NCBI RefSeq assembly: GCF_007858435.1 | Contig: NZ_VIGW01000003.1 | Span: 186,001-250,000, forward strand | Source: Tsukamurella asaccharolytica | GTDB lineage: Bacteria; Actinomycetota; Actinomycetes; Mycobacteriales; Mycobacteriaceae | Direction: 5' to 3' | DNA length: 64,000 bases | Shown here: piece after piece, positions 1-64,000 of the stretch | Layout of the letters: each line of letters starts with the position of its first letter | Numbering within the stretch: the first letter of the stretch is position 1 | The notes under the pieces: generated by a model | Database searches by the model: none | Told to the model about the DNA's origin: nothing | The model's input: only the letters and a program-made list of their open reading frames with translations | Translations under genes and position numbers: made by a program

Positions 1-734
1 GGGGATGCCGGTACCCTCGACGGCGCTCTGCGTGAGCACCGGCGGGCGCCACAGGGAGCCGGGCGGGTGGATCAGGCGCAGCGCGCTCGACAGCTCGCGG
101 GCGGCGACGCGCGCCTCGACGACGTGGTCACCGTCGGCCTTGTTGACCGCCACCACGTCGGCGAGTTCGAGGACGCCCTTCTTGATGCCCTGCAGCTGAT
201 CGCCCGTGCGCGCCAGGGTGAGGAAGGTGAAGGTGTCGACCATGTTCGCGACGGTGACCTCGGACTGCCCGACGCCGACGGTCTCGACCAGGACCACGTC
301 GAAGCCGGCGGCCTCCATGAGCACCATGGTCTCGCGGGTGGCCTTCGCGACGCCGCCGAGGGTGCCCGAGGTCGGCGACGGACGGATGTACGCGCGCGGG
401 TTCACCGCGAGCGTGCCCATCCGGGTCTTGTCGCCCAGGATCGAACCGCCGCTGCGGGTGGACGACGGATCCACCGCGAGGACGGCGACCTTGTGCCCCA
501 GCGAGATCAGGTGGTTGCCCAGGGCCTCGATGGTGGTCGACTTCCCCACCCCCGGCACGCCCGTGATCCCGACGCGGGTGGCGATCGGCGCGTCCGGTCC
601 CGGCGTCACCGCGAGCAGCAGCTCCTGCGCCAGGGCCTGGTGATCGGGCCGGCGGGATTCGACCATCGTGATAGCGCGCGCCAACAGGGCGCGCTTGTCG
701 GCCCGCACCCCGTCCGCGAGCTCGGCGACGGTGA

Positions 735-738
<4 letters not shown>
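1..738 (-). CDS. meaB: Methylmalonyl-CoA mutase-associated GTPase MeaB (C-terminus beyond window)
   Basis: G3E-family GTPase chaperone that protects methylmalonyl-CoA mutase and gates loading of its adenosylcobalamin cofactor. 246 codons are visible and the C-terminus lies off the left edge. Walker [10 protein letters not shown] is at about residues 60-68, a switch segment ETVGVGQSE at 152-160, and the guanine-specificity motif NKAD at 199-202, all typical of MeaB/ArgK. The start is a GTG whose last bases overlap the mutB stop (GTGA), so it is translationally coupled as last gene of mutA-mutB-meaB. The order matches M. tuberculosis Rv1492-Rv1493-Rv1496. Identification is secure. Confidence 0.96.
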
Positions 739-2966
<2,228 letters not shown>

Positions 2967-2967
2967 C

Positions 2968-4761
2968 TCATGCCCCCAGCCGGGTCAGCAGATCGTCGAG
3001 CGCGGCGGCGGCGTCGATCTTCGCGTGCAGGTAGATGTCGATGAGGCCGTCGTCGACCGTGCCGGGCGCGCCCGCGAGCAGCACCAACCACCCCTCGTCG
3101 CGGAGCGAGCGCGCGAGCGCCTCCCCCTCGGCGGCGTAGCCAGCATCGGATCCCGCGAGAGCGGCGACCCGCACGCCCGGCGAGCCGTCGAGCGTCGCGG
3201 TGCCGGCGGCCTGCTCGGCCGCGTCGGGGACCGTCTCGATCCCGCCGGAGGCGAGCAGGTTGGTCAGGAAGGTCGACCGGCCGTTGTGCTGCGCGACGGT
3301 GCCGATCGTCACCATCCGGATCCGCGGCCGGACGCCGTGCTCGCGCAGGAAGGAGTCGGAACGGGTGCGCAGGGCCTCGAAGGGCGCGGCGTACGACCGC
3401 ACGACGGGGCCGTTCGTCGCGGCCGACGGTGCCACGGGCGGCTCCGCCAGGTTGGGGAACTCGTTGACGCCGGTGATCTTGCGCGCGCGCCGGGCCACGG
3501 CGGCGTCGCGGCGGTCGGCGGACTCGCCGAGCTGCGCCGCGACGACCTCCTCCGCGGCGGCGCGGGCGAAGCCGCCCGCGCCCTCGACGGACTGGAGAAC
3601 GCCCCAGGCGGCGCGGGCGAGGTCGTCGGTGAGCGATTCAACGTGCCACGAGCCGGCCCCGGGGTCCACGACGCGGCCGAGGTTCGACTCCTCGAGCAGC
3701 AGCAGCTGCGTGTTGCGGGCGATGCGCCGGGCGAAGGCGGCCGAATAGCCCTCGATGCCGGCGGGCAGAGCCTCGTCGTAGTCCAGGGTCGTGACGTAGT
3801 CGGCGCCGCCCAGGCCCGCGCCGAAGGCGGCGACGGTGGTGCGGAGCAGGTTCACCCAGGGGTCGCGCTGCGTCGTCGCGGCGAGCGAGGTGACGGCGTG
3901 CACGGGCGCGTTCCCGGCCGCGGGGGCACCGAGGTGCTGCGCGACGCGGGCCCAGACCGTGCGCCAGGCGCGGATCTTGGCGAGTGTGAGGAACTGGTCG
4001 TCGGTCGCGGCGAGCCGGATCGTGAGCTGATTAAGCGCGGCGGCGGCGGTCAGGCCGGCCGCGGTGAGCACGCGCACCGTGTCCAGCGCGGCGGCCGCGG
4101 TCAGGCCCAGCTCCTGGGCGGCAGTCGCGCCGGCGTTGTGCAGGTCGGCACCGTCGGCGACGAGGGCGCGCACGTCCTCGGTGCGGGCGTCGGCGGCGCG
4201 GGCCAGCTCGACGGCCTCGTCGACGGAGACGTCGGCACGACCGACGACCTGCGAGGTCAGCGGCGCCGCGCCGAGGCTCACGCGGACCAGGTCGGCGCGG
4301 TAGGCGTCGGACTCGGCTGCCCTGTCGAGCGCGGCGTAGACCTGCGCCGCGGCGTCGGCGGCCCCGCCCCCGGCGGTGAGCAGGATCGGCGCCATGTCGG
4401 GGTAGACGCCCTCGAGGAGCGCCGCGGGGTCGGGTCGGGTGAGCCACAGCGCACTCGCACCGGACTCCAGCGCGCCCAGCACGTCGGCGGCATCGGTGGT
4501 GGCGTCGAAACGCTCGGCGACCTTCCAGCCGAGCCGCACGTCCGGGGTGGGATTGCCGCCGCGGACGAACGGGAAGGTGCCGGGCAGCGGATCCTCGGGT
4601 AGCTCGTCGCGCTGCGAGTAGAGCGGCGCGATCTGCACGCCGTCGTCCTCCGTGAGGGCGGTCAGCGAGGCGATCGGGTCCTCGGGCGCCGTGCCGCCGC
4701 GCGACTTGGCGAGCACGGCGCCGACGGACTCGCGCCATGCCTCGTACGGACTGTCCACCAC
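2968..4761 (-). CDS. mutA: Methylmalonyl-CoA mutase small (beta) subunit
   Basis: Non-catalytic partner of MutB. It resembles MutB along its length, but the C-terminal cobalamin-like domain has [10 protein letters not shown] where MutB has DGHDRG, so the axial histidine motif is lost, as in actinobacterial small subunits. I chose the GTG at 4761 (597 residues) because AGGAGG lies 5 bases upstream. A GTG at 4758 is also possible, and a GTG at 4791 would add ten residues but lacks a ribosome site. It is first gene of the mutA-mutB-meaB operon. The 120-base gap to the divergent TVP38 gene must hold both promoters. Confidence 0.95.
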
Positions 4762-4869
4762 GTGGGCCTCCTCACCTGTGGCCGCGCACACGCACGACCC
4801 CGCACCCGCCGTCGCGTCACAACGGCGTCCGAGAACTCACGTTAACCGATTGCACCTACTACGCCCCAG

Positions 4870-4875
4870 TAGGGT
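4870..4875 (+). promoter_or_regulatory. -10 box of leaderless TVP38 gene
   Basis: TAGGGT fits the TANNNT -10 form and ends 6 bases before the GTG at 4882, so transcription would begin at or beside the start codon. No convincing -35 seen. Confidence 0.5.
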
Positions 4876-4881
4876 CGTCCC

Positions 4882-5571
4882 GTGGGTGCCAACGAATCTC
4901 GGATCCGGCCCGGCGACCGCGGACTGGTGCTCCGGGCGGCCGTCGGCGGCGCCGCGATCCTCGGACTGGTCGTCCTCGGCATGCTGCTACCGCACCCCGG
5001 CGCCGCCACGATCAGGGCCTGGGCGGATTCGACGGGGCCGTGGTTCCTCGTCCTGTTCTTCGTGGCGCACGCGGTGATCACGGTGTTTCCGATCCCGCGG
5101 ACCATTTTCACGGTCTCGGCGGGATTCCTGTTCGGCCCCGTCGTGGGGATCGCGGTGTGCATGGCCGCATCGACCGTCGCGGCGTCGATCGCCTTCCTCG
5201 GGGTGCGGGAGGTCGATCGGCGGCACCCGTCGCGCGTGATCGCACGGGCCCGGGAGCACCGCGCGTACGCCCCGATCGCCGCCCGCCTGCGGGCCCGCGG
5301 TTGGCTCGCCGTCGGGTCGCTGCGACTCATCGCCCCCGCGCCCTTCTCCCTCGTCAACTACGCGTCGGCGCTGTCTCCGGTGCGCTTCTGGCCGTACTTC
5401 GGCGCGACGGTGGCGGGCCTTGCGCCCGGCACGATCGCGGTCGTCCTCCTCGGCGACGCGCTGACCGGGGAGTCGTCGCCGTGGCTCGTGGTGATCAGCG
5501 GCGCGCTGATGGCCATCGGCATCGCGGGCCTGCTCCTTGACGCTCGCATGCCCGCAAGACCTGAGGCTTGA
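4882..5571 (+). CDS. TVP38/TMEM64 (VTT domain) membrane protein
   Basis: Integral membrane protein of the DedA-like VTT family (229 residues), homologous by position to M. tuberculosis Rv1491c. A first membrane segment at about 17-36 is followed by the family signature around FPIPRTIF (69-76) and the glycine-rich re-entrant region GFLFGPVVG (81-89), then further hydrophobic helices to the C-terminus. Family members act in lipid or small-solute transport across the membrane; the substrate here is unknown. It is monocistronic and divergent from mutA, with a GTG start and no Shine-Dalgarno sequence, consistent with a leaderless message. Confidence 0.85.
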   Translation: MGANESRIRPGDRGLVLRAAVGGAAILGLVVLGMLLPHPGAATIRAWADSTGPWFLVLFFVAHAVITVFPIPRTIFTVSAGFLFGPVVGIAVCMAASTVAASIAFLGVREVDRRHPSRVIARAREHRAYAPIAARLRARGWLAVGSLRLIAPAPFSLVNYASALSPVRFWPYFGATVAGLAPGTIAVVLLGDALTGESSPWLVVISGALMAIGIAGLLLDARMPARPEA

Positions 5572-5576
5572 TCATT

Positions 5577-5592
5577 AGATCCGCAAGGATCT
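5577..5592 (+). terminator. Small GNRA-loop hairpin after TVP38 gene
   Basis: AGATCC and GGATCT form a perfect 6-bp stem closed by a GCAA loop just after the stop codon. There is no T-run, so this is a weak terminator or an mRNA 3' stabiliser. Confidence 0.35.
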
Positions 5593-5685
5593 GGGCCTGC
5601 GCTGTCGTGCGCTGACGCGAAGAAGATTCTCTATGTCATCCTAGAAAGTCCTTGTCAAGATCTGTTTTTGTTCGATGTGACCCAC

Positions 5686-5691
5686 GATAAT
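5686..5691 (+). promoter_or_regulatory. -10 box of leaderless DUF222/HNH gene
   Basis: GATAAT ends 7 bases before the ATG at 5699. It sits in a locally A+T-rich stretch (about 5630-5700), unlike the surroundings. Confidence 0.55.
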
Positions 5692-5698
5692 AGAAGCT

Positions 5699-7498
5699 AT
5701 GAGCTACTCGGACGACGCATTCACGCTGGGCAGGCGGGTGTCGACGCCGCTGCCGGCGGTGCTCGACGGTGCGGTGTCCGGGTTGACCGCGGCGGGTGCG
5801 CTGTCGCGGTTGCGGGTGTTGACGGTGGAGCAGAACCGGCTGGAGGCGGAACGGTCGGCGGTGCTGACCAGGCTGTACGAGTTGCGTGACGACGCGCGTC
5901 GAGTCCGGGAGGAATCCTCCCGGCGGTTCGTCGACGACTGGGACGAGTTGGTGGCGGAGGTCGGCGCCGCGCTGGGAACCGGCCGCAGCGCCGCGGCCGC
6001 GGCGGTGCATCGTGGACTGGATCTGCGGGAGCGGTGCCCGCGCCTGTTCGAGTTGTTCGCCGCCGGAAAGGTGTCGCTGTCGTTGGCGCGGGAGGTGCTG
6101 CGGGCGTCTACCGCGGTGCTCGATGGGCAGGTCGCGAAGGTCTTCGATGAGCGGATCACCGCGTGGCTCGCGGTCCGGTGCGAGCAGTCGCTCACGGTGC
6201 GGGCGGTGGCGGACGCAGCGAAGAGTGTCCTCACCCGACTCGACCCCGCTGCGGCGCGCGACACGCCGCCGGCGCCGCCACGGGAGCGGCTCGACTTCCA
6301 CACCCGTGCGGACGGGTTGGTCGATCTGGAGGCGGTGATGCCGAAGTCGGAGGCGTTGCGGTTGTCCGCGCTGATCGGTCCGCTGGCGCAGTCGGTGTGC
6401 CGGGACGATGGCCGCACCCTGGGGCAGCGGCAGGTGGCCGCACTCGTCGCGTTGGCCGAGGGCTACGAGACCCTGGCATGCCTGTGCGGCAAGAAATCCT
6501 GCGACCTGCGTCAAGCTCGTCCGCGGACCAGTGCGGTGTCGCAGGAGATCCGGGCCCTGGCGGTGATCGTCCTCAACGAGACCGACCTCGCCGACGCCAC
6601 GGCCGACGCCACTGACGAGGCGGCGGCCCCGCCCGAACCCGAACTCGACCTGGTCACCGATGACGCCGTAGACGAGGCGGGTCACGTCGCGACCGATGAC
6701 ACCGCGGACGAGCACGACGAGGGCGCCGAGGCCGGTAGCGGTATCGATCCGCGCCGCCGCGGGGCGGTGATCCTCGCCGGGGACCCGGGCATCACCGGCC
6801 CGGCCACCGTCGAACAGGCGCGGGAGCTGATCGCCGCCACGCAGACGCAGTGGCGGGTCCTGGGCCGCCGCGACCCGGCGACCGGGGAGGTCCACGCCCG
6901 CGGCGCCGGCGGATACCGGCCCACCTGGTACCAGCTGCTGGTCATGCGCCTGACCTACCCGACCTGCGTCTTCCCCGGCTGCAGCGTGGCCTCAGACCGA
7001 TGCCAGGCCGACCACGTCGCCGAATACGACCACCACGATCCCGCCACCGGGGGAACCACCGCCGTCGCCGGCCGTGGCTCACCGGGGAACCTGGTACCGC
7101 TGTGCGGCTTCCACCACCGCATCAAGACCGAGACGGGCTGGCTCTCCGACCTGCTGCCCGACGGCACCGTCGAATGGCGACACCCCGCAGGAGGAGTCCA
7201 CGCCGTCCCACCCGGCACCGCCCGCGAACTCCTTCCGGGGCTCGAACGGATCATCTGGGACGTACCCGAACCCGCACCCGCGAAACTCAGGAACCCCGAC
7301 TGGCTCGCCTCCGCCGCGAAACGTCGCGCGCAAGCCCGCCGCGCCCTCCGCGCCCAGAACCAGCTCCTCCGCGAGGAACACCGAGAACACCGCACCGCCG
7401 CGGCGGAACAACGCGCCCGGGAGCGGGAGCGTGCCGAAGCCGAAACCGTGGGCGAGGGCTACGACGACACCGCGCCCCTCCGACCGCCGCCGTTCTAG
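5699..7498 (+). CDS. DUF222 / HNH endonuclease (13E12 repeat family)
   Basis: 599-residue member of the multicopy DUF222-HNH family common in Mycobacterium, Gordonia and Tsukamurella. The N-terminal two thirds is the helical DUF222 region; an acidic Ala/Asp/Glu-rich linker follows (about 300-345). The C-terminal HNH nuclease has Cys423-x4-Cys428, the DH pair at 438-439, an Asn in GNLVPLC and HH at 472-473, so metal and catalytic residues look intact. Its role is unproven; the family is often viewed as a mobile or selfish nuclease. It stands alone, ends with a 4-base convergent overlap with the HAD gene, and has no counterpart at this place in the M. tuberculosis order. Confidence 0.9.
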   Translation: MSYSDDAFTLGRRVSTPLPAVLDGAVSGLTAAGALSRLRVLTVEQNRLEAERSAVLTRLYELRDDARRVREESSRRFVDDWDELVAEVGAALGTGRSAAAAAVHRGLDLRERCPRLFELFAAGKVSLSLAREVLRASTAVLDGQVAKVFDERITAWLAVRCEQSLTVRAVADAAKSVLTRLDPAAARDTPPAPPRERLDFHTRADGLVDLEAVMPKSEALRLSALIGPLAQSVCRDDGRTLGQRQVAALVALAEGYETLACLCGKKSCDLRQARPRTSAVSQEIRALAVIVLNETDLADATADATDEAAAPPEPELDLVTDDAVDEAGHVATDDTADEHDEGAEAGSGIDPRRRGAVILAGDPGITGPATVEQARELIAATQTQWRVLGRRDPATGEVHARGAGGYRPTWYQLLVMRLTYPTCVFPGCSVASDRCQADHVAEYDHHDPATGGTTAVAGRGSPGNLVPLCGFHHRIKTETGWLSDLLPDGTVEWRHPAGGVHAVPPGTARELLPGLERIIWDVPEPAPAKLRNPDWLASAAKRRAQARRALRAQNQLLREEHREHRTAAAEQRARERERAEAETVGEGYDDTAPLRPPPF

Positions 7499-8196
7499 GA
7501 CGTGGCGAGGAGCCCCGGAATGTCGACGACGCCGCCGAGTACGTGGTCGGCGCCCGCGTCGGCGAGTACCTGCGGGTCGGCCTTGCCCGTGAGCACCCCC
7601 ACGGAGAGCGCACCCGCGTTGCTCGCGGCCTGCACGTCGACAGCGGTGTCGCCCGCGGCCAGCACGCGGCGCACGTCGCGCACGCCGGTGCGCTCCATCG
7701 CGCGGTGGATCATGTACGGCGCCGGGCGGCCCGCGGCCACGTCGGAGGTGGTGACCACGGCGTCGACGACCGCGTCGGCACCGTCGCCGATCGTCCAGCC
7801 GAGCGCGGCGAGGAGCGGGAGGGCGACGGCATCGTCGAAGCCGGTGGTGAGGGCGACCTTGACGCCCCGGCCCCGCAGCTCGGCGAGCGCGGCGGGCACT
7901 CCGTCGATCGCGGTGGGCGGGCTCGCGGCGTAGGCCTCCTGCAGGCGTTCGCGGAAGCGCGCGAAGCCGGCGTCGACGCGATTGGGTGTGGGCTCGACGC
8001 CGCCCAGTCGCAGCAGGTTGGCGATGGCCTCCACCTTGTCGGTGCCCATCCACACCTGCAGGTCGGCCTGCGCGACGGACGCCCCACCGTCCTCGACGGC
8101 CCCGCGCAGCGCCTCGTACACGGCGCCGCCGTCGTCGATCGTGGTGCCGGCCATATCCAGCGCGACGAGTTCGATGGTGCGGTCGGATGCGGTCAT
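7495..8196 (-). CDS. Phosphonatase-like HAD hydrolase (PhnX-like, TIGR03351 type)
   Basis: HAD-superfamily hydrolase related to phosphonoacetaldehyde hydrolase, expected to cleave the C-P bond of a phosphono-aldehyde made by the neighbouring oxidoreductase. Nucleophile Asp14 lies in LDMAGTTID. Lys54 in MGTDK occupies the position of the Schiff-base lysine in the MGxxK segment of PhnX. The acidic HAD motif is in AAGDTAVDV. 233 residues, slightly shorter than PhnX (about 265-270). It is the second gene of a gntR-phnX-like operon (4-base overlap). Which phosphonate is used cannot be told from sequence. Confidence 0.85.
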   Translation of the reverse strand: MTASDRTIELVALDMAGTTIDDGGAVYEALRGAVEDGGASVAQADLQVWMGTDKVEAIANLLRLGGVEPTPNRVDAGFARFRERLQEAYAASPPTAIDGVPAALAELRGRGVKVALTTGFDDAVALPLLAALGWTIGDGADAVVDAVVTTSDVAAGRPAPYMIHRAMERTGVRDVRRVLAAGDTAVDVQAASNAGALSVGVLTGKADPQVLADAGADHVLGGVVDIPGLLATS

Positions 8197-8963
8197 GCGT
8201 CTCTCCTGACGGGTACGGATCGCAGCGCCGGCTGGTTCGCCGGGGGCGCCGCGAAGAGTCGGTTCTCGACGATCACGGTGGTCACGCCGGGGACGTAGCG
8301 ATCCTCGCTGTATTCGACGACGTCGCCGGCGGCGTCGGTGGTGGTGCGGCGCACTCGCAGCAGTGGGGCGCCCTCCGGGAGACCGAGCTGCGCCGCGTCC
8401 TCGGCGGAGGCGGCGACGGCGTCGATCCGATGCGTGGAGGCGTAGAGGTCGGCGCCCGCGTCCAGAAGGAAGCGGTTCACCGAGCCGGAGTCAGGATCGA
8501 ACTCCATGAGGCGCCGCCCCAGCGCCCAGACGAAGTACATGGTCTCGCAGAGGGCCGGCGTGCCGTCGAGCGTGCGGACGCGGCGGAGCTCGAGCACTGG
8601 CTCGCCGGGGTCGACCTGGAGCCGCTCGGCGATGTCCGCGGTGGCGGGGACCCGCGCCTGCAGGGTGGTGCGCTGCCCGGGTTCGCGGCCCTGCTCGCGC
8701 GCCCAGGCGGTGAACGATCCGAGGGCGCTGGCGCTGTGACTGGGGACGTTGCGGCGGACGATCGGCGAGCGCCCCTGGCCGCCGACGATCAGGCCCTCCG
8801 CGCGGAGCGTCGCCAGCGCCTGCCGAACCGGCCCGCGGGACGTTCCGAACTCCTCGCACAACAGGGCCTCGCTCGGAGCCTGTTCTCCCTCGGGCCAGCG
8901 ACCGGAGGCGATCCGCGCACGGAACTCCGTGGCGAGGCGTTGATGAAGGGGAGCTGCACTCAT
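8193..8963 (-). CDS. GntR/HutC-family repressor of the aminophosphonate cassette
   Basis: 256-residue regulator with an N-terminal winged helix-turn-helix (about 5-70; recognition segment near TSRGPVRQALATLR) and a C-terminal UTRA ligand-binding domain (about 90-245). HutC-subfamily proteins usually bind a pathway metabolite and release DNA. It is transcribed away from the FAD oxidoreductase and transporter genes and overlaps the HAD gene by 4 bases. Similar TTG-N6-CA(A/T) sequences lie over its own -10 box and over the divergent promoter, so it probably represses itself and the transporter operon. The ligand is presumably a phosphonate, by context. Confidence 0.88.
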   Translation of the reverse strand: MSAAPLHQRLATEFRARIASGRWPEGEQAPSEALLCEEFGTSRGPVRQALATLRAEGLIVGGQGRSPIVRRNVPSHSASALGSFTAWAREQGREPGQRTTLQARVPATADIAERLQVDPGEPVLELRRVRTLDGTPALCETMYFVWALGRRLMEFDPDSGSVNRFLLDAGADLYASTHRIDAVAASAEDAAQLGLPEGAPLLRVRRTTTDAAGDVVEYSEDRYVPGVTTVIVENRLFAAPPANQPALRSVPVRRDA

Positions 8964-8967
8964 AGCG

Positions 8968-8979
8968 TTGAGTATACAA
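8968..8979. promoter_or_regulatory. Putative GntR operator over the gntR -10 box
   Basis: TTGAGTATACAA is a TTG-N6-CAA inverted repeat five bases from the gntR ATG. On the minus strand it contains TATACT (8976-8971), a good -10 box 7 bases before that ATG. Binding here would block a leaderless gntR transcript. Confidence 0.5.
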
Positions 8980-9056
8980 GCCGGAGTATTCCCGACCCGA
9001 TTCTTGGGTGAACGCCGGGTGAACTATGGCTTTACCTGGATGTACAGCGACACAAC

Positions 9057-9068
9057 TTGTATAGACAT
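9057..9068. promoter_or_regulatory. Putative second GntR operator / -10 of phosphonate operon
   Basis: TTGTATAGACAT repeats the TTG-N6-CA(A/T) pattern of the site at 8968-8979 and includes TATAGA (9060-9065), a possible -10 for the plus-strand FAD oxidoreductase/transporter operon. That gene has a Shine-Dalgarno-like AGGAG at 9112-9116. Confidence 0.45.
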
Positions 9069-9118
9069 CTGGAGATCTGTCTTGCCAAGCGTGCCGCCGG
9101 GTCGCCACTCTAGGAGCC

Positions 9119-10225
9119 ATGAACACCGCAACGGACGTCCTCGTCGTCGGCGCCGGCATCGTGGGCCTGGCGCACGCCGTCGAAGCCCTCGACCGGGGCC
9201 TGACGGTCACCGTCGTCGACCGCGACCGTCGCGCCGTCGGCGCCTCGATCCGCAACTTCGGACACGCGTGCGTCACCGGCCAGTCCGGCGACCTCGCCGA
9301 GCTCGCACAGCTGGCCCGCGAGCGATGGCTCGACCTGGACGGTCGCGCCGGCCTCGCTGTCCGCGCCACCGGCGGACTCGCCGTCGCCCGCCACGCGACC
9401 GAGCTCGCCGTCCTCGATGAGCTCGCCGCGGCACGGCCCGCCGAGGTCGCCCTGCGCACCGTCGACGAAGTCCGGGCTGCGCTCCCCGGCGGCGGCGCGA
9501 ACGACATCGTCGGCGGCGCCGCGCTGCTCGCCGATCTGCGGGTGGACCCGCGGGTCACCGTCGCGCGACTGGCCGCCTGGGTCGACGCGCAGGCCGGCGC
9601 GCAGGTGCGGTTCGGCACCTCCTATCTCGGCTTCGACGGCGCGCGCGCTCACACCAGCCGCGGTCACATCGCGGCGGAACGGGTGATCGTCTGCGTCGGG
9701 CACGATCTCGACCACCTGTACCCCGGTCTCGCCGAGGAGCACCAGGTGCAGCGGTGCGCCCTGCAGATGGCCCGCGCGGCGGACCCGGGCGCCGTCGTCG
9801 CGCCCGCCGTCCTCACCGCGACCTCGCTACTGCGCTACCCCGCGTTCGCGGAGACCGCGGCCGCCGCCGCGCTCCGCACGCGGATGGAGGCCGACCGGCC
9901 CGACCTGCTGGGCATCGACGCGAACGTCATGTTCACGCAACGCCCCGACGGCACCCTGCTCATCGGCGACTCGCACCACACGGATGTCGCCGTCGAGCCC
10001 TTCCTCGACGAGGCCGTCACCGAGATCCTCCGCACCGAGGCCGCCCGCGTATTGGGCGTCGGCGGGCTACGGATCATCGAGCGCTGGCAGGGCGTCTACG
10101 CCTCGAGCCCGGTGCGCCCCTACCTCGTCGCCGAACCGGAGGAGCGCCTCAGTGTGCGCATCGTGACCTCCGGCGTCGGCATGACCATCGCCCACGGCCT
10201 CGCCCGGCGCCACTTCCCGACCTGA
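9119..10225 (+). CDS. FAD-dependent oxidoreductase, TIGR03364 type (aminophosphonate oxidase)
   Basis: 368-residue DAO-family flavoprotein. The N-terminal dinucleotide-binding motif VVGAGIVGLAH is at about 10-20, followed by VVDRD, and a C-terminal FAD/substrate segment ends near SGVGMTIAHGLA. This subfamily is repeatedly found beside PhnX-like HAD hydrolases and is thought to oxidatively deaminate an aminophosphonate related to 2-aminoethylphosphonate, giving an aldehyde for the hydrolase. Context fits: a divergent gntR-HAD operon and a downstream importer. The precise amine (2-AEP, hydroxylated or N-methylated forms) is not determined by sequence. Confidence 0.85.
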   Translation: MNTATDVLVVGAGIVGLAHAVEALDRGLTVTVVDRDRRAVGASIRNFGHACVTGQSGDLAELAQLARERWLDLDGRAGLAVRATGGLAVARHATELAVLDELAAARPAEVALRTVDEVRAALPGGGANDIVGGAALLADLRVDPRVTVARLAAWVDAQAGAQVRFGTSYLGFDGARAHTSRGHIAAERVIVCVGHDLDHLYPGLAEEHQVQRCALQMARAADPGAVVAPAVLTATSLLRYPAFAETAAAAALRTRMEADRPDLLGIDANVMFTQRPDGTLLIGDSHHTDVAVEPFLDEAVTEILRTEAARVLGVGGLRIIERWQGVYASSPVRPYLVAEPEERLSVRIVTSGVGMTIAHGLARRHFPT

Positions 10226-10289
10226 CCCGACCGAACTCCCCTCCCACACCACCCACCTGCGCTCCACAGACACCGAAGGACACTCCCCC

Positions 10290-11321
10290 ATGCGCATCAC
10301 CCGTTCCCTCTCTGCGATCACGGCCGTGGCCGCCGTCTTCGCGGTCGCCGCGTGCGGCGGCACCGGCGGCGGCACCGGCTCGTCGGACACCGTCACCGTC
10401 TACAGCGCCGACGGCCTCGGCGATTGGTACAAGGCCGAGTTCGAGGATTTCACCAAGAACACCGGCGTCAAGGTCGCGCTCGTCGAGGCGGGCTCCGGCG
10501 AGGTCGTCTCCCGCGCCCAGAAGGAGAAGGCGAACCCGCAGGTCGACGTCCTCGTCACCCTGCCTCCGTTCATCCAACAGGCCCAGCAGCAGGGCTCACT
10601 CGTGAAGTCCGATGTCGACACGTCCGCCGTGCCGGACGCGCTGAAGTCCGCCGACGGCACCTACGTCGCCCTGGTCAACAACTACTTCGCCATGATCCGC
10701 AACACCGCGGCGCAGCCGAAGCCGGCCGACTGGGCCGAGTTCACCGGGCCCGCCTACCGGCAGAAGATCCAGTACTCCACGCCCGGTAAGGCCGGGGACG
10801 GCACCGCCCTGCTGCTGCTCCTCCAGCACATCATGGGCAAGGAGGCGGCGCTGAAGTACCTCACGGACCTCCAGCCGAACAACGTCGGCCCGTCGACGTC
10901 CACCGGCAAGCTCGGTCCCAAGACGTCCAAGGGAGAGCTGATCGTTGCGAACTCCGACGTGCAGATGGCGCTCGCCGCCATCGCCGCCGACAAGGTCGCC
11001 TACGAAGTCTTCTACCCCACCTACCAGGGCAAGCGGACCACGCTGTCGCTGCCGTACTACATGGGTCTCGCCGACAAGGCGCCCCACGCGGCGAACGGCA
11101 AGAAGCTCATGGAGCACCTGCTCTCGAAGGACGTCCAGCAGAACGTCCCGGCCCGCGCCTGGGGCGCGCCCGTCCGCACCGACGTCACTCCGTCCGGCCC
11201 GCAGTGGGACGCCTTCCAGAAGGCGATCGACGGCGTCGAGATCTGGAACCCGAACTGGGACGAGATCCTCGGCGGCTTGGACGCCGACATCAAGGACTAC
11301 GACAAGGCGACGGGGCAGTGA
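10290..11321 (+). CDS. 2-aminoethylphosphonate-type ABC transporter substrate-binding lipoprotein
   Basis: 343-residue extracellular solute-binding protein. A signal peptide ends in a lipobox with Cys22 (AVAAC), so it is a membrane-anchored lipoprotein. The mature protein has the iron/thiamine/phosphonate-type binding fold (early VTVYSADGL strand; later VLVTLPPF). Its place between the aminophosphonate oxidase and PhnT/PhnU/PhnV-like genes argues for aminophosphonate uptake; a ferric-iron binder is the main alternative. It overlaps the ATPase gene by 4 bases. RBS-like AAGGA lies upstream. Confidence 0.8.
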   Translation: MRITRSLSAITAVAAVFAVAACGGTGGGTGSSDTVTVYSADGLGDWYKAEFEDFTKNTGVKVALVEAGSGEVVSRAQKEKANPQVDVLVTLPPFIQQAQQQGSLVKSDVDTSAVPDALKSADGTYVALVNNYFAMIRNTAAQPKPADWAEFTGPAYRQKIQYSTPGKAGDGTALLLLLQHIMGKEAALKYLTDLQPNNVGPSTSTGKLGPKTSKGELIVANSDVQMALAAIAADKVAYEVFYPTYQGKRTTLSLPYYMGLADKAPHAANGKKLMEHLLSKDVQQNVPARAWGAPVRTDVTPSGPQWDAFQKAIDGVEIWNPNWDEILGGLDADIKDYDKATGQ

Positions 11322-12415
11322 CCGCGCCGAAGGACGCCCGCTCCACCGCCGTCCCCGCCGTTCCGCAGGGGCTCGACGACGACTCCGTGGACCGGACGGT
11401 CCGCCGTTCGGTGGCAGTCGGGCTGGACGAGGTGAGCGTCGTGTACGGCGAGACGGTTGCGCTGCGGGACTGCAGCTTCGAGGTCGCGCGCGGCGAGACC
11501 GTCGCGCTGCTCGGGCCGTCCGGCTCCGGCAAGTCCACCGCCCTCAAGGCGATCGCCGGCTTCGAGCAGGTCTCGTCGGGCACCGTCACCATCGACGGCC
11601 GCGACGTCACGCACCTCTCGCCGGCCAAGCGGGGCATCGGCATCGTCGTGCAGAGCTACGCCCTGTTCCCCCACATGACCGTCGCGAAGAACGTCGCCTT
11701 CGGCCTGAAGTCGCGGCGCGCCGACCGGGCCGCGATCGCGCCCCGCGTCGCCGAGGTGCTCGACATGGTCGGGATGGCCGAGTACGCGGATCGCCTGCCC
11801 CGGCAGCTCTCGGGCGGCCAGCAGCAGCGCGTTGCGATCGCCCGCGCGCTGGCCACCCGCCCCGACGTGGTGCTGCTCGACGAGCCGCTCTCGGCGCTCG
11901 ACGCCGGCCTGCGCAAGGACATGCTCGGCGAACTGCAGCGCCTGCGTGGCGAGCTGCCCGACGTCGCGATGGTCTACGTGACCCACGACCAGAGCGAGGC
12001 CCTCGCGCTGGCGGACCGCGTCGCGATCATGCGCGACGCCCGGCTCGAGGCGATCGGCACCACCGACGAGCTCTTCCACCGGCCGCCCACGCGCTTCACC
12101 GCGACCTTCCTGGGCGGCGCGGACGTCCTGCCGGGCGGGGCGCTGCGCACCACGCGCCCGCTGCCCGACGGTGACCACGTCCTCGCTGTCCGCCCGTGGG
12201 CCTGGCGGTTCACCCGCAGCGCACCGTCGAACGGGCTGCGCGTGACCGTCGAGCAGCAGCAGTGGCGCGGCGCGGTCCGGCACGTGACGGCGCGGGTCGC
12301 CGACACGGGGGACGCGATCGGGGTCGACGTGCCGGTCCTGACCGAGGCGCCCCTCACGGCGGAGACGTTGTGGGTCGAGGTCGACCCCGCCGACGTGATG
12401 GTGGTGCCGCAATGA
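11318..12415 (+). CDS. Aminophosphonate ABC transporter ATP-binding protein
   Basis: Cytoplasmic ATPase (365 residues from the GTG that overlaps the previous stop as GTGA). Walker A GPSGSGKST at 66-74, signature LSGGQQQR at 164-171, Walker B VVLLDEP at 184-190 and switch His223 are all present. A C-terminal TOBE-like regulatory region (about 280-365) matches the PotA/FbpC/PhnT group. The N-terminal extension of about 30 residues before the ABC domain is longer than usual. Coupled by an ATGA overlap to the first permease. Confidence 0.88.
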   Translation: MTAPKDARSTAVPAVPQGLDDDSVDRTVRRSVAVGLDEVSVVYGETVALRDCSFEVARGETVALLGPSGSGKSTALKAIAGFEQVSSGTVTIDGRDVTHLSPAKRGIGIVVQSYALFPHMTVAKNVAFGLKSRRADRAAIAPRVAEVLDMVGMAEYADRLPRQLSGGQQQRVAIARALATRPDVVLLDEPLSALDAGLRKDMLGELQRLRGELPDVAMVYVTHDQSEALALADRVAIMRDARLEAIGTTDELFHRPPTRFTATFLGGADVLPGGALRTTRPLPDGDHVLAVRPWAWRFTRSAPSNGLRVTVEQQQWRGAVRHVTARVADTGDAIGVDVPVLTEAPLTAETLWVEVDPADVMVVPQ

Positions 12416-13272
12416 CGGCCGTGCTGGACGCGCCGCCCACACCCCCGGCGCCGTCCGCCGGCCCGTCGTTCGCGGTGCCGCGCTGGGTGTGGGTACTGCC
12501 GCCGGTCGCGTTCATCCTGATCGCCGTGGTGTACCCCCTGGTCGGGATCGTCGCGCGCACGTTCACCGACAAGGCCGAGCGCCCCGCCGGCCTCGCCACC
12601 TGGCGTGACACCCTCACCGACGGTGCCGTGGTGGATGCCCTGGGCACCACGGTGAAGGTCGCGGCGCTGTCGACGGCCGGCTGCCTGGTCGCGGGCACCT
12701 TCCTCGCCCTCGTGCTGGCCTTCGTGCCCTTCCCCGGCTCCGCCGCGGTCGCGCGGCTCATCGAGGTCGTGGTCTCGTTCCCGAGCTTCCTGATCCCGCT
12801 GGCGCTCGGCGTGCTGCTGGGGCCGGTCGGGGTGGCGCAGTCGATGGGCGTCCCGACGGGCTCGTTCACCACCTCGCTGTGGGGCGTGGTGCTCGCGGAG
12901 ATCGCCTTCTACACCCCGTTCGTGGTGCGGCCGATGCTCGCCGCTTTCGACCAGTTCCCGACGGTGCAGATCGACGTGGCCTCGTCGCTGGGCGCCGGTC
13001 CGCTGCGGATCATCGCCCGGGTGATCCTGCCCGCCGTGCTCCCGGCGCTGGCCGCCGCGGGCTCGCTGACCTTCCTGCTCACCCTCAACGAGTTCGGGAT
13101 CGTGCTATTCACCGGCGCCAAGGATGTGATCACGGTGCCGATGCTGATCTACACCCGCTCGATCGTGGGCCAGGACTTCGCCTCGGCGGCCGTCCTCGCC
13201 ACGGTGCAGCTGGTCATCTCCATCGGCGCGTACGCCCTGTACCGCCTGCTCATGACGAAGGGAACGCGCTGA
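12412..13272 (+). CDS. Aminophosphonate ABC transporter permease 1
   Basis: 286-residue membrane permease of the binding-protein-dependent type, with about six helices. The first begins near residue 25 and the EAA-type loop lies near ASSLGAGPLRIIARVILP. The ATG overlaps the ATPase stop (ATGA). Together with the next gene it forms the heterodimeric channel of a PhnSTUV-like importer. Substrate assigned from neighbours only. Confidence 0.84.
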   Translation: MTAVLDAPPTPPAPSAGPSFAVPRWVWVLPPVAFILIAVVYPLVGIVARTFTDKAERPAGLATWRDTLTDGAVVDALGTTVKVAALSTAGCLVAGTFLALVLAFVPFPGSAAVARLIEVVVSFPSFLIPLALGVLLGPVGVAQSMGVPTGSFTTSLWGVVLAEIAFYTPFVVRPMLAAFDQFPTVQIDVASSLGAGPLRIIARVILPAVLPALAAAGSLTFLLTLNEFGIVLFTGAKDVITVPMLIYTRSIVGQDFASAAVLATVQLVISIGAYALYRLLMTKGTR

Positions 13273-14060
13273 TGCTGGTCCGCAATCCGGTAGCTCGCCT
13301 TGCCGTGTGGGCGGTCTTCGCCGTCGTCCTGGTGACGCTGGTGATCACGCCGATCGCCGTCACGGTGATCACCGCGTTCAGCGCGAGCTGGACCTCGGTC
13401 CTGCCGTCGGCGCTGACCACCGAGCACGTCGCCGGCGTCTTCACTCCCGAGAACGCGGCGAGCATCGGCGTCTCGGTGCAGACGGCGCTGCTCGCCTCCG
13501 GACTCGCGGTCGTGGCCGGAACCTGGGCCGCGCTGGCCGTACCGAGCCTCCCCGGGCGGCTGCGCGGCGCGGTCGACGCGTTCTTCCACCTGCCGGTCGC
13601 CGTGCCGTCGGTGGTGGTCGGCCTCGGGGTGCTCGTGGCCTTCTCGGCACCGCCGCTGGTGCTGGGCGGCACCCCGTCGATCGTGATCCTGGTGCAGGCG
13701 ATCCTGGTCTTCGCGTTCGCCTACTCGATGGTGTCGGCGGCGGTCTCGCAGCTGGATCCTATGCTGGACAAGGTCGGCGGCTCACTGGGGGCGTCGTCCC
13801 TGCGCCTGCTGCTCACGGTGCGGCTGCCCCTGCTGCTGCCGTCCATCGCGGCGGCCGCCGGGCTGTCGGTGGCGCTGTGCATGGGCGAACTCGGGGCGAC
13901 GATCATGGTATACCCCGCGTCGTGGCGGACGCTGCCCGTCACGGTGTTCACCCAATCCGACCGCGGCGACCTGTTCGGTGCGGCGGCGAACACGATGTTC
14001 CTCGTGCTGGTCACCGTGGTGATCCTCGGCGTGCTTTCGGCGTTCCGGCGGCGCGCCTGA
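13272..14060 (+). CDS. Aminophosphonate ABC transporter permease 2
   Basis: 262-residue partner permease with about six membrane helices and the EAA loop near GGSLGASSLRLLLTVRLPL. Its ATG shares the A of the preceding TGA (TGATG), which favours re-initiation and equal expression of the two permeases. It is the last gene of the operon beginning at 9119 and is followed by a convergent LysR gene 30 bases away. Confidence 0.84.
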   Translation: MLVRNPVARLAVWAVFAVVLVTLVITPIAVTVITAFSASWTSVLPSALTTEHVAGVFTPENAASIGVSVQTALLASGLAVVAGTWAALAVPSLPGRLRGAVDAFFHLPVAVPSVVVGLGVLVAFSAPPLVLGGTPSIVILVQAILVFAFAYSMVSAAVSQLDPMLDKVGGSLGASSLRLLLTVRLPLLLPSIAAAAGLSVALCMGELGATIMVYPASWRTLPVTVFTQSDRGDLFGAAANTMFLVLVTVVILGVLSAFRRRA

Positions 14061-14090
14061 TCTTCGGCGCCGGGCCGGGGGGTCCGTTCC

Positions 14091-14999
14091 TCAGCGTGGC
14101 GGCCCCGCGGCGCGCCCGCTCGCCACGGCCGTGAGCGTATCGACCACCTCGCGCGGTGCGGCGTCCTTCCGTCGCACCGCGCGCAGGCATCGGTGCAGGT
14201 CGACGCCCGCGGTGGGGATCTCGACGAGGCGGCCGTCGCGCAGTTCCGCGGCCACCGCGAGCTCGCTGAGGACCGCGGCCGGTCCGCCGGCGGCGACCAT
14301 GATCTTGACGGCAGCGTTCGTGCCGAGGGCGATGGACCGCGCATCCGGCTCGAGGCCCACCTGCCGCAGCGCGGCCTCGAGGGCATCGCGGGTACCGGCC
14401 CCCGGTTCCCGCGTCACCAGCGGCAGCTCGGCGAGTTCCGCCGCGGTCACGGGCCGGTCGGCGCCGCGTCGGGCGAGGGCGTCACCGGGCGCCGCGACCA
14501 GCACCATCCGGTCGGTCCGGACGACGCGCGAGGCGAGGTCGTCGGGCACCGTCGGGCCTTCGATGAAGCCCAGGTCCGCGATGTGACCGCGGACCTCGGC
14601 GATCACGGTCGCGGTGTTGCCGACCGTGAGGTGCACGGCCTCGTCGGTGTACTCGCGCAGCCGGGCGAGCCACGCCGGCATGAGGTATTCGGCGATGGTC
14701 TGACTGCACGCGATGCGCACGGTGTGGTCGAAGCGGAGCGCTTCGGCTCCGGTCTGCAGCGCGTCCATCGCGGCGGTCACGGACCGCGCCCACTCGGTGA
14801 TCGCGGCGCCCTCGGCAGTGAGCTCGGCCCCCTGGGTGCGCCGGTCCAGTAGGTCGAGCCGGAGCTGTCGTTCGAGGTGACGCAGGCGCGAGCTGGCGCT
14901 GGGCTGGGAGATCGAGCACGCGCGCGCCGCCGCTGAGATCGATCCCAGGTCAGCCACGGCCACGAGAAGGCGGAGCGAATCCACCGATGGCGTCTCCAT
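14091..14999 (-). CDS. LysR-family transcriptional regulator
   Basis: 302-residue LysR protein. The N-terminal winged helix is at about 6-65 (SISAAARACSISQPSASSRL) and the periplasmic-binding-like effector domain runs from about 90 to 295. It is divergent from the TDT transporter gene with 71 bases between, the usual arrangement for a LysR protein and its target. A perfect palindrome overlaps its own -10 box. The effector is probably a substrate of the transporter. Confidence 0.87.
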   Translation of the reverse strand: METPSVDSLRLLVAVADLGSISAAARACSISQPSASSRLRHLERQLRLDLLDRRTQGAELTAEGAAITEWARSVTAAMDALQTGAEALRFDHTVRIACSQTIAEYLMPAWLARLREYTDEAVHLTVGNTATVIAEVRGHIADLGFIEGPTVPDDLASRVVRTDRMVLVAAPGDALARRGADRPVTAAELAELPLVTREPGAGTRDALEAALRQVGLEPDARSIALGTNAAVKIMVAAGGPAAVLSELAVAAELRDGRLVEIPTAGVDLHRCLRAVRRKDAAPREVVDTLTAVASGRAAGPPR

Positions 15000-15005
15000 A
15001 GAATG

Positions 15006-15016
15006 AGTCTATAGAC
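15006..15016. promoter_or_regulatory. LysR-type palindrome over the lysR -10 box
   Basis: GTCTATAGAC (15007-15016) is a perfect 10-bp palindrome inside a T-N11-A-like context. On the minus strand TAGACT (15011-15006) is a -10 box 6 bases before the lysR ATG at 14999, so LysR bound here would autorepress while able to act on the divergent transporter gene. Confidence 0.5.
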
Positions 15017-15070
15017 ATATCGACACCCTGTGGGTTCCGTGCCCACCGGGGCCGGGACAGAGTAGTCGTC

Positions 15071-16231
15071 ATGCACCCGACGACCACCGGAAACCGCGCC
15101 GCCCGTCCGGCCCGGGCCGGTCTCCTGGCCGATCTCCGCAGCCCGTGGGAGGTCGTCTCCAACCTCACGCCGAACTGGTTCGCCTCGGTCATGGGCACCG
15201 GCATCATTGCGAACGCGGCCGTCGGCCTCCCCGTGCAGGTCCCGGGCCTGCGCCCGGCCGCCGCCGCGGTGTGGGTGCTCGCCGCGGCGCTGCTCGCCGT
15301 GCTCACGGCCGGCACCGTCGCACACTGGATCCGGTACCCCGCTTTCGCCCGGCGCCATCACCGCGACCCCGTGACCGGGAACTTCTACGGAGCGATGGCG
15401 ATGGCCTACCTCACCGTCGGTATCGGCGCGGTGCTGGTGGGCCGCGACTGGATAGGCGCGACCGCCGCCCTCGCCCTGGGCACCACCCTGTGGGTGATCG
15501 GCTCGGTGCTGGGCCTGTTCTTCGCCCTGCTGATCCCCGTACTCATGGTCCGTGGTGGGCATTACCGCGAGGACGCCGCCTTCGCGGGTTGGCTGATGCC
15601 GGTCGTCTCCCCCATGGTGACCGCGGCGGGCGGCGCGGTCCTGCTGCCCTACGCCGCCGAGGGTGTCGTGCGCACGTCGCTGCTGTGGTTCAGCTACGGC
15701 TGCTTCGCCTTCACGCTCCTGGCCTCCCTGATCGTGCTGCCCGCGGTGCTGCTGCGCCTCCTGCGCGGGCCGCGGTGGGCGCCCACGATGGTCCCGACGG
15801 CCTGGATCGCGCTGGGCCCGCTCGGCCAGTCGATGACCGCGGCGAACGGCCTCGGCGCCGGCGCCCACCTCGCGGTCGGCGGCGACCTCTCCGCCGGGCT
15901 GCAGCGCTTCGGCACCGACTACGGCTGGACCGTCACGGTGGCGGTGCTGATGTGGACCGCGGTGGCGCTGACCCTCACCCTCCGCACCGCCCTGGGCACC
16001 GCGGACGGCCTGCCGTACGCACTGACCTGGTGGTCCTTCACCTTCCCCGTCGGCACCTGCGCCACCGGATTCAGCGCGATGTGGGCCGCCACCGGCGCCA
16101 CCGGATACGCAGTGCTCGCCATCGTCTACTTCCTCGGGCTGGTGACCGGCTGGATCGTGACCGCCCGTGGGACCGTGCACCGCGCCCTCGCGAGCGGGGC
16201 CCTGTTGCGGCATCCCGCGTTGGCGAGTTGA
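15071..16231 (+). CDS. TDT-family (TehA/SLAC1-like) membrane transporter
   Basis: 386-residue polytopic protein of the tellurite-resistance/dicarboxylate transporter (voltage-dependent anion channel) family. About ten hydrophobic helices start after NLTPNWFASVMGTGI (near 32-46), the typical N-terminal signature, and a second conserved region is WIALGPLGQS. Members export anions such as dicarboxylates, sulfite or tellurite-related oxyanions. Regulated, by context, by the divergent LysR gene. Substrate unknown. Confidence 0.84.
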   Translation: MHPTTTGNRAARPARAGLLADLRSPWEVVSNLTPNWFASVMGTGIIANAAVGLPVQVPGLRPAAAAVWVLAAALLAVLTAGTVAHWIRYPAFARRHHRDPVTGNFYGAMAMAYLTVGIGAVLVGRDWIGATAALALGTTLWVIGSVLGLFFALLIPVLMVRGGHYREDAAFAGWLMPVVSPMVTAAGGAVLLPYAAEGVVRTSLLWFSYGCFAFTLLASLIVLPAVLLRLLRGPRWAPTMVPTAWIALGPLGQSMTAANGLGAGAHLAVGGDLSAGLQRFGTDYGWTVTVAVLMWTAVALTLTLRTALGTADGLPYALTWWSFTFPVGTCATGFSAMWAATGATGYAVLAIVYFLGLVTGWIVTARGTVHRALASGALLRHPALAS

Positions 16232-16237
16232 ACCCCT

Positions 16238-16284
16238 GCAAGCCAAAAGCCTTGCGCTTGACCTAAGCAAGCCCTTACGCTTGC
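16238..16284. promoter_or_regulatory. Two 18-bp palindromes upstream of the satD-like gene
   Basis: GCAAG-N8-CTTGC (16238-16255) and GCAAGC-N6-GCTTGC (16267-16284) lie exactly 29 bases apart, with an extra GCTTG arm at 16256-16260. The second covers TACGCT (16276-16281), a -10 box 6 bases before the ATG at 16288. The array looks like a tandem operator for a dimeric DNA-binding protein, possibly the HTH protein encoded next. Confidence 0.5.
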
Positions 16285-16287
16285 GCT

Positions 16288-16887
16288 ATGATCGTCCTCA
16301 CCGCCGACCAGCGGGACAGCCGCTCGGACTCCGACCGGGTCGAGGCGGCGCGCACACTCCTGGCGCCCCTCCGGTGGCTGCGCCCTCCCGACCGCACGGC
16401 CGGCGACGAGCTGCAGGCGGTCACCGACGACGCCGCCGTCGCCGTGGATGCCGCACTCGCGCTCCTCTCCGACGGACATTGGAGCATCGGCCTCGGCGTC
16501 GGCCCCGTCGAACTGCCCCTCCCCGCCGAGACCAGGGCGGGCCGGGGGCGCGCCTTCGAGGCGGCGCGGGAGGCGGTCGAAGCCGCGAAGGGCGCGGCGG
16601 TTCCCGTGCAGGTCCGAGGGCCCGACGGTGCCGCGGCCGGCCGCGCCGAGGCGATCCTGTCGGTGCTCGGGCTTATCGTGGGCCGCAGATCACGGGAGGG
16701 ACGGGAGGTGACGGCCTTGCTGAACACGGGCATGTCGATCACGGCGGCCGCCGCGGAACTCGGCGTCTCGCGGCAGGCCGCGTCGCAGCGCGCGGCCGCG
16801 GCCGGCTGGTCGGTCGAGCCGGCAGGACGCACGCTCGCGGTGGAACTCCTCGCTGCGGCGGCGCCGAACACGGGGGCCGGCGCGTGA
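16288..16887 (+). CDS. SatD-like protein with C-terminal helix-turn-helix
   Basis: 199 residues. The N-terminal half follows the SatD pattern: TADQRDSR near the start, GDELQAV at about 40, a short hydrophobic strand IGLGVG, then AGRGRAFEAAREA. The C-terminus has a helix-turn-helix (SITAAAAELGVSRQAASQR, about 151-169). It is translationally coupled by GTGA to a membrane protein, echoing the satD-satE pairing of other bacteria. The function of SatD is not established; a self-regulating DNA-binding role is an inference from the HTH and the upstream palindromes. The ATG has no Shine-Dalgarno sequence. Confidence 0.68.
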   Translation: MIVLTADQRDSRSDSDRVEAARTLLAPLRWLRPPDRTAGDELQAVTDDAAVAVDAALALLSDGHWSIGLGVGPVELPLPAETRAGRGRAFEAAREAVEAAKGAAVPVQVRGPDGAAAGRAEAILSVLGLIVGRRSREGREVTALLNTGMSITAAAAELGVSRQAASQRAAAAGWSVEPAGRTLAVELLAAAAPNTGAGA

Positions 16888-17453
16888 TCGGCGTCGTCGT
16901 CGCGCTGCTGCTCGCGGCAGCGATCGCCGGTGTGATCGTCGCCCGGCGGGGCACCGACGGGCCCGGCGGCATCGCGGCGGCGGCCGTCCCCGCGCTGCTC
17001 GTCGGGGCGGCCGCGGTGGTCGCGCTCGCGGCACCGGCGGCCACCGGTTTCGGGCTCGCGGCCGTCCGCGTCGCGGCCGTCGTCGCCGCGATGGCGGGAG
17101 GCAGCGCCCTGGTGACCGCCGCATTCACCCTCGCCGGCGCATCCGGGCAGGACGCGCCGGATCCGGCACCGTCCGCGGGCGAGGGCGACGGCGAGGAGTC
17201 CGACGGCGATCCGGTCCCCGAGTCGCCACTCCGCGGCGGCCTCGCGATCGGGGTGCTCGAACGCGCCGCGATCGCGGTGTGCGTGCTCGCGAACTTCGCC
17301 GCGGGCCTCGCCGTGATCGTGGCCGCCAAGGGACTGGCGCGCTACCCGGAGCTGCGTAATCCCGGCGCCGCGGAGCAATTCATCATCGGCACGTTCGTAT
17401 CGGTGCTGTGGGCCGTCGCGTGCGCCGGTGTCGCGGTGGCCTTGGGCCGGTGA
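16884..17453 (+). CDS. Membrane protein coupled to the SatD-like gene (SatE/DUF3307-C-like)
   Basis: 189 residues from a GTG overlapping the previous stop. Three hydrophobic helices fill about 1-75, then a short acidic cytoplasmic or extracellular loop (about 85-115, rich in Asp/Glu/Ser). Two C-terminal helices follow, flanking VIVAAKGLARYPEL and EQFIIGTFVS. This last block resembles the C-terminal module of SatE/DUF3307-type membrane proteins, but the N-terminal half is not recognised. A two-gene unit with the SatD-like protein. No function is assigned. Confidence 0.65.
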   Translation: MIGVVVALLLAAAIAGVIVARRGTDGPGGIAAAAVPALLVGAAAVVALAAPAATGFGLAAVRVAAVVAAMAGGSALVTAAFTLAGASGQDAPDPAPSAGEGDGEESDGDPVPESPLRGGLAIGVLERAAIAVCVLANFAAGLAVIVAAKGLARYPELRNPGAAEQFIIGTFVSVLWAVACAGVAVALGR

Positions 17454-17478
17454 CCGGCGTCGTGGCCCGGCCGCGGTG

Positions 17479-18771
17479 TCATCCCTCGTGCTGCGGAGGC
17501 GGCGCGTAACCCGGCTGCTTGACCTCGTAGGGCGAGGGTTTCTGCCAGCGCGTGTGCCCCTGCCCCAACTGACCCGGGGACTGGGTGCGCGGGAGCTCGC
17601 CGATGGTGTCCGACGAGAGCTCGCGCGTCGTCTCCGAGGTGAGTGCCTCGGGATCGGGCGCCACAGCCGCCGTGGGACCGGCGGCGACCGGTGCGTCGGG
17701 GACCTCGTCCTTCGTCACGACGACGGGCGCGACCGGATCGGGCGTGTCGAACCAGCCGGCGGTGTCGATGTCCGGCGCGCTCGCCGGCGCGTCCTCCGAC
17801 GGCTCGAACCGGAAGACACCGTCGGTCCCGGGCGTGCCGAGGTTGCGCATGAAGCCCTGGAGCGCGGCGTTGAAGTCGCTGGGCACCACCCACACCTTGT
17901 TCGCGTCGCCCTGCGCCATCTCCGGCAGTGTCTGCAGGTACTGGTAGGCGAGCATCTCGGGGGTCGGGCGTCCCGACTTGATCGCGGAGAACGTGGTCTC
18001 GATCGCCTTCGCCTCGCCCTGCGCCTCCAGGTACGCGGCGGCCCGCCGGCCCTCGGCGCGCAAGATCTCGGCCTGGCGGTCGGCCTCGGCGGAGAGGATC
18101 GCCGCCTGACGCTCGCCCTCGGCGAGCAGGATCCGGCTGGCCTTGTCACCCTCGGCCGACTTGATCGCCGCCTCCCGGTGTCCCTCGGCGGAGAGGATGG
18201 TGGCGCGCTTCTCGCGGTCGGCCTTCATCTGCTTCTCCATCGACTCCTGAATCGACGGGGGCGGGAAGATCGACTTGAGCTCGACGCGGGCGACGCGCAG
18301 GCCCCAGCGGGAAGTGGCCTCGTCGAGCACGCCGCGGAGCTGGCCGTTGATCTTCTCGCGCGAGGTCAGCGTCTCCTCGAGCGTCATGCCGCCGACCACG
18401 TTGCGCAGCGTGGTGGTGGTGATCTGCTCGACGCCCACCACGTAGTTGCTGATCTCGTAGACCGCGGCCTCGGGTCGGGTGACCTGGAAGTAGACGACCG
18501 TGTCGATGTTCACCGTCAGGTTGTCCTGCGTGATCACCGGCTGGGGCGGGAAGGAGACCACCTGCTCGCGCAGGTCCACCCTGGCGCGCACCTTGTCGAT
18601 GAACGGGATCAGCAGCGCCAGCTGCCCCGACACCGTCTTCGTGTACCGGCCGAGCCGCTCGATCACCGCCGCCTGAGCCTGCGGGACGAGCACCAGCGCC
18701 TTCATCAGCACGACCACCGCCGCGAGGATCAGTACGACGAGTACGACCAGTCCGATTCCTATGCCGTCCAT
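17479..18771 (-). CDS. SPFH/Band 7 (stomatin-like) membrane scaffold protein
   Basis: 430-residue prohibitin-homology protein of the QmcA/stomatin group, homologue by position of M. tuberculosis Rv1488. One N-terminal membrane anchor (about 6-28), then the SPFH domain (about 29-200; RARVDLREQVVSFPPQPV is typical), then an Ala/Glu/Arg-rich coiled coil (about 195-265) for oligomerisation. The C-terminal tail is Ser/Pro/Asp-rich and variable. Preceded by nfeD 27 bases upstream. The pair organises membrane microdomains in other bacteria. RBS-like GAAGAGG precedes the ATG. Confidence 0.9.
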   Translation of the reverse strand: MDGIGIGLVVLVVLILAAVVVLMKALVLVPQAQAAVIERLGRYTKTVSGQLALLIPFIDKVRARVDLREQVVSFPPQPVITQDNLTVNIDTVVYFQVTRPEAAVYEISNYVVGVEQITTTTLRNVVGGMTLEETLTSREKINGQLRGVLDEATSRWGLRVARVELKSIFPPPSIQESMEKQMKADREKRATILSAEGHREAAIKSAEGDKASRILLAEGERQAAILSAEADRQAEILRAEGRRAAAYLEAQGEAKAIETTFSAIKSGRPTPEMLAYQYLQTLPEMAQGDANKVWVVPSDFNAALQGFMRNLGTPGTDGVFRFEPSEDAPASAPDIDTAGWFDTPDPVAPVVVTKDEVPDAPVAAGPTAAVAPDPEALTSETTRELSSDTIGELPRTQSPGQLGQGHTRWQKPSPYEVKQPGYAPPPQHEG

Positions 18772-18798
18772 GCCTCTTCCTCTCCGTTGCCCGTTCAG

Positions 18799-19230
18799 TC
18801 AGCTGTCGACCACGACGGCGACCGCGCCGTCGATCTCCACGATGGTCACTTCCACGCCCACGGCGATCGGCACGCCGTCGTACGGCGTCCGCGCGGACCA
18901 TTCCTCCCCGCCGATGAGTACGCGCCCCGTTTCGCCCGAGACGGATTGCAGCACAGTTGCTTTCGTGCCGGGGAGCGATTCCAGATACGACGGTGCCTCG
19001 CCCCGCTTGCTCTCGACGAAGCGCCGCAGCGGCGGACGCACCAGGACGAGCATCAGCATCGAGGAGACGGCGAAGACGACGCCCTGTGCCCACAGCGGCA
19101 GATCGAAGACGCCCGTCGCGCCGGCGGTGATGAGCGCGCCTCCGCCGAGCATGAGCAGGATGAACTCGCCGGCCGCCGTTTCCGCCACGGCCAGCAAGAT
19201 CGCGCCGATGAACCAGAGCGCCGCTGCCAT
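18799..19230 (-). CDS. NfeD-family membrane protein
   Basis: 143 residues: three or four hydrophobic segments in about 1-68, then a small soluble OB-fold domain (about 78-143; GTKATVLQSVSGETGRVLIG). It is the short, protease-less NfeD form, Rv1487-like, and is the usual operon partner of the SPFH protein downstream. It likely binds or modulates that scaffold. CAGGAT lies 6 bases before the ATG as a weak -10 candidate. Confidence 0.87.
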   Translation of the reverse strand: MAAALWFIGAILLAVAETAAGEFILLMLGGGALITAGATGVFDLPLWAQGVVFAVSSMLMLVLVRPPLRRFVESKRGEAPSYLESLPGTKATVLQSVSGETGRVLIGGEEWSARTPYDGVPIAVGVEVTIVEIDGAVAVVVDS

Positions 19231-19303
19231 ACCTCGATCCTGCCAGAAAGCGGACAGGAGGGCGCTCTCTGCGCCATCGACGCTCTCTGTCGGTGCGCGC
19301 GGC

Positions 19304-19309
19304 TAGCCT
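19304..19309 (+). promoter_or_regulatory. -10 box of leaderless alpha/beta-hydrolase gene
   Basis: TAGCCT ends 6 bases before the ATG at 19316. Confidence 0.45.
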
Positions 19310-19315
19310 GAGGTC

Positions 19316-20194
19316 ATGACACACACGCAGGGGCGGAGTCGCTACGTGGACACGCGGGACGGCAGGAGCCTGCACGCGGCGGTGTTGGACGGGCCGGACG
19401 GCGCTCCTGTCGTGGTTTTCGAGGCTGGCGCCGGTGCGACCCGATCCTCTTGGGGCGCGGTACAGCCCGCGGTCGCCGCCTTCGCGCCCGCGGTCGCGTA
19501 CGACCGCTCCGGGCTCGGCCGCAGCGGGCCCGACGCCGAAGACAGGACGTTCGGTCGGATGGCCGATGATCTGAACGACCTCCTCGACGGACTCGCCAAC
19601 GGAAGCAGCACCCGGTTCGTCCTGGTCGGGCACAGCCTGGGCGGGTTGATCGTACGTCTGGCAGCGTCGCAGCGACCGGAGCGGATCGCGGCGCTACTCC
19701 TGGTTGATCCGTCGGAGGAGGCGGCGGTGGATGTGTTCCGCGGCAACCTCGAACGGCGCGCAGCCATCTCAACGGCGCTCATGCGGGTTCTTGCGCGCAC
19801 CGGGATCGTCCGGGTACTGGGCGGGCTCCTATTCCGCAGCGCTCCCGCGGATGTGCGGGCCGACCTCGCGCGCGAAGGCGCCACCCCGCGCGCCGTCGAG
19901 ACGATGGCGCAGGAACTGAAGACCTACTATCCCGAACTCCGGTCGTGGCGGGCGTCCTCTCCCGAACTGGGAGACCTTCCCGTCACAGTGATCTCGGGGG
20001 CGAAGAGCGGGGGCCTCGGGAAGGCGGTCCGCGCACGCGTCAACGAGGCACACGCCAGCCGCGCCGCGGCCTCGCCGTCCGGCCGGCACGTCGTCGCCGC
20101 GAACTCGGGACACCAGGTCCCGCTGACCGACCCGGCGTTGATCGTCGACGAGGTCCACCGACTCGTGGTCGGCCCGGCGGGCGGGCGGGGCTGA
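19316..20194 (+). CDS. Alpha/beta-fold hydrolase
   Basis: 292-residue alpha/beta hydrolase. The nucleophile elbow GHSLGG carries Ser107; an oxyanion region is near FEAGAGATRSSW (35-46), and a late His in NSGHQVPL (about 271) completes a plausible triad. No signal peptide, so probably cytoplasmic. The substrate is not predictable; esterase or epoxide-hydrolase-like activities are possible. Single gene, convergent with DUF4873 with one base between the stops. Confidence 0.82.
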   Translation: MTHTQGRSRYVDTRDGRSLHAAVLDGPDGAPVVVFEAGAGATRSSWGAVQPAVAAFAPAVAYDRSGLGRSGPDAEDRTFGRMADDLNDLLDGLANGSSTRFVLVGHSLGGLIVRLAASQRPERIAALLLVDPSEEAAVDVFRGNLERRAAISTALMRVLARTGIVRVLGGLLFRSAPADVRADLAREGATPRAVETMAQELKTYYPELRSWRASSPELGDLPVTVISGAKSGGLGKAVRARVNEAHASRAAASPSGRHVVAANSGHQVPLTDPALIVDEVHRLVVGPAGGRG

Positions 20195-20195
20195 G

Positions 20196-20960
20196 TCAGA
20201 GCGGGTACGGCGGTGCACCCACACCGACGAGGCGGTAGGTGCCCCACACCGTCTTGTCGGTGACCATCGCGGGTGATCCTTCTCCCCCGCCGACGGACAC
20301 CGTCACACTGCCGCGCGGCAGCTTCTTGAGCGCTGCGCCGATGTCCCCGTCGTCCACGGTGCCGTACCAGTGGTAGTTGCCGTCGAGCGGCTCGAGGTGC
20401 CCGGCGAGCCGGACGACCGCGACCGCCTCGTAGTCGCCGGAGCGGAACACCGCCTCGCCGGCGTAGACGCCCTCGTCGCGCACGTGATCGTTGGACAGGT
20501 CGATCGCGTCCCGGTCGGGCCTCGACGGTGTGCGGCGGCCCCGCTGGATCCACCGCGAGGTGACCGGGGGCCGCGACAGCAGGCGCGTCGCCGCCTCGGC
20601 GTACATCCACCGCAGCCAGGCTTGCAGCGTCTCCAGTTGGAGCTTCGAGCCATCCAGGAGCACCAGGTTCGGCACCCCGTCGACCAGCATGCCCAGGTAG
20701 GCGCCGTCAGCATCCGCAGGTCCGACGGCGCCGGGCGGAGCGACGCGCGGATCCAGCACGGGCACCTCGACCGTGGCCGCGGTGCCGGCGAGCACCACGA
20801 GGTCGTAGTCCGTCGCGCCCGCGGCTGTGGTAAGGGTCCACGCGTCGCGATCGGGCCGGAACCGCAGGCCCGACACGTCCGACGGTGCCACGACGGCCCC
20901 GTCGACCCCGGGGACGCGCGATCCGATGACGACGACGCGCGGCTGCTCCTCCGCACTCAC
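20196..20960 (-). CDS. DUF4873 domain protein
   Basis: 254 residues from a GTG overlapping the AurF stop (GTGA); an upstream in-frame start at 20990 would reach into the AurF gene and lacks support. The N-terminal part resembles a degenerate nucleotide-binding fold (RVVVIGSRVPGVDG), and the C-terminal third is the DUF4873 module (GEAVFRSGDYEAVAVVRLAG, GNYHWYGTV). This module is otherwise found attached to flavin monooxygenases. Coupling to a di-iron oxygenase suggests an accessory role in the same oxidation, which is inference. Confidence 0.7.
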   Translation of the reverse strand: MSAEEQPRVVVIGSRVPGVDGAVVAPSDVSGLRFRPDRDAWTLTTAAGATDYDLVVLAGTAATVEVPVLDPRVAPPGAVGPADADGAYLGMLVDGVPNLVLLDGSKLQLETLQAWLRWMYAEAATRLLSRPPVTSRWIQRGRRTPSRPDRDAIDLSNDHVRDEGVYAGEAVFRSGDYEAVAVVRLAGHLEPLDGNYHWYGTVDDGDIGAALKKLPRGSVTVSVGGGEGSPAMVTDKTVWGTYRLVGVGAPPYPL

Positions 20961-21886
20961 GCGAGGAACCCCGCCTTTTTCCAGGACCACCGCGCGAACG
21001 AGCCCATGAGGCCGACGGAGTCGAGGAAGCGGCCGAGATCGCGGAAACCGTCCTGCTTGGACTTGATGTGGTGCGGGTTGGTGATCGCGGCGCGGTAGGC
21101 GGCCTTCGGATCCAGGCCGGCGCGGGCGTACATGCGCGGGTTGGCGAACAGCATCCGGAAGCCGAACGCCGCACCGGCATGCATGTTCCCGACGATCAGG
21201 GTCTGCATCCGGCTCCGGTCGGCGACGCCGCGGCGAGCGCCGTCCCGGGCGTAGCCGATGTGCCGCGCCTCCTCGGTCACGTGGATCTGCATGAGGCGCG
21301 CGACGATCGGCTGCAGGTCCGGGTCGTCCTTGATCTGCCGCTGCTGCGCGTCGAAGATCTCCTCACCGACCAGGGCGGCGATCCACACGGCTTGGCCGCG
21401 GATCACCGGGGCGAGAACGTACTTCACGACGCCCAACTGCCAGCCGCGCAGCCGGAACGGTCGCTCGCCGATACGGTCGATGACCTTCCCGAACATCACC
21501 ATGTGGCGGCACTCGTCGCCCATCTCGGTGAGCGAGTAGAAGGCGTCACGCGAGGTGGGGTCCTTGTCCAGCAGGTCGCGCAGGAGCAGGCGGTTGAGCA
21601 GGTTCTCGAACCAGATGCCCATCGAGAGCAGGTTGACCATCTCCAGGCGCGAGAGCGCGATCTGCTCCTCGCGGGTCATGCCGTTCCAGATGTCCGTGCC
21701 GTAGAGGGTGCACATGTGCGGCGGCAGGAAGTATTTGTCGGGGTCGATCGGAGCGTCCCAGTCGATATCGACGACGGGCGCGTACGAGCGCTTGACGGAA
21801 CCACCGAGGAGCCGGTCGGCGACACTGTCGCGTGAGCGATCGATGTCGGAGCCTCGGGTGCGTTCGGGCAGAGTCGTATCGGTCAT
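20957..21886 (-). CDS. AurF-like di-iron oxygenase
   Basis: 309-residue member of the non-haem di-iron N-oxygenase (AurF, PF11583) family. Ligand motifs are visible in four helices: an early Glu near SMGIWFENLLN, EMGDECRHM, GEEIFD and HVTEEARHIGYAR, i.e. the ExxH pairs expected for a dimetal site. AurF itself oxidises an arylamine to a nitro group; actinobacterial relatives are largely uncharacterised and some act on lipids. The ATG at 21886 is chosen because TACGTT sits 6 bases upstream. The TetR gene lies upstream on the same strand with a palindromic operator between. Confidence 0.82.
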   Translation of the reverse strand: MTDTTLPERTRGSDIDRSRDSVADRLLGGSVKRSYAPVVDIDWDAPIDPDKYFLPPHMCTLYGTDIWNGMTREEQIALSRLEMVNLLSMGIWFENLLNRLLLRDLLDKDPTSRDAFYSLTEMGDECRHMVMFGKVIDRIGERPFRLRGWQLGVVKYVLAPVIRGQAVWIAALVGEEIFDAQQRQIKDDPDLQPIVARLMQIHVTEEARHIGYARDGARRGVADRSRMQTLIVGNMHAGAAFGFRMLFANPRMYARAGLDPKAAYRAAITNPHHIKSKQDGFRDLGRFLDSVGLMGSFARWSWKKAGFLA

Positions 21887-21892
21887 GTGGCG

Positions 21893-21898
21893 AACGTA
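21893..21898 (-). promoter_or_regulatory. -10 box of leaderless aurF-like operon
   Basis: TACGTT ends 6 bases before the ATG; TTGCGA (21922-21917) is a possible -35 with 18-base spacing. Confidence 0.5.
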
Positions 21899-21922
21899 AC
21901 ACCACGGACGGACACTTCGCAA

Positions 21923-21946
21923 TGAACTGTCTATTCGAACAGTTCA
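21923..21946. promoter_or_regulatory. Putative TetR operator
   Basis: Perfect inverted repeat TGAACTGT-N8-ACAGTTCA between the TetR stop and the AurF-like start, immediately upstream of the -35-like TTGCGA. Length and symmetry suit a TetR dimer, making the adjacent TetR the likely ligand. Confidence 0.65.
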
Positions 21947-21954
21947 GGGGCGTG

Positions 21955-22575
21955 TCACTGAGCGATCGTCGCGCGTACCGGGAGGACGAAGGCCTGCGCG
22001 TACCGCCGGCCCGCCTCGACGTTCGCCGAGCTCGGCCCCCGGTGATCGGCGTCGTCCGTGATGCCCTCGACGGCCGGGAGCGGGGTCAGCAGGAGCGAGT
22101 GCAGCTGGCGCACGAAGTAGTCGGCGAATGCGTGCACGTCGGCGCCGTCGCGGTACTCGCCGCGCCGGATCTCCCCCAGGAAGAAGCGCCGCCCCTGCTG
22201 AATCTGGGGCGAGTCGCCGGTGATGTAGGGCAGCAGCAACGCGGGATTGGAGGCGAGAACGTGCTGCAGCGCGCGATGTTCCCGCAGGTACGCGTAGGCG
22301 TAGCCGAAGCCGGACGCCAGTCGCTCGTCGTTGTCGGCGATCTGGTCGGCGAAGTCGTGGATCCGCCGGTAGAACTTGTCCAGTTCACTGGCCACCAGCG
22401 CCTCCACCAGCGCATCCTTGCCGGTGAAGTGCTGGTAGAGCGTGGCTCGCGCCAGGCGCGCGCGCTTGGCCAGCGCGCCCATCGAGATCCGGGTCAGCCC
22501 GGCCTCGTCGACCCAGTCGAGCGCCGCGCGCAGGATCTGCTGCCGGGTGTCGGGTTTCGTCGGGGTCGGTGCCAC
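21955..22575 (-). CDS. TetR-family transcriptional regulator
   Basis: 206 residues. N-terminal HTH at about 10-55 (ISMGALAKRARLARATLYQHF), followed by a divergent all-helical ligand domain. It lies 68 bases upstream of the AurF-like/DUF4873 operon on the same strand, and the gap contains a perfect 8-bp-arm inverted repeat, so control of that operon is likely. GTG start with TAGAAT 6 bases upstream and no Shine-Dalgarno sequence. Confidence 0.85.
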   Translation of the reverse strand: MAPTPTKPDTRQQILRAALDWVDEAGLTRISMGALAKRARLARATLYQHFTGKDALVEALVASELDKFYRRIHDFADQIADNDERLASGFGYAYAYLREHRALQHVLASNPALLLPYITGDSPQIQQGRRFFLGEIRRGEYRDGADVHAFADYFVRQLHSLLLTPLPAVEGITDDADHRGPSSANVEAGRRYAQAFVLPVRATIAQ

Positions 22576-22581
22576 CTGCGG

Positions 22582-22587
22582 ATTCTA
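22582..22587 (-). promoter_or_regulatory. -10 box of leaderless tetR gene
   Basis: TAGAAT ends 6 bases before the GTG at 22575. Confidence 0.5.
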
Positions 22588-22609
22588 CAACCGCGCCCCC
22601 GCGGCCGGG

Positions 22610-23431
22610 TCAGGAAGCGGGTTCGGTGACGAAATCCACGAGCCGCTCGACGGCGCCGATGAGCGAGGCGTCGAGGTCACGGAAGGACGTGACGGCGCCC
22701 TGGACGCGGCGCCAGCCGTCCTGCGGGGTGCCCCAGCCGAGCCGGGCGCAGGTGCCCGTCTTCCAGTCCTCGCCGCGCGGCACGTCGGGCCAGGCCTCGA
22801 TGCCCACTGAGGCGGGCTTCACCGCAGCCCAGATGTCGATGAACGGGTGGCCGGTCACCATCACGTACTCGCCCAGCGACTGCGTCATCCGGGACTCCTT
22901 GGAGCCCTCGACGAGGTGGTCGGCGAGCACGCCCACCTTGCGGCCGGGTCCGGGCCGGAACTCGGCGAGCCGGGCGCCGAGGTGATCGAGCCCCTCGAGC
23001 TGTTCGACGACGACGCCCTCGACCCGCAGGTCGTGGCCCCAGACGCGCTCGACGAGCGCGGCGTCGTGGATGCCCTCCACCCAGATGCGGCTGGGCAGAG
23101 CGACGCGCGCCTTCACGCCCTCCACCCGGGTCGAGCCGGAAGCGCTGCGGGTGGGGCCCGACGGTGCCTTCGCCCGCGGCTTGACCAGGGTGACGGGCTT
23201 CCCGTCGATGAGGAAGGCGGCCTTGCGCATCGCGAAGACGCGGACGGCGCCCCGGCCGTCCTCGAGCTTGACGAAGTCCCCGTCGTAGCTCTTGTCGAAG
23301 CCGACGACGGCCCCGCAGAAGCCGGTGGCCGCGTCCTCGACGACGAGGTCGCGGTCCGCGGGCACCTCGGGCGCGACGCGCGCCTTCCGGCTCGCGTGCC
23401 CGGAATAGATGTCTCCATAGCTGTTCGCCAC
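22610..23431 (-). CDS. DUF3097 family protein
   Basis: 273-residue soluble protein of a family restricted to actinobacteria. Conserved blocks include the N-terminal AxDLVVEDAATGFCGAV region, PSRIWVEGIHDAALVERVWG (about 125-144), and a C-terminal W-rich segment near WPDVPRGEDWKTG. The middle GIHDAALVE resembles a Toprim-like core, but I do not assert an activity. GTG start. Function unknown. Confidence 0.82.
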   Translation of the reverse strand: MANSYGDIYSGHASRKARVAPEVPADRDLVVEDAATGFCGAVVGFDKSYDGDFVKLEDGRGAVRVFAMRKAAFLIDGKPVTLVKPRAKAPSGPTRSASGSTRVEGVKARVALPSRIWVEGIHDAALVERVWGHDLRVEGVVVEQLEGLDHLGARLAEFRPGPGRKVGVLADHLVEGSKESRMTQSLGEYVMVTGHPFIDIWAAVKPASVGIEAWPDVPRGEDWKTGTCARLGWGTPQDGWRRVQGAVTSFRDLDASLIGAVERLVDFVTEPAS

Positions 23432-23439
23432 GGCGGGTG

Positions 23440-23445
23440 ATTCTA
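23440..23445 (-). promoter_or_regulatory. -10 box of DUF3097 gene
   Basis: TAGAAT ends 8 bases before the GTG at 23431; the 86-base gap upstream also holds the promoter of the divergent gene. Confidence 0.4.
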
Positions 23446-23516
23446 CGGCGCGGGACCCGCGAACCGCGTGAGGCGCAGCGTGTGCCCGACGACGGTGCCC
23501 CCGCGGTCGGCGCGTC

Positions 23517-23522
23517 TACGAT
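23517..23522 (+). promoter_or_regulatory. -10 box of the Rv1486c-like gene
   Basis: TACGAT ends 8 bases before the ATG at 23531. Confidence 0.4.
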
Positions 23523-23530
23523 GGACGATC

Positions 23531-24307
23531 ATGAGCTCCCCCGTCACCACCCTCGCCCGCCGCGCCACCGCCGGGCCCGCTCAGGGCTTCGCGGTGTGGT
23601 CCGCGGCGTGGCTGGCGGGCTCGGCGGGCACGGACGAGCTGCTCGCGGCGCTCGGCGAGTGGGCACCGGTGCAGTCCGTCGTCGACGGCGACCTCCCCGA
23701 CCTGCTGGCGGAGATCCGCGCCCTGGAGCCGCACGCCGTCCGGCTGCTGCTGCCCGCACCAGGGGACGCCCGGGGGCTGCCCGCGGGCACCGATCTCGAG
23801 CAGGCGGCGATGGCGCGCGGCGAGGTGGTGCTGTTCGACGGCGCCGCGGCGACGATCGCCCTCGTGCCGACGCCCGAGGCCGCCGACGTGATGCGGTGGC
23901 AGGCCTTCCTGCACGAGCCGGCCCTGGTCGATCCGGATCCGGTCTCCCTCGGCGCCGCCGAGCACGCGCTCCGGCACGCGGTCCGCGAGGCACCGTCGGC
24001 GCTCGCCAGCCTGCCGCCCGCGCCCGACGACGCATCGGACCCGCGGGGCGTAGTGATGGAACTTACCCGCTACCTGGGCGCGCACCGCCTGCCGCGCGGC
24101 GCCACCGAGCGCGCGCATCGCGTGCTCGACAGCGCCAGCATGGTGGAGGCGATCCTGCTGGTCGCGGGCGCGGAGAACCCGTACGCCGGCCTGACTCTCG
24201 CCTCTGCGCAGGGCGGCGACGCCGCCTACCGCGACCTGTGGCGCACCGTCCGCGCCGCGCGGGTGGCCGCGGTCAACGCGGTCTGCCGCGACGAACTCCG
24301 GAGCTGA
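23531..24307 (+). CDS. Conserved hypothetical protein (Rv1486c-like by position)
   Basis: 258-residue soluble, Ala-rich protein with no motif I recognise; no signal peptide or membrane helix. It sits head-to-tail opposed to hemH, as Rv1486c does next to hemH in M. tuberculosis, so orthology is inferred from place. ATG at 23531 preferred over an upstream ATG at 23468, whose extra 21 residues are Arg/Pro-rich and coding-unlike. Function unknown. Confidence 0.72.
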   Translation: MSSPVTTLARRATAGPAQGFAVWSAAWLAGSAGTDELLAALGEWAPVQSVVDGDLPDLLAEIRALEPHAVRLLLPAPGDARGLPAGTDLEQAAMARGEVVLFDGAAATIALVPTPEAADVMRWQAFLHEPALVDPDPVSLGAAEHALRHAVREAPSALASLPPAPDDASDPRGVVMELTRYLGAHRLPRGATERAHRVLDSASMVEAILLVAGAENPYAGLTLASAQGGDAAYRDLWRTVRAARVAAVNAVCRDELRS

Positions 24308-24333
24308 TCCCGGTCCCGACGGCGCGGTGACGC

Positions 24334-25347
24334 CTACGCGCGGGCAGGCCGCCGCACCGCGGGGCAGCAGCCCTCGACGCAGGACGCGCCGTCCACGCTG
24401 ACGCCCAGCCCGGTCGATCGGCCCGCATCGGCATCGTCCACCAGGTCCGCGACCATCGCGGCGAACCGCGGATCGTGGATCGGGGTGGCGGCGCGGGCGA
24501 AGGGCAAGCCCAGCTCGGCCGCGAGATCCTTCGCCTCGGTGTCGAGGTCCCAGATCACCTCGAGATGGTCCGAGATGAAGCCGATGGGCACGACCGCCAC
24601 GCCGGGTACCCGCTGGTCCCACAGCGCCTGGATGTGGTCGCAGATGTCGGGTTCGAGCCACGGGACCTGCGGCGGGCCGGAGCGGGACTGCCAGACGACG
24701 TCGTGGGCGACGCCCAGCCGGGCCGCGACGTTCGCGCCCGCGTCACGCACCTGCCGCGAGTACAGATTGGACACGCCGGGCGGCCCGGCGTTGACGTCCG
24801 CGGCCTCGGGAATCGAGTGCGCCGTGAACACCAGCCGCGACCCCGGTGGCACCGTCGACAGGGCGGCCTGGGCGGCATCGGCGAAGCACTCCAGGAACAG
24901 CTCCTGATCGTGGAACTGCGGGAGCTTCGTCAGCCGCGGCGCGCCGGCCCCGACGGCGGCGAGAGCGCGGGCGATGTCCTCGTCGTACTGCCGGCAGCCG
25001 GAGAATCCGCCCCACGCCGAGGTGGTGAAGACGAGCGCATCGCGCACGCCGTCGTCCCTCATCTGGGCGACGGTATCCTCGACCATCGGGTGCCAGTTGC
25101 GGTTGCCGAAGTACACGGGGAGCTCCCGGCCCCGGCGTCCGAACTCCTCGGAGACCGCCGCGATGAGGGCGCGGTTCTGCTCATTGATCGGCGAAACGCC
25201 GCCGAACCGCTGGTAGTGCTGTTCGACGGCGTCGAGCCGCTCAGGCGGTACCCCACGCCCACGCACGACGTTCTCGAGGAACGGTCGCACGTGGTCCGGG
25301 TGCTCGGGCCCACCGAAGGACAACACGAGCAGCGCATCGTGGGTCAC
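24334..25347 (-). CDS. hemH: Ferrochelatase (coproporphyrin-type, [2Fe-2S])
   Basis: Inserts ferrous iron into the porphyrin ring. In actinobacteria the substrate is coproporphyrin III (CpfC role). 337 residues. Conserved His177 in FTAHSIP is the metal/proton residue. Cys154 plus C-terminal Cys323, Cys327 and Cys328 form the set expected for the [2Fe-2S] cluster of actinobacterial ferrochelatases. It overlaps inhA by 4 bases, giving the classic fabG1-inhA-hemH operon of mycolata. Confidence 0.96.
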
Positions 25348-26186
25348 GATTGTGCGTTGATCATTTCCTCGGGGAACCAGGTGTTGTGGCTGGCGCCGCC
25401 GTCGACGTAGACGATGGAGCCGGTGGTGCCGGGCAGCCAGTCGGAGAGCAGCGCGCAGATGCTCTTGCCCACGACCTCCGGATCGTCGACGTTCCAGCCG
25501 ATGGGCGAGGCGCCGTCCCAGTACTGGTTGAGCATGTTGAGCTTCTTGGCGTCGTCGGTCGCGGTGCCCGAGATCGCCTTCGCGGCCAGGGTCTTGATCG
25601 GGCCGGCGGCCACCAGGTTGGAGCGGATCTTCTTGGCGTAGCCGACCTCGCGGGCGACGTAGCGGTTCACCGACTCGAGGGCGGCCTTCTGCACGCCCAT
25701 CCAGTTGTAGTCGGGCATCGCGGTGCGGGGGTCGAAGTCCATACCCACGATGGAGCCGCCCTCGTTCATGACGGGCAGGACGGCGCGGGCCAGCGAGGCG
25801 TAGCTCCAGGCGGAGATCTCGAAGGACTTCGCGACGTCGGGGCCGGGGCCCTCGAGGAAGGGCAGCGCGTCCGGGCCCATGAGGGTGCGGGGCGCGAAGG
25901 CGATGGAGTGCAGCACGCCGTCGATGCCCTCGGGCGCGAGCTCGCGGACCTTGTCGGCCAGGCCGCCGAGGTACTCCTCGTCGGTGATGTCGAGCGGGAT
26001 CGCCGGCGGCACCTCCTGCGGGAGGCGCTTGGCGATCCGGTCGATCAGGCGGAGCCGCTCCGGAATGCCGGTGATGATCACCTTGGCGCCCTGCTCCTGA
26101 GCCACCTTGGCGGCCGAGAAGGCGATCGAGGCATCGGTGATGATGCCGGTGATGAGGATGGTCTTGCCTTCGAGCAGTCCGGTCAC
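25344..26186 (-). CDS. inhA: NADH-dependent enoyl-ACP reductase InhA (FAS-II)
   Basis: Reduces trans-2-enoyl-ACP in the FAS-II elongation that supplies mycolic-acid chains; target of isoniazid and ethionamide in mycobacteria. 280 residues. Cofactor loop [10 protein letters not shown] (14-23), Ser94 in HSIAF, catalytic Tyr160 and Lys167 (equivalents of Tyr158/Lys165 in M. tuberculosis, shifted by a two-residue insertion near LEGPGP). Residues at the known resistance sites I16, I21 and S94 are the susceptible type. A 75-base gap separates it from fabG1; it overlaps hemH. Confidence 0.97.
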
Positions 26187-26261
26187 GGACGTGCCTCCTT
26201 CAAGTTTCTTCGATGCTGCAGGGCTGGTGCGACGGTGCGCCGTCGGGGAACGGGTACGGGC

Positions 26262-27062
<801 letters not shown>

Positions 27063-28046
27063 TCATGGCAGACGCCGGTTGAAGATCACTGCGCCCGCCG
27101 CCCCGAGCACCAGCAGCCCGGTGCCCCAGAGCACCCAGATCCGCGAGTTGTCACCCTTCTGCATCTCCCACCCGATCTCGTCGCGCAAGGTGCCGTAGGC
27201 GTCGTTGAGATCGCTCAGCGACGAGGCGGAGAAGAACTGCCCACCCGAGAGGTCCGCGATCTGCTTGAGGGAGGCGTCGTCGACGGGAACGGGGATGCTC
27301 TGTCCCTCGATGTCGACGGTGCCGTTGGGCGTACCGAAGGAGATGGTCGAGATGGGGATGCCCTCCTCCTTCGCCTTGCGGGCGGCGGTGAACCCGCCGC
27401 GTGGGTCGTCGAGGTCGACGGGCACCGTCTGCTTGCCGTCGGACTCGAGGATGATCCGCGCGGGCGGCGCGGCGTCCTTGCCGCCCAGCACGTCACGGAT
27501 GTTCTTGATCGACTGGATCGCCGCGTAGATGCCCTCACCGGTGGCGGTGCGCTGCGCCAGCTCGAGGTGCTCGATCGCGTTGGTCGCGAGCGTGCGGTCG
27601 GGCGTGGGCGAGACCAGCAGCTGCGCGGTGCCGGCGTAGGAGACGATGCCGAGGTTCATGCCCTGCGGGAGCTCGCCGACGAACTTCTTCGCGGCCTCCT
27701 TGGCGGCGGCGAGCCGGTTGGGGCTGACGTCGGTGGCCTGCATCGACAGCGAGACGTCGACGACCAGCACGACGGTGGCCTTGCTCCGCGGCACCTTCCG
27801 CATCGCCTGCGGCCCGGACAGCGCGACCATGAGCAGGATCATGCCGATACTCAGCAGCGCGATCGGCACGTGCCGCCACCGGTTGGCCCCGGGCGGCGCC
27901 ACAGAGTCGAGCACGGACATGTTCGCGAACTTCAGCGCCCGTTTGCTGCGCCGCCGCTCGTTGTAGACGTACCCCGCCAGGATGGCGAGCACGACGAGAA
28001 TGCCCAGCAGCCAGACCGGGGTGGCGAGCGAGGTCAGTCCGCCCAT
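27063..28046 (-). CDS. VWA-domain membrane protein (Rv1481-like)
   Basis: 327 residues. Two N-terminal membrane helices (about 10-27 and 61-78) and one C-terminal helix flank a von Willebrand A domain with a MIDAS DxSxS motif at 97-101 (DVSLS). It is the BatA/Rv1481-type partner of the MoxR AAA+ ATPase and DUF58 protein. This moxR-DUF58-VWA set is thought to assist maturation of envelope or metal-dependent proteins. The ATG is one base after the DUF58 stop, so co-translated. Confidence 0.88.
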   Translation of the reverse strand: MGGLTSLATPVWLLGILVVLAILAGYVYNERRRSKRALKFANMSVLDSVAPPGANRWRHVPIALLSIGMILLMVALSGPQAMRKVPRSKATVVLVVDVSLSMQATDVSPNRLAAAKEAAKKFVGELPQGMNLGIVSYAGTAQLLVSPTPDRTLATNAIEHLELAQRTATGEGIYAAIQSIKNIRDVLGGKDAAPPARIILESDGKQTVPVDLDDPRGGFTAARKAKEEGIPISTISFGTPNGTVDIEGQSIPVPVDDASLKQIADLSGGQFFSASSLSDLNDAYGTLRDEIGWEMQKGDNSRIWVLWGTGLLVLGAAGAVIFNRRLP

Positions 28047-28047
28047 G

Positions 28048-29019
28048 TCAGGAAGCACCAGCCAATCCACGTCGGCGCGCGGCGACGAACCGCACGATGT
28101 CGGCGAGCCAGTCGCGGTCCGTGCGCAGTTCGAGCACCGGCGCACCCACTCCGCGCAGCGTGCGGGCTACCTGTTTGCGGTGCTCCTGCGCCGCCGCGGC
28201 GAACCGCTGCTGCAGCTCGGGGGTCACGGTGAGCTCGCGCACGGCGCCGGATTCGGCGTCGCGGAGCGCGATCTCGCCGACGTCCGGGAGCTCGACGTCG
28301 CGCGGGTCCAGGACCTCGACCGCGAGGACCTCGTGCCGCGCGGCGATGCCGCGGAGCTCGCGGACGTAGTCCACCTCGCCGAGGAAGTCACTGATCACCA
28401 CGACGAGCCCGCGCGGCTGTTCGGGCCGGCGCAGGGCGTCGAGCGCGATGCGCAGGTCGCCCCGGGTGCCCTCGACGGCGCGGGGCGCGGCGGCAACGGC
28501 CTTGAGCACCTGTTGCTTGTGCGCCCGCCCCGCCTTGGGCTGCACGCGCACGAGCTGGGCGCCGTTCGTGACGATGCAGCCGACGCGGTTCGCGGCGCCG
28601 CTCACCAGGTGCACGACGGCCGCCGTCGCGGCGACGGCGAGGTCCCGTTTCGTGCCGCCCGTCGAACCGAAGTCCATCGACGCGGACAGGTCGACGACGA
28701 TCCAGGTCTGCAGCTCGCGGTCGGCGATCATCTGCCGGACGTGGGGATGCGTCGTGCGCGCGGTGACCGACCAGTCCATCAGGCGCACGTCGTCGCCGGG
28801 TGTGTACGGGCGGGACTCCCCCGGCTCCGAGCCGGGGCCGGGGAGCAGTCCCTGGTGATCGCCCTTCAGGACGCCGTCCAGCCGCCGACGGACCAGCAGC
28901 TCGAGCATCTTCAGCGACGCCTGCATGCGGGTCTCGTCGACCTCGCCGCCGGCGAAGCTCGGGAGCGGGCTGCGCCGGGTTCCGGGGCCGGGAGGCGGGC
29001 CGGAGGGGGTGGCCGGCAT
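28048..29019 (-). CDS. DUF58 protein (Rv1480-like)
   Basis: 323-residue soluble DUF58 protein with the family signature SRPYTPGDDVRLMDWSVTAR (about 75-94), followed by a VWA-like Rossmann fold (VVDLSASMDFGS carries a DxSxS-like site). It works with MoxR upstream (2-base gap) and the VWA membrane protein downstream. The N-terminal 20 residues are Pro/Gly-rich and probably disordered. Confidence 0.88.
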   Translation of the reverse strand: MPATPSGPPPGPGTRRSPLPSFAGGEVDETRMQASLKMLELLVRRRLDGVLKGDHQGLLPGPGSEPGESRPYTPGDDVRLMDWSVTARTTHPHVRQMIADRELQTWIVVDLSASMDFGSTGGTKRDLAVAATAAVVHLVSGAANRVGCIVTNGAQLVRVQPKAGRAHKQQVLKAVAAAPRAVEGTRGDLRIALDALRRPEQPRGLVVVISDFLGEVDYVRELRGIAARHEVLAVEVLDPRDVELPDVGEIALRDAESGAVRELTVTPELQQRFAAAAQEHRKQVARTLRGVGAPVLELRTDRDWLADIVRFVAARRRGLAGAS

Positions 29020-29021
29020 GG

Positions 29022-30107
<1,086 letters not shown>

Positions 30108-30206
30108 GCAACTCCCCTTCGTCGTTCGTTCCCCCGGCCCCGCCGGGGCCCGTCCGATCCCGGACCGCGGCGGCCCGTTACCACGAGCGTACTGAATGGC
30201 TCGCGG

Positions 30207-31730
30207 TCAGCTGTTGATCACGCGGACGGCCTGCGAGAGGAACGTCGAGGCGTCGAACGGGGCGATGCGGACCGCTCCGCCGGACTGCGGCGACTCGATG
30301 ATCTGGTTGTTCCCCAGGTACATCGCCACGTGCTGGGTGCCGCCCGGGCCGCGGAAGACCATGTCGCCGCGCTTGAGCTGGCTGATCGGCACCTTGTTGC
30401 CGGTCGTGTACTGGTACCCCGAGTACTTGGGCAGCGCGATGCCGACGGCCGCGTACATGTAGGCCATCAGGCCCGAGCAGTCGAAGCCGATGCGGTTGTA
30501 GTCGCCGTAGCTGTCGGCGACGCCGCCGTCGCGGACGCCCTTGGTCGCGCCGTTCCAGGTGCCGCCGCCCCACGCGTACTGCACGCCGATGACCGACATA
30601 CCGCGCTGGACGACCGTGTCGATCATCTGCGCGCCGCTCGAGCCGGCGGTGGCGGCCGGCGCCTGTGCGGCGGGCGCGGCCGGGGCGGCGGGGGCCGCCT
30701 GCCCCGTCACGGCGCCGAACGGGTTCGAGAACAGGGACGACGCCTGGCCGACGATGCTCTGCGCGAAGTTCCGGGCCGCCGCCAGCGGGTCCGCCGGGTT
30801 GATGGTGCCGGCCTGGGCAGCCTGGCCGGCCGGGGCAGCCGGAGCCGCGGGAGCGGCCGCTGCCCCCGCCGCGGGTGCTGCCGGGGCTGCAGGGGCCGCC
30901 GGCTGCGCCGCGGGTGCCGCCGGGGCGGCGATCTGCTGGGTCTGCTGCTCGTCGACGACGTACTGCGCGTAGATCTTCTGCTGCGCGGCGCGGTCGTCGG
31001 CCCGCTTGGCCTGGTCGAGCGCCCGCTGTGCCAGCTCGCGCTGCGCGGTAAGCGCGGTCTGGGCCTGCTCCTGCGTGTTCAGTGCCAACACCGTCTGCGT
31101 GATGGAGTCCTCGGCCGAGGTCTTGCGCTCCGCCGCGGCGGCGGTGGCAGCGTCGGCCTGGACCTTGGCGGCGCGCGCCGCGGTGCGGGAGGCCTCGGCG
31201 CGCGTCTTGGCGGCCTGGAGGTCTCCGAGGGCGGCCTTCTGCTTGTCGGCGACGATGCGCAGCGTCGTCGCCCGGTCCACGGCCTCGCCGGGATCGTTCC
31301 CGCCGAGGGTGTTCACCAGGGCGCCGGCACTGTTGCCCTGCGCGTACGCGGCGCGGACCACCTGATCGAAGGTGGCCTGGGCCGTCTTGATCTTCGCGTC
31401 CGAATCCTTGACCGCGGTCTCGGACACGGCGATCGCGCCGGTGGCGGCGTTCGCCGCGTCGCGGGCGGACTGCAGATCCACGACGGCGCGGTTGACGGAC
31501 TGCCGCTTCGTCGCGACGTCGCCGCGGAGGTCCGCGATGCGCTGGTCCGCCTGCGCGATGCGGTCGACGAGCGCGGCGACGACGTTGGCGGGGTTCGCGT
31601 CGGGTCCGTTGGGCTCGGCGAAGACCGAGCCCGCGCCGGCGACGGTGCCGACGACCAGCGACCCGGTGGCGACTGCCGCGAGCAACGACCGCGCAGCGAG
31701 GTTCCTGGCGGGGTGTGCCGTACGCCTCAA
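30207..31730 (-). CDS. ripA: NlpC/P60 peptidoglycan endopeptidase (RipA-like)
   Basis: 507-residue secreted D,L-endopeptidase that cleaves peptide stems for daughter-cell separation. Signal peptide (about 1-38, cleavage near VFAEP), a long coiled-coil autoinhibitory region (about 48-265), a low-complexity Ala/Pro linker (about 267-375), then the NlpC/P60 domain. The catalytic triad Cys418, His467 and Glu479 has the same 49- and 12-residue spacings as RipA. TTG start supported by GGGAG 6 bases upstream. Only one such gene is present here, where M. tuberculosis has ripA-ripB. The 241-base gap upstream is A+T-richer than average and should hold its promoter; no riboswitch core was found. Confidence 0.93.
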   Translation of the reverse strand: MRRTAHPARNLAARSLLAAVATGSLVVGTVAGAGSVFAEPNGPDANPANVVAALVDRIAQADQRIADLRGDVATKRQSVNRAVVDLQSARDAANAATGAIAVSETAVKDSDAKIKTAQATFDQVVRAAYAQGNSAGALVNTLGGNDPGEAVDRATTLRIVADKQKAALGDLQAAKTRAEASRTAARAAKVQADAATAAAAERKTSAEDSITQTVLALNTQEQAQTALTAQRELAQRALDQAKRADDRAAQQKIYAQYVVDEQQTQQIAAPAAPAAQPAAPAAPAAPAAGAAAAPAAPAAPAGQAAQAGTINPADPLAAARNFAQSIVGQASSLFSNPFGAVTGQAAPAAPAAPAAQAPAATAGSSGAQMIDTVVQRGMSVIGVQYAWGGGTWNGATKGVRDGGVADSYGDYNRIGFDCSGLMAYMYAAVGIALPKYSGYQYTTGNKVPISQLKRGDMVFRGPGGTQHVAMYLGNNQIIESPQSGGAVRIAPFDASTFLSQAVRVINS

Positions 31731-31971
31731 GGTGTCTCCCTCATCTCAAGACTGGTTCATACCCGATGAGTACGCGTGGGCAACACGCACAACATTGGCT
31801 TCAGATGTACCGTACGGCACTTTTGCAACGTTAGAAAACACGATTCACAAATTACACTCGTGTGAGTAGCCGAACTGACGCTCTGACCAGCGCGAATCAG
31901 GCTAGATCGAATTCTGTTCGAATCGGACAGCTGCAACTAATAACACAGCTGGAATTTCGAATGAATGTGCG

Positions 31972-35612
<3,641 letters not shown>

Positions 35613-35631
35613 TCGCAGAGTTCGACCAGTG

Positions 35632-35666
35632 ACGGCGGGTCCGGCCCCAGCGGCCGGGCCCGCCGT
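35632..35666 (+). terminator. Strong hairpin between acnA and acnR
   Basis: A 15-bp stem (35632-35646 with 35652-35666, one G-T wobble) and a CCAGC loop lie 20 bases after the acnA stop. There is no T-run, so partial termination or mRNA 3'-end protection before acnR is likely. Confidence 0.6.
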
Positions 35667-35688
35667 TCCCGTTATCAGGAGCATCCAC

Positions 35689-36258
35689 ATGCCCAAGGTG
35701 AGCGACGATCACCTCGCCGCCCGGCGCCGTCAGATCCTCGACGGGGCGCGGACGTGCTTCGCCGAGTACGGCTACGACGGTGCCACGGTCCGGCGGCTCG
35801 AAGCCGCGACCGACCTCTCCCGCGGGGCGATCTTCCACCACTTCCGCGACAAGGACGCGCTGTTCCTGGCGCTGGCCCGCGAGGACGCGGAACGGATGGC
35901 GGATATCGCCGCCGAGGAGGGCCTCGTGCAGGTCATGCGCGACATGCTCAGCCACCCCGAGCGCTTCGACTGGCTGGGCACCCGGCTGGAGATCGCCCGC
36001 CGGCTCAAGAACGACGGGGACTTCCGCGCCGAGTGGACCGAGCGCAGCGCAGAACTCACCGACGCCACGCTCCGCCGCCTGGAACGGCAGAAGCAGCGCG
36101 GCCGGCTGCGCGACGACCTGCCCACCGACGTCATCCTCGGCTACCTCGATCTCGTGCTCGACGGCCTGGTCACGCACCTCGCCTCGGGCCGCCCGACAGC
36201 GGGCCTCGAGGCCGTCCTCGATCTGGTCGAGGCGAGCGTGCGCCGGCCGGCGGACTGA
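35689..36258 (+). CDS. acnR: TetR-family aconitase repressor AcnR
   Basis: 189-residue TetR regulator, HTH at about 12-56 (ATVRRLEAATDLSRGAIFHHF), followed by a helical effector domain. It lies directly downstream of acnA like C. glutamicum acnR and M. tuberculosis Rv1474c, and the matching operator is present upstream of acnA. AcnR is known to respond to citrate and to iron state via the regulon. The ATG at 35689 is preceded by AGGAG; an upstream in-frame start at 35629 overlaps the hairpin. It converges on the VOC gene with one base between stops. Confidence 0.9.
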   Translation: MPKVSDDHLAARRRQILDGARTCFAEYGYDGATVRRLEAATDLSRGAIFHHFRDKDALFLALAREDAERMADIAAEEGLVQVMRDMLSHPERFDWLGTRLEIARRLKNDGDFRAEWTERSAELTDATLRRLERQKQRGRLRDDLPTDVILGYLDLVLDGLVTHLASGRPTAGLEAVLDLVEASVRRPAD

Positions 36259-36259
36259 G

Positions 36260-37084
36260 CTACCTGCCCGCGGGCGGCGTCGCGTAGAGGAAGACCGCGC
36301 CGCCCGGGTCCTTCGCCGAGCCCATGGTGGCCCACGGCGTCACCTCGGCCGCGCGGAGGATCTCGCCGCCCGCGGCCACGATCCGCTGCTCGGCGGCGGC
36401 CGTGTCCTCCACGGTGAGGTAGATCTGCCAGAACGAGGGCATGCCGTCCCCGAAGATGCCGGCGTCGAAGAGGGGAGCCGCGTCCATGATGCCGGCGACC
36501 GCCTCCTGCTGCCCCTCCGGACCGGCGAACACCTGGCTGTAGCGGTCGGGGCCGAACGACCCCTCCGCGCCGCCGCTTCCGACCTCCACCGTGCTCCAGC
36601 CGAAGACGTCGCGGTAGAAGGCCTTCGTCGCGTCGTAGCTGCGACTCATGCAGTCGAACCAGTACGGCGTGCCGGGCACGGCTCGCTCGACGAAACCCTT
36701 GTGCTGCGCCGGCTCCCAGAGTCCGATCGCGGCGCCCACCGGATCGATAATGTACACGAAACGCCCGTGCTCCCCCACGGGGACGACCGGGACCACGAGG
36801 GAGGCGCCCGCGTCCGTGGCGGCGCGCAGCGACGCCTTCGCGTCCGCGACCCGCAGGTAGGTCGACCAGACGTCGCCGGGGCCGCCGCCACCGTCGGGCG
36901 GCGACATCACGCCCGCGACGAGGTTTCCGTCCTGCCGGAAGTTCCGGTAGCCGCCGAACTCCTCGTTGGGCGGATCGGCCTTCCAGCCGAAGACGGCGCC
37001 GTAGAAGTCCACCGCCCGCTCGACGTCCGAGGTCATGAGATCGATCCACACGGGGCCGCCGAGCGGCGCGTTGTACGCGGTCAT
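36260..37084 (-). CDS. VOC-family protein with two glyoxalase-like domains
   Basis: 274 residues. Two tandem vicinal-oxygen-chelate modules (about 10-125 and 140-270), each beginning with PxWxDxMSxD-like or YWFDCMSRSYDA strands and ending in DPxGAxxxLW or DPGGAVFLYA. Such two-domain proteins include hydroxylases, resistance proteins and uncharacterised enzymes; metal-ligand His/Glu positions are not clear in the second repeat. First gene of the block that separates acnR from the ABC-F gene. No clear ribosome site. Confidence 0.78.
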   Translation of the reverse strand: MTAYNAPLGGPVWIDLMTSDVERAVDFYGAVFGWKADPPNEEFGGYRNFRQDGNLVAGVMSPPDGGGGPGDVWSTYLRVADAKASLRAATDAGASLVVPVVPVGEHGRFVYIIDPVGAAIGLWEPAQHKGFVERAVPGTPYWFDCMSRSYDATKAFYRDVFGWSTVEVGSGGAEGSFGPDRYSQVFAGPEGQQEAVAGIMDAAPLFDAGIFGDGMPSFWQIYLTVEDTAAAEQRIVAAGGEILRAAEVTPWATMGSAKDPGGAVFLYATPPAGR

Positions 37085-37212
37085 GCCGATAACCGTGGCA
37101 CACCGCGTCGACAAGTTCCAGCGTTCGCCCCGCATCTGATTGCGATCGCAGATTCGGCCGCGAAGCCGATCACCGTGACCGGGCGACGAACCCGCCCGCG
37201 GCACCGTCGGGC

Positions 37213-37968
37213 TCAGATCTTGGCGACGCCCCGCGCGTCCCGGTAGACGCCCGCAACGCCGCTGGCGGACATCGGCCCGGATTGGATCTTGGCGTCGGAG
37301 GCGACCACGGCCTGCAGGGTGATCCCCGCGACGAGGAAGTCGGCGACCGAACGGCGGGTGTGGTCGGCGGAGGTGACGAGCACCGCGCCGTTGCCGAAGC
37401 CGTTCTGCCGCATGAGGGCCGCCGTGTTGATGGCGTTGCCCTGGGTCGAGCCCGCCCTCTCCTCGGTGTAGATGCGCGTGCCGGAGACGCCCTGCGCGAG
37501 CAGCCACTCCTTCATCGCCGCGGCCTCGGTCTTGCCTGCCTTCGGCGCGCCGCCGGTCACGACGATCGGAAACGCCGGGTACGCCTGCGCGACGGCGAGC
37601 CCCTTGGTCAGCCGTTCGACGAGGATCGGGCGCAGCGCGCCGTTGTCCTCCAGGCCGTAGCCGAGGATCACGATCGCGGTGCCCGGAGCGACGCCGCCGG
37701 GCACCTGATCGGTGAGCGGGAAGGTGAGCGCCTTGTTGACGTTGGTCATCAGCGCCACGACCTTCTGCGCCTGGTCGATCGGCATCTGATTGATGGCGGC
37801 CTGCGCGCCCGCGGTGTCGCCCGCGGCCTGGCGGTCGATCGCCTGGTCGGTCAGGGACGCCGTCGAGGTCGACGGTGCCGCCCCCGCCGTCCCGGTCGCC
37901 AGCGTGGCGGCGACGGCAACAGCGGCCGTGAGCGAAGCGATCGAGCGGAAGAAACCAGAGACACGCAT
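37213..37968 (-). CDS. Secreted YdcF/DUF218-like protein
   Basis: 251 residues. N-terminal signal peptide (about 1-31, ending near GAAPS), then a DUF218 domain: VILGYGLEDNGALRPILVERL (near 98-118), VVTGGAPKAGKTEA, and EERAGSTQGNA, the family's sugar/nucleotide-binding-like motifs. E. coli ElyC/SanA relatives act in envelope biogenesis. GGAGG precedes the ATG. Exported location is clear; the role is not. Confidence 0.78.
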   Translation of the reverse strand: MRVSGFFRSIASLTAAVAVAATLATGTAGAAPSTSTASLTDQAIDRQAAGDTAGAQAAINQMPIDQAQKVVALMTNVNKALTFPLTDQVPGGVAPGTAIVILGYGLEDNGALRPILVERLTKGLAVAQAYPAFPIVVTGGAPKAGKTEAAAMKEWLLAQGVSGTRIYTEERAGSTQGNAINTAALMRQNGFGNGAVLVTSADHTRRSVADFLVAGITLQAVVASDAKIQSGPMSASGVAGVYRDARGVAKI

Positions 37969-38095
37969 GCTGCCCTCCGTGACAAATGAGTCTATCGGTG
38001 GGAAACTACACCACTGAGTCGTGTGTTGCACACGTGAATGATGATTCGTGCTCGGTGCCACGTCCGGGCACGCCGGGAGCGCGGTCGGTGCTTGC

Positions 38096-39117
38096 CTACG
38101 AGGATGCGGGGAGGGCGATCCCCAGCTCGCGGAACACCGCCCGCGCCCGATCCGGGTAGTCGGTGATCAGACCGTCCGCGCCGTCCCGCAGCAGCGCCCG
38201 CATCGTCGCGGGGTCGTTGACCGTCCACGGGATCACCTGCAGTCCGAGATCGTGCGCGCGCCGGATCAGCTCCGGTGTGGTGAACCGCACGAAGTCCGGT
38301 TCGCCGATGCCGCCGTCCTGCGGGTCGCCCTGCACCGGCGAGACGGCCGTCAGCCCCGGAATCGTCTCCTTCGCGGCCCGCACCCAATCCCCGCCGTAGG
38401 AATCGACGTCGAGCCCGAGCCACGGCGAGGCGCCCGGCTTGCCGGTCTGCAGGAACTGCTCGCCGTTGGTGAGTGCGACCAGCCCACGCCGGGCAGCAGC
38501 GGCCCGATCTCCCGCAGCGCCGTCCAGTCGAAGCTCTGGATCGTGACCTGCCGGGCGAGGCCGGAGCGCGTGATCTCCCCCGCCACCGTCCGCACGAACT
38601 CGCCGCGCGGCGCCGTCTCCGCCGGTGCACCGGCCTCCACCTTGGTCTCGATGTTCATCCGCACCGGCGAGCGACGCTCGCGCACGAGGTCGAAGAGTTC
38701 CCGCAGCTCCGGGATGCGGGCGCCGGCCACCACCCGCTGCGACGGGGCCGCCTTCTCGTACCCGCAGTTCATGGTGCGGATCTGGGCATAGGTCAGGTCG
38801 CGCACGTACTTACCGACGTACGGGTACTGCGGGTCGCCCGGCGTCGCGGGCGCGGTGTCCACGCACTTCTTCGCGTCCACCTTCCGGTCGTGCGTGATCA
38901 CGACCTTCCGGTCCTTCGTCACCTGCGTGTCCAGCTCCAGCGTCGTGACGCCGAGCCGCATCGCCTCGGAGAAGCCCTCCAGTGTGGACTCCGTCTGCAG
39001 GCCGAGCCCGCCCCGGTGCGCCTGCAGGTCGACGGTGCGCGGCGCCGCCCCGACGGGAGCCGCCCCGAGCAGCAGCGCGAGGGTCACGGACGCGATCGAC
39101 AGGCGGCGCAGGTTCAT
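38096..39117 (-). pseudogene. Frameshifted secreted glycerophosphodiester phosphodiesterase
   Basis: The N-terminal frame (start ATG 39117) has a signal peptide, the HRGG and ELDTQ metal/catalytic motifs of GDPD enzymes and a normal domain to about 38483. The C-terminal part (EPDFVRFTTPELI, GLITDYPD) continues in another frame to 38096. One extra C in GGGC-TGG near 38481-38483 would restore one 340-residue frame reading GVGLVALTNGEQ. So there is a single-base deletion, real or a sequencing error. The intact enzyme would hydrolyse glycerophosphodiesters outside the cell. Confidence 0.8.
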
Positions 39118-39125
39118 ACCGCCGC

Positions 39126-39131
39126 ACGCTA
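39126..39131 (-). promoter_or_regulatory. -10 box of the GDPD gene
   Basis: TAGCGT ends 8 bases before ATG 39117. Confidence 0.35.
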
Positions 39132-39179
39132 GGCCGCCACGGTGAACCCGACCTGTCCGCGAGGTGACGGGCGCCCCGA

Positions 39180-39185
39180 TACACT
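39180..39185 (+). promoter_or_regulatory. -10 box of the jetABC operon
   Basis: TACACT lies 30 bases upstream of the jetA ATG, leaving a short leader that contains GGGAGG. No clear -35. Confidence 0.4.
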
Positions 39186-39215
39186 GGACCGTCGCTGACG
39201 AACGGGAGGTACGCG

Positions 39216-40727
39216 ATGGCGCAGTCAGCCGCGCAGTTGTACGCCGCGTTCACGGACAACGCCGACAGCGACGTCGCGCTCCGCCTGCTCCGCTCCCCCC
39301 ACGCCGTCGCCTACCTGGCGCTGATGGCCGCCCGGCTGGGGACGGGCCCCGTCGACGCGGAGGAGCTGGGGGACGCGCTCACCGTCGACCTGCAGTCCCT
39401 CGCGCACCACTTCACCGAACGCGCCCGGCCCGTGCCCGCAGGTCCGGATGTCCTCGACAGCTGGGTGAAGGCCGGCTACGTCTCGCGAACCCTGGACGAC
39501 ACAGACCGCGAGGTCATCCAGCTCACCCGCGGCGCCACGACGGCCCTCGGCCAGGTGCAGGCCGTGTCGCTGGACCGCAACGTCGCCACCGAGACCGCGC
39601 TGGAGCTGGTCACTGCCCGGCTGTCGGCGGTCGCGGTCACAGTCAGCGCGGACCCCGACGACCACCTCCGCGCCCTCGACGAGCAGATCGCCGAGCTCAC
39701 CCGCCGCCGCGAGGCCCTGCGCGCCGGCCTCGTGCCCGAGTACGACCACGGCAAGGTGGTGGACGACCTCAAGATCGTCAGCTCGCTCGCCGAGCGCATG
39801 CCCGCCGACATCCTCGGCTACGGCGAGAAGCTGCGCGAGCACACGCGCGCCCTGCTCACGCACGGGCTCGACGCCTCCGACTCCAGCGAGGCCGGCCAGG
39901 CCACCGCCTACGCCACGACGCTGCAGCGCCTCTTCGACGGCCACGACGAGCTCGCGAACACCCCCGAGGGCAAGGCCTTCGACGCCTTCTACACCCTCCT
40001 CTCCGACCACCGCCTGCGCCGCCAGCTGGAGACCTCCGTCGCCGCGGTGGTCACCGAGGTCGACCTCCCCGACGACCTGCGCGACTCCCTCACCGGCTTC
40101 CTCGATCGCATGTGGATGCAGGTCCAGCGCGTCGACGAGATCCGCGGGCAGGTGTATCGGCGCATCAACACCTTCGTCAAGGACGGCGACTTCCTGCAGT
40201 ACCAATCGCTGCGGGCCCGCATCACCGAGGCGCAGCGGGCGGCCGTCGACGCCTTCGACGCCGCCTCTCCCGGCCGCGACACCGGCCTCGCCGTCCCCAT
40301 GTCGGCCGTCGACACCAGGTCCGTCGGCGCCCTGCGCTTCCACGACGGCGTCGTCACCCTGCCGCCCGAGGTGCGCGAAACCTCCGGCGAGTTCACCATC
40401 GACCCCGCCCGCCTCGTCGGCCGGGAGGCGATCGACTGGGACGCGCTCGCTGCCGCCGTCAACGAGGCCGTCAGCGCGTCCGACGGCGCGACCCTCACGG
40501 AGGTCCTCGACGCCATCGACGCCCCCCGCGCCGGCGACGTGGTCGGCGTCTGGTCGCTCGGCGCGCGGTACGGCACCGTCGACGAGGAACGGTCCGTCAC
40601 CGTCGTCGCGCACACCACACGCGGCCCCCGCGAGCTGACGGTGCCGCACGTCGCCTTCGCCGCCGCGCTCCCGCCCCTGACCCCCGCCTCGGCCGCGCCC
40701 GAGCCCACCACGTTGTTCGAGGAGTGA
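39216..40727 (+). CDS. jetA: Wadjet/MksF-type kleisin subunit JetA (DUF3375)
   Basis: 503 residues of the DUF3375 family, the kleisin-like subunit (JetA/MksF) of bacterial SMC-like Wadjet complexes that sense and restrict circular plasmids. N-terminal winged-helix-like region (about 1-100), long helical middle (LDEQIAELTRRREALRAGL) and a C-terminal winged-helix part. ATG with GGGAGG upstream. First of three coupled genes jetA-jetB-jetC; no jetD follows. No homologue in this place in M. tuberculosis. Confidence 0.9.
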   Translation: MAQSAAQLYAAFTDNADSDVALRLLRSPHAVAYLALMAARLGTGPVDAEELGDALTVDLQSLAHHFTERARPVPAGPDVLDSWVKAGYVSRTLDDTDREVIQLTRGATTALGQVQAVSLDRNVATETALELVTARLSAVAVTVSADPDDHLRALDEQIAELTRRREALRAGLVPEYDHGKVVDDLKIVSSLAERMPADILGYGEKLREHTRALLTHGLDASDSSEAGQATAYATTLQRLFDGHDELANTPEGKAFDAFYTLLSDHRLRRQLETSVAAVVTEVDLPDDLRDSLTGFLDRMWMQVQRVDEIRGQVYRRINTFVKDGDFLQYQSLRARITEAQRAAVDAFDAASPGRDTGLAVPMSAVDTRSVGALRFHDGVVTLPPEVRETSGEFTIDPARLVGREAIDWDALAAAVNEAVSASDGATLTEVLDAIDAPRAGDVVGVWSLGARYGTVDEERSVTVVAHTTRGPRELTVPHVAFAAALPPLTPASAAPEPTTLFEE

Positions 40728-40729
40728 GA

Positions 40730-41509
40730 TTGGCCGACGAATCGCTGGACATCGCCGACGAGGGCCTGCCCGAGATCGACCTCGCGGACTTCTCCATCGC
40801 CGACGACGAGGCCATCAAGTCCCTGCGCGGCGCCGACACCGCGCCGCGGTTCGACGGCGACACCTCAGCCCTGCCGAACTCGGTCTGCTACGCGCTGCAG
40901 GAGCTGATCGCCGCGCCGCACGTCTCTGCGAAGTCCAAGAACTGGGCGGTGATCGAGGCCGAGGAGACGCTGCTGCGCAGCCGGCTCTCCGAGCTGAACC
41001 TGCTGCTGGAGATCAACCGCGAGACCAAGCACGCCTTCACCCGCCAGGTCAGTGAGAACGACCCGCGGCAGCGCAATCTGCTGCGCGCGCAGAGCCTTTC
41101 GCTCGCCGCGTCGGTGCTGGCGCTGTTCCTCCGGCTCAAGCACCTCTCCAGCCCGGACGAGACGGCGGTCGTGGAGCGCCAGGAGATGATCGACCACCTG
41201 CTGACCTTCCGGCCCGCCCGCGACACCGACGAGGCCGGCTTCGTGAAGAAGGCCGACGCGGCGATCAACCAGTTGGAGACCCGCCGCCTGATCCGCCGGG
41301 TCGGCACGAGCGACCGGTACGCCGTGCACTCGGTGATCGCCTCCCTGCTCACCCCCGAGCAGGTGGACCTGTACACCGCCGCGTACCGCGATCTCGCCAG
41401 CACCGATCAGGACCTGGGCGAGGCGGCCGCCCCCGTCGACGGGGCGGATGAACAGGACGGCGAGGACGGCACCGTCGAGCCCGAGAACGAGACGCAGGAG
41501 CAGCAGTGA
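40730..41509 (+). CDS. jetB: Wadjet/MksE-type subunit JetB (DUF4194)
   Basis: 259 residues. The DUF4194 (JetB/MksE) kite-like subunit with tandem winged helices: core at about 45-225, including LFLRLKHLSSPDETAVVE and the C-terminal wing RLIRRVGTSDRYAVHSVI. N- and C-terminal tails are acidic. TTG at 40730 is favoured by GAGGAG 5 bases upstream; GTG 40724 overlapping the jetA stop is the alternative. It overlaps jetC by GTGA. It would bind the JetA kleisin and bridge the SMC heads. Confidence 0.87.
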   Translation: MADESLDIADEGLPEIDLADFSIADDEAIKSLRGADTAPRFDGDTSALPNSVCYALQELIAAPHVSAKSKNWAVIEAEETLLRSRLSELNLLLEINRETKHAFTRQVSENDPRQRNLLRAQSLSLAASVLALFLRLKHLSSPDETAVVERQEMIDHLLTFRPARDTDEAGFVKKADAAINQLETRRLIRRVGTSDRYAVHSVIASLLTPEQVDLYTAAYRDLASTDQDLGEAAAPVDGADEQDGEDGTVEPENETQEQQ

Positions 41510-44500
41510 CCCGCAAGCATCTCGGCCAGTACCGCCTCACCCGCCTGCAGGTGGTCAACTGGGGCACCTTCGACGGGTACAAGGACTTCCCCATCGACGA
41601 GCGGGGCGTGATCCTCACCGGCCCGTCGGGTTCCGGCAAGTCCTCGCTGATGGACGCGCACTCGGTGGTGCTGCTGCCCACCTATGACCAGTCCTTCAAC
41701 GCCTCCGCGGACATGACGGCGAAGGGTGCCAAGCGCGCGGCCCGCTCGATGGCGGACTACGTGCGCGGCGCGTGGTCGGTCAACGACGACGAGCACCAGC
41801 AGTCCAAGGTGCAGTACCTGCGCGGCGAATCGGCGACGTGGTCGGCCGTCGCGGCGACCTACGACAACGGCGCCGGCAACGTCACGACGGCCGTCGCGGT
41901 GAGGTGGTTCCCCGGTAGCGGCACCGACGGCGCCTCGCTCAAGTCCTGGTACCAGCTCCACTCCGGCGCTTTCGATCTCCTGGACCTGCAGGAGTGGGCC
42001 ACCGCCGGCTTCGACACCCGCGGCTGGCGCTCGCGGCACAGCGGCGTCGAGTCCTTCGACACCCAGGCCGCCTACCAGGACGCGCTGCGCCGCCGGGTCG
42101 GCATCGGCACGTCCAGCGCCGCGCTCGCGCTGCTGGGCAAGGCCAAGGCGATGAAGAACGTCGGCGACCTCGACGCCTTCATCCGCACCTACATGCTCGA
42201 CCGGCCGCAGACCTACGCCCGCGCGGAGCGCCTCGTCGAGAACTTCACCCAGCTCGACGAGGCCTACCGCGCCGCGGCGCGCGCGGAGGCGCAGGAGAAG
42301 GTGCTGCGCCCGATGCCGGAGGCCTACGAGCGCTACCGCTCCGCCACCGTCGGTACGACGCGCGCGGCCGACCTGCTCGGCGCGCCCGTGCGGTCCTACC
42401 TGCGCGGGCACAGGCTGCGGCTGCTGCAGGAACAGATGGACCGGATCGAGGGCGAGCGCGCCGGTATGGACGCGCAGATCGCCCGCTGGGAGGACAGGGC
42501 CGAGGAGCGCAAGATGCGCTACAACGACCTGTTGCACCGCCTGCGGCAGGAGCAGGGCGAGGTCGGCGTGCTCGAGGCCGAGCTCCAGTCCCGCGAGCTG
42601 CAGACCCAGGCCCGCCAGCGCGCCTACGAGCGGTTCGCCGCGGCCGTGGAGAAGCTGGGCGAGCGAGCGCCGGAGTCGGCGGAGGAGTTCGCCGCCCTGC
42701 GGGAACAGGTCCCGGGCATCCGCGACCGCGCAACCGAAGCGGCCGAGGCGCTCGCGGGCCGAGTGCACTCCGCGTACACCGACGAGTCGGACGCCCGCCG
42801 CGCCGTCGAGTCCGTCGACGACGAGCTCTCCGTGCTCGATCGCCGCGCCTCGCTGCTGCCGCCCGCCCTGCTGGACCAGCGCGACGCGATCGCCCGCGCC
42901 ACGGGCGTTCCCGCCGAGGATCTGCCCTACGCCGCGGAGCTCATCGACGTCGAACCCGCGGAACAGGCGACGTGGGCCGGTGCCGCCGAGCGCGTGCTGC
43001 GCCCGCTGGCCACCACGCTGCTGGTCCCCGCCGAGCACCAGCGCGCCGTCGCCGACCACGTCAACGAGACCCGCGTCCAGGGCGTTCTCACCTACCAGGT
43101 GGTCGACGGTGCGGACACCACCCGCCCGGAGCCCGGCTCCCTCGCGACCAAGCTGACCGTGGACGAAAGCTCGCCGGCGGGGCGCTGGCTCGCCGGCGCC
43201 GTCGCGCGGGCGGCGCGGCACATCTGCGTCGACTCCCCCGCCGAGCTGGAGCGCCACGACCAGGCCGTCACCCCGGAGGGCCTGGTCAAGAGCGCGGGCG
43301 GACGGTTCCGCAAGGACGACCGCCGCGCCGTCGCCGACCGCTCGCAGTGGGTGCTCGGCACCAACACCGGCAGCAAGCGCGAGGCGCTGCAGCGCCGCCG
43401 CGAGGAACTGGCCGCGGTGCACGCCAAGGCGGCCGAGGCGTCGGCGACGCTGCGCGACGACCTCGCCGAGCACAAGGCCGTCGCCGACAGCGCCGCCGGC
43501 GTGTTGGGCTACTCCTCGTGGGCCGAACTGGACCACTGGGCGGCCAAGGCCGAGGCCGAGGAGCTGGCCGACCGGATCTCGGACGCCCGCTCCGGCAACG
43601 CCGACCTCGGCGAGCTGGAGCTGCAGGCCGACAACGCCTACGGCGAGCTCGCCGAGGCGCAGACCCGCATCGGCGCGCTCACCGAGACCATGAACCGGGC
43701 CGGCACCGAGTTCGACGATCTGCTGGCCGAGTTCGAGAAGATCGACGGCGAGAGCGCGCCGAAGCTCTCGGAACCCGACGAGGACTTCCTCGCCACCGCG
43801 CTGTGGCACCTGCTCACGGCCGACGAGGCGAAGCCGCGCCGGCTCACGCTCGACACCTTCGGCGAGGTCCGCGCCGACCTCCGCGCGGAGCTGGAACGGC
43901 AGCAGGCCGCGGCGACGGCGGAGCGCGACGCCGCCGAGGCGCGGATCGTGCGCACCGCCGAGCAGTTCCTCCGCGAGTGGCCGGAGGCCTCGACGGAGCT
44001 CTCGGCCGACGTCGCCTCCGCACCGGACTTCGTCGCCGTGCACGAGAACCTCGTCGCGCACGGGCTCGCGGCCGCGACCGAGAAGTTCCGGCGGCTCATC
44101 ACCACCGACGTCAGCCACTCGGTGTCGAACCTGTTCAAGGAGGTCGACGACACGCACCGGGCCATCACCCGCGGCATCGCCGACGTCAACGCGGGCCTGC
44201 GCCGGGTCGAGTTCAACGAGGGCACGTACCTGCAGATCGCCTACGCCGCACGGCCCACGCCGGAGGCGACGGAGTTCGCCAAGCTGGTCGACGAGATGGT
44301 GCGCGACGCCCCCGCGGCGAAGCGCGCCGAGCCGGCGGCGATGGCCGCCCAGTTCAAGCGGATCCGCGGCCTGGTGCTGCGCCTGACGGGCGACGACCCC
44401 GAGTCGCGGCGCTGGACCGAGAACGTCCTCGACGTGCGCACGGGCTACTCCTTCTACGGCAAGGAGAACGCCGTCGGCGCCGAGCCCGACGCCCCCGCGG

Positions 44501-44868
44501 TGGTCACCTACCGCAACACCGCGACGAACTCGGGCGGCGAGCAGGAGAAACTGGTCGCGTTCTGCCTCGCGGCGGCGCTGAGCTTCGCCCTGGGCAGCCA
44601 CGGCATCGACGGATCGAACGAGCCGGCCTTCGCGCCGCTCATGCTCGACGAGGCCTTCAGCAAGTCCGACGAGCGCTTCTCCGCCCAGTCGCTGCGGGCC
44701 TTCGAGCAGTTCGGCTTCCAGCTGATCATCGCCGCCCCGATCCGGATGGTCGGCATCGTCGAGCCCTTCATCGGCCAGGTGATCCTGGTGGACAAGCAGG
44801 TCGGTGCCGACGGTGCCCGCTCGGACGCCAGGTACGCCACCTTCGGCGAGTTGGCACTGGCGCGCTGA
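41506..44868 (+). CDS. jetC: Wadjet/MksB-type SMC ATPase JetC
   Basis: 1120 residues. SMC-like ATPase of the MukB/MksB/JetC group. Walker A GPSGSGKSS at 39-47, a long two-part coiled coil with central hinge (about 230-400 and 640-920), signature NSGGEQEK at 1008-1015 and Walker B LMLDEAF with Asp1048-Glu1049, all intact. ATP-driven loop extrusion by JetABC detects small circular DNA; the cutting subunit JetD is not encoded next to it. The next gene, a PIG-L deacetylase, begins 28 bases downstream. Confidence 0.92.
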   Translation: MTRKHLGQYRLTRLQVVNWGTFDGYKDFPIDERGVILTGPSGSGKSSLMDAHSVVLLPTYDQSFNASADMTAKGAKRAARSMADYVRGAWSVNDDEHQQSKVQYLRGESATWSAVAATYDNGAGNVTTAVAVRWFPGSGTDGASLKSWYQLHSGAFDLLDLQEWATAGFDTRGWRSRHSGVESFDTQAAYQDALRRRVGIGTSSAALALLGKAKAMKNVGDLDAFIRTYMLDRPQTYARAERLVENFTQLDEAYRAAARAEAQEKVLRPMPEAYERYRSATVGTTRAADLLGAPVRSYLRGHRLRLLQEQMDRIEGERAGMDAQIARWEDRAEERKMRYNDLLHRLRQEQGEVGVLEAELQSRELQTQARQRAYERFAAAVEKLGERAPESAEEFAALREQVPGIRDRATEAAEALAGRVHSAYTDESDARRAVESVDDELSVLDRRASLLPPALLDQRDAIARATGVPAEDLPYAAELIDVEPAEQATWAGAAERVLRPLATTLLVPAEHQRAVADHVNETRVQGVLTYQVVDGADTTRPEPGSLATKLTVDESSPAGRWLAGAVARAARHICVDSPAELERHDQAVTPEGLVKSAGGRFRKDDRRAVADRSQWVLGTNTGSKREALQRRREELAAVHAKAAEASATLRDDLAEHKAVADSAAGVLGYSSWAELDHWAAKAEAEELADRISDARSGNADLGELELQADNAYGELAEAQTRIGALTETMNRAGTEFDDLLAEFEKIDGESAPKLSEPDEDFLATALWHLLTADEAKPRRLTLDTFGEVRADLRAELERQQAAATAERDAAEARIVRTAEQFLREWPEASTELSADVASAPDFVAVHENLVAHGLAAATEKFRRLITTDVSHSVSNLFKEVDDTHRAITRGIADVNAGLRRVEFNEGTYLQIAYAARPTPEATEFAKLVDEMVRDAPAAKRAEPAAMAAQFKRIRGLVLRLTGDDPESRRWTENVLDVRTGYSFYGKENAVGAEPDAPAVVTYRNTATNSGGEQEKLVAFCLAAALSFALGSHGIDGSNEPAFAPLMLDEAFSKSDERFSAQSLRAFEQFGFQLIIAAPIRMVGIVEPFIGQVILVDKQVGADGARSDARYATFGELALAR

Positions 44869-44896
44869 CCCGCCGCGACCCTGCTATACAGGGGCC

Positions 44897-45673
44897 ATGG
44901 CCACCGTCGTCGCGCTGAACGCACACCCGGACGATGAGTCGATCTTCATGGGCGGCACGCTCGCCACGCTGGCCGCCGCGGGGCATCGGGTGGTGCTGGT
45001 CGTCGCCACCGACGGGATGATGCTCGGCGAGGACGAAGCCGAGCCGCGACAGCGCTTGAACGAGCTCGACTCGGCGGCGGCGGTGCTCGGCGCCACGGAC
45101 GTGCGGTGGCTCGGGTACGCCGACAGCGGCCACGGCGCGGAGCTGTACCCCGATCCTCCCGGTCGCGTGCGCCTCGTTCGTGCCGGAATCGAGGAGCCCG
45201 CGGAGCGACTGGCGGCGATCGTCCAGGAGGTCGGGGCGGACCTGCTCATCGGCTACGACCCCGCGGGTGGCTACGGACACCGCGACCACGTGGCCGTCCA
45301 CGCGATCGCCCGGCGCGCCGCCGAAGCCACCGGCGTCCGATTGGTCGAGGCGACCGTGCCGCGCGAGATCGCGGTCCGAATTCTCGGCGTCACCACCCGG
45401 CTACGACTGACCCGCGATCACGATCTCGCCGCCGCGCAGGCCTGGTTCACTCCGTCCGCGGAGATCACCCACCGCATCGACGTGCACCGATTCGTCGGCA
45501 CCAAGCAGCGCGCCCTCGGCGCACACCGCTCCGAGATCAACGGCCCCGGTCGCGCCGCCCGCCTCATGCGCCTTCTGCGCGCCCTCCCACCCTGGCTCGT
45601 CTCCCCGGTGGTCCGCACCGAGTACTACCTGGAGCCCTCGGGCCCCACCACGCCCGTCGACCGGCTGCTGTGA
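44897..45673 (+). CDS. PIG-L family (LmbE-like) deacetylase
   Basis: 258 residues. Zinc-binding HPDDE motif at 10-14 and a second site H128-x-D130-H131 in GHRDH show the LmbE/MshB fold that deacetylates N-acetylglucosaminyl or related groups. Not MshB itself as far as I can tell. ATG 44897 has no Shine-Dalgarno sequence; TATACA 6 bases upstream might be a weak -10. It is followed in frame, after its stop, by a glycosyltransferase remnant, so the two may once have formed a sugar-modification pair. Confidence 0.85.
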   Translation: MATVVALNAHPDDESIFMGGTLATLAAAGHRVVLVVATDGMMLGEDEAEPRQRLNELDSAAAVLGATDVRWLGYADSGHGAELYPDPPGRVRLVRAGIEEPAERLAAIVQEVGADLLIGYDPAGGYGHRDHVAVHAIARRAAEATGVRLVEATVPREIAVRILGVTTRLRLTRDHDLAAAQAWFTPSAEITHRIDVHRFVGTKQRALGAHRSEINGPGRAARLMRLLRALPPWLVSPVVRTEYYLEPSGPTTPVDRLL

Positions 45674-45859
45674 ACTGATCGCTCCGCCCCCATCCCGCGG
45701 ACGAAGGTCACGGTTTCCACACTCGCCGACGCGATACGTGCCGCCGTGGACGACGCCGCATGCCGGACCGCCGCCGGAGCCCTGAGCAGGGCCATCGCGG
45801 CGGAGGACGGCGCGGCCGCGGTGCTCGCGGCGGTGGAGCGGGCCGTAACGATCTCGTAA
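45674..45859 (+). pseudogene. Remnant of a GT1-family glycosyltransferase C-terminus
   Basis: Directly after the PIG-L stop and in the same frame, 61 codons read PRTKVTVSTLADAIRAAV, ALSRAIAAEDGAAAVLAAVE and end in TAA. This matches the C-terminal helix pattern of MGT-type (GT1) glycosyltransferases (xPRxKLTxxxLAxAI...D...R..A..L...I..EDG...A...IE). No start codon or catalytic part remains, so it is a decayed fragment left by a deletion. Confidence 0.6.
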
Positions 45860-45943
45860 CGCGGCTAACGGATCCCGCGTCGCGGCCCGATCTCCCTCAT
45901 GCCGGCGGACATCGCCGCAGGGGGAATCGACGAGGAGGCCGCA

Positions 45944-47182
45944 ATGCCGAACCCGAACCGGACCAACCGGATCCGACGCGCACTGGTGCTGCCGGTGGCG
46001 CTCATCCCGATGGTGGGCCTGCTGCCCGCAGTCGCGGGAGCCGAGCCGACCACACCGGCACCCACGCCGGTCACGACACCGTCGCCCGCCACCACGACGA
46101 CCACACCCCCGGCACCGGCACCGGCACCGGCACCGACCACCACGAACCCGGCCCCGACGCCGAGTGGCCCGGCGACCAGCACGTCGCCGACGATCACTCT
46201 CCCGAACAGGCCCACCTCCACGACGCCGCCGCAGGGCCCGCCCGGCCTCCTCACCGTGGGTGCGGTGCAGATCATCGACGCGAAGACCCAGGGCATCGGG
46301 GTGCCGGGCGCGACGGTCCGCGTCCAGGGCTGCTCCGGCGGCCCGGCCGCGACGCTCGCGCACGGCGGCGCCACGACGGTAACGGGCCCCTGCGTCCGCG
46401 CCACCATGGAGAACGTGCCGACCAACTGGCGGCTCGCCTCCCCCTCCGTGCAGACGAAGACGTCGACCTCGGGTCGCGTCGATTTCATCTTCAGCCTCGA
46501 GCGCGGCGGCATCGTCCCGCCCACGTCGCCCACCCCGCCACCGAACCGGCACGTCCGCTTCACCGTCGAAGCCCGCGACCAGGACGGACGGGGCGTCGCC
46601 TCGGAGTACGCGGTCGCCGAATGCGACACCTGGCGGCCGCTGGGCGGCGCGCGCACCGACAGCGCCGGGAACGGCGGCGGAGACTTCCCCCGCGACTGCC
46701 TCAGCGTGGTGCCCACCGCGTGGCCGTCGTCGTGCGTACTCCTCGGGCCGAACGCCTACTCCCGCGTGGAGGGCAACGCCGTGAACCGTCTCGCCTTCCG
46801 CTTCCGCTGCGGCGTCACCATCCCGCCCGGCGAGGTGGAGACGAACGGCACCCTGGTCAAGACCGACCGCCTGACGGGCGCCCCGCTCGCGGGCGCGTCC
46901 TTCGTGATCGCCCGCTGCGGCACCGACGAGGCCGTCCGCGCTGTGACCACCGGCGAGAACGGCATCGCCGCCTTCGCTCTCCCGTCGGGCTGCTACCGCG
47001 CCATCGAGACCGCCGCCCCCGCTGGTTACGTCCGCGACGCCGCGGCGGTCGCCTTCGAGGTGCGCCTGACGCCGCAGTTCCAGGTCCAGGTGACGAACTC
47101 GGCGATCGGCGCCGGCCCCGTTGTCCGCAACCCCGGCGTCCGCGTCCCGATCGCGTCGATCCCGTCCGGACGGACCCTGTGA
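45944..47182 (+). CDS. Secreted SpaA/Cna-B-like surface protein
   Basis: 412 residues. Signal peptide (about 1-32, cleavage after AGA), a Pro/Thr-rich stretch (about 34-100) typical of wall-spanning linkers, a central Cys-containing region, then one SpaA-like prealbumin fold (about 305-395; KTDRLTGAPLAGASFVI ... LPSGCYRAIETAAPAGY). Four or more cysteines suggest disulfides after export. No LPxTG-like motif or C-terminal membrane helix is visible, odd for the presumed client of the sortase encoded next, which overlaps by TGATG. GAGGAG precedes the ATG. Confidence 0.75.
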   Translation: MPNPNRTNRIRRALVLPVALIPMVGLLPAVAGAEPTTPAPTPVTTPSPATTTTTPPAPAPAPAPTTTNPAPTPSGPATSTSPTITLPNRPTSTTPPQGPPGLLTVGAVQIIDAKTQGIGVPGATVRVQGCSGGPAATLAHGGATTVTGPCVRATMENVPTNWRLASPSVQTKTSTSGRVDFIFSLERGGIVPPTSPTPPPNRHVRFTVEARDQDGRGVASEYAVAECDTWRPLGGARTDSAGNGGGDFPRDCLSVVPTAWPSSCVLLGPNAYSRVEGNAVNRLAFRFRCGVTIPPGEVETNGTLVKTDRLTGAPLAGASFVIARCGTDEAVRAVTTGENGIAAFALPSGCYRAIETAAPAGYVRDAAAVAFEVRLTPQFQVQVTNSAIGAGPVVRNPGVRVPIASIPSGRTL

Positions 47183-47778
47183 TGCGGCGCGGCGCGGGGC
47201 ACCTGATCGTCGGGGTCGCGGCGGTGCTCGCCCTGGCCGGCTGCGGAAGCACCGTCGAGGGTACGGCGGCGGCACCGTCGTCCAACCCGAGCGCCCAGAG
47301 CGACCTGCGGCCCCCGGTCAGCGCCACCGCCTCGGAGCCGACCGCGCCGGTCACCGTCAGCGTCGACGGCGCCGCAGCCCCGATCGACGCCGTCGCGACC
47401 GACGCGCAGGGCGCCCTGTATCCACCCACGGACGTGCGCCGCGTCGGCTGGTGGGTCGACTCCGCGCTCCCCGGATCGGGAGCCGGCTCGGTCGTCGTCA
47501 CCGGACACGTCGACGACGCCCGGCAGGGCACGGGCTACGCGAAGCGCTTCTCCGGCCTCGCCAAGGGCGCCGAGGTGACCCTCACGGGCAAGGACGGGGC
47601 GTCCGTCCGGTACCGGGTCACCCGGACCGCCTCGGTGAGCAAGGGCGTCCTCCCGACGGACGACCTGAACCGGCTCGACGGCCCGGAGACCCTGATCCTC
47701 GTCACCTGCGGCGGCAGGTTCGTCGGGCCGCCGATGGGGTACGAGAACAACGATCTCGTCTACGCGGAGCGCGCGTGA
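47182..47778 (+). CDS. Class F sortase (lipoprotein-type N-terminus)
   Basis: 198 residues. Transpeptidase of the class F sortase group. N-terminal lipobox-like LAGC (Cys at about 22) suggests a lipid anchor instead of the usual helix. Catalytic His109 (VTGHVDD) and Cys176 (LVTCGG) are present; Arg179 is the nearest arginine, while the usual Arg position in the YxxN strand reads YENN. ATG overlaps the surface-protein stop by one base. It presumably acts on that protein, though no sorting signal was found. Confidence 0.8.
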   Translation: MRRGAGHLIVGVAAVLALAGCGSTVEGTAAAPSSNPSAQSDLRPPVSATASEPTAPVTVSVDGAAAPIDAVATDAQGALYPPTDVRRVGWWVDSALPGSGAGSVVVTGHVDDARQGTGYAKRFSGLAKGAEVTLTGKDGASVRYRVTRTASVSKGVLPTDDLNRLDGPETLILVTCGGRFVGPPMGYENNDLVYAERA

Positions 47779-49407
47779 TCAGGCGAGCTCGATGAGTTCC
47801 TGGTACTCGGCGTTCCAGTGGTCCTCGGTCCCGTCGGGCAGGAGGATCACGCGCTCCGGGTTGAGCGCCTCGGCGGCGCCCGGATCGTGCGTCACCAGGA
47901 CGACGGCGCCCTCGTAGGAACGCAGGGCCTCGAGCACCTGCTCACGGCTGACGGGGTCGAGGTTGTTGGTCGGCTCGTCGAGTAACAGGACGTTCGCGGC
48001 CGAGGAGACGAGGCCGGCGAGAGCGAGACGGGTCTTCTCGCCACCGGAGAGGGTGCCCGCCGGCTGCTCGAGCTGCGGGCCGGTGAACATGAACGCGCCC
48101 AGCAGGCTCCGTAGGTCCTGCTCCCCCGCGTCGGGCGAGGCGTGCCGGATGTTGTCCCACACCGAAGCCTCGTCGTCGAGGGTGTCGTGCTCCTGCGCGA
48201 AGTAGCCGATCTTCAGGCCGCGGCCGGGTTCGAGGCCGCCCGTGTCGGGCGTCTCCACACCGGCGAGGAGCTTGAGCAGGGTGGTCTTGCCCGCGCCGTT
48301 GAGGCCGAGCACCACCACGCGGGAGCCCTTGTCGATGGCGAAGTCGACGCCGGTGAAGATCTCCAGCGAGCCGTAGGTCTTGGTGAGGTTCTTGACCATG
48401 AGCGGCGTCTTGCTGCAGGCGGCCGGCGCGGGGAACTTGATCCGCGCAGTCTTGTCCTCGACGCGCACGTCATCGAGCTCGCTCATCATGCGCTCCGCAC
48501 GGCGCAGCATGTTCTGTGCCGCGACGGCCTTCGTCGCCTTGGCACCCATCTTGGCGGCTTGCACGCGCAGCGCTCCGGCCTTCTTCTCCGCGTTGGCGCG
48601 CTCACGGCGGCGACGCTGCTCGTCGGTGGCGCGGGCGTCGATGTACTTCTTCCAGCCCATGTTGTAGACGTCGGCCTCGCCGCGGACGGCGTCGAGGAAC
48701 CAGACGCGGTTGACCACGTCCGACAGCAGGTCCACATCGTGGCTGATCACGATGAGGCCGCCGTCGTGATTCTGCAGGAAGGTCCGCAACCAGCCGATAG
48801 AGTCGGCGTCGAGGTGGTTGGTCGGCTCGTCGAGCAGGAGCGTGGTGTCCGACTTGCCGCCCGAGCCGTCCGAGGCGGCGAACAGGATCCGGGCCAACTC
48901 GACTCGGCGACGCTGACCACCGGAGAGCGTGCGCAACGGCTGTTCCAGCACCCGCTCGGGCAGCGCGAGGCTGTTGCAGATCCGCGCCGCCTCCGATTCG
49001 GCCGCGTAGCCGCCGAGGGACGAGAAGCGCTCCTCCAGGTTGCCGTACTTGCGCACGGCGGTGTCGAGCTCATCGCCGACGAGTTCGGCCATCCGGACCT
49101 GCTGCTTGGCCATCTGGGCGACGATCTGGTCGAGTCCGCGGGCCGAGAGGACCCGGTCCTTGGCGAGGACGTCGAGGTCGCCCTCGCGGGGGTCCTGGGG
49201 GAGGTAGCCCACGTCCCCGCTGGAGATGACCTTCCCCGCGTAGGGCTCGCCCTCGCCGGCGAGGATGCGCATGGTGGTGGTCTTGCCGGCGCCGTTGCGG
49301 CCGACGAGGCCGATCCGGTCGCCCGCCTGCACGCGCAACTGGTCGCCCGGCGCGGTCAGCAGGGTGCGGACGCCGGCGCGCACTTCGAGGTCGGTCGCGG
49401 TGATCAC
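47779..49407 (-). CDS. ABC-F ATPase (Rv1473-like)
   Basis: 542 residues with two ABC modules and no membrane helices. Walker A GRNGAGKT (about 36-43) and GLNGAGKT, signatures LSGGQRRR and LSGGEKTR, Walker B LLLDEPTNHLD and LLLDEPTNNLD, and a charged linker between (DEQRRRRERANAEKKAG). ABC-F proteins act on ribosomes; some give macrolide/lincosamide resistance. Position matches Rv1473. GTG start; its stop touches the sortase stop without a gap. Confidence 0.92.
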   Translation of the reverse strand: MITATDLEVRAGVRTLLTAPGDQLRVQAGDRIGLVGRNGAGKTTTMRILAGEGEPYAGKVISSGDVGYLPQDPREGDLDVLAKDRVLSARGLDQIVAQMAKQQVRMAELVGDELDTAVRKYGNLEERFSSLGGYAAESEAARICNSLALPERVLEQPLRTLSGGQRRRVELARILFAASDGSGGKSDTTLLLDEPTNHLDADSIGWLRTFLQNHDGGLIVISHDVDLLSDVVNRVWFLDAVRGEADVYNMGWKKYIDARATDEQRRRRERANAEKKAGALRVQAAKMGAKATKAVAAQNMLRRAERMMSELDDVRVEDKTARIKFPAPAACSKTPLMVKNLTKTYGSLEIFTGVDFAIDKGSRVVVLGLNGAGKTTLLKLLAGVETPDTGGLEPGRGLKIGYFAQEHDTLDDEASVWDNIRHASPDAGEQDLRSLLGAFMFTGPQLEQPAGTLSGGEKTRLALAGLVSSAANVLLLDEPTNNLDPVSREQVLEALRSYEGAVVLVTHDPGAAEALNPERVILLPDGTEDHWNAEYQELIELA

Positions 49408-49415
49408 AACGGTCC

Positions 49416-49421
49416 AGCTTA
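49416..49421 (-). promoter_or_regulatory. -10 box of the ABC-F gene
   Basis: TAAGCT ends 8 bases before the GTG at 49407. Confidence 0.4.
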
Positions 49422-49478
49422 CCGGCCGCGGAGAGCTGCTTTCACCACCGTCAGCCGCTGGTGACGACGGTCACCCGG

Positions 49479-50672
49479 TCACGTCCCAGGGCCCGGCGGC
49501 TCTCCGCCGGGTTCGCGCGACCCGCCGGCGAGGTCCTCTGCTCCCGTGGCTCCGGTGCCGCTGGTGTGATCGCGGATCACGATCCGCAGCGACCGGTCCG
49601 CCTTCGCCTCGTACAGGGCGCGATCCGCTTCGATGACGAGCCGCGTCAGGTCGTCTCCGACGATGCGGTCCGTCACGATCGCGCCCGCGCTGGCGCCGAT
49701 GGTCGGCCCGGGCTGGTCCTCGGAGACGAGCCTGCTCAGGTCACGGATCAGGAGATAGGACTCGGCCCTGGTCGGCCGGAGAGCGGCGACGAGGAACTCG
49801 TCGCCGCCCATCCGGGCGATGAGCGTGTTGGGCAAAGCCTCCCGGATCTTCCGGCTGACCTCCGTGAGGCGCTGGTCCCCCGCGAGATGCCCGTGGGTGT
49901 CGTTGTAGCCCTTGAAGCCGTCGAGATCGATCACGGCGACGACACCGCCGACGCGGCGTCGCGAGGACAGGATCCGGAGAGTCGCCTGAAATCCGATGCG
50001 GTTGTAGAGACCGGTGAGGTCGTCCCGATAGCGTTCCGTGACCACCGTGCCGATGCCCTTCCGGCCGGCCTCGACGACGAACTGCACCATCATCGGCAGC
50101 GCGAAGATGACCGCGAGCGCAGGGGCGAGCACCGGATACACCTCGCCCAGCGAGAGGCCGTCGACCGTGACTGCGACGACGGTGGTGGTGATCAGCACGA
50201 ACAGCGAGAACAGACAATGCACCAGGAGCATCCGCCACCCCAGCAGGAAGGCGGTGAGCATCGCGAGCATGCCCAGATGGCTGGTGCTACTCACCCGCGT
50301 GACGCCGTACATGGACAGGCACCCCACGAGAACACAGATGTCGGCGATCGCCACGAACCAGATCGCGTCGTGCGCGCTCGGCCTGCTGCGCCGGAGCCAC
50401 CAGATCCCCAGGAGGCCGCCGCAGCTGGTGGCCACGAGGAAGGCGATCATCGCACCCGGCGTCGTCGGCCGACCGCTGGAGAACAGGATCCCGACGGCCA
50501 GCGGCACCATCATCAGCGCCAGCACGCCGACCGCGAGTCGCAGGGCGAGCCCTCCGCCCTGGAGCCGCAGCCAGTGCTGCGCGGTTGCGAATTCCTCGAT
50601 CCCCGCGTTGCGCCAGGCCTCGCGGTCCCCCAGTCGGCGCAGCATCGTGCGAATCCCGGGCTTCGGCGTCAT
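49479..50672 (-). CDS. Membrane-bound diguanylate cyclase (GGDEF)
   Basis: 397 residues. About six membrane helices (about 42-205) form a sensor, followed by a GGDEF domain: entry motif DDLTGLYNRIGF, substrate site DLDGFKGYND, and an intact GGDEF near 288-292. No RxxD inhibitory site precedes it, and no EAL domain is attached, so it should synthesise c-di-GMP without product feedback. The Gly/Pro-rich tail after about 375 is probably disordered. It sits at the break between two blocks of mycobacterial gene order. Confidence 0.9.
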   Translation of the reverse strand: MTPKPGIRTMLRRLGDREAWRNAGIEEFATAQHWLRLQGGGLALRLAVGVLALMMVPLAVGILFSSGRPTTPGAMIAFLVATSCGGLLGIWWLRRSRPSAHDAIWFVAIADICVLVGCLSMYGVTRVSSTSHLGMLAMLTAFLLGWRMLLVHCLFSLFVLITTTVVAVTVDGLSLGEVYPVLAPALAVIFALPMMVQFVVEAGRKGIGTVVTERYRDDLTGLYNRIGFQATLRILSSRRRVGGVVAVIDLDGFKGYNDTHGHLAGDQRLTEVSRKIREALPNTLIARMGGDEFLVAALRPTRAESYLLIRDLSRLVSEDQPGPTIGASAGAIVTDRIVGDDLTRLVIEADRALYEAKADRSLRIVIRDHTSGTGATGAEDLAGGSREPGGEPPGPGT

Positions 50673-50709
50673 CCCGGCCCCACGACCGGGCCCTCTACGG
50701 CGCCGGGAT
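50671..50709 (-). terminator. Inverted repeat between trpA and the GGDEF gene
   Basis: ATCCCGGC (50671-50678) and GCCGGGAT (50702-50709) could form an 8-bp stem after the trpA stop. The 23-base loop has its own GC pairing. No T-run. Confidence 0.35.
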
Positions 50710-51488
50710 CAGGCGCCGCGGACACCGGAGGCCAGCTCAGAGGTCAAAGACCTGACCGCGTCGAGCGACTCCCCCGCCGCGCTGACCAGCGCCGAGCCCA
50801 CGATCACGGCATCGGCGTACGTCGCGATCTCCGCCGCCTGCTCCCGCGAACGCACCCCTAGCCCGACCCCGACGGGGATGTCGGAGACCTCGCGCACGCG
50901 CGCGACCAGCTCGGGCGCGACGTTGTCCACCACGTCGCGGGCGCCGGTGACGCCCATGGTCGACGCCGCGTACAAGAAGCCCGACGACGCCTTCGCCGTC
51001 ATCGCCAGCCGCTCCGGAGTCGAGGACGGCGCCACCAGGAAGATCTTGTCGAGACCGTAACGGTCCGCGGCCGCGATCCACTCATCGGCCTCCTCGGGGA
51101 TGAGGTTCGGCGTGATCAGGCCCTTGCCGCCGGCGGCCGCCAGGTCCCGCGCGAAGGCCTCGACGCCGTACGTGAGGACGGGGTTCCAGTACGCCATGAC
51201 GACGGGCGCTCCGCCGGCCCCCGCCACCGCCTCGGCGTAGGAGAAGATGTCCCGCACTCGGATCCCGCGGCGGAGCGCATCGTCCGCGGCCCGTTGGATG
51301 ACGGGGCCGTCCATCACCGGGTCGCTGTAGGCGACGCCCAGCTCGACGATATCGGCGCCCGCCTCGACCATCGCGACGACCGTGTCAATGCCGCCCTGCT
51401 TGGACGGGTACCCGCAGGGCAGGTAGGTGACGAGGGCCGCGCGACTCTCCGCCCGGCATTGCGCGAAGACCGGTGCCAGTGCGCTCAC
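50709..51488 (-). CDS. trpA: Tryptophan synthase alpha subunit
   Basis: 259 residues. Cleaves indole-3-glycerol phosphate to indole for channelling to TrpB. Catalytic Glu49 ([10 protein letters not shown]) and Asp60. GTG start overlapping the trpB stop (GTGA), so tightly coupled. Last gene of trpB-trpA on this strand. Usual length; no oddities. Confidence 0.97.
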
Positions 51489-52804
51489 TTGTTCTCCCCC
51501 TTGAATTCCGCGTCGCGCAGCTCCGTGTTGAGATCCGCGCCGATCACCTTCTGGCCGACGACGTCGCCCTGCTCGTCGAGCAGGTCGAACCACTTCCCGG
51601 CGGTGTCGACGTCCTTGTCCCCGCGCCCGGACAGGTTCACCACGATCACCCCGTCGGGACCCAGCTCGCGACCGAGCCGCAGCGCTCCCGCGACGGCGTG
51701 GGCCGACTCGATCGCGGGGATGATCCCCTCGGTGCGGCAGAGCACCGCGAACGCCTCCATCGCCTCGGTGTCGGTGATCGGCACGTACTCGGCGCGACCG
51801 GTCTCCTTGAGCTGCGCGTGCTCCGGGCCGACGCCCGGGTAGTCGAGGCCTGCGGAGATCGAATGGGATTCGACGGTCTGGCCGTCCTCGTCCTGCAGCA
51901 GGTACGAGTAGGCGCCCTGGAAGGCGCCCGGGCTGCCGCCCGTGAACGTCGCGGCGTGCCGGCCGGTCTCGACCCCGTCTCCCGCGGCCTCGCACCCGAT
52001 CAGGCGCACGCTCTCGTCGGCGATGAACGGGTGGAAGATCCCGATGGCGTTGGAACCGCCGCCCACGCACGCGACCACGGCGTCGGGCAGCCGCCCCTCG
52101 GCCGCGAGGATCTGCTCGCGCGCCTCCATGCCGACGATGCGCTGCAGGTCGCGCACCATCAGCGGGAACGGGTGCGGCCCGGCGGCGGTGCCGAAGCAGT
52201 AGTAGGTGGTGTCGGCGTTGCTGACCCAGTCCCGCAAAGCCTCGTTGATCGCGTCCTTGAGCGATGCGGAGCCGGAGGCGACGGCGATGACCTCCGCGCC
52301 CAGGAGCCGCATGCGCGCGACGTTGAGGGCCTGCCGGTCGGTGTCGACCTTGCCCATGTAGACGACGCACTCGATGCCGAGGAGGGCGCACGCGGTCGCC
52401 GTGGCGACGCCGTGCTGGCCGGCGCCGGTCTCCGCGATGACCCGGGGCTTGCCCATCCGCTTGGCGAGCAGCACCTGGCCGAGCACGTTGTTGATCTTGT
52501 GGCTGCCGGTGTGGTTGAGATCCTCGCGCTTGAGGTGGATCCGCGCGCCGCCGGCGTGCTCGTTGAGGCGCACACACGGGTACAGCGGCGAAGGCCGGCC
52601 GGTGTACTGGCGCTGGAGCCGGTCGAGCTCGTCGAGGAACTCGCGATCCGAGCGGACCTTCTCGAACTCGGCCGTCACCTCCTCGATCACCGCCATGAGC
52701 GCCTCGGGCACGTGCCGACCGCCCCAGGCACCCCAATGCCCGGTCCCGTCCGGCTCGAAGGCCGATCGTTCGGACAGTCCGGTACTCGCTTCTGGGAGGC
52801 TCAC
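51485..52804 (-). CDS. trpB: Tryptophan synthase beta subunit
   Basis: PLP enzyme joining indole and serine. 439 residues from GTG 52804; PLP lysine Lys103 in GSHKINN. I chose GTG 52804 over GTG 52822 because GATAAT lies 7 bases upstream of it, implying a leaderless transcript. In M. tuberculosis trpC lies just upstream of trpB; here a four-gene cassette on the other strand intervenes, so trpB must have its own promoter. Confidence 0.96.
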
Positions 52805-52811
52805 GGAACCG

Positions 52812-52817
52812 ATTATC
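52812..52817 (-). promoter_or_regulatory. -10 box of trpBA
   Basis: GATAAT ends 7 bases before GTG 52804, in the 88-base divergent gap to the GNAT gene. Confidence 0.55.
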
Positions 52818-52892
52818 CCCACTCGGTCAAAGTGGAATCACAGCGACGCCAAACATTCCATGAATCGGACTCCCCGACGAGTCTTTCCGGAC

Positions 52893-53606
52893 ATGACCAC
52901 CACCCTCGGCCACGTCCTCGACGATCCCGTCCGAGCGTCCCTGTACGGCGCGCACGCCCGGTTCCGGGTCGGCGACGGCGCGGTCGTCCGATACCGGCCC
53001 GACGTCACGCGGTTCGTGGGGCACCCGCCGCGGCCGACCGCCGAGGACTTCGCCGCGCTGGCCCGCCTCGCCGTGCCCGGCACCCCGCTGTCGCTCCGCG
53101 GGGTGCGCCCACCGCTGCCCGCGGGGTGGCGGATCGTCGACGAGATCCCGCTCGTCCAGTACGACGGCACCGGCCTCGCCACCGCGCCGGACCCGGAGGC
53201 CGAGGTCCTGGGGCCGGCGAACGCGGACGAGATCCTCGACCTCGTGGCCCGCACGCAACCCGGACCGTTCGAGCGGCGCACCGTCGAACTCGGCCTCTAC
53301 CTGGGCCTGCGCGACGGGTCGGGCCGACTCGTCGCGCTCGCCGGGGAGCGTCTGCGTCCGCCGGGATGGACCGAGATCAGCGCGGTGTGCACCGATCCCG
53401 AGCACCGTGGCCAGGGCCTCGCAGCGCGGCTGGTCCGGGCCGTCGGGCACCACATCCGCGCCCGAGGAGACGTCCCGTTCCTGCACACGTCCGCCCAGAA
53501 CACCGGCGCCCGCGCTGTCTACGAGCGCCTCAACTTCCGGCTGCGCACCTCGCTGCCCCTGCTCCTCGTCCAACCGCCCGCCACCGACCCCACCGGAGCC
53601 CCATGA
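52893..53606 (+). CDS. GNAT-family acetyltransferase
   Basis: 237 residues. C-terminal GNAT domain with acetyl-CoA loop RGQGLAARLV (about 171-180) and late strand NTGARAVYERLNF. The first 110 residues are less conserved. It overlaps the permease by ATGA and heads the GNAT-permease-ATPase-binding protein cassette; perhaps it acetylates the imported compound, which is inference. An ATG at 52857 is possible. Confidence 0.8.
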   Translation: MTTTLGHVLDDPVRASLYGAHARFRVGDGAVVRYRPDVTRFVGHPPRPTAEDFAALARLAVPGTPLSLRGVRPPLPAGWRIVDEIPLVQYDGTGLATAPDPEAEVLGPANADEILDLVARTQPGPFERRTVELGLYLGLRDGSGRLVALAGERLRPPGWTEISAVCTDPEHRGQGLAARLVRAVGHHIRARGDVPFLHTSAQNTGARAVYERLNFRLRTSLPLLLVQPPATDPTGAP

Positions 53607-54526
53607 CCCTCGCCCTCGCCCAGAAGCAACCGGGCGCCACCGACCCCGAGCTCGCCCGGCTCGCCGAACTGCCGGTCCGGCACCGCGTCCAGTGGGGCCG
53701 CTGGCTCGCCGTCGCGGTCGCCGTCGTCCTGGTCGCGCAGCTCGCGACCTCCGCAGTGACGAACCCCCGCTTCGACTGGCCCACCTTCGGCGCCTACCTT
53801 TTCAGCCCCACCATCCTCGATGCCCTGTGGTTCACGGTGCAGCTCACCGCGATCGGCGCCGTCCTCGGCTTCCTCCTCGGCGGCGTACTGGCACTGGCCC
53901 GTCTCTCCGGCAACCGCGTCCTCGCGGCCTTCAGCTTCGGCTTCATCTGGCTGTTCCGATCGGTACCGCTCATCGTGCAGATCCTGTTCTGGGGCTACCT
54001 CGGCGCCCTGTATCCGACGATCGGCCTGGGCATCCCGTTCGGTCCCACCTTCCTCGACTCGCCCACCAAGGATCTGCTCTCGCCGTACACGGCCGCGGTG
54101 ATCGGCATCGTCCTGCACCAGGCGGCCTACGGCGCCGAGATCGTGCGGGCGGGGATCCTCGGCGTGTCCCCCGGCCAGCACGACGCCGCCCGCGCCCTCG
54201 GGATCCCGCCCACCGCGCACCTGCTCCGGATCACGCTGCCGCAGGCGCTGCGGACCATCGTCCCGCCCGCGGCGAACGAGGTGATCGGCCTGCTCAAAGG
54301 GACCACAGCGGTCTTCATCCTCGCGCTGCCGGACCTGTTCTACCAGGTCCAGGTCATCTACGGCCGCAATGGCCGGATCATCCCCCTCCTGCTCGTCGCG
54401 GTCGCCTGGTACGCGGTGCTCACCACCGTCCTGTCGATCGGCCAGCACTACCTCGAGAAGCGTCTCGCGCGCGGCTACGGGGCCACGAAGTCCGCGCCGT
54501 CCACCCCGAAGGAGACGACCTCATGA
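53603..54526 (+). CDS. Polar amino acid-type ABC transporter permease
   Basis: 307 residues of the HisM/GlnP family. A soluble N-terminal tail of about 30 residues, then about five or six helices, with the EAA loop GQHDAARALGIPPTAHLLR. 4-base overlaps on both sides. A single permease gene implies a homodimeric channel. Confidence 0.87.
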   Translation: MTLALAQKQPGATDPELARLAELPVRHRVQWGRWLAVAVAVVLVAQLATSAVTNPRFDWPTFGAYLFSPTILDALWFTVQLTAIGAVLGFLLGGVLALARLSGNRVLAAFSFGFIWLFRSVPLIVQILFWGYLGALYPTIGLGIPFGPTFLDSPTKDLLSPYTAAVIGIVLHQAAYGAEIVRAGILGVSPGQHDAARALGIPPTAHLLRITLPQALRTIVPPAANEVIGLLKGTTAVFILALPDLFYQVQVIYGRNGRIIPLLLVAVAWYAVLTTVLSIGQHYLEKRLARGYGATKSAPSTPKETTS

Positions 54527-55314
54527 CCGCAGTCGCACCGCGCCCACGCCTCGAAGCGGTGGGCCTGACCAAACGCTTCGGCCACGACGAGGTGCTGCGC
54601 GGGGTGGACCTCACCGTCGCGCCGGGCGAGGTGGTCTCGATCATCGGGCCCTCCGGCTCGGGGAAGTCGACGCTGCTCCGGCTGCTCAACCACCTCGAGG
54701 AGCCGACCTCGGGCGTCGTCCGGGTCGACGGCGACCTCATCGGCGTGCGCCAACGCGGCAATCATCTCGTCGCGGTCCACGAGCGTGAGCTCCGGCGCCA
54801 GCGCGCCCGGATCGGCTTCGTCTTCCAGCAGTTCAACCTCTTCCCCCACCTCACCGCGGCCGAGAACGTCGCGCGGCCGCAGCGTCTCACCCTGGGCCGG
54901 AGCCGGGCCGAGGCCGACGAGCGCGCCCGCGCGTTGCTGGACCGGGTCGGGCTCGGCGCGCACGCCGGTCACTATCCCGGCCAGCTCTCCGGCGGCCAGC
55001 AGCAGCGCGTCGCGATCGCGCGCACGCTCGCCCTCGACCCGGAGCTGATCCTGTTCGATGAGCCGACCTCCGCGCTCGACCCAGAGCTGGTCGGCGAGGT
55101 GAACGCAGTGATCGCCGAGCTCGCCGCCGAGGGCCGGACCCTCGTCGTGGTGACCCACGAGCTCGCCTTCGCACGCCGCATCTCCGACCGGATCGTCTTC
55201 CTCGACCGGGGCCGCGTCGTCGCCGTGGGCTCACCGTCCGCCGTGCTCGACCGACCTGCCACTGACCGCACCCGCACCTTTCTCGCCCACTGGAACGCCA
55301 AGGAGACCGCATGA
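54523..55314 (+). CDS. Polar amino acid-type ABC transporter ATP-binding protein
   Basis: 263 residues, GlnQ/HisP-like. Walker A GPSGSGKST at 42-50, signature LSGGQQQR at 155-162, Walker B LILFDEP around 175-181. FQQFNLFPHLTAAENV is diagnostic of the amino-acid subfamily. Overlaps its neighbours by 4 bases each. Confidence 0.9.
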   Translation: MTAVAPRPRLEAVGLTKRFGHDEVLRGVDLTVAPGEVVSIIGPSGSGKSTLLRLLNHLEEPTSGVVRVDGDLIGVRQRGNHLVAVHERELRRQRARIGFVFQQFNLFPHLTAAENVARPQRLTLGRSRAEADERARALLDRVGLGAHAGHYPGQLSGGQQQRVAIARTLALDPELILFDEPTSALDPELVGEVNAVIAELAAEGRTLVVVTHELAFARRISDRIVFLDRGRVVAVGSPSAVLDRPATDRTRTFLAHWNAKETA

Positions 55315-56318
55315 CCATCCGATCGACCGTCCGACATCGCCTGCCCGTCGTCGCCACGGCTCTCGCGCTCGCGAGCGTCGTCCTGGCGGGGTGCGGCGGG
55401 CAGACCACCGAGGCCTCCACCGCGAGCGTGACCGGCGCGGCGGGCCAGCAGCTCAACCTCACCAGCAAGCAGGAGCGCATCATCCCGGCGAAGGACGAGG
55501 CCGCCGCGGCCCTGCTTCCACCCGCCATCCGGGACCGCGGCACGCTGCGCGTCGCCCACGGATCCGGTGCCGGCAACGCGCCCTTCTACTTCCCCGCCAC
55601 GGACGACGAGCGCGTCTTCATCGGCAACGAGTCCGACATCTCCCTCCTGATCGCGGGCGCCCTCGGGCTCAAGCTCGAGGAGTCCAACTCGTCGTGGGAG
55701 GGCCTGTTCCTCGGCATCGACAGCGGCCAAGTCGATCTTGGCGTCTCGAACATCACCGTCACCGAGGCGCGCAAGCAGAAGTACGATTTCGCCACCTACC
55801 GCAAGGACGACATCGCGGTCGAGGTGCAGGAGTCCTCGACGTTCACGTTCACGGGTGGGGATTCCTTCTCGGGGAAGACGGTGGCCGTCGGCTCCGGCAC
55901 CAACCAGGAGCGGATACTGCAGCGGTTCGACGCCGACCTCCGCGCCGCGGGCAAGCCCGGCATCACCATCAAGTACTACCAGGACAACACCGGCACGTAC
56001 GCCGCGCTCAGCGCGGGACAGATCGACGCCTACTTCGGCCCGAACCCGATCGCCGCCTTCCACGTCGCGCAGACCAAGGGCACCCCGAACGCCACCAAGA
56101 TCGTCGGCACCGTGTCCGGCGCGGGCTCGACCCTGCAGGGCCTCATCGGCGCGACGACGAGGAAGGACAGCGGCCTCATCCGCGCCGTCCAGGCCGCGAT
56201 CGAGTCCACGATCCGCAGCGGCGACTACGCCAAGGTCCTCACGCGGTGGGGGCTGGAGGCCGAGGCCGTGCCCACGTCGGAGATCAATCCCCCGGGACTG
56301 CCGATCACTGATAAGTGA
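55311..56318 (+). CDS. Amino acid-type ABC transporter substrate-binding lipoprotein
   Basis: 335 residues. Signal peptide with lipobox LAGC (Cys28). Mature SBP_bac_3 fold: RGTLRVAHGSG start, GLFLGIDSGQVDLGVSN hinge, and a late AALSAGQIDAYFGP strand. The linker after the lipid Cys is unusually long (about 45 residues) before the first strand. Ligand unknown; a polar amino acid or opine-like compound is plausible. Followed by a strong terminator. Confidence 0.86.
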   Translation: MTIRSTVRHRLPVVATALALASVVLAGCGGQTTEASTASVTGAAGQQLNLTSKQERIIPAKDEAAAALLPPAIRDRGTLRVAHGSGAGNAPFYFPATDDERVFIGNESDISLLIAGALGLKLEESNSSWEGLFLGIDSGQVDLGVSNITVTEARKQKYDFATYRKDDIAVEVQESSTFTFTGGDSFSGKTVAVGSGTNQERILQRFDADLRAAGKPGITIKYYQDNTGTYAALSAGQIDAYFGPNPIAAFHVAQTKGTPNATKIVGTVSGAGSTLQGLIGATTRKDSGLIRAVQAAIESTIRSGDYAKVLTRWGLEAEAVPTSEINPPGLPITDK

Positions 56319-56345
56319 CGCTCGCCGTCCCGCAGTTCCACCGGC

Positions 56346-56377
56346 CCGGCCGCGACGCTCTGCGTCGCGGCCGGTTT
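56346..56377 (+). terminator. Strong bidirectional hairpin between SBP and trpC
   Basis: 13-bp perfect GC stem (56346-56358 with 56362-56374), TCT loop, then TTT. It separates the convergent transporter operon and trp genes and should work in both directions. Confidence 0.8.
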
Positions 56378-56415
56378 CGCCGCTCAGGCCCTGTGCAAGG
56401 GGCTGGCTCGGGGGC

Positions 56416-57234
<819 letters not shown>

Positions 57235-57274
57235 GGCTGCGGGCCTTTCGTGGGTCGTGGAGCGTGCTCCAAGA

Positions 57275-57976
57275 TTAGCCCTCGGCCCGGGGGCGCTCGG
57301 GTCCGGCCCCCTCCGCCGCGCCGGGACGGGCGCCGCCCGCCGCGGTGGGGTCGTCGCCGCCGTCGAGGGCGTCCCACAGGTCGCGCTCGGAGGCCGGCTC
57401 CGCGGCGGCGTCGTCGAAGACGCGCTGCTCGAGCTCCGCGCGGCGCGCGGCGGGCGAGACGTACTTCGACCCCATACCGCCGCCCCGCAGGCCGCGCACG
57501 AGGAGCACGGCCGCGAACACCGCGAGGACGGCGCCGAGGATCGCCACGGACGGCCCCGCCACGGTTGGGTCCACCTGCGAGATGTAGTCCTTGTTGCCCA
57601 TCACCGCGGTGCCCGCGTCGCCGGTCGCTGGCGTGTCACGCAGGATCGTCTCGAGGTAACCGATGTCGGGTTCCTGGGTCAGCACCGTGACCGCCGGGAA
57701 GGCGGCGCCGATCGCGGCGACCGCGACGATGACGGCGACCACGCCGCGCGCCCAGTTCTTCAGCGCCAGGGCTGCGGCGATCGCGGCGAGGAAGACCAGC
57801 CACAGCGCCGAGAGCGCCGGTGCCCAGCTGTGGCCGGCGACCTCCATGGACCGCTCGGGCGAGAGCCCGTCGGCGATGGTCACGCCCATCCAGGACATCC
57901 GGCTCGAGCCCCAGACGGCGCCCGCCGCCGCGGCGAGCAGCAAGGACGCGATTGCGAGGTTGCGTTTGGCGTTCAT
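57275..57976 (-). CDS. Trp-operon-associated membrane protein (TIGR02234, Rv1610-like)
   Basis: 233 residues. Four membrane helices (about 8-28, 50-72, 78-97, 142-163), an extracytoplasmic loop between the third and fourth, and a charged C-terminal tail. The family occurs only with trpE/trpC in actinobacteria and its role is unknown; indole or Trp handling has been supposed. ATG overlaps trpE by 4 bases (ATGA). Confidence 0.88.
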
Positions 57977-59529
57977 CGGGCCTCCTCCGTCACGGAGCGC
58001 ATGGTGTTCGCGGCGGCCACGGCCTTGAGCGCCGCGAGCGCCTTGTTCCGCGATTCGTTGTACTCGTACTCGCCCACCGAATCGGCGACGACGCCGCCGC
58101 CCGCCTGGACGTACGCGGTGCCGTCCTTGAGCACGGCGGTGCGGATCGCGATCGCGGTGTCGGCGTCGCCCGCGAAGTCGACGTACCCGACGATGCCGCC
58201 GTAGAGCCCGCGCCGGGTGATCTCGGCCTCGTCGATCAGCTCCATCGCCCGCACCTTGGGCGCGCCGGTCAGGGTGCCGGCGGGGAAGCACGCGGCAACG
58301 GCGTCGAGCGCCTGCTTCCCGGGGGCGAGGTCGCCGGACACGGTCGACACCAGGTGCATCACATGGCTGTAGCGCTCGATGCGGCGGTAGTCGGTCACGC
58401 GCACGGTACCGGGTGTGCACACCCGCCCCAGGTCGTTGCGACCGAGATCGACGAGCATCAGGTGCTCGCTGTTCTCCTTCTCGTCGGCCTGCAGGTCCTT
58501 CTCCAGCAGCAGGTCCTCCTCGGCCGTGGCACCACGCCATCGGGTGCCGGCGATCGGGTGCGTCGTGGCGGTGCCACCGGACACGGTGACCAGAGCCTCG
58601 GGACTGGATCCGACGATGGAGAAGGCGAGCGAGCCGTCGGGCGCGGGCACCTGGACGAAGTACATGTACGGGCTGGGGTTCGAGGCCCGCAGCACACGGT
58701 AGACGTCGATCGGGTCGGCGTCGGACGGCACGGAAAACCGCTGGCTCGGCACCACCTGGAAGGCCTCGCCTGCCTCGATGTCGCCGACCAGCTTCTCCAC
58801 GATCGCGCTGTACTCCCCGGCGGTGCGCTGCGCGGTCACCTCCGGTTCGGGTCGCGTGAACGAGGCCACCGACGACGCGAGCGGCGCGCCGAGGGCGGCC
58901 TCCATCGCGTCGAGCCGCCGCACAGCGTCGGCGTGGGCCTCGTCGACGCGATCCGCGGAGCCGTCCCAGTTCACTGCGTTGGCGATCAGCGTGATCGTGC
59001 CCTCGTGATGGTCGATCGCGGCGAGGTCCGTCGCGAGCAGCCACACCATCTCGGGCAGCTGCAGGTCGTCGACGGTCGAATCGGGCAGCCGCTCCAGACG
59101 CCGCACCGCGTCGTAGGCCAGGTAGCCGACCATGCCGCCGTTGAGCGGCGGCAGGCCCTCGATCCGCTCCGAGCTCAGCAGCCGCAGCACGTCGCCGAGG
59201 GCCTCGAACGGGTCGCCGCCCGACGGTGCGCCGGCGGGCGCCTTCCCGATCCAGGCGGCGGCACCGTCGACGACGGTGAGCGCGGCGGGCGCCGGCGCGC
59301 CGACGAACGACCACCGGCTCCAGGACTGCCCGGCGGCGGCGGACTCGAGGAGGAAGGTGCCGGGGCGGCCGCCCGCGAGCTTGCGATACGCCGACAGCGG
59401 GGTCTCGGCGTCGGCGAGCACCGTCCGGATCACGGGCACCACACGGTGCCGGTCCGCGAGCGCGCGGAACTCATCCAGGCTGGTGGTCGCGCCGTCGGGC
59501 TGCAGGTTCGGCTGCTGTGCGGTACTCAT
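57973..59529 (-). CDS. trpE: Anthranilate synthase component I
   Basis: 518 residues. Makes anthranilate from chorismate. LLES at 60-63 is the tryptophan feedback-binding motif, so it should be inhibitable. The C-terminal chorismate-binding domain contains PIAGTRWRG and [18 protein letters not shown]. No trpG in the window. ATG start with GATACT 8 bases upstream; divergent from bcpB with a 37-base gap. No leader peptide rich in Trp seen in this gap. Confidence 0.97.
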
Positions 59530-59537
59530 CGCCTGTC

Positions 59538-59543
59538 AGTATC
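59538..59543 (-). promoter_or_regulatory. -10 box of trpE operon
   Basis: GATACT ends 8 bases before ATG 59529. Confidence 0.45.
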
Positions 59544-59553
59544 CCAGCGCCGG

Positions 59554-59559
59554 TAGGTT
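59554..59559 (+). promoter_or_regulatory. -10 box of bcpB
   Basis: TAGGTT ends 7 bases before ATG 59567. It lies within 20 bases of the divergent trpE box. Confidence 0.5.
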
Positions 59560-59566
59560 CGTGACC

Positions 59567-60025
59567 ATGCGCATAGGCCAGCAGGCCCCCGAGTTCGCAC
59601 TCCCCGACCGCACCGGCACCGTGCGGACCCTCTCCGAACTCCGCGGCGACGGACGCGCCGCGGTCTTCTTCTACCTCACTGCCGGTCTGCCGGTGTGCGT
59701 CGCCGAGGTCGGGCGGTTCCGCGACGCCGGAGAGGAGTTCGACCGCCGGGGCACGGCGCGGATCGGCATCAGCATGGACCCGCTCGTCCGCACGCAGGCC
59801 TTCGCCGACGTGATGGAGCCCGGCTTCCCGCTGCTCACCGATGCGGACGGGGCCGTCGCGGCCGAGTACGACGTCAAACGCGGCAAGTTCGCGGTGGCAC
59901 CGGTGCGGCGGCAGACCTTCCTCATCGACACCGATGGCACGGTGCTGCACATCGTGGTCGGCGAACTGCGCGCGGTGGCGCACGTCGAGGAGACCCTGGC
60001 CTTCCTTCGCACCCTTAGCGGCTGA
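59567..60025 (+). CDS. bcpB: Peroxiredoxin (Bcp/AhpC-TSA family, 1-Cys)
   Basis: 152 residues, thioredoxin-fold peroxidase reducing hydroperoxides, Rv1608c-like by place. The peroxidatic Cys44 lies in LPVCVAEV, a variant of the usual TPVCT/TPGCT. It is the only cysteine, so recycling must use an external thiol. ATG favoured over an in-frame GTG six bases upstream. Confidence 0.9.
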   Translation: MRIGQQAPEFALPDRTGTVRTLSELRGDGRAAVFFYLTAGLPVCVAEVGRFRDAGEEFDRRGTARIGISMDPLVRTQAFADVMEPGFPLLTDADGAVAAEYDVKRGKFAVAPVRRQTFLIDTDGTVLHIVVGELRAVAHVEETLAFLRTLSG

Positions 60026-60028
60026 GGG

Positions 60029-60379
60029 TCAGCCCTCCGGGCCGAGGAGGAGGTCGCCGTCGAAGCAGGTGTGCGTGCCGGTGTGGCACGCGGGCCCGGT
60101 CTGCCGGACGGTCAGCAGTATCGTGTCGCCGTCACAGTCGAGCCGCACGTCGCGGACCTCCTGCACGTGCCCCGAGGTCTCGCCCTTGACCCACAGCTGC
60201 TGCCGCGAGCGCGAGTAGTAGGTGCCCCGGCGGGTCGACAGCGTGCGAGCGAGGGCCTCGTCGTTCATCCACGCCATCATGAGGACGTCGCCGGTGCCCT
60301 CCTCCTGGGCGATCGCGGCGACGAGGCCGTCGGCGTTGCGCTTGAGCCGGGCCGCGATGCCCTCGTCGAGTGCGGTCAT
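60029..60379 (-). CDS. hisI: Phosphoribosyl-AMP cyclohydrolase
   Basis: 116 residues, HisI without the HisE domain, as usual in actinobacteria. Metal/zinc Cys and Asp motifs are present (LDCDGD around 81-86, then [10 protein letters not shown]). Third step of histidine synthesis. Overlaps hisF by 4 bases; three bases from the convergent bcpB stop. Confidence 0.96.
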
Positions 60380-61152
60380 CGTCGCACCACCAGTCCGTGT
60401 CCCGCCATCTCGTCCTTGACCTGCCCGATCGTCATGTCGCCGAAGTGGAAGACGCTCGCGGCGAGCACGGCGTCGGCGCCGGCCTCCACCGCGGGCGCGA
60501 AGTGCTCGACCGCGCCCGCGCCGCCGGAGGCGATGACGGGGATGTGCACGGCCGCGCGGGCCGCGGCGATCATCCGCAGGTCGAAGCCGGCCTTGGTGCC
60601 GTCGGCGTCCATGGAGTTGAGGAGGATCTCCCCCACGCCGAGTTCCTCACCGCGGCGGGCCCATTCGATGGCGTCGATGCCGGTGCCCGTGCGGCCGCCG
60701 TGCGTCGTGACCTCCCAGCCCGACGGTGTCGGCTCGTCCCCGTCCGGGACGGTGCGGGCGTCGACGGAGAGCACGATGCACTGGCTGCCGAATCGGTTGG
60801 ACAGCTCGCGGAGCAGCTCCGGACGAACGATCGCCGCGGTGTTCACGGAGACCTTGTCCGCGCCGGCGCGGAGCAGGGTGTCGACGTCCTCGACCGAGCG
60901 GACGCCGCCGCCGACGGTGAGCGGGATGAACACCTGCTCGGCGGTCCGGCGCACGACATCGAGCATCGTGCCGCGCCCGGAGCTCGACGCGGTCACGTCG
61001 AGGAAGGTCAGCTCGTCGGCGCCCTGCGCGTCGTACGCGGCGGCGAGCTCGACGGGATCGCCCGCGTCGCGCAGGTTCTGGAAGTTGACGCCCTTGACGA
61101 CGCGCCCGTCGTCGACGTCCAGGCACGGGATCACGCGCACGGCCACCGTCAT
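60376..61152 (-). CDS. hisF: Imidazole glycerol phosphate synthase cyclase subunit
   Basis: 258 residues, half-barrel repeat cyclase pairing with HisH. Catalytic Asp12 ([13 protein letters not shown]) and a second Asp in LSVDART near 130. Start ATG with GGAGG upstream; 25-base gap from impA. Confidence 0.97.
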
Positions 61153-61177
61153 CGGTCGAGGCCTCCTTCGAAAGTGT

Positions 61178-62041
61178 CTAGTAGCTCAGGGTTCCGGAGT
61201 GCCCGGGATCGCCGCGGTAGTCCGACGGCGCGCCCACGGAGCGGACGATCGCGAGCAGTTCGTCGTAGACGCCGGGGGCGCCGGCCAGCACCGAGTCGGA
61301 ACCGACGTGCCAGTCCTCGCCCGCGAGGTCGGTGACGCGGCCGCCGGCCGCGATGACTAGCGCCGCGCCGGCGGCGTTGTCCCAGGCGTGGTGCCCGAAG
61401 ACGACGGCACCGCCCAGCGCGCCGGACGCGGTGTACGCGAGGTCGACGCCGGTCGACCCGAACTGCCGCACCCGGGCGACGCGCCGCGAGACCTCGCCGA
61501 GGATGGCGTACCGGAAGTCGCCGGGGAAGTGTCCGTTGCTGCCGCGGCTGAAGCTTCCGACGGCGATCATGGCGTCGTCGAGGCCGCCTTGCGCGAGTCG
61601 CGGGAGCACCTCGCCGCGGTTGCGGACGGGACCGGCGACGTGGCCGGCGAAGGCGTCCCCGACCAGTGGGAACCAGGCCAACCCGGCCACGGGCTTCCCG
61701 TCGTGCAGCAGGCCGAGGAGCGTGCCGGTGGCCGGGTACCCGGCGGAGTAGTTGAACGTGCCGTCGATGGGGTCGAGGACCCACACGGTGCCCTCGTCGA
61801 CCGCCGGGCCGCCGTACTCCTCGCCGTGCACCGGGACGCCGGTGGCCTCGGCGACGGCCGCGGTGATGCGCCGCTCGAGCTCGAGGTCGAGATCGGTGGC
61901 GAAATCGGCGGGCCCCTTCGCGACGGACGCGGGAGCGCCGACGCCCTCGACGAAGCGGGGCGCGGCGGCGTCGAGCGCCTCGCCCGCGAGGGCGAGGAGT
62001 CGGTCCGGATCGGCCGTGAAGCCCTCGGGCAGGGCGGCCAC
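61178..62041 (-). CDS. impA: Inositol monophosphatase family protein (ImpA-like)
   Basis: 287 residues. Metal-binding motifs of the family are present: GEEYGG (Glu near 90), DPIDGT at about 108-113 and WDNAAGAAL near 230. In M. tuberculosis impA (Rv1604) sits in the same his operon. It may supply histidinol-phosphate phosphatase activity or inositol phosphate removal; the order makes either plausible. GTG at 62041 shares one base with the hisA TAG. Confidence 0.88.
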
Positions 62042-62775
62042 TAGCGCGACACCGCGTCGAGCGCCTCGGGGAGGGTGAACCGTCCGGCGTACAGGGCCTT
62101 GCCGATGATCGCTGAGTCCACGCCCTGGTCGACGAGAGTGGCGATCGCCGTGAGGTCTTCGAGCGCGGAGATGCCGCCGGACGCGACGACGGGCGCCTCG
62201 GTGGCGGCGGCCACGGCGGCGAGCAGGTCGAGGTTGGGGCCGGTGAGGGTGCCGTCCTTGGAGACGTCGGTGACCACGTAACGGCTGCACCCGTCGCGAT
62301 CGAGGCGAGCGAGCACCTCCCAGAGGTCGCCGCCGTCGGTGACCCAGCCGCGGCCGCGCAGCCGCCACTGGCCGTCGAGCTGCTTGACGTCGAGGCCGAC
62401 CGCGATCCTGTCGCCGTACCGGGCGATGGCGCTCGCGCACCAGTCCGGGTTCTCGATCGCGGCGGTGCCGAGGTTCACCCGGGCGCAGCCGGTGGCGAGG
62501 GCGGCGGCCAGGGAGTCGTCGTCGCGGATGCCGCCCGACAGCTCGACTTTGACGTCCAACTCGCCGATCACCCCGGCCAGCAGCTCACGGTTGCTGCCTT
62601 TGCCGAAGGCCGCGTCGAGGTCGACGAGGTGGATCCACTCCGCCCCGTCGTTCTGCCAGGCGAGGGCGGCGTCACGTGGCGACCCGTAGGCGGTCTCGCT
62701 GCCGGCCTCACCCTGCACCAGGCGCACGGCCCGGCCCTCGGCGACGTCGACTGCGGGAAGTAGTACCAGACTCAC
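62041..62775 (-). CDS. priA: Bifunctional HisA/TrpF isomerase (PriA)
   Basis: 244 residues. Isomerises ProFAR in histidine synthesis and PRA in tryptophan synthesis. Asp10 and Asp174 are the acid/base pair; Arg18, Arg142 and Trp144 correspond to Arg19, Arg143 and Trp145 that give M. tuberculosis PriA its dual specificity (offset of one). No trpF gene is present in the window, consistent with a shared enzyme. GTG start. Confidence 0.94.
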
Positions 62776-62784
62776 GCGACCAGC

Positions 62785-63039
62785 CTAGTGCGTCGTGTCA
62801 TCCGGCTTTCCGGCCTCCCGGTCCTCCGCGTCCGCGACGGCCCGGCCGACGATCCGGTTCGAGACGATCCCCATCGCGGCGACCGCGCCGACGAGGCCCA
62901 CGGCGACGATGAGCAGCCCGACGGCCGGGCTCGGGCGCAGCAGGTTGAGCAGGAGCACCGCCAGGCCGAGCACCGCGACGGCCGCGCCGAGGGAGAACAG
63001 GGCGAGGCGGCCCAGGGAGAGCCCACGCCTGCCGCTCAC
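62785..63039 (-). CDS. Small two-helix membrane protein in the his operon
   Basis: 84 residues from a GTG overlapping the hisH stop (GTGA). Two hydrophobic helices (about 10-32 and 37-58) and a charged C-terminus (about 66-84). Coupled between hisH and hisA, so co-expressed with histidine genes. Not recognised as a named family; function unknown. Confidence 0.72.
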
Positions 63040-63665
63040 AGCGTGCCCACCCAGTTCTTCAGGAGCCTCGCGCCGGCGTCTCCGCTCTTCTCGGGATGGA
63101 ACTGTGTGGCCCACAGCGGGCCGTTCTCGACGGCCGCAACGAACCGCCCGCCGTGATCGGCCCAGGTGACCTTGGGCGCGCGGATGTGGTCGGCGATGTC
63201 GAGCTCCCACGTCTGCGCGGCGTAGGAGTGCACGAAGTAGAAGCGGGTGCCGGCGTCGGTGCCGGCGAAGAGCGTCGAGCCCTCGGCCGCCTCGACGGTG
63301 TTCCAGCCCATGTGCGGAACGACCTCGGCCTGCAGCCGTTCGACGGTGCCGGGCCACTCCCCGCAGCCGTCGGTCTCGACGCCGAACTCGATGCCCTTCT
63401 CGAACAGGATCTGCATACCCACGCAGATCCCCATCACCGGCCGCCCGCCGGCGAGCCGCTCGCCGATGATCCGGTCGCCCTGCACGGCCTTGAACCCCGC
63501 CATGCAGGCCTCGTAGGCGCCGACACCCGGCACGAGGAGGCCGTCGGCGGCGAGCGCGGTCTTCGGATCCGCGGTCACGGTGACCTCGGCGCCGGCCCGT
63601 TCCATCGCGCGATGCGCGGACCGGATGTTGCCGGAGCCGTAGTCGAGGATCGCCACCTTCTTCAT
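63036..63665 (-). CDS. hisH: Imidazole glycerol phosphate synthase glutamine amidotransferase subunit
   Basis: 209 residues, class I glutaminase delivering ammonia to HisF. Triad Cys81 (GICVGMQ), His190 and Glu192 (FHPEKSG). First his gene of this cluster: the next gene upstream is a quinone oxidoreductase, not hisB. ATG with GGGGAG upstream; a TAATAC box (63709-63704) is a possible promoter element about 40 bases upstream. Confidence 0.97.
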
Positions 63666-63775
63666 GCTCCCCAGCCTAATCGGCCCTCCCTCTGGCGCTG
63701 CATCGCAGTATTACGCGGGCGTCGTGGGGTGCCCCCGGTGATCGGCATCGTCGCCGCTGGGGCGCGTTCACAGCA

Positions 63776-64000
63776 CTAGGGGATCAGGATGAACTTTCCG
63801 ATCGGGTGCGCCGACTGGAGTTCGGTGTGCGCCCGCGCGGCGTCGGCGAGCGGGAAGGTCTTGGCGACCTCGTTCACCAGCTTCCCCTCGCCCGCGAGGT
63901 CCAGCAGCGGCCCGCGAGCCTCGTCACGGATGCGAGCGCTCTCGGGGTCGGGGCCGCCGATCGCGAGGAATCCGTCCTGGGCGGCGCGACCGAATCCCGC
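63776..64000 (-). CDS. NADPH:quinone oxidoreductase-type dehydrogenase, C-terminal part
   Basis: 74 codons plus a stop; the N-terminal part is beyond the right edge. The C-terminus reads LVNEVAKTFPLADAARAHTE and ends HPIGKFILIP, the pattern of medium-chain zinc-independent quinone reductases (MDR/QOR). It lies 110 bases upstream of hisH on the same strand. Confidence 0.78.
   Translation of the reverse strand, partial: AGFGRAAQDGFLAIGGPDPESARIRDEARGPLLDLAGEGKLVNEVAKTFPLADAARAHTELQSAHPIGKFILIP

Follow-up and report, generated by a model that had tools for sequence, protein, structure and literature searches.

What does a Wadjet-type JetABC complex do when no gene for the plasmid-cutting subunit, JetD, is found with it? 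Wadjet and MksBEF are related loop extruders, one serving immunity and the other chromosome upkeep, and the question is how the one becomes the other. It is raised here by a locus in a 64,000-nucleotide stretch of the Tsukamurella asaccharolytica genome (the whole stretch analysed, referred to as the window). We consider it probable that Tsukamurella jetABC encodes a nuclease-free, MksBEF-like condensin for chromosome upkeep and represents an actinobacterial lineage of this kind. The features of the locus are as follows (positions in the window):

39216..40727, + strand: jetA, mksF-like kleisin, DUF3375, 503 aa (Pfam PF11855, E 2.2e-96; PADLOC JetA1, 996 bits)
40730..41509, + strand: jetB, mksE-like KITE subunit, DUF4194, 259 aa from a proposed TTG start (Pfam PF13835, E 1.6e-31, scanned from 40817; PADLOC JetB1)
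41506..44868, + strand: jetC, mksB-like SMC ATPase, MukB-like, 1120 aa (PADLOC JetC1, 1088 bits; ATPase motifs)
44897..45673, + strand: PIG-L deacetylase-like gene in the jetD slot (Pfam PF02585, E 6.8e-25); a neighbour, not judged to be part of the system

The three jet genes are open frames on one strand and form a single operon (39216-44868), where the proposed TTG start of jetB at 40730 lies 2 bases past the jetA stop and jetC overlaps jetB by 4 bases. The Pfam scan of the locus proteins matched the AAA_29 and SbcC_Walker_B domains, and JetC carries the Walker A (GPSGSGKS), signature (SGGEQEKL) and Walker B (LMLDEAFSKSD) motifs. The original prediction, that the DUF3375, DUF4194 and SMC-like ATPase genes are intact and coupled with all ATPase motifs present, is thus borne out by the open frames, Pfam, PADLOC and the motifs alike. 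JetB also scored just above the cut-off for MksE (PF21980; 28.9 bits, cut-off 27), and NCBIfam gave no model above cut-off for JetA, JetB or JetC. Among solved structures, JetC matches JetC chains over its whole length (E 2.1e-57) and JetA has a distant match to JetA chains in the middle of the protein (E 2e-9); for JetB no solved relative was found by sequence, and its predicted fold (mean pLDDT 43.7) was unusable for a fold search. JetA proteins of nine named Tsukamurella loci are 89-92% identical to that of the window.

With its DUF3375, DUF4194 and MukB-like SMC genes in the same order and tightly coupled, the window resembles Wadjet type I/MksBEFG/EptABCD (C. glutamicum, M. smegmatis, E. 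coli GF4-3), but differs from it in that no JetD/MksG was found in the operon or the genome. The closest characterised relatives, according to the best PADLOC models (JetA1, JetB1 and JetC1) and the solved structures, are nevertheless Wadjet subunits, which would suit an anti-plasmid system in which JetABC either stops plasmids through loop extrusion without help or recruits a host nuclease in trans. We regard such a system as unlikely; in B. subtilis, plasmid suppression needs all four Wadjet subunits according to excerpts of PMC10586767.

Searching the six frames of the whole window with a profile of 16 JetD proteins gave no match at E<=1, in agreement with the original prediction that jetD is present neither in nor upstream of the operon. 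The genome-wide check that had been proposed with JetD models was also run: the draft genome (81 contigs, rated 100% complete) has no match to JetD_C/DUF2220 (PF09983, E<=0.001) or DUF3322 (PF11795, E<=1), while C. glutamicum, used as control, gave matches for both. With two Pfam families lacking a match, a jetD elsewhere in the genome was rejected. DUF3375 was detected in 16 of the 16 Tsukamurella genomes examined (one copy has an internal stop) and JetD_C in none of the 16; together with the selection on jetABC described below, this supports the nuclease-free variant, which had been one of the two branches of the original prediction. Presence in every genome is also unlike a patchy defence gene and speaks against the anti-plasmid system. 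Among 61 loci scanned, the 16-sequence profile was silent in every Tsukamurella, AlkZ-neighbour, g95 and group B locus (these groups are defined below) and matched 11 loci with jetD beside jetC as well as L085-L088. Ten of those 11 had contributed to the profile, the exception being L076, and the independent positive controls are therefore L076 and L086-L088 only.

For a comparison of jetABC loci among relatives, we used a family sample of 101 genomes and a class sample of 296 genomes. In the family sample, DUF3375 was matched in 41 and JetD_C in 15 genomes. There are 39 full-length jetA loci; in 11 of them jetD adjoins jetC, and the other 28 have no jetD in the examined flanks, three Tsukamurella loci being counted through named records. 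Nineteen loci are of the window's kind (group A), six of them from Tsukamurella and 13 from the genera g7, g11, g13, g17 and g19, where JetA is 55-58% identical. Group B comprises six family-sample loci plus L110, which comes from the class sample (genera g9, g30 and g31); its subunits are roughly 24-34% identical and there is no jetD at its loci. The third set, g95, consists of five class-sample genomes from a different family, with JetD far from the locus in two and none in three.

In a tree of JetC, the nuclease-free rows of groups A, B and g95 form one clade (31 rows, SH-aLRT 100), and the same clade was recovered in a second tree to which six plasmid rows had been added (24 rows, bootstrap 100, SH-aLRT 100). 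The rows with JetD, five plasmid-borne JetABCD operons among them, fall outside it. The proposed comparison across relatives thus yields a fully supported clade with no jetD in the examined flanks, apart from the JetD-bearing rows. The first tree holds seven of the 12 Tsukamurella loci (four near copies and L048, with a split jetC, were dropped) and four of the five g95 loci (in L102 an N run breaks jetC); nine further rows, seven near copies and the distant L067 and L068, were dropped from the second. Both trees are midpoint-rooted with some long branches, and are compatible with loss of JetD toward the clade as well as with its gain elsewhere.

Several loci deserve separate mention. Nine plasmid records match JetC, and of the seven inspected five have jetD beside jetC and one does not. 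The latter is a 754 kb Arthrobacter plasmid (NZ_CP012477.1) carrying jetABC with no jetD in the 11.8 kb locus (L125, 2786-8258); its JetC adjoins the nuclease-free clade on a long branch with weak support, i.e. its placement is unsure. A 22 kb record of T. tyrosinosolvens labelled "plasmid 2" (NZ_LR134444.1; L119, 1-22295) has jetA at the record start, a jetC annotated as two pieces, trpAB and the chromosomal jetABC neighbours, and is therefore probably a mislabelled chromosome fragment. In the complete genome of Tsukamurella sp. PLM1 (L048, 10001-15642) jetC is split over two frames and the jetA match ends short. The family loci L067, L068 and L074 also carry jetABC-like genes with no jetD but lie outside the main nuclease-free clade; PF09983 gave no match in their three genomes.

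In the wider clade JetD does occur elsewhere in some group B and g95 genomes, which is a counterpoint to the condensin reading. Three of the six family-sample group B genomes have it (G052, G090 and G099), G052 and G090 as a separate JetABCD operon. In G099 a partial JetD match (L087, about 11104; G099:C11) lies in a stretch without a jetC match, and the jetABC genes (L071) are on a different contig; this match may represent a remnant or a JetD that acts in trans. Such a match, apart from jetABC and with no jetC nearby, would fit the anti-plasmid system, and a nuclease unlike JetD acting in trans could likewise count against a condensin.

The absence of jetD, the split jetC of strain PLM1 and the internal stop in one of the 16 jetA copies might be read as signs of a JetABCD remnant decaying after jetD loss. 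Measured against ten Tsukamurella relatives, the dN/dS ratios are 0.06-0.09 for jetC, 0.07-0.20 for jetB and 0.11-0.20 for jetA (simple Nei-Gojobori estimates). The housekeeping gene acn, also in the window, has 0.10-0.15 (five relatives measured, at lower dS), and PIG-L has 0.14-0.33 (nine relatives measured). Ratios against three sister-genus loci (0.33-0.50) are near saturation with dS 0.67-1.01 and were not used. JetC is under purifying selection and jetABC is maintained. Moreover, all 31 nuclease-free JetC rows keep the ATPase motifs; since the SGGEQEKL and LMLDEAFSKSD patterns fit all of these and none of the 11 JetD-bearing rows (the Walker A pattern fits seven), they are tuned to the nuclease-free clade. 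The low dN/dS, the conserved motifs, the occurrence in all 16 genomes and the extension of the nuclease-free clade to a second family make decay very improbable.

If jetD is missing, what occupies its slot? In the window the PIG-L gene starts 28 bases past jetC and, as had been predicted, does not look like a nuclease: it is deacetylase-like by PF02585. In 8 of 12 Tsukamurella loci PIG-L lies 13-94 bases past jetC, in three it is about 3.8 kb off, and in one it was not in the examined flank. PIG-L was rejected as a replacement effector because it belongs to a deacetylase family, changes faster and keeps no fixed distance to jetC. That no fourth gene stands at a fixed place past jetC in the 12 Tsukamurella loci is a further point against the anti-plasmid system.

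In the sister genera the slot is filled differently. All 13 non-Tsukamurella group A loci, from five genera of the family sample, have a gene of about 360 codons for an AlkZ-like DNA glycosylase after jetC, starting between -74 and +7 bases from the jetC stop (upstream-extended ORFs account for the gaps of -74 and -62). Pfam was run on three of the 13 proteins, and these match the AlkZ-like family at E 4e-77 or lower; the 13 fall in one cluster, whose profile is matched in 13 of 13 genomes at E 1.3e-172 or lower and hits the AlkZ structure 5uuj at E 1.3e-10. They thus match the AlkZ-like (HTH_42) glycosylases, which include AlkZ and E. coli YcaQ, and each keeps the QxQ motif. According to excerpts of PMC9040887, AlkZ-type enzymes share a (Q/H)xQ motif, and removal of complex alkyl adducts has been shown for those tested. 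In addition, sodA is found within about 2.3 kb upstream at all 13 loci and msrA was seen at four.

As a second counterpoint to the condensin reading, the AlkZ-like gene in the slot of five sister genera may point to a repair role. JetABC would then grip or survey DNA where it bears crosslinks or bulky adducts and the glycosylase would unhook them, Tsukamurella having lost its partner or using one of three paralogues. The three full-length AlkZ-like genes found elsewhere in its genome would be in keeping with this, as would the neighbours sodA and msrA in the sister genera, yet we think such a DNA-repair condensin is improbable. The AlkZ-like gene is not in the Tsukamurella locus, and none of the six Tsukamurella genomes of the family sample matched the orthologue at E 1e-90. 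Relocation of the orthologue within the genome was rejected, because two of the paralogues are 23-29% identical and the third has no match at E 1e-5. Furthermore, five g9 genomes (L107, L108, L109, L117 and L118) lack jetABC at the sodA site, where msrA is directly followed by the orthologue, and there is no AlkZ-like gene at the five g95 jetABC loci. The glycosylase and sodA trees fit insertion of jetABC between msrA and alkZ as well as loss in g9, and jetABC may simply have inserted at a sodA-msrA-alkZ site. Since g9 keeps the AlkZ-like gene without jetABC and the gene was not found in Tsukamurella, a working link between jetABC and the glycosylase is hypothetical.

The N-terminus of JetB may point to a partner. 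A motif, [IV]DL[AS][DH]F (IDLADF in the window), precedes the KITE body in all 12 Tsukamurella and all 13 AlkZ-neighbour loci, and was found in none of six group B, five g95, three other and 11 JetD-bearing loci; 14 shuffled N-termini gave 0.0005 matches on average. It therefore marks the branch of the window and not the whole nuclease-free clade. Judged from its sequence, it may serve for docking. Excerpts of PMC10586767 describe how, in JetABCD, JetB contacts JetD through an IFDR motif at its N-terminus; by analogy [IV]DL[AS][DH]F could dock a partner, which would favour the anti-plasmid system. IFDR is absent from the JetB of the window and likewise from the 11 JetD-bearing loci examined; being missing even there it is not diagnostic here, and it was rejected as a marker of JetD dependence in these loci. 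The [IV]DL[AS][DH]F motif also enters a bolder scheme, which we hold to be quite improbable: a glycosylase for DNA adducts would have taken over from the plasmid-cutting subunit, JetABC, patrolling or looping DNA, would pass crosslink or bulky-adduct sites on to the AlkZ-like enzyme, the JetB motif would dock this enzyme at the place of JetD, and Tsukamurella would have retained the motor, its glycosylase being either free-standing or lost.

We return to the nuclease-free condensin as the preferred reading. JetABC is kept under selection without the cutting part and hence probably organises DNA rather than destroying it. Most likely, JetC dimers together with the kleisin JetA and the KITE subunit JetB would bind DNA and extrude loops using ATP, like JetABC of Wadjet, where excerpts of PMC12647877 describe a JetABC dimer that extrudes the plasmid before JetD activation. 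Without JetD the reaction would end in DNA organisation or segregation and not in cleavage. JetABC would act alongside Smc-ScpAB; ScpA was matched in the genome at E 1e-64 and, judged from ScpA alone, this standard condensin is probably present. Its retention in Tsukamurella and related lineages would then reflect a standing cell function and not a mobile defence cassette.

This reading has a precedent in P. aeruginosa MksBEF, which is thought to have lost JetD and contributes to chromosome organisation (excerpts of PMC10586767 and PMC7485682). Like the operon in the window, it combines a kleisin, a KITE subunit and an SMC without a nuclease, and it occurs beside Smc-ScpAB, as is probable for Tsukamurella too. 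The likeness is one of gene content; MksBEF belongs to another phylum, and some sister loci here have an AlkZ-like gene in the slot. The nuclease-bearing MksBEFG of C. glutamicum, in turn, acts on plasmids and does not fold the chromosome according to excerpts of PMC7083940; as this system is actinobacterial, a chromosomal role within the group is not a given.

Nuclease-free MksBEF is already known from Pseudomonas (excerpts of PMC10586767), and the kind is therefore not new. The new leads are the nuclease-free actinobacterial lineage and the AlkZ-like gene in the post-jetC slot of five sister genera. Among the matches listed in a mostly open-access literature, none reports such a lineage by title or abstract opening, and no report of an AlkZ-type gene with a Wadjet or condensin operon was among the matches listed. 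In open-access full text there was no paper naming both AlkZ and Wadjet, nor both Tsukamurella and Wadjet. A nuclease-free clade beside nuclease-bearing relatives in one family provides close pairs for asking what JetABC does without JetD, and also why a DNA glycosylase gene fills the slot in five genera.

Finally, the GDPD gene upstream of the operon (38060-39117, - strand) is split over two frames, as the original prediction of a frameshifted neighbour had it. Seven relatives have GDPD as a single frame of about 343-460 codons, and the split in the window could reflect either an error in the sequence or recent pseudogenisation.
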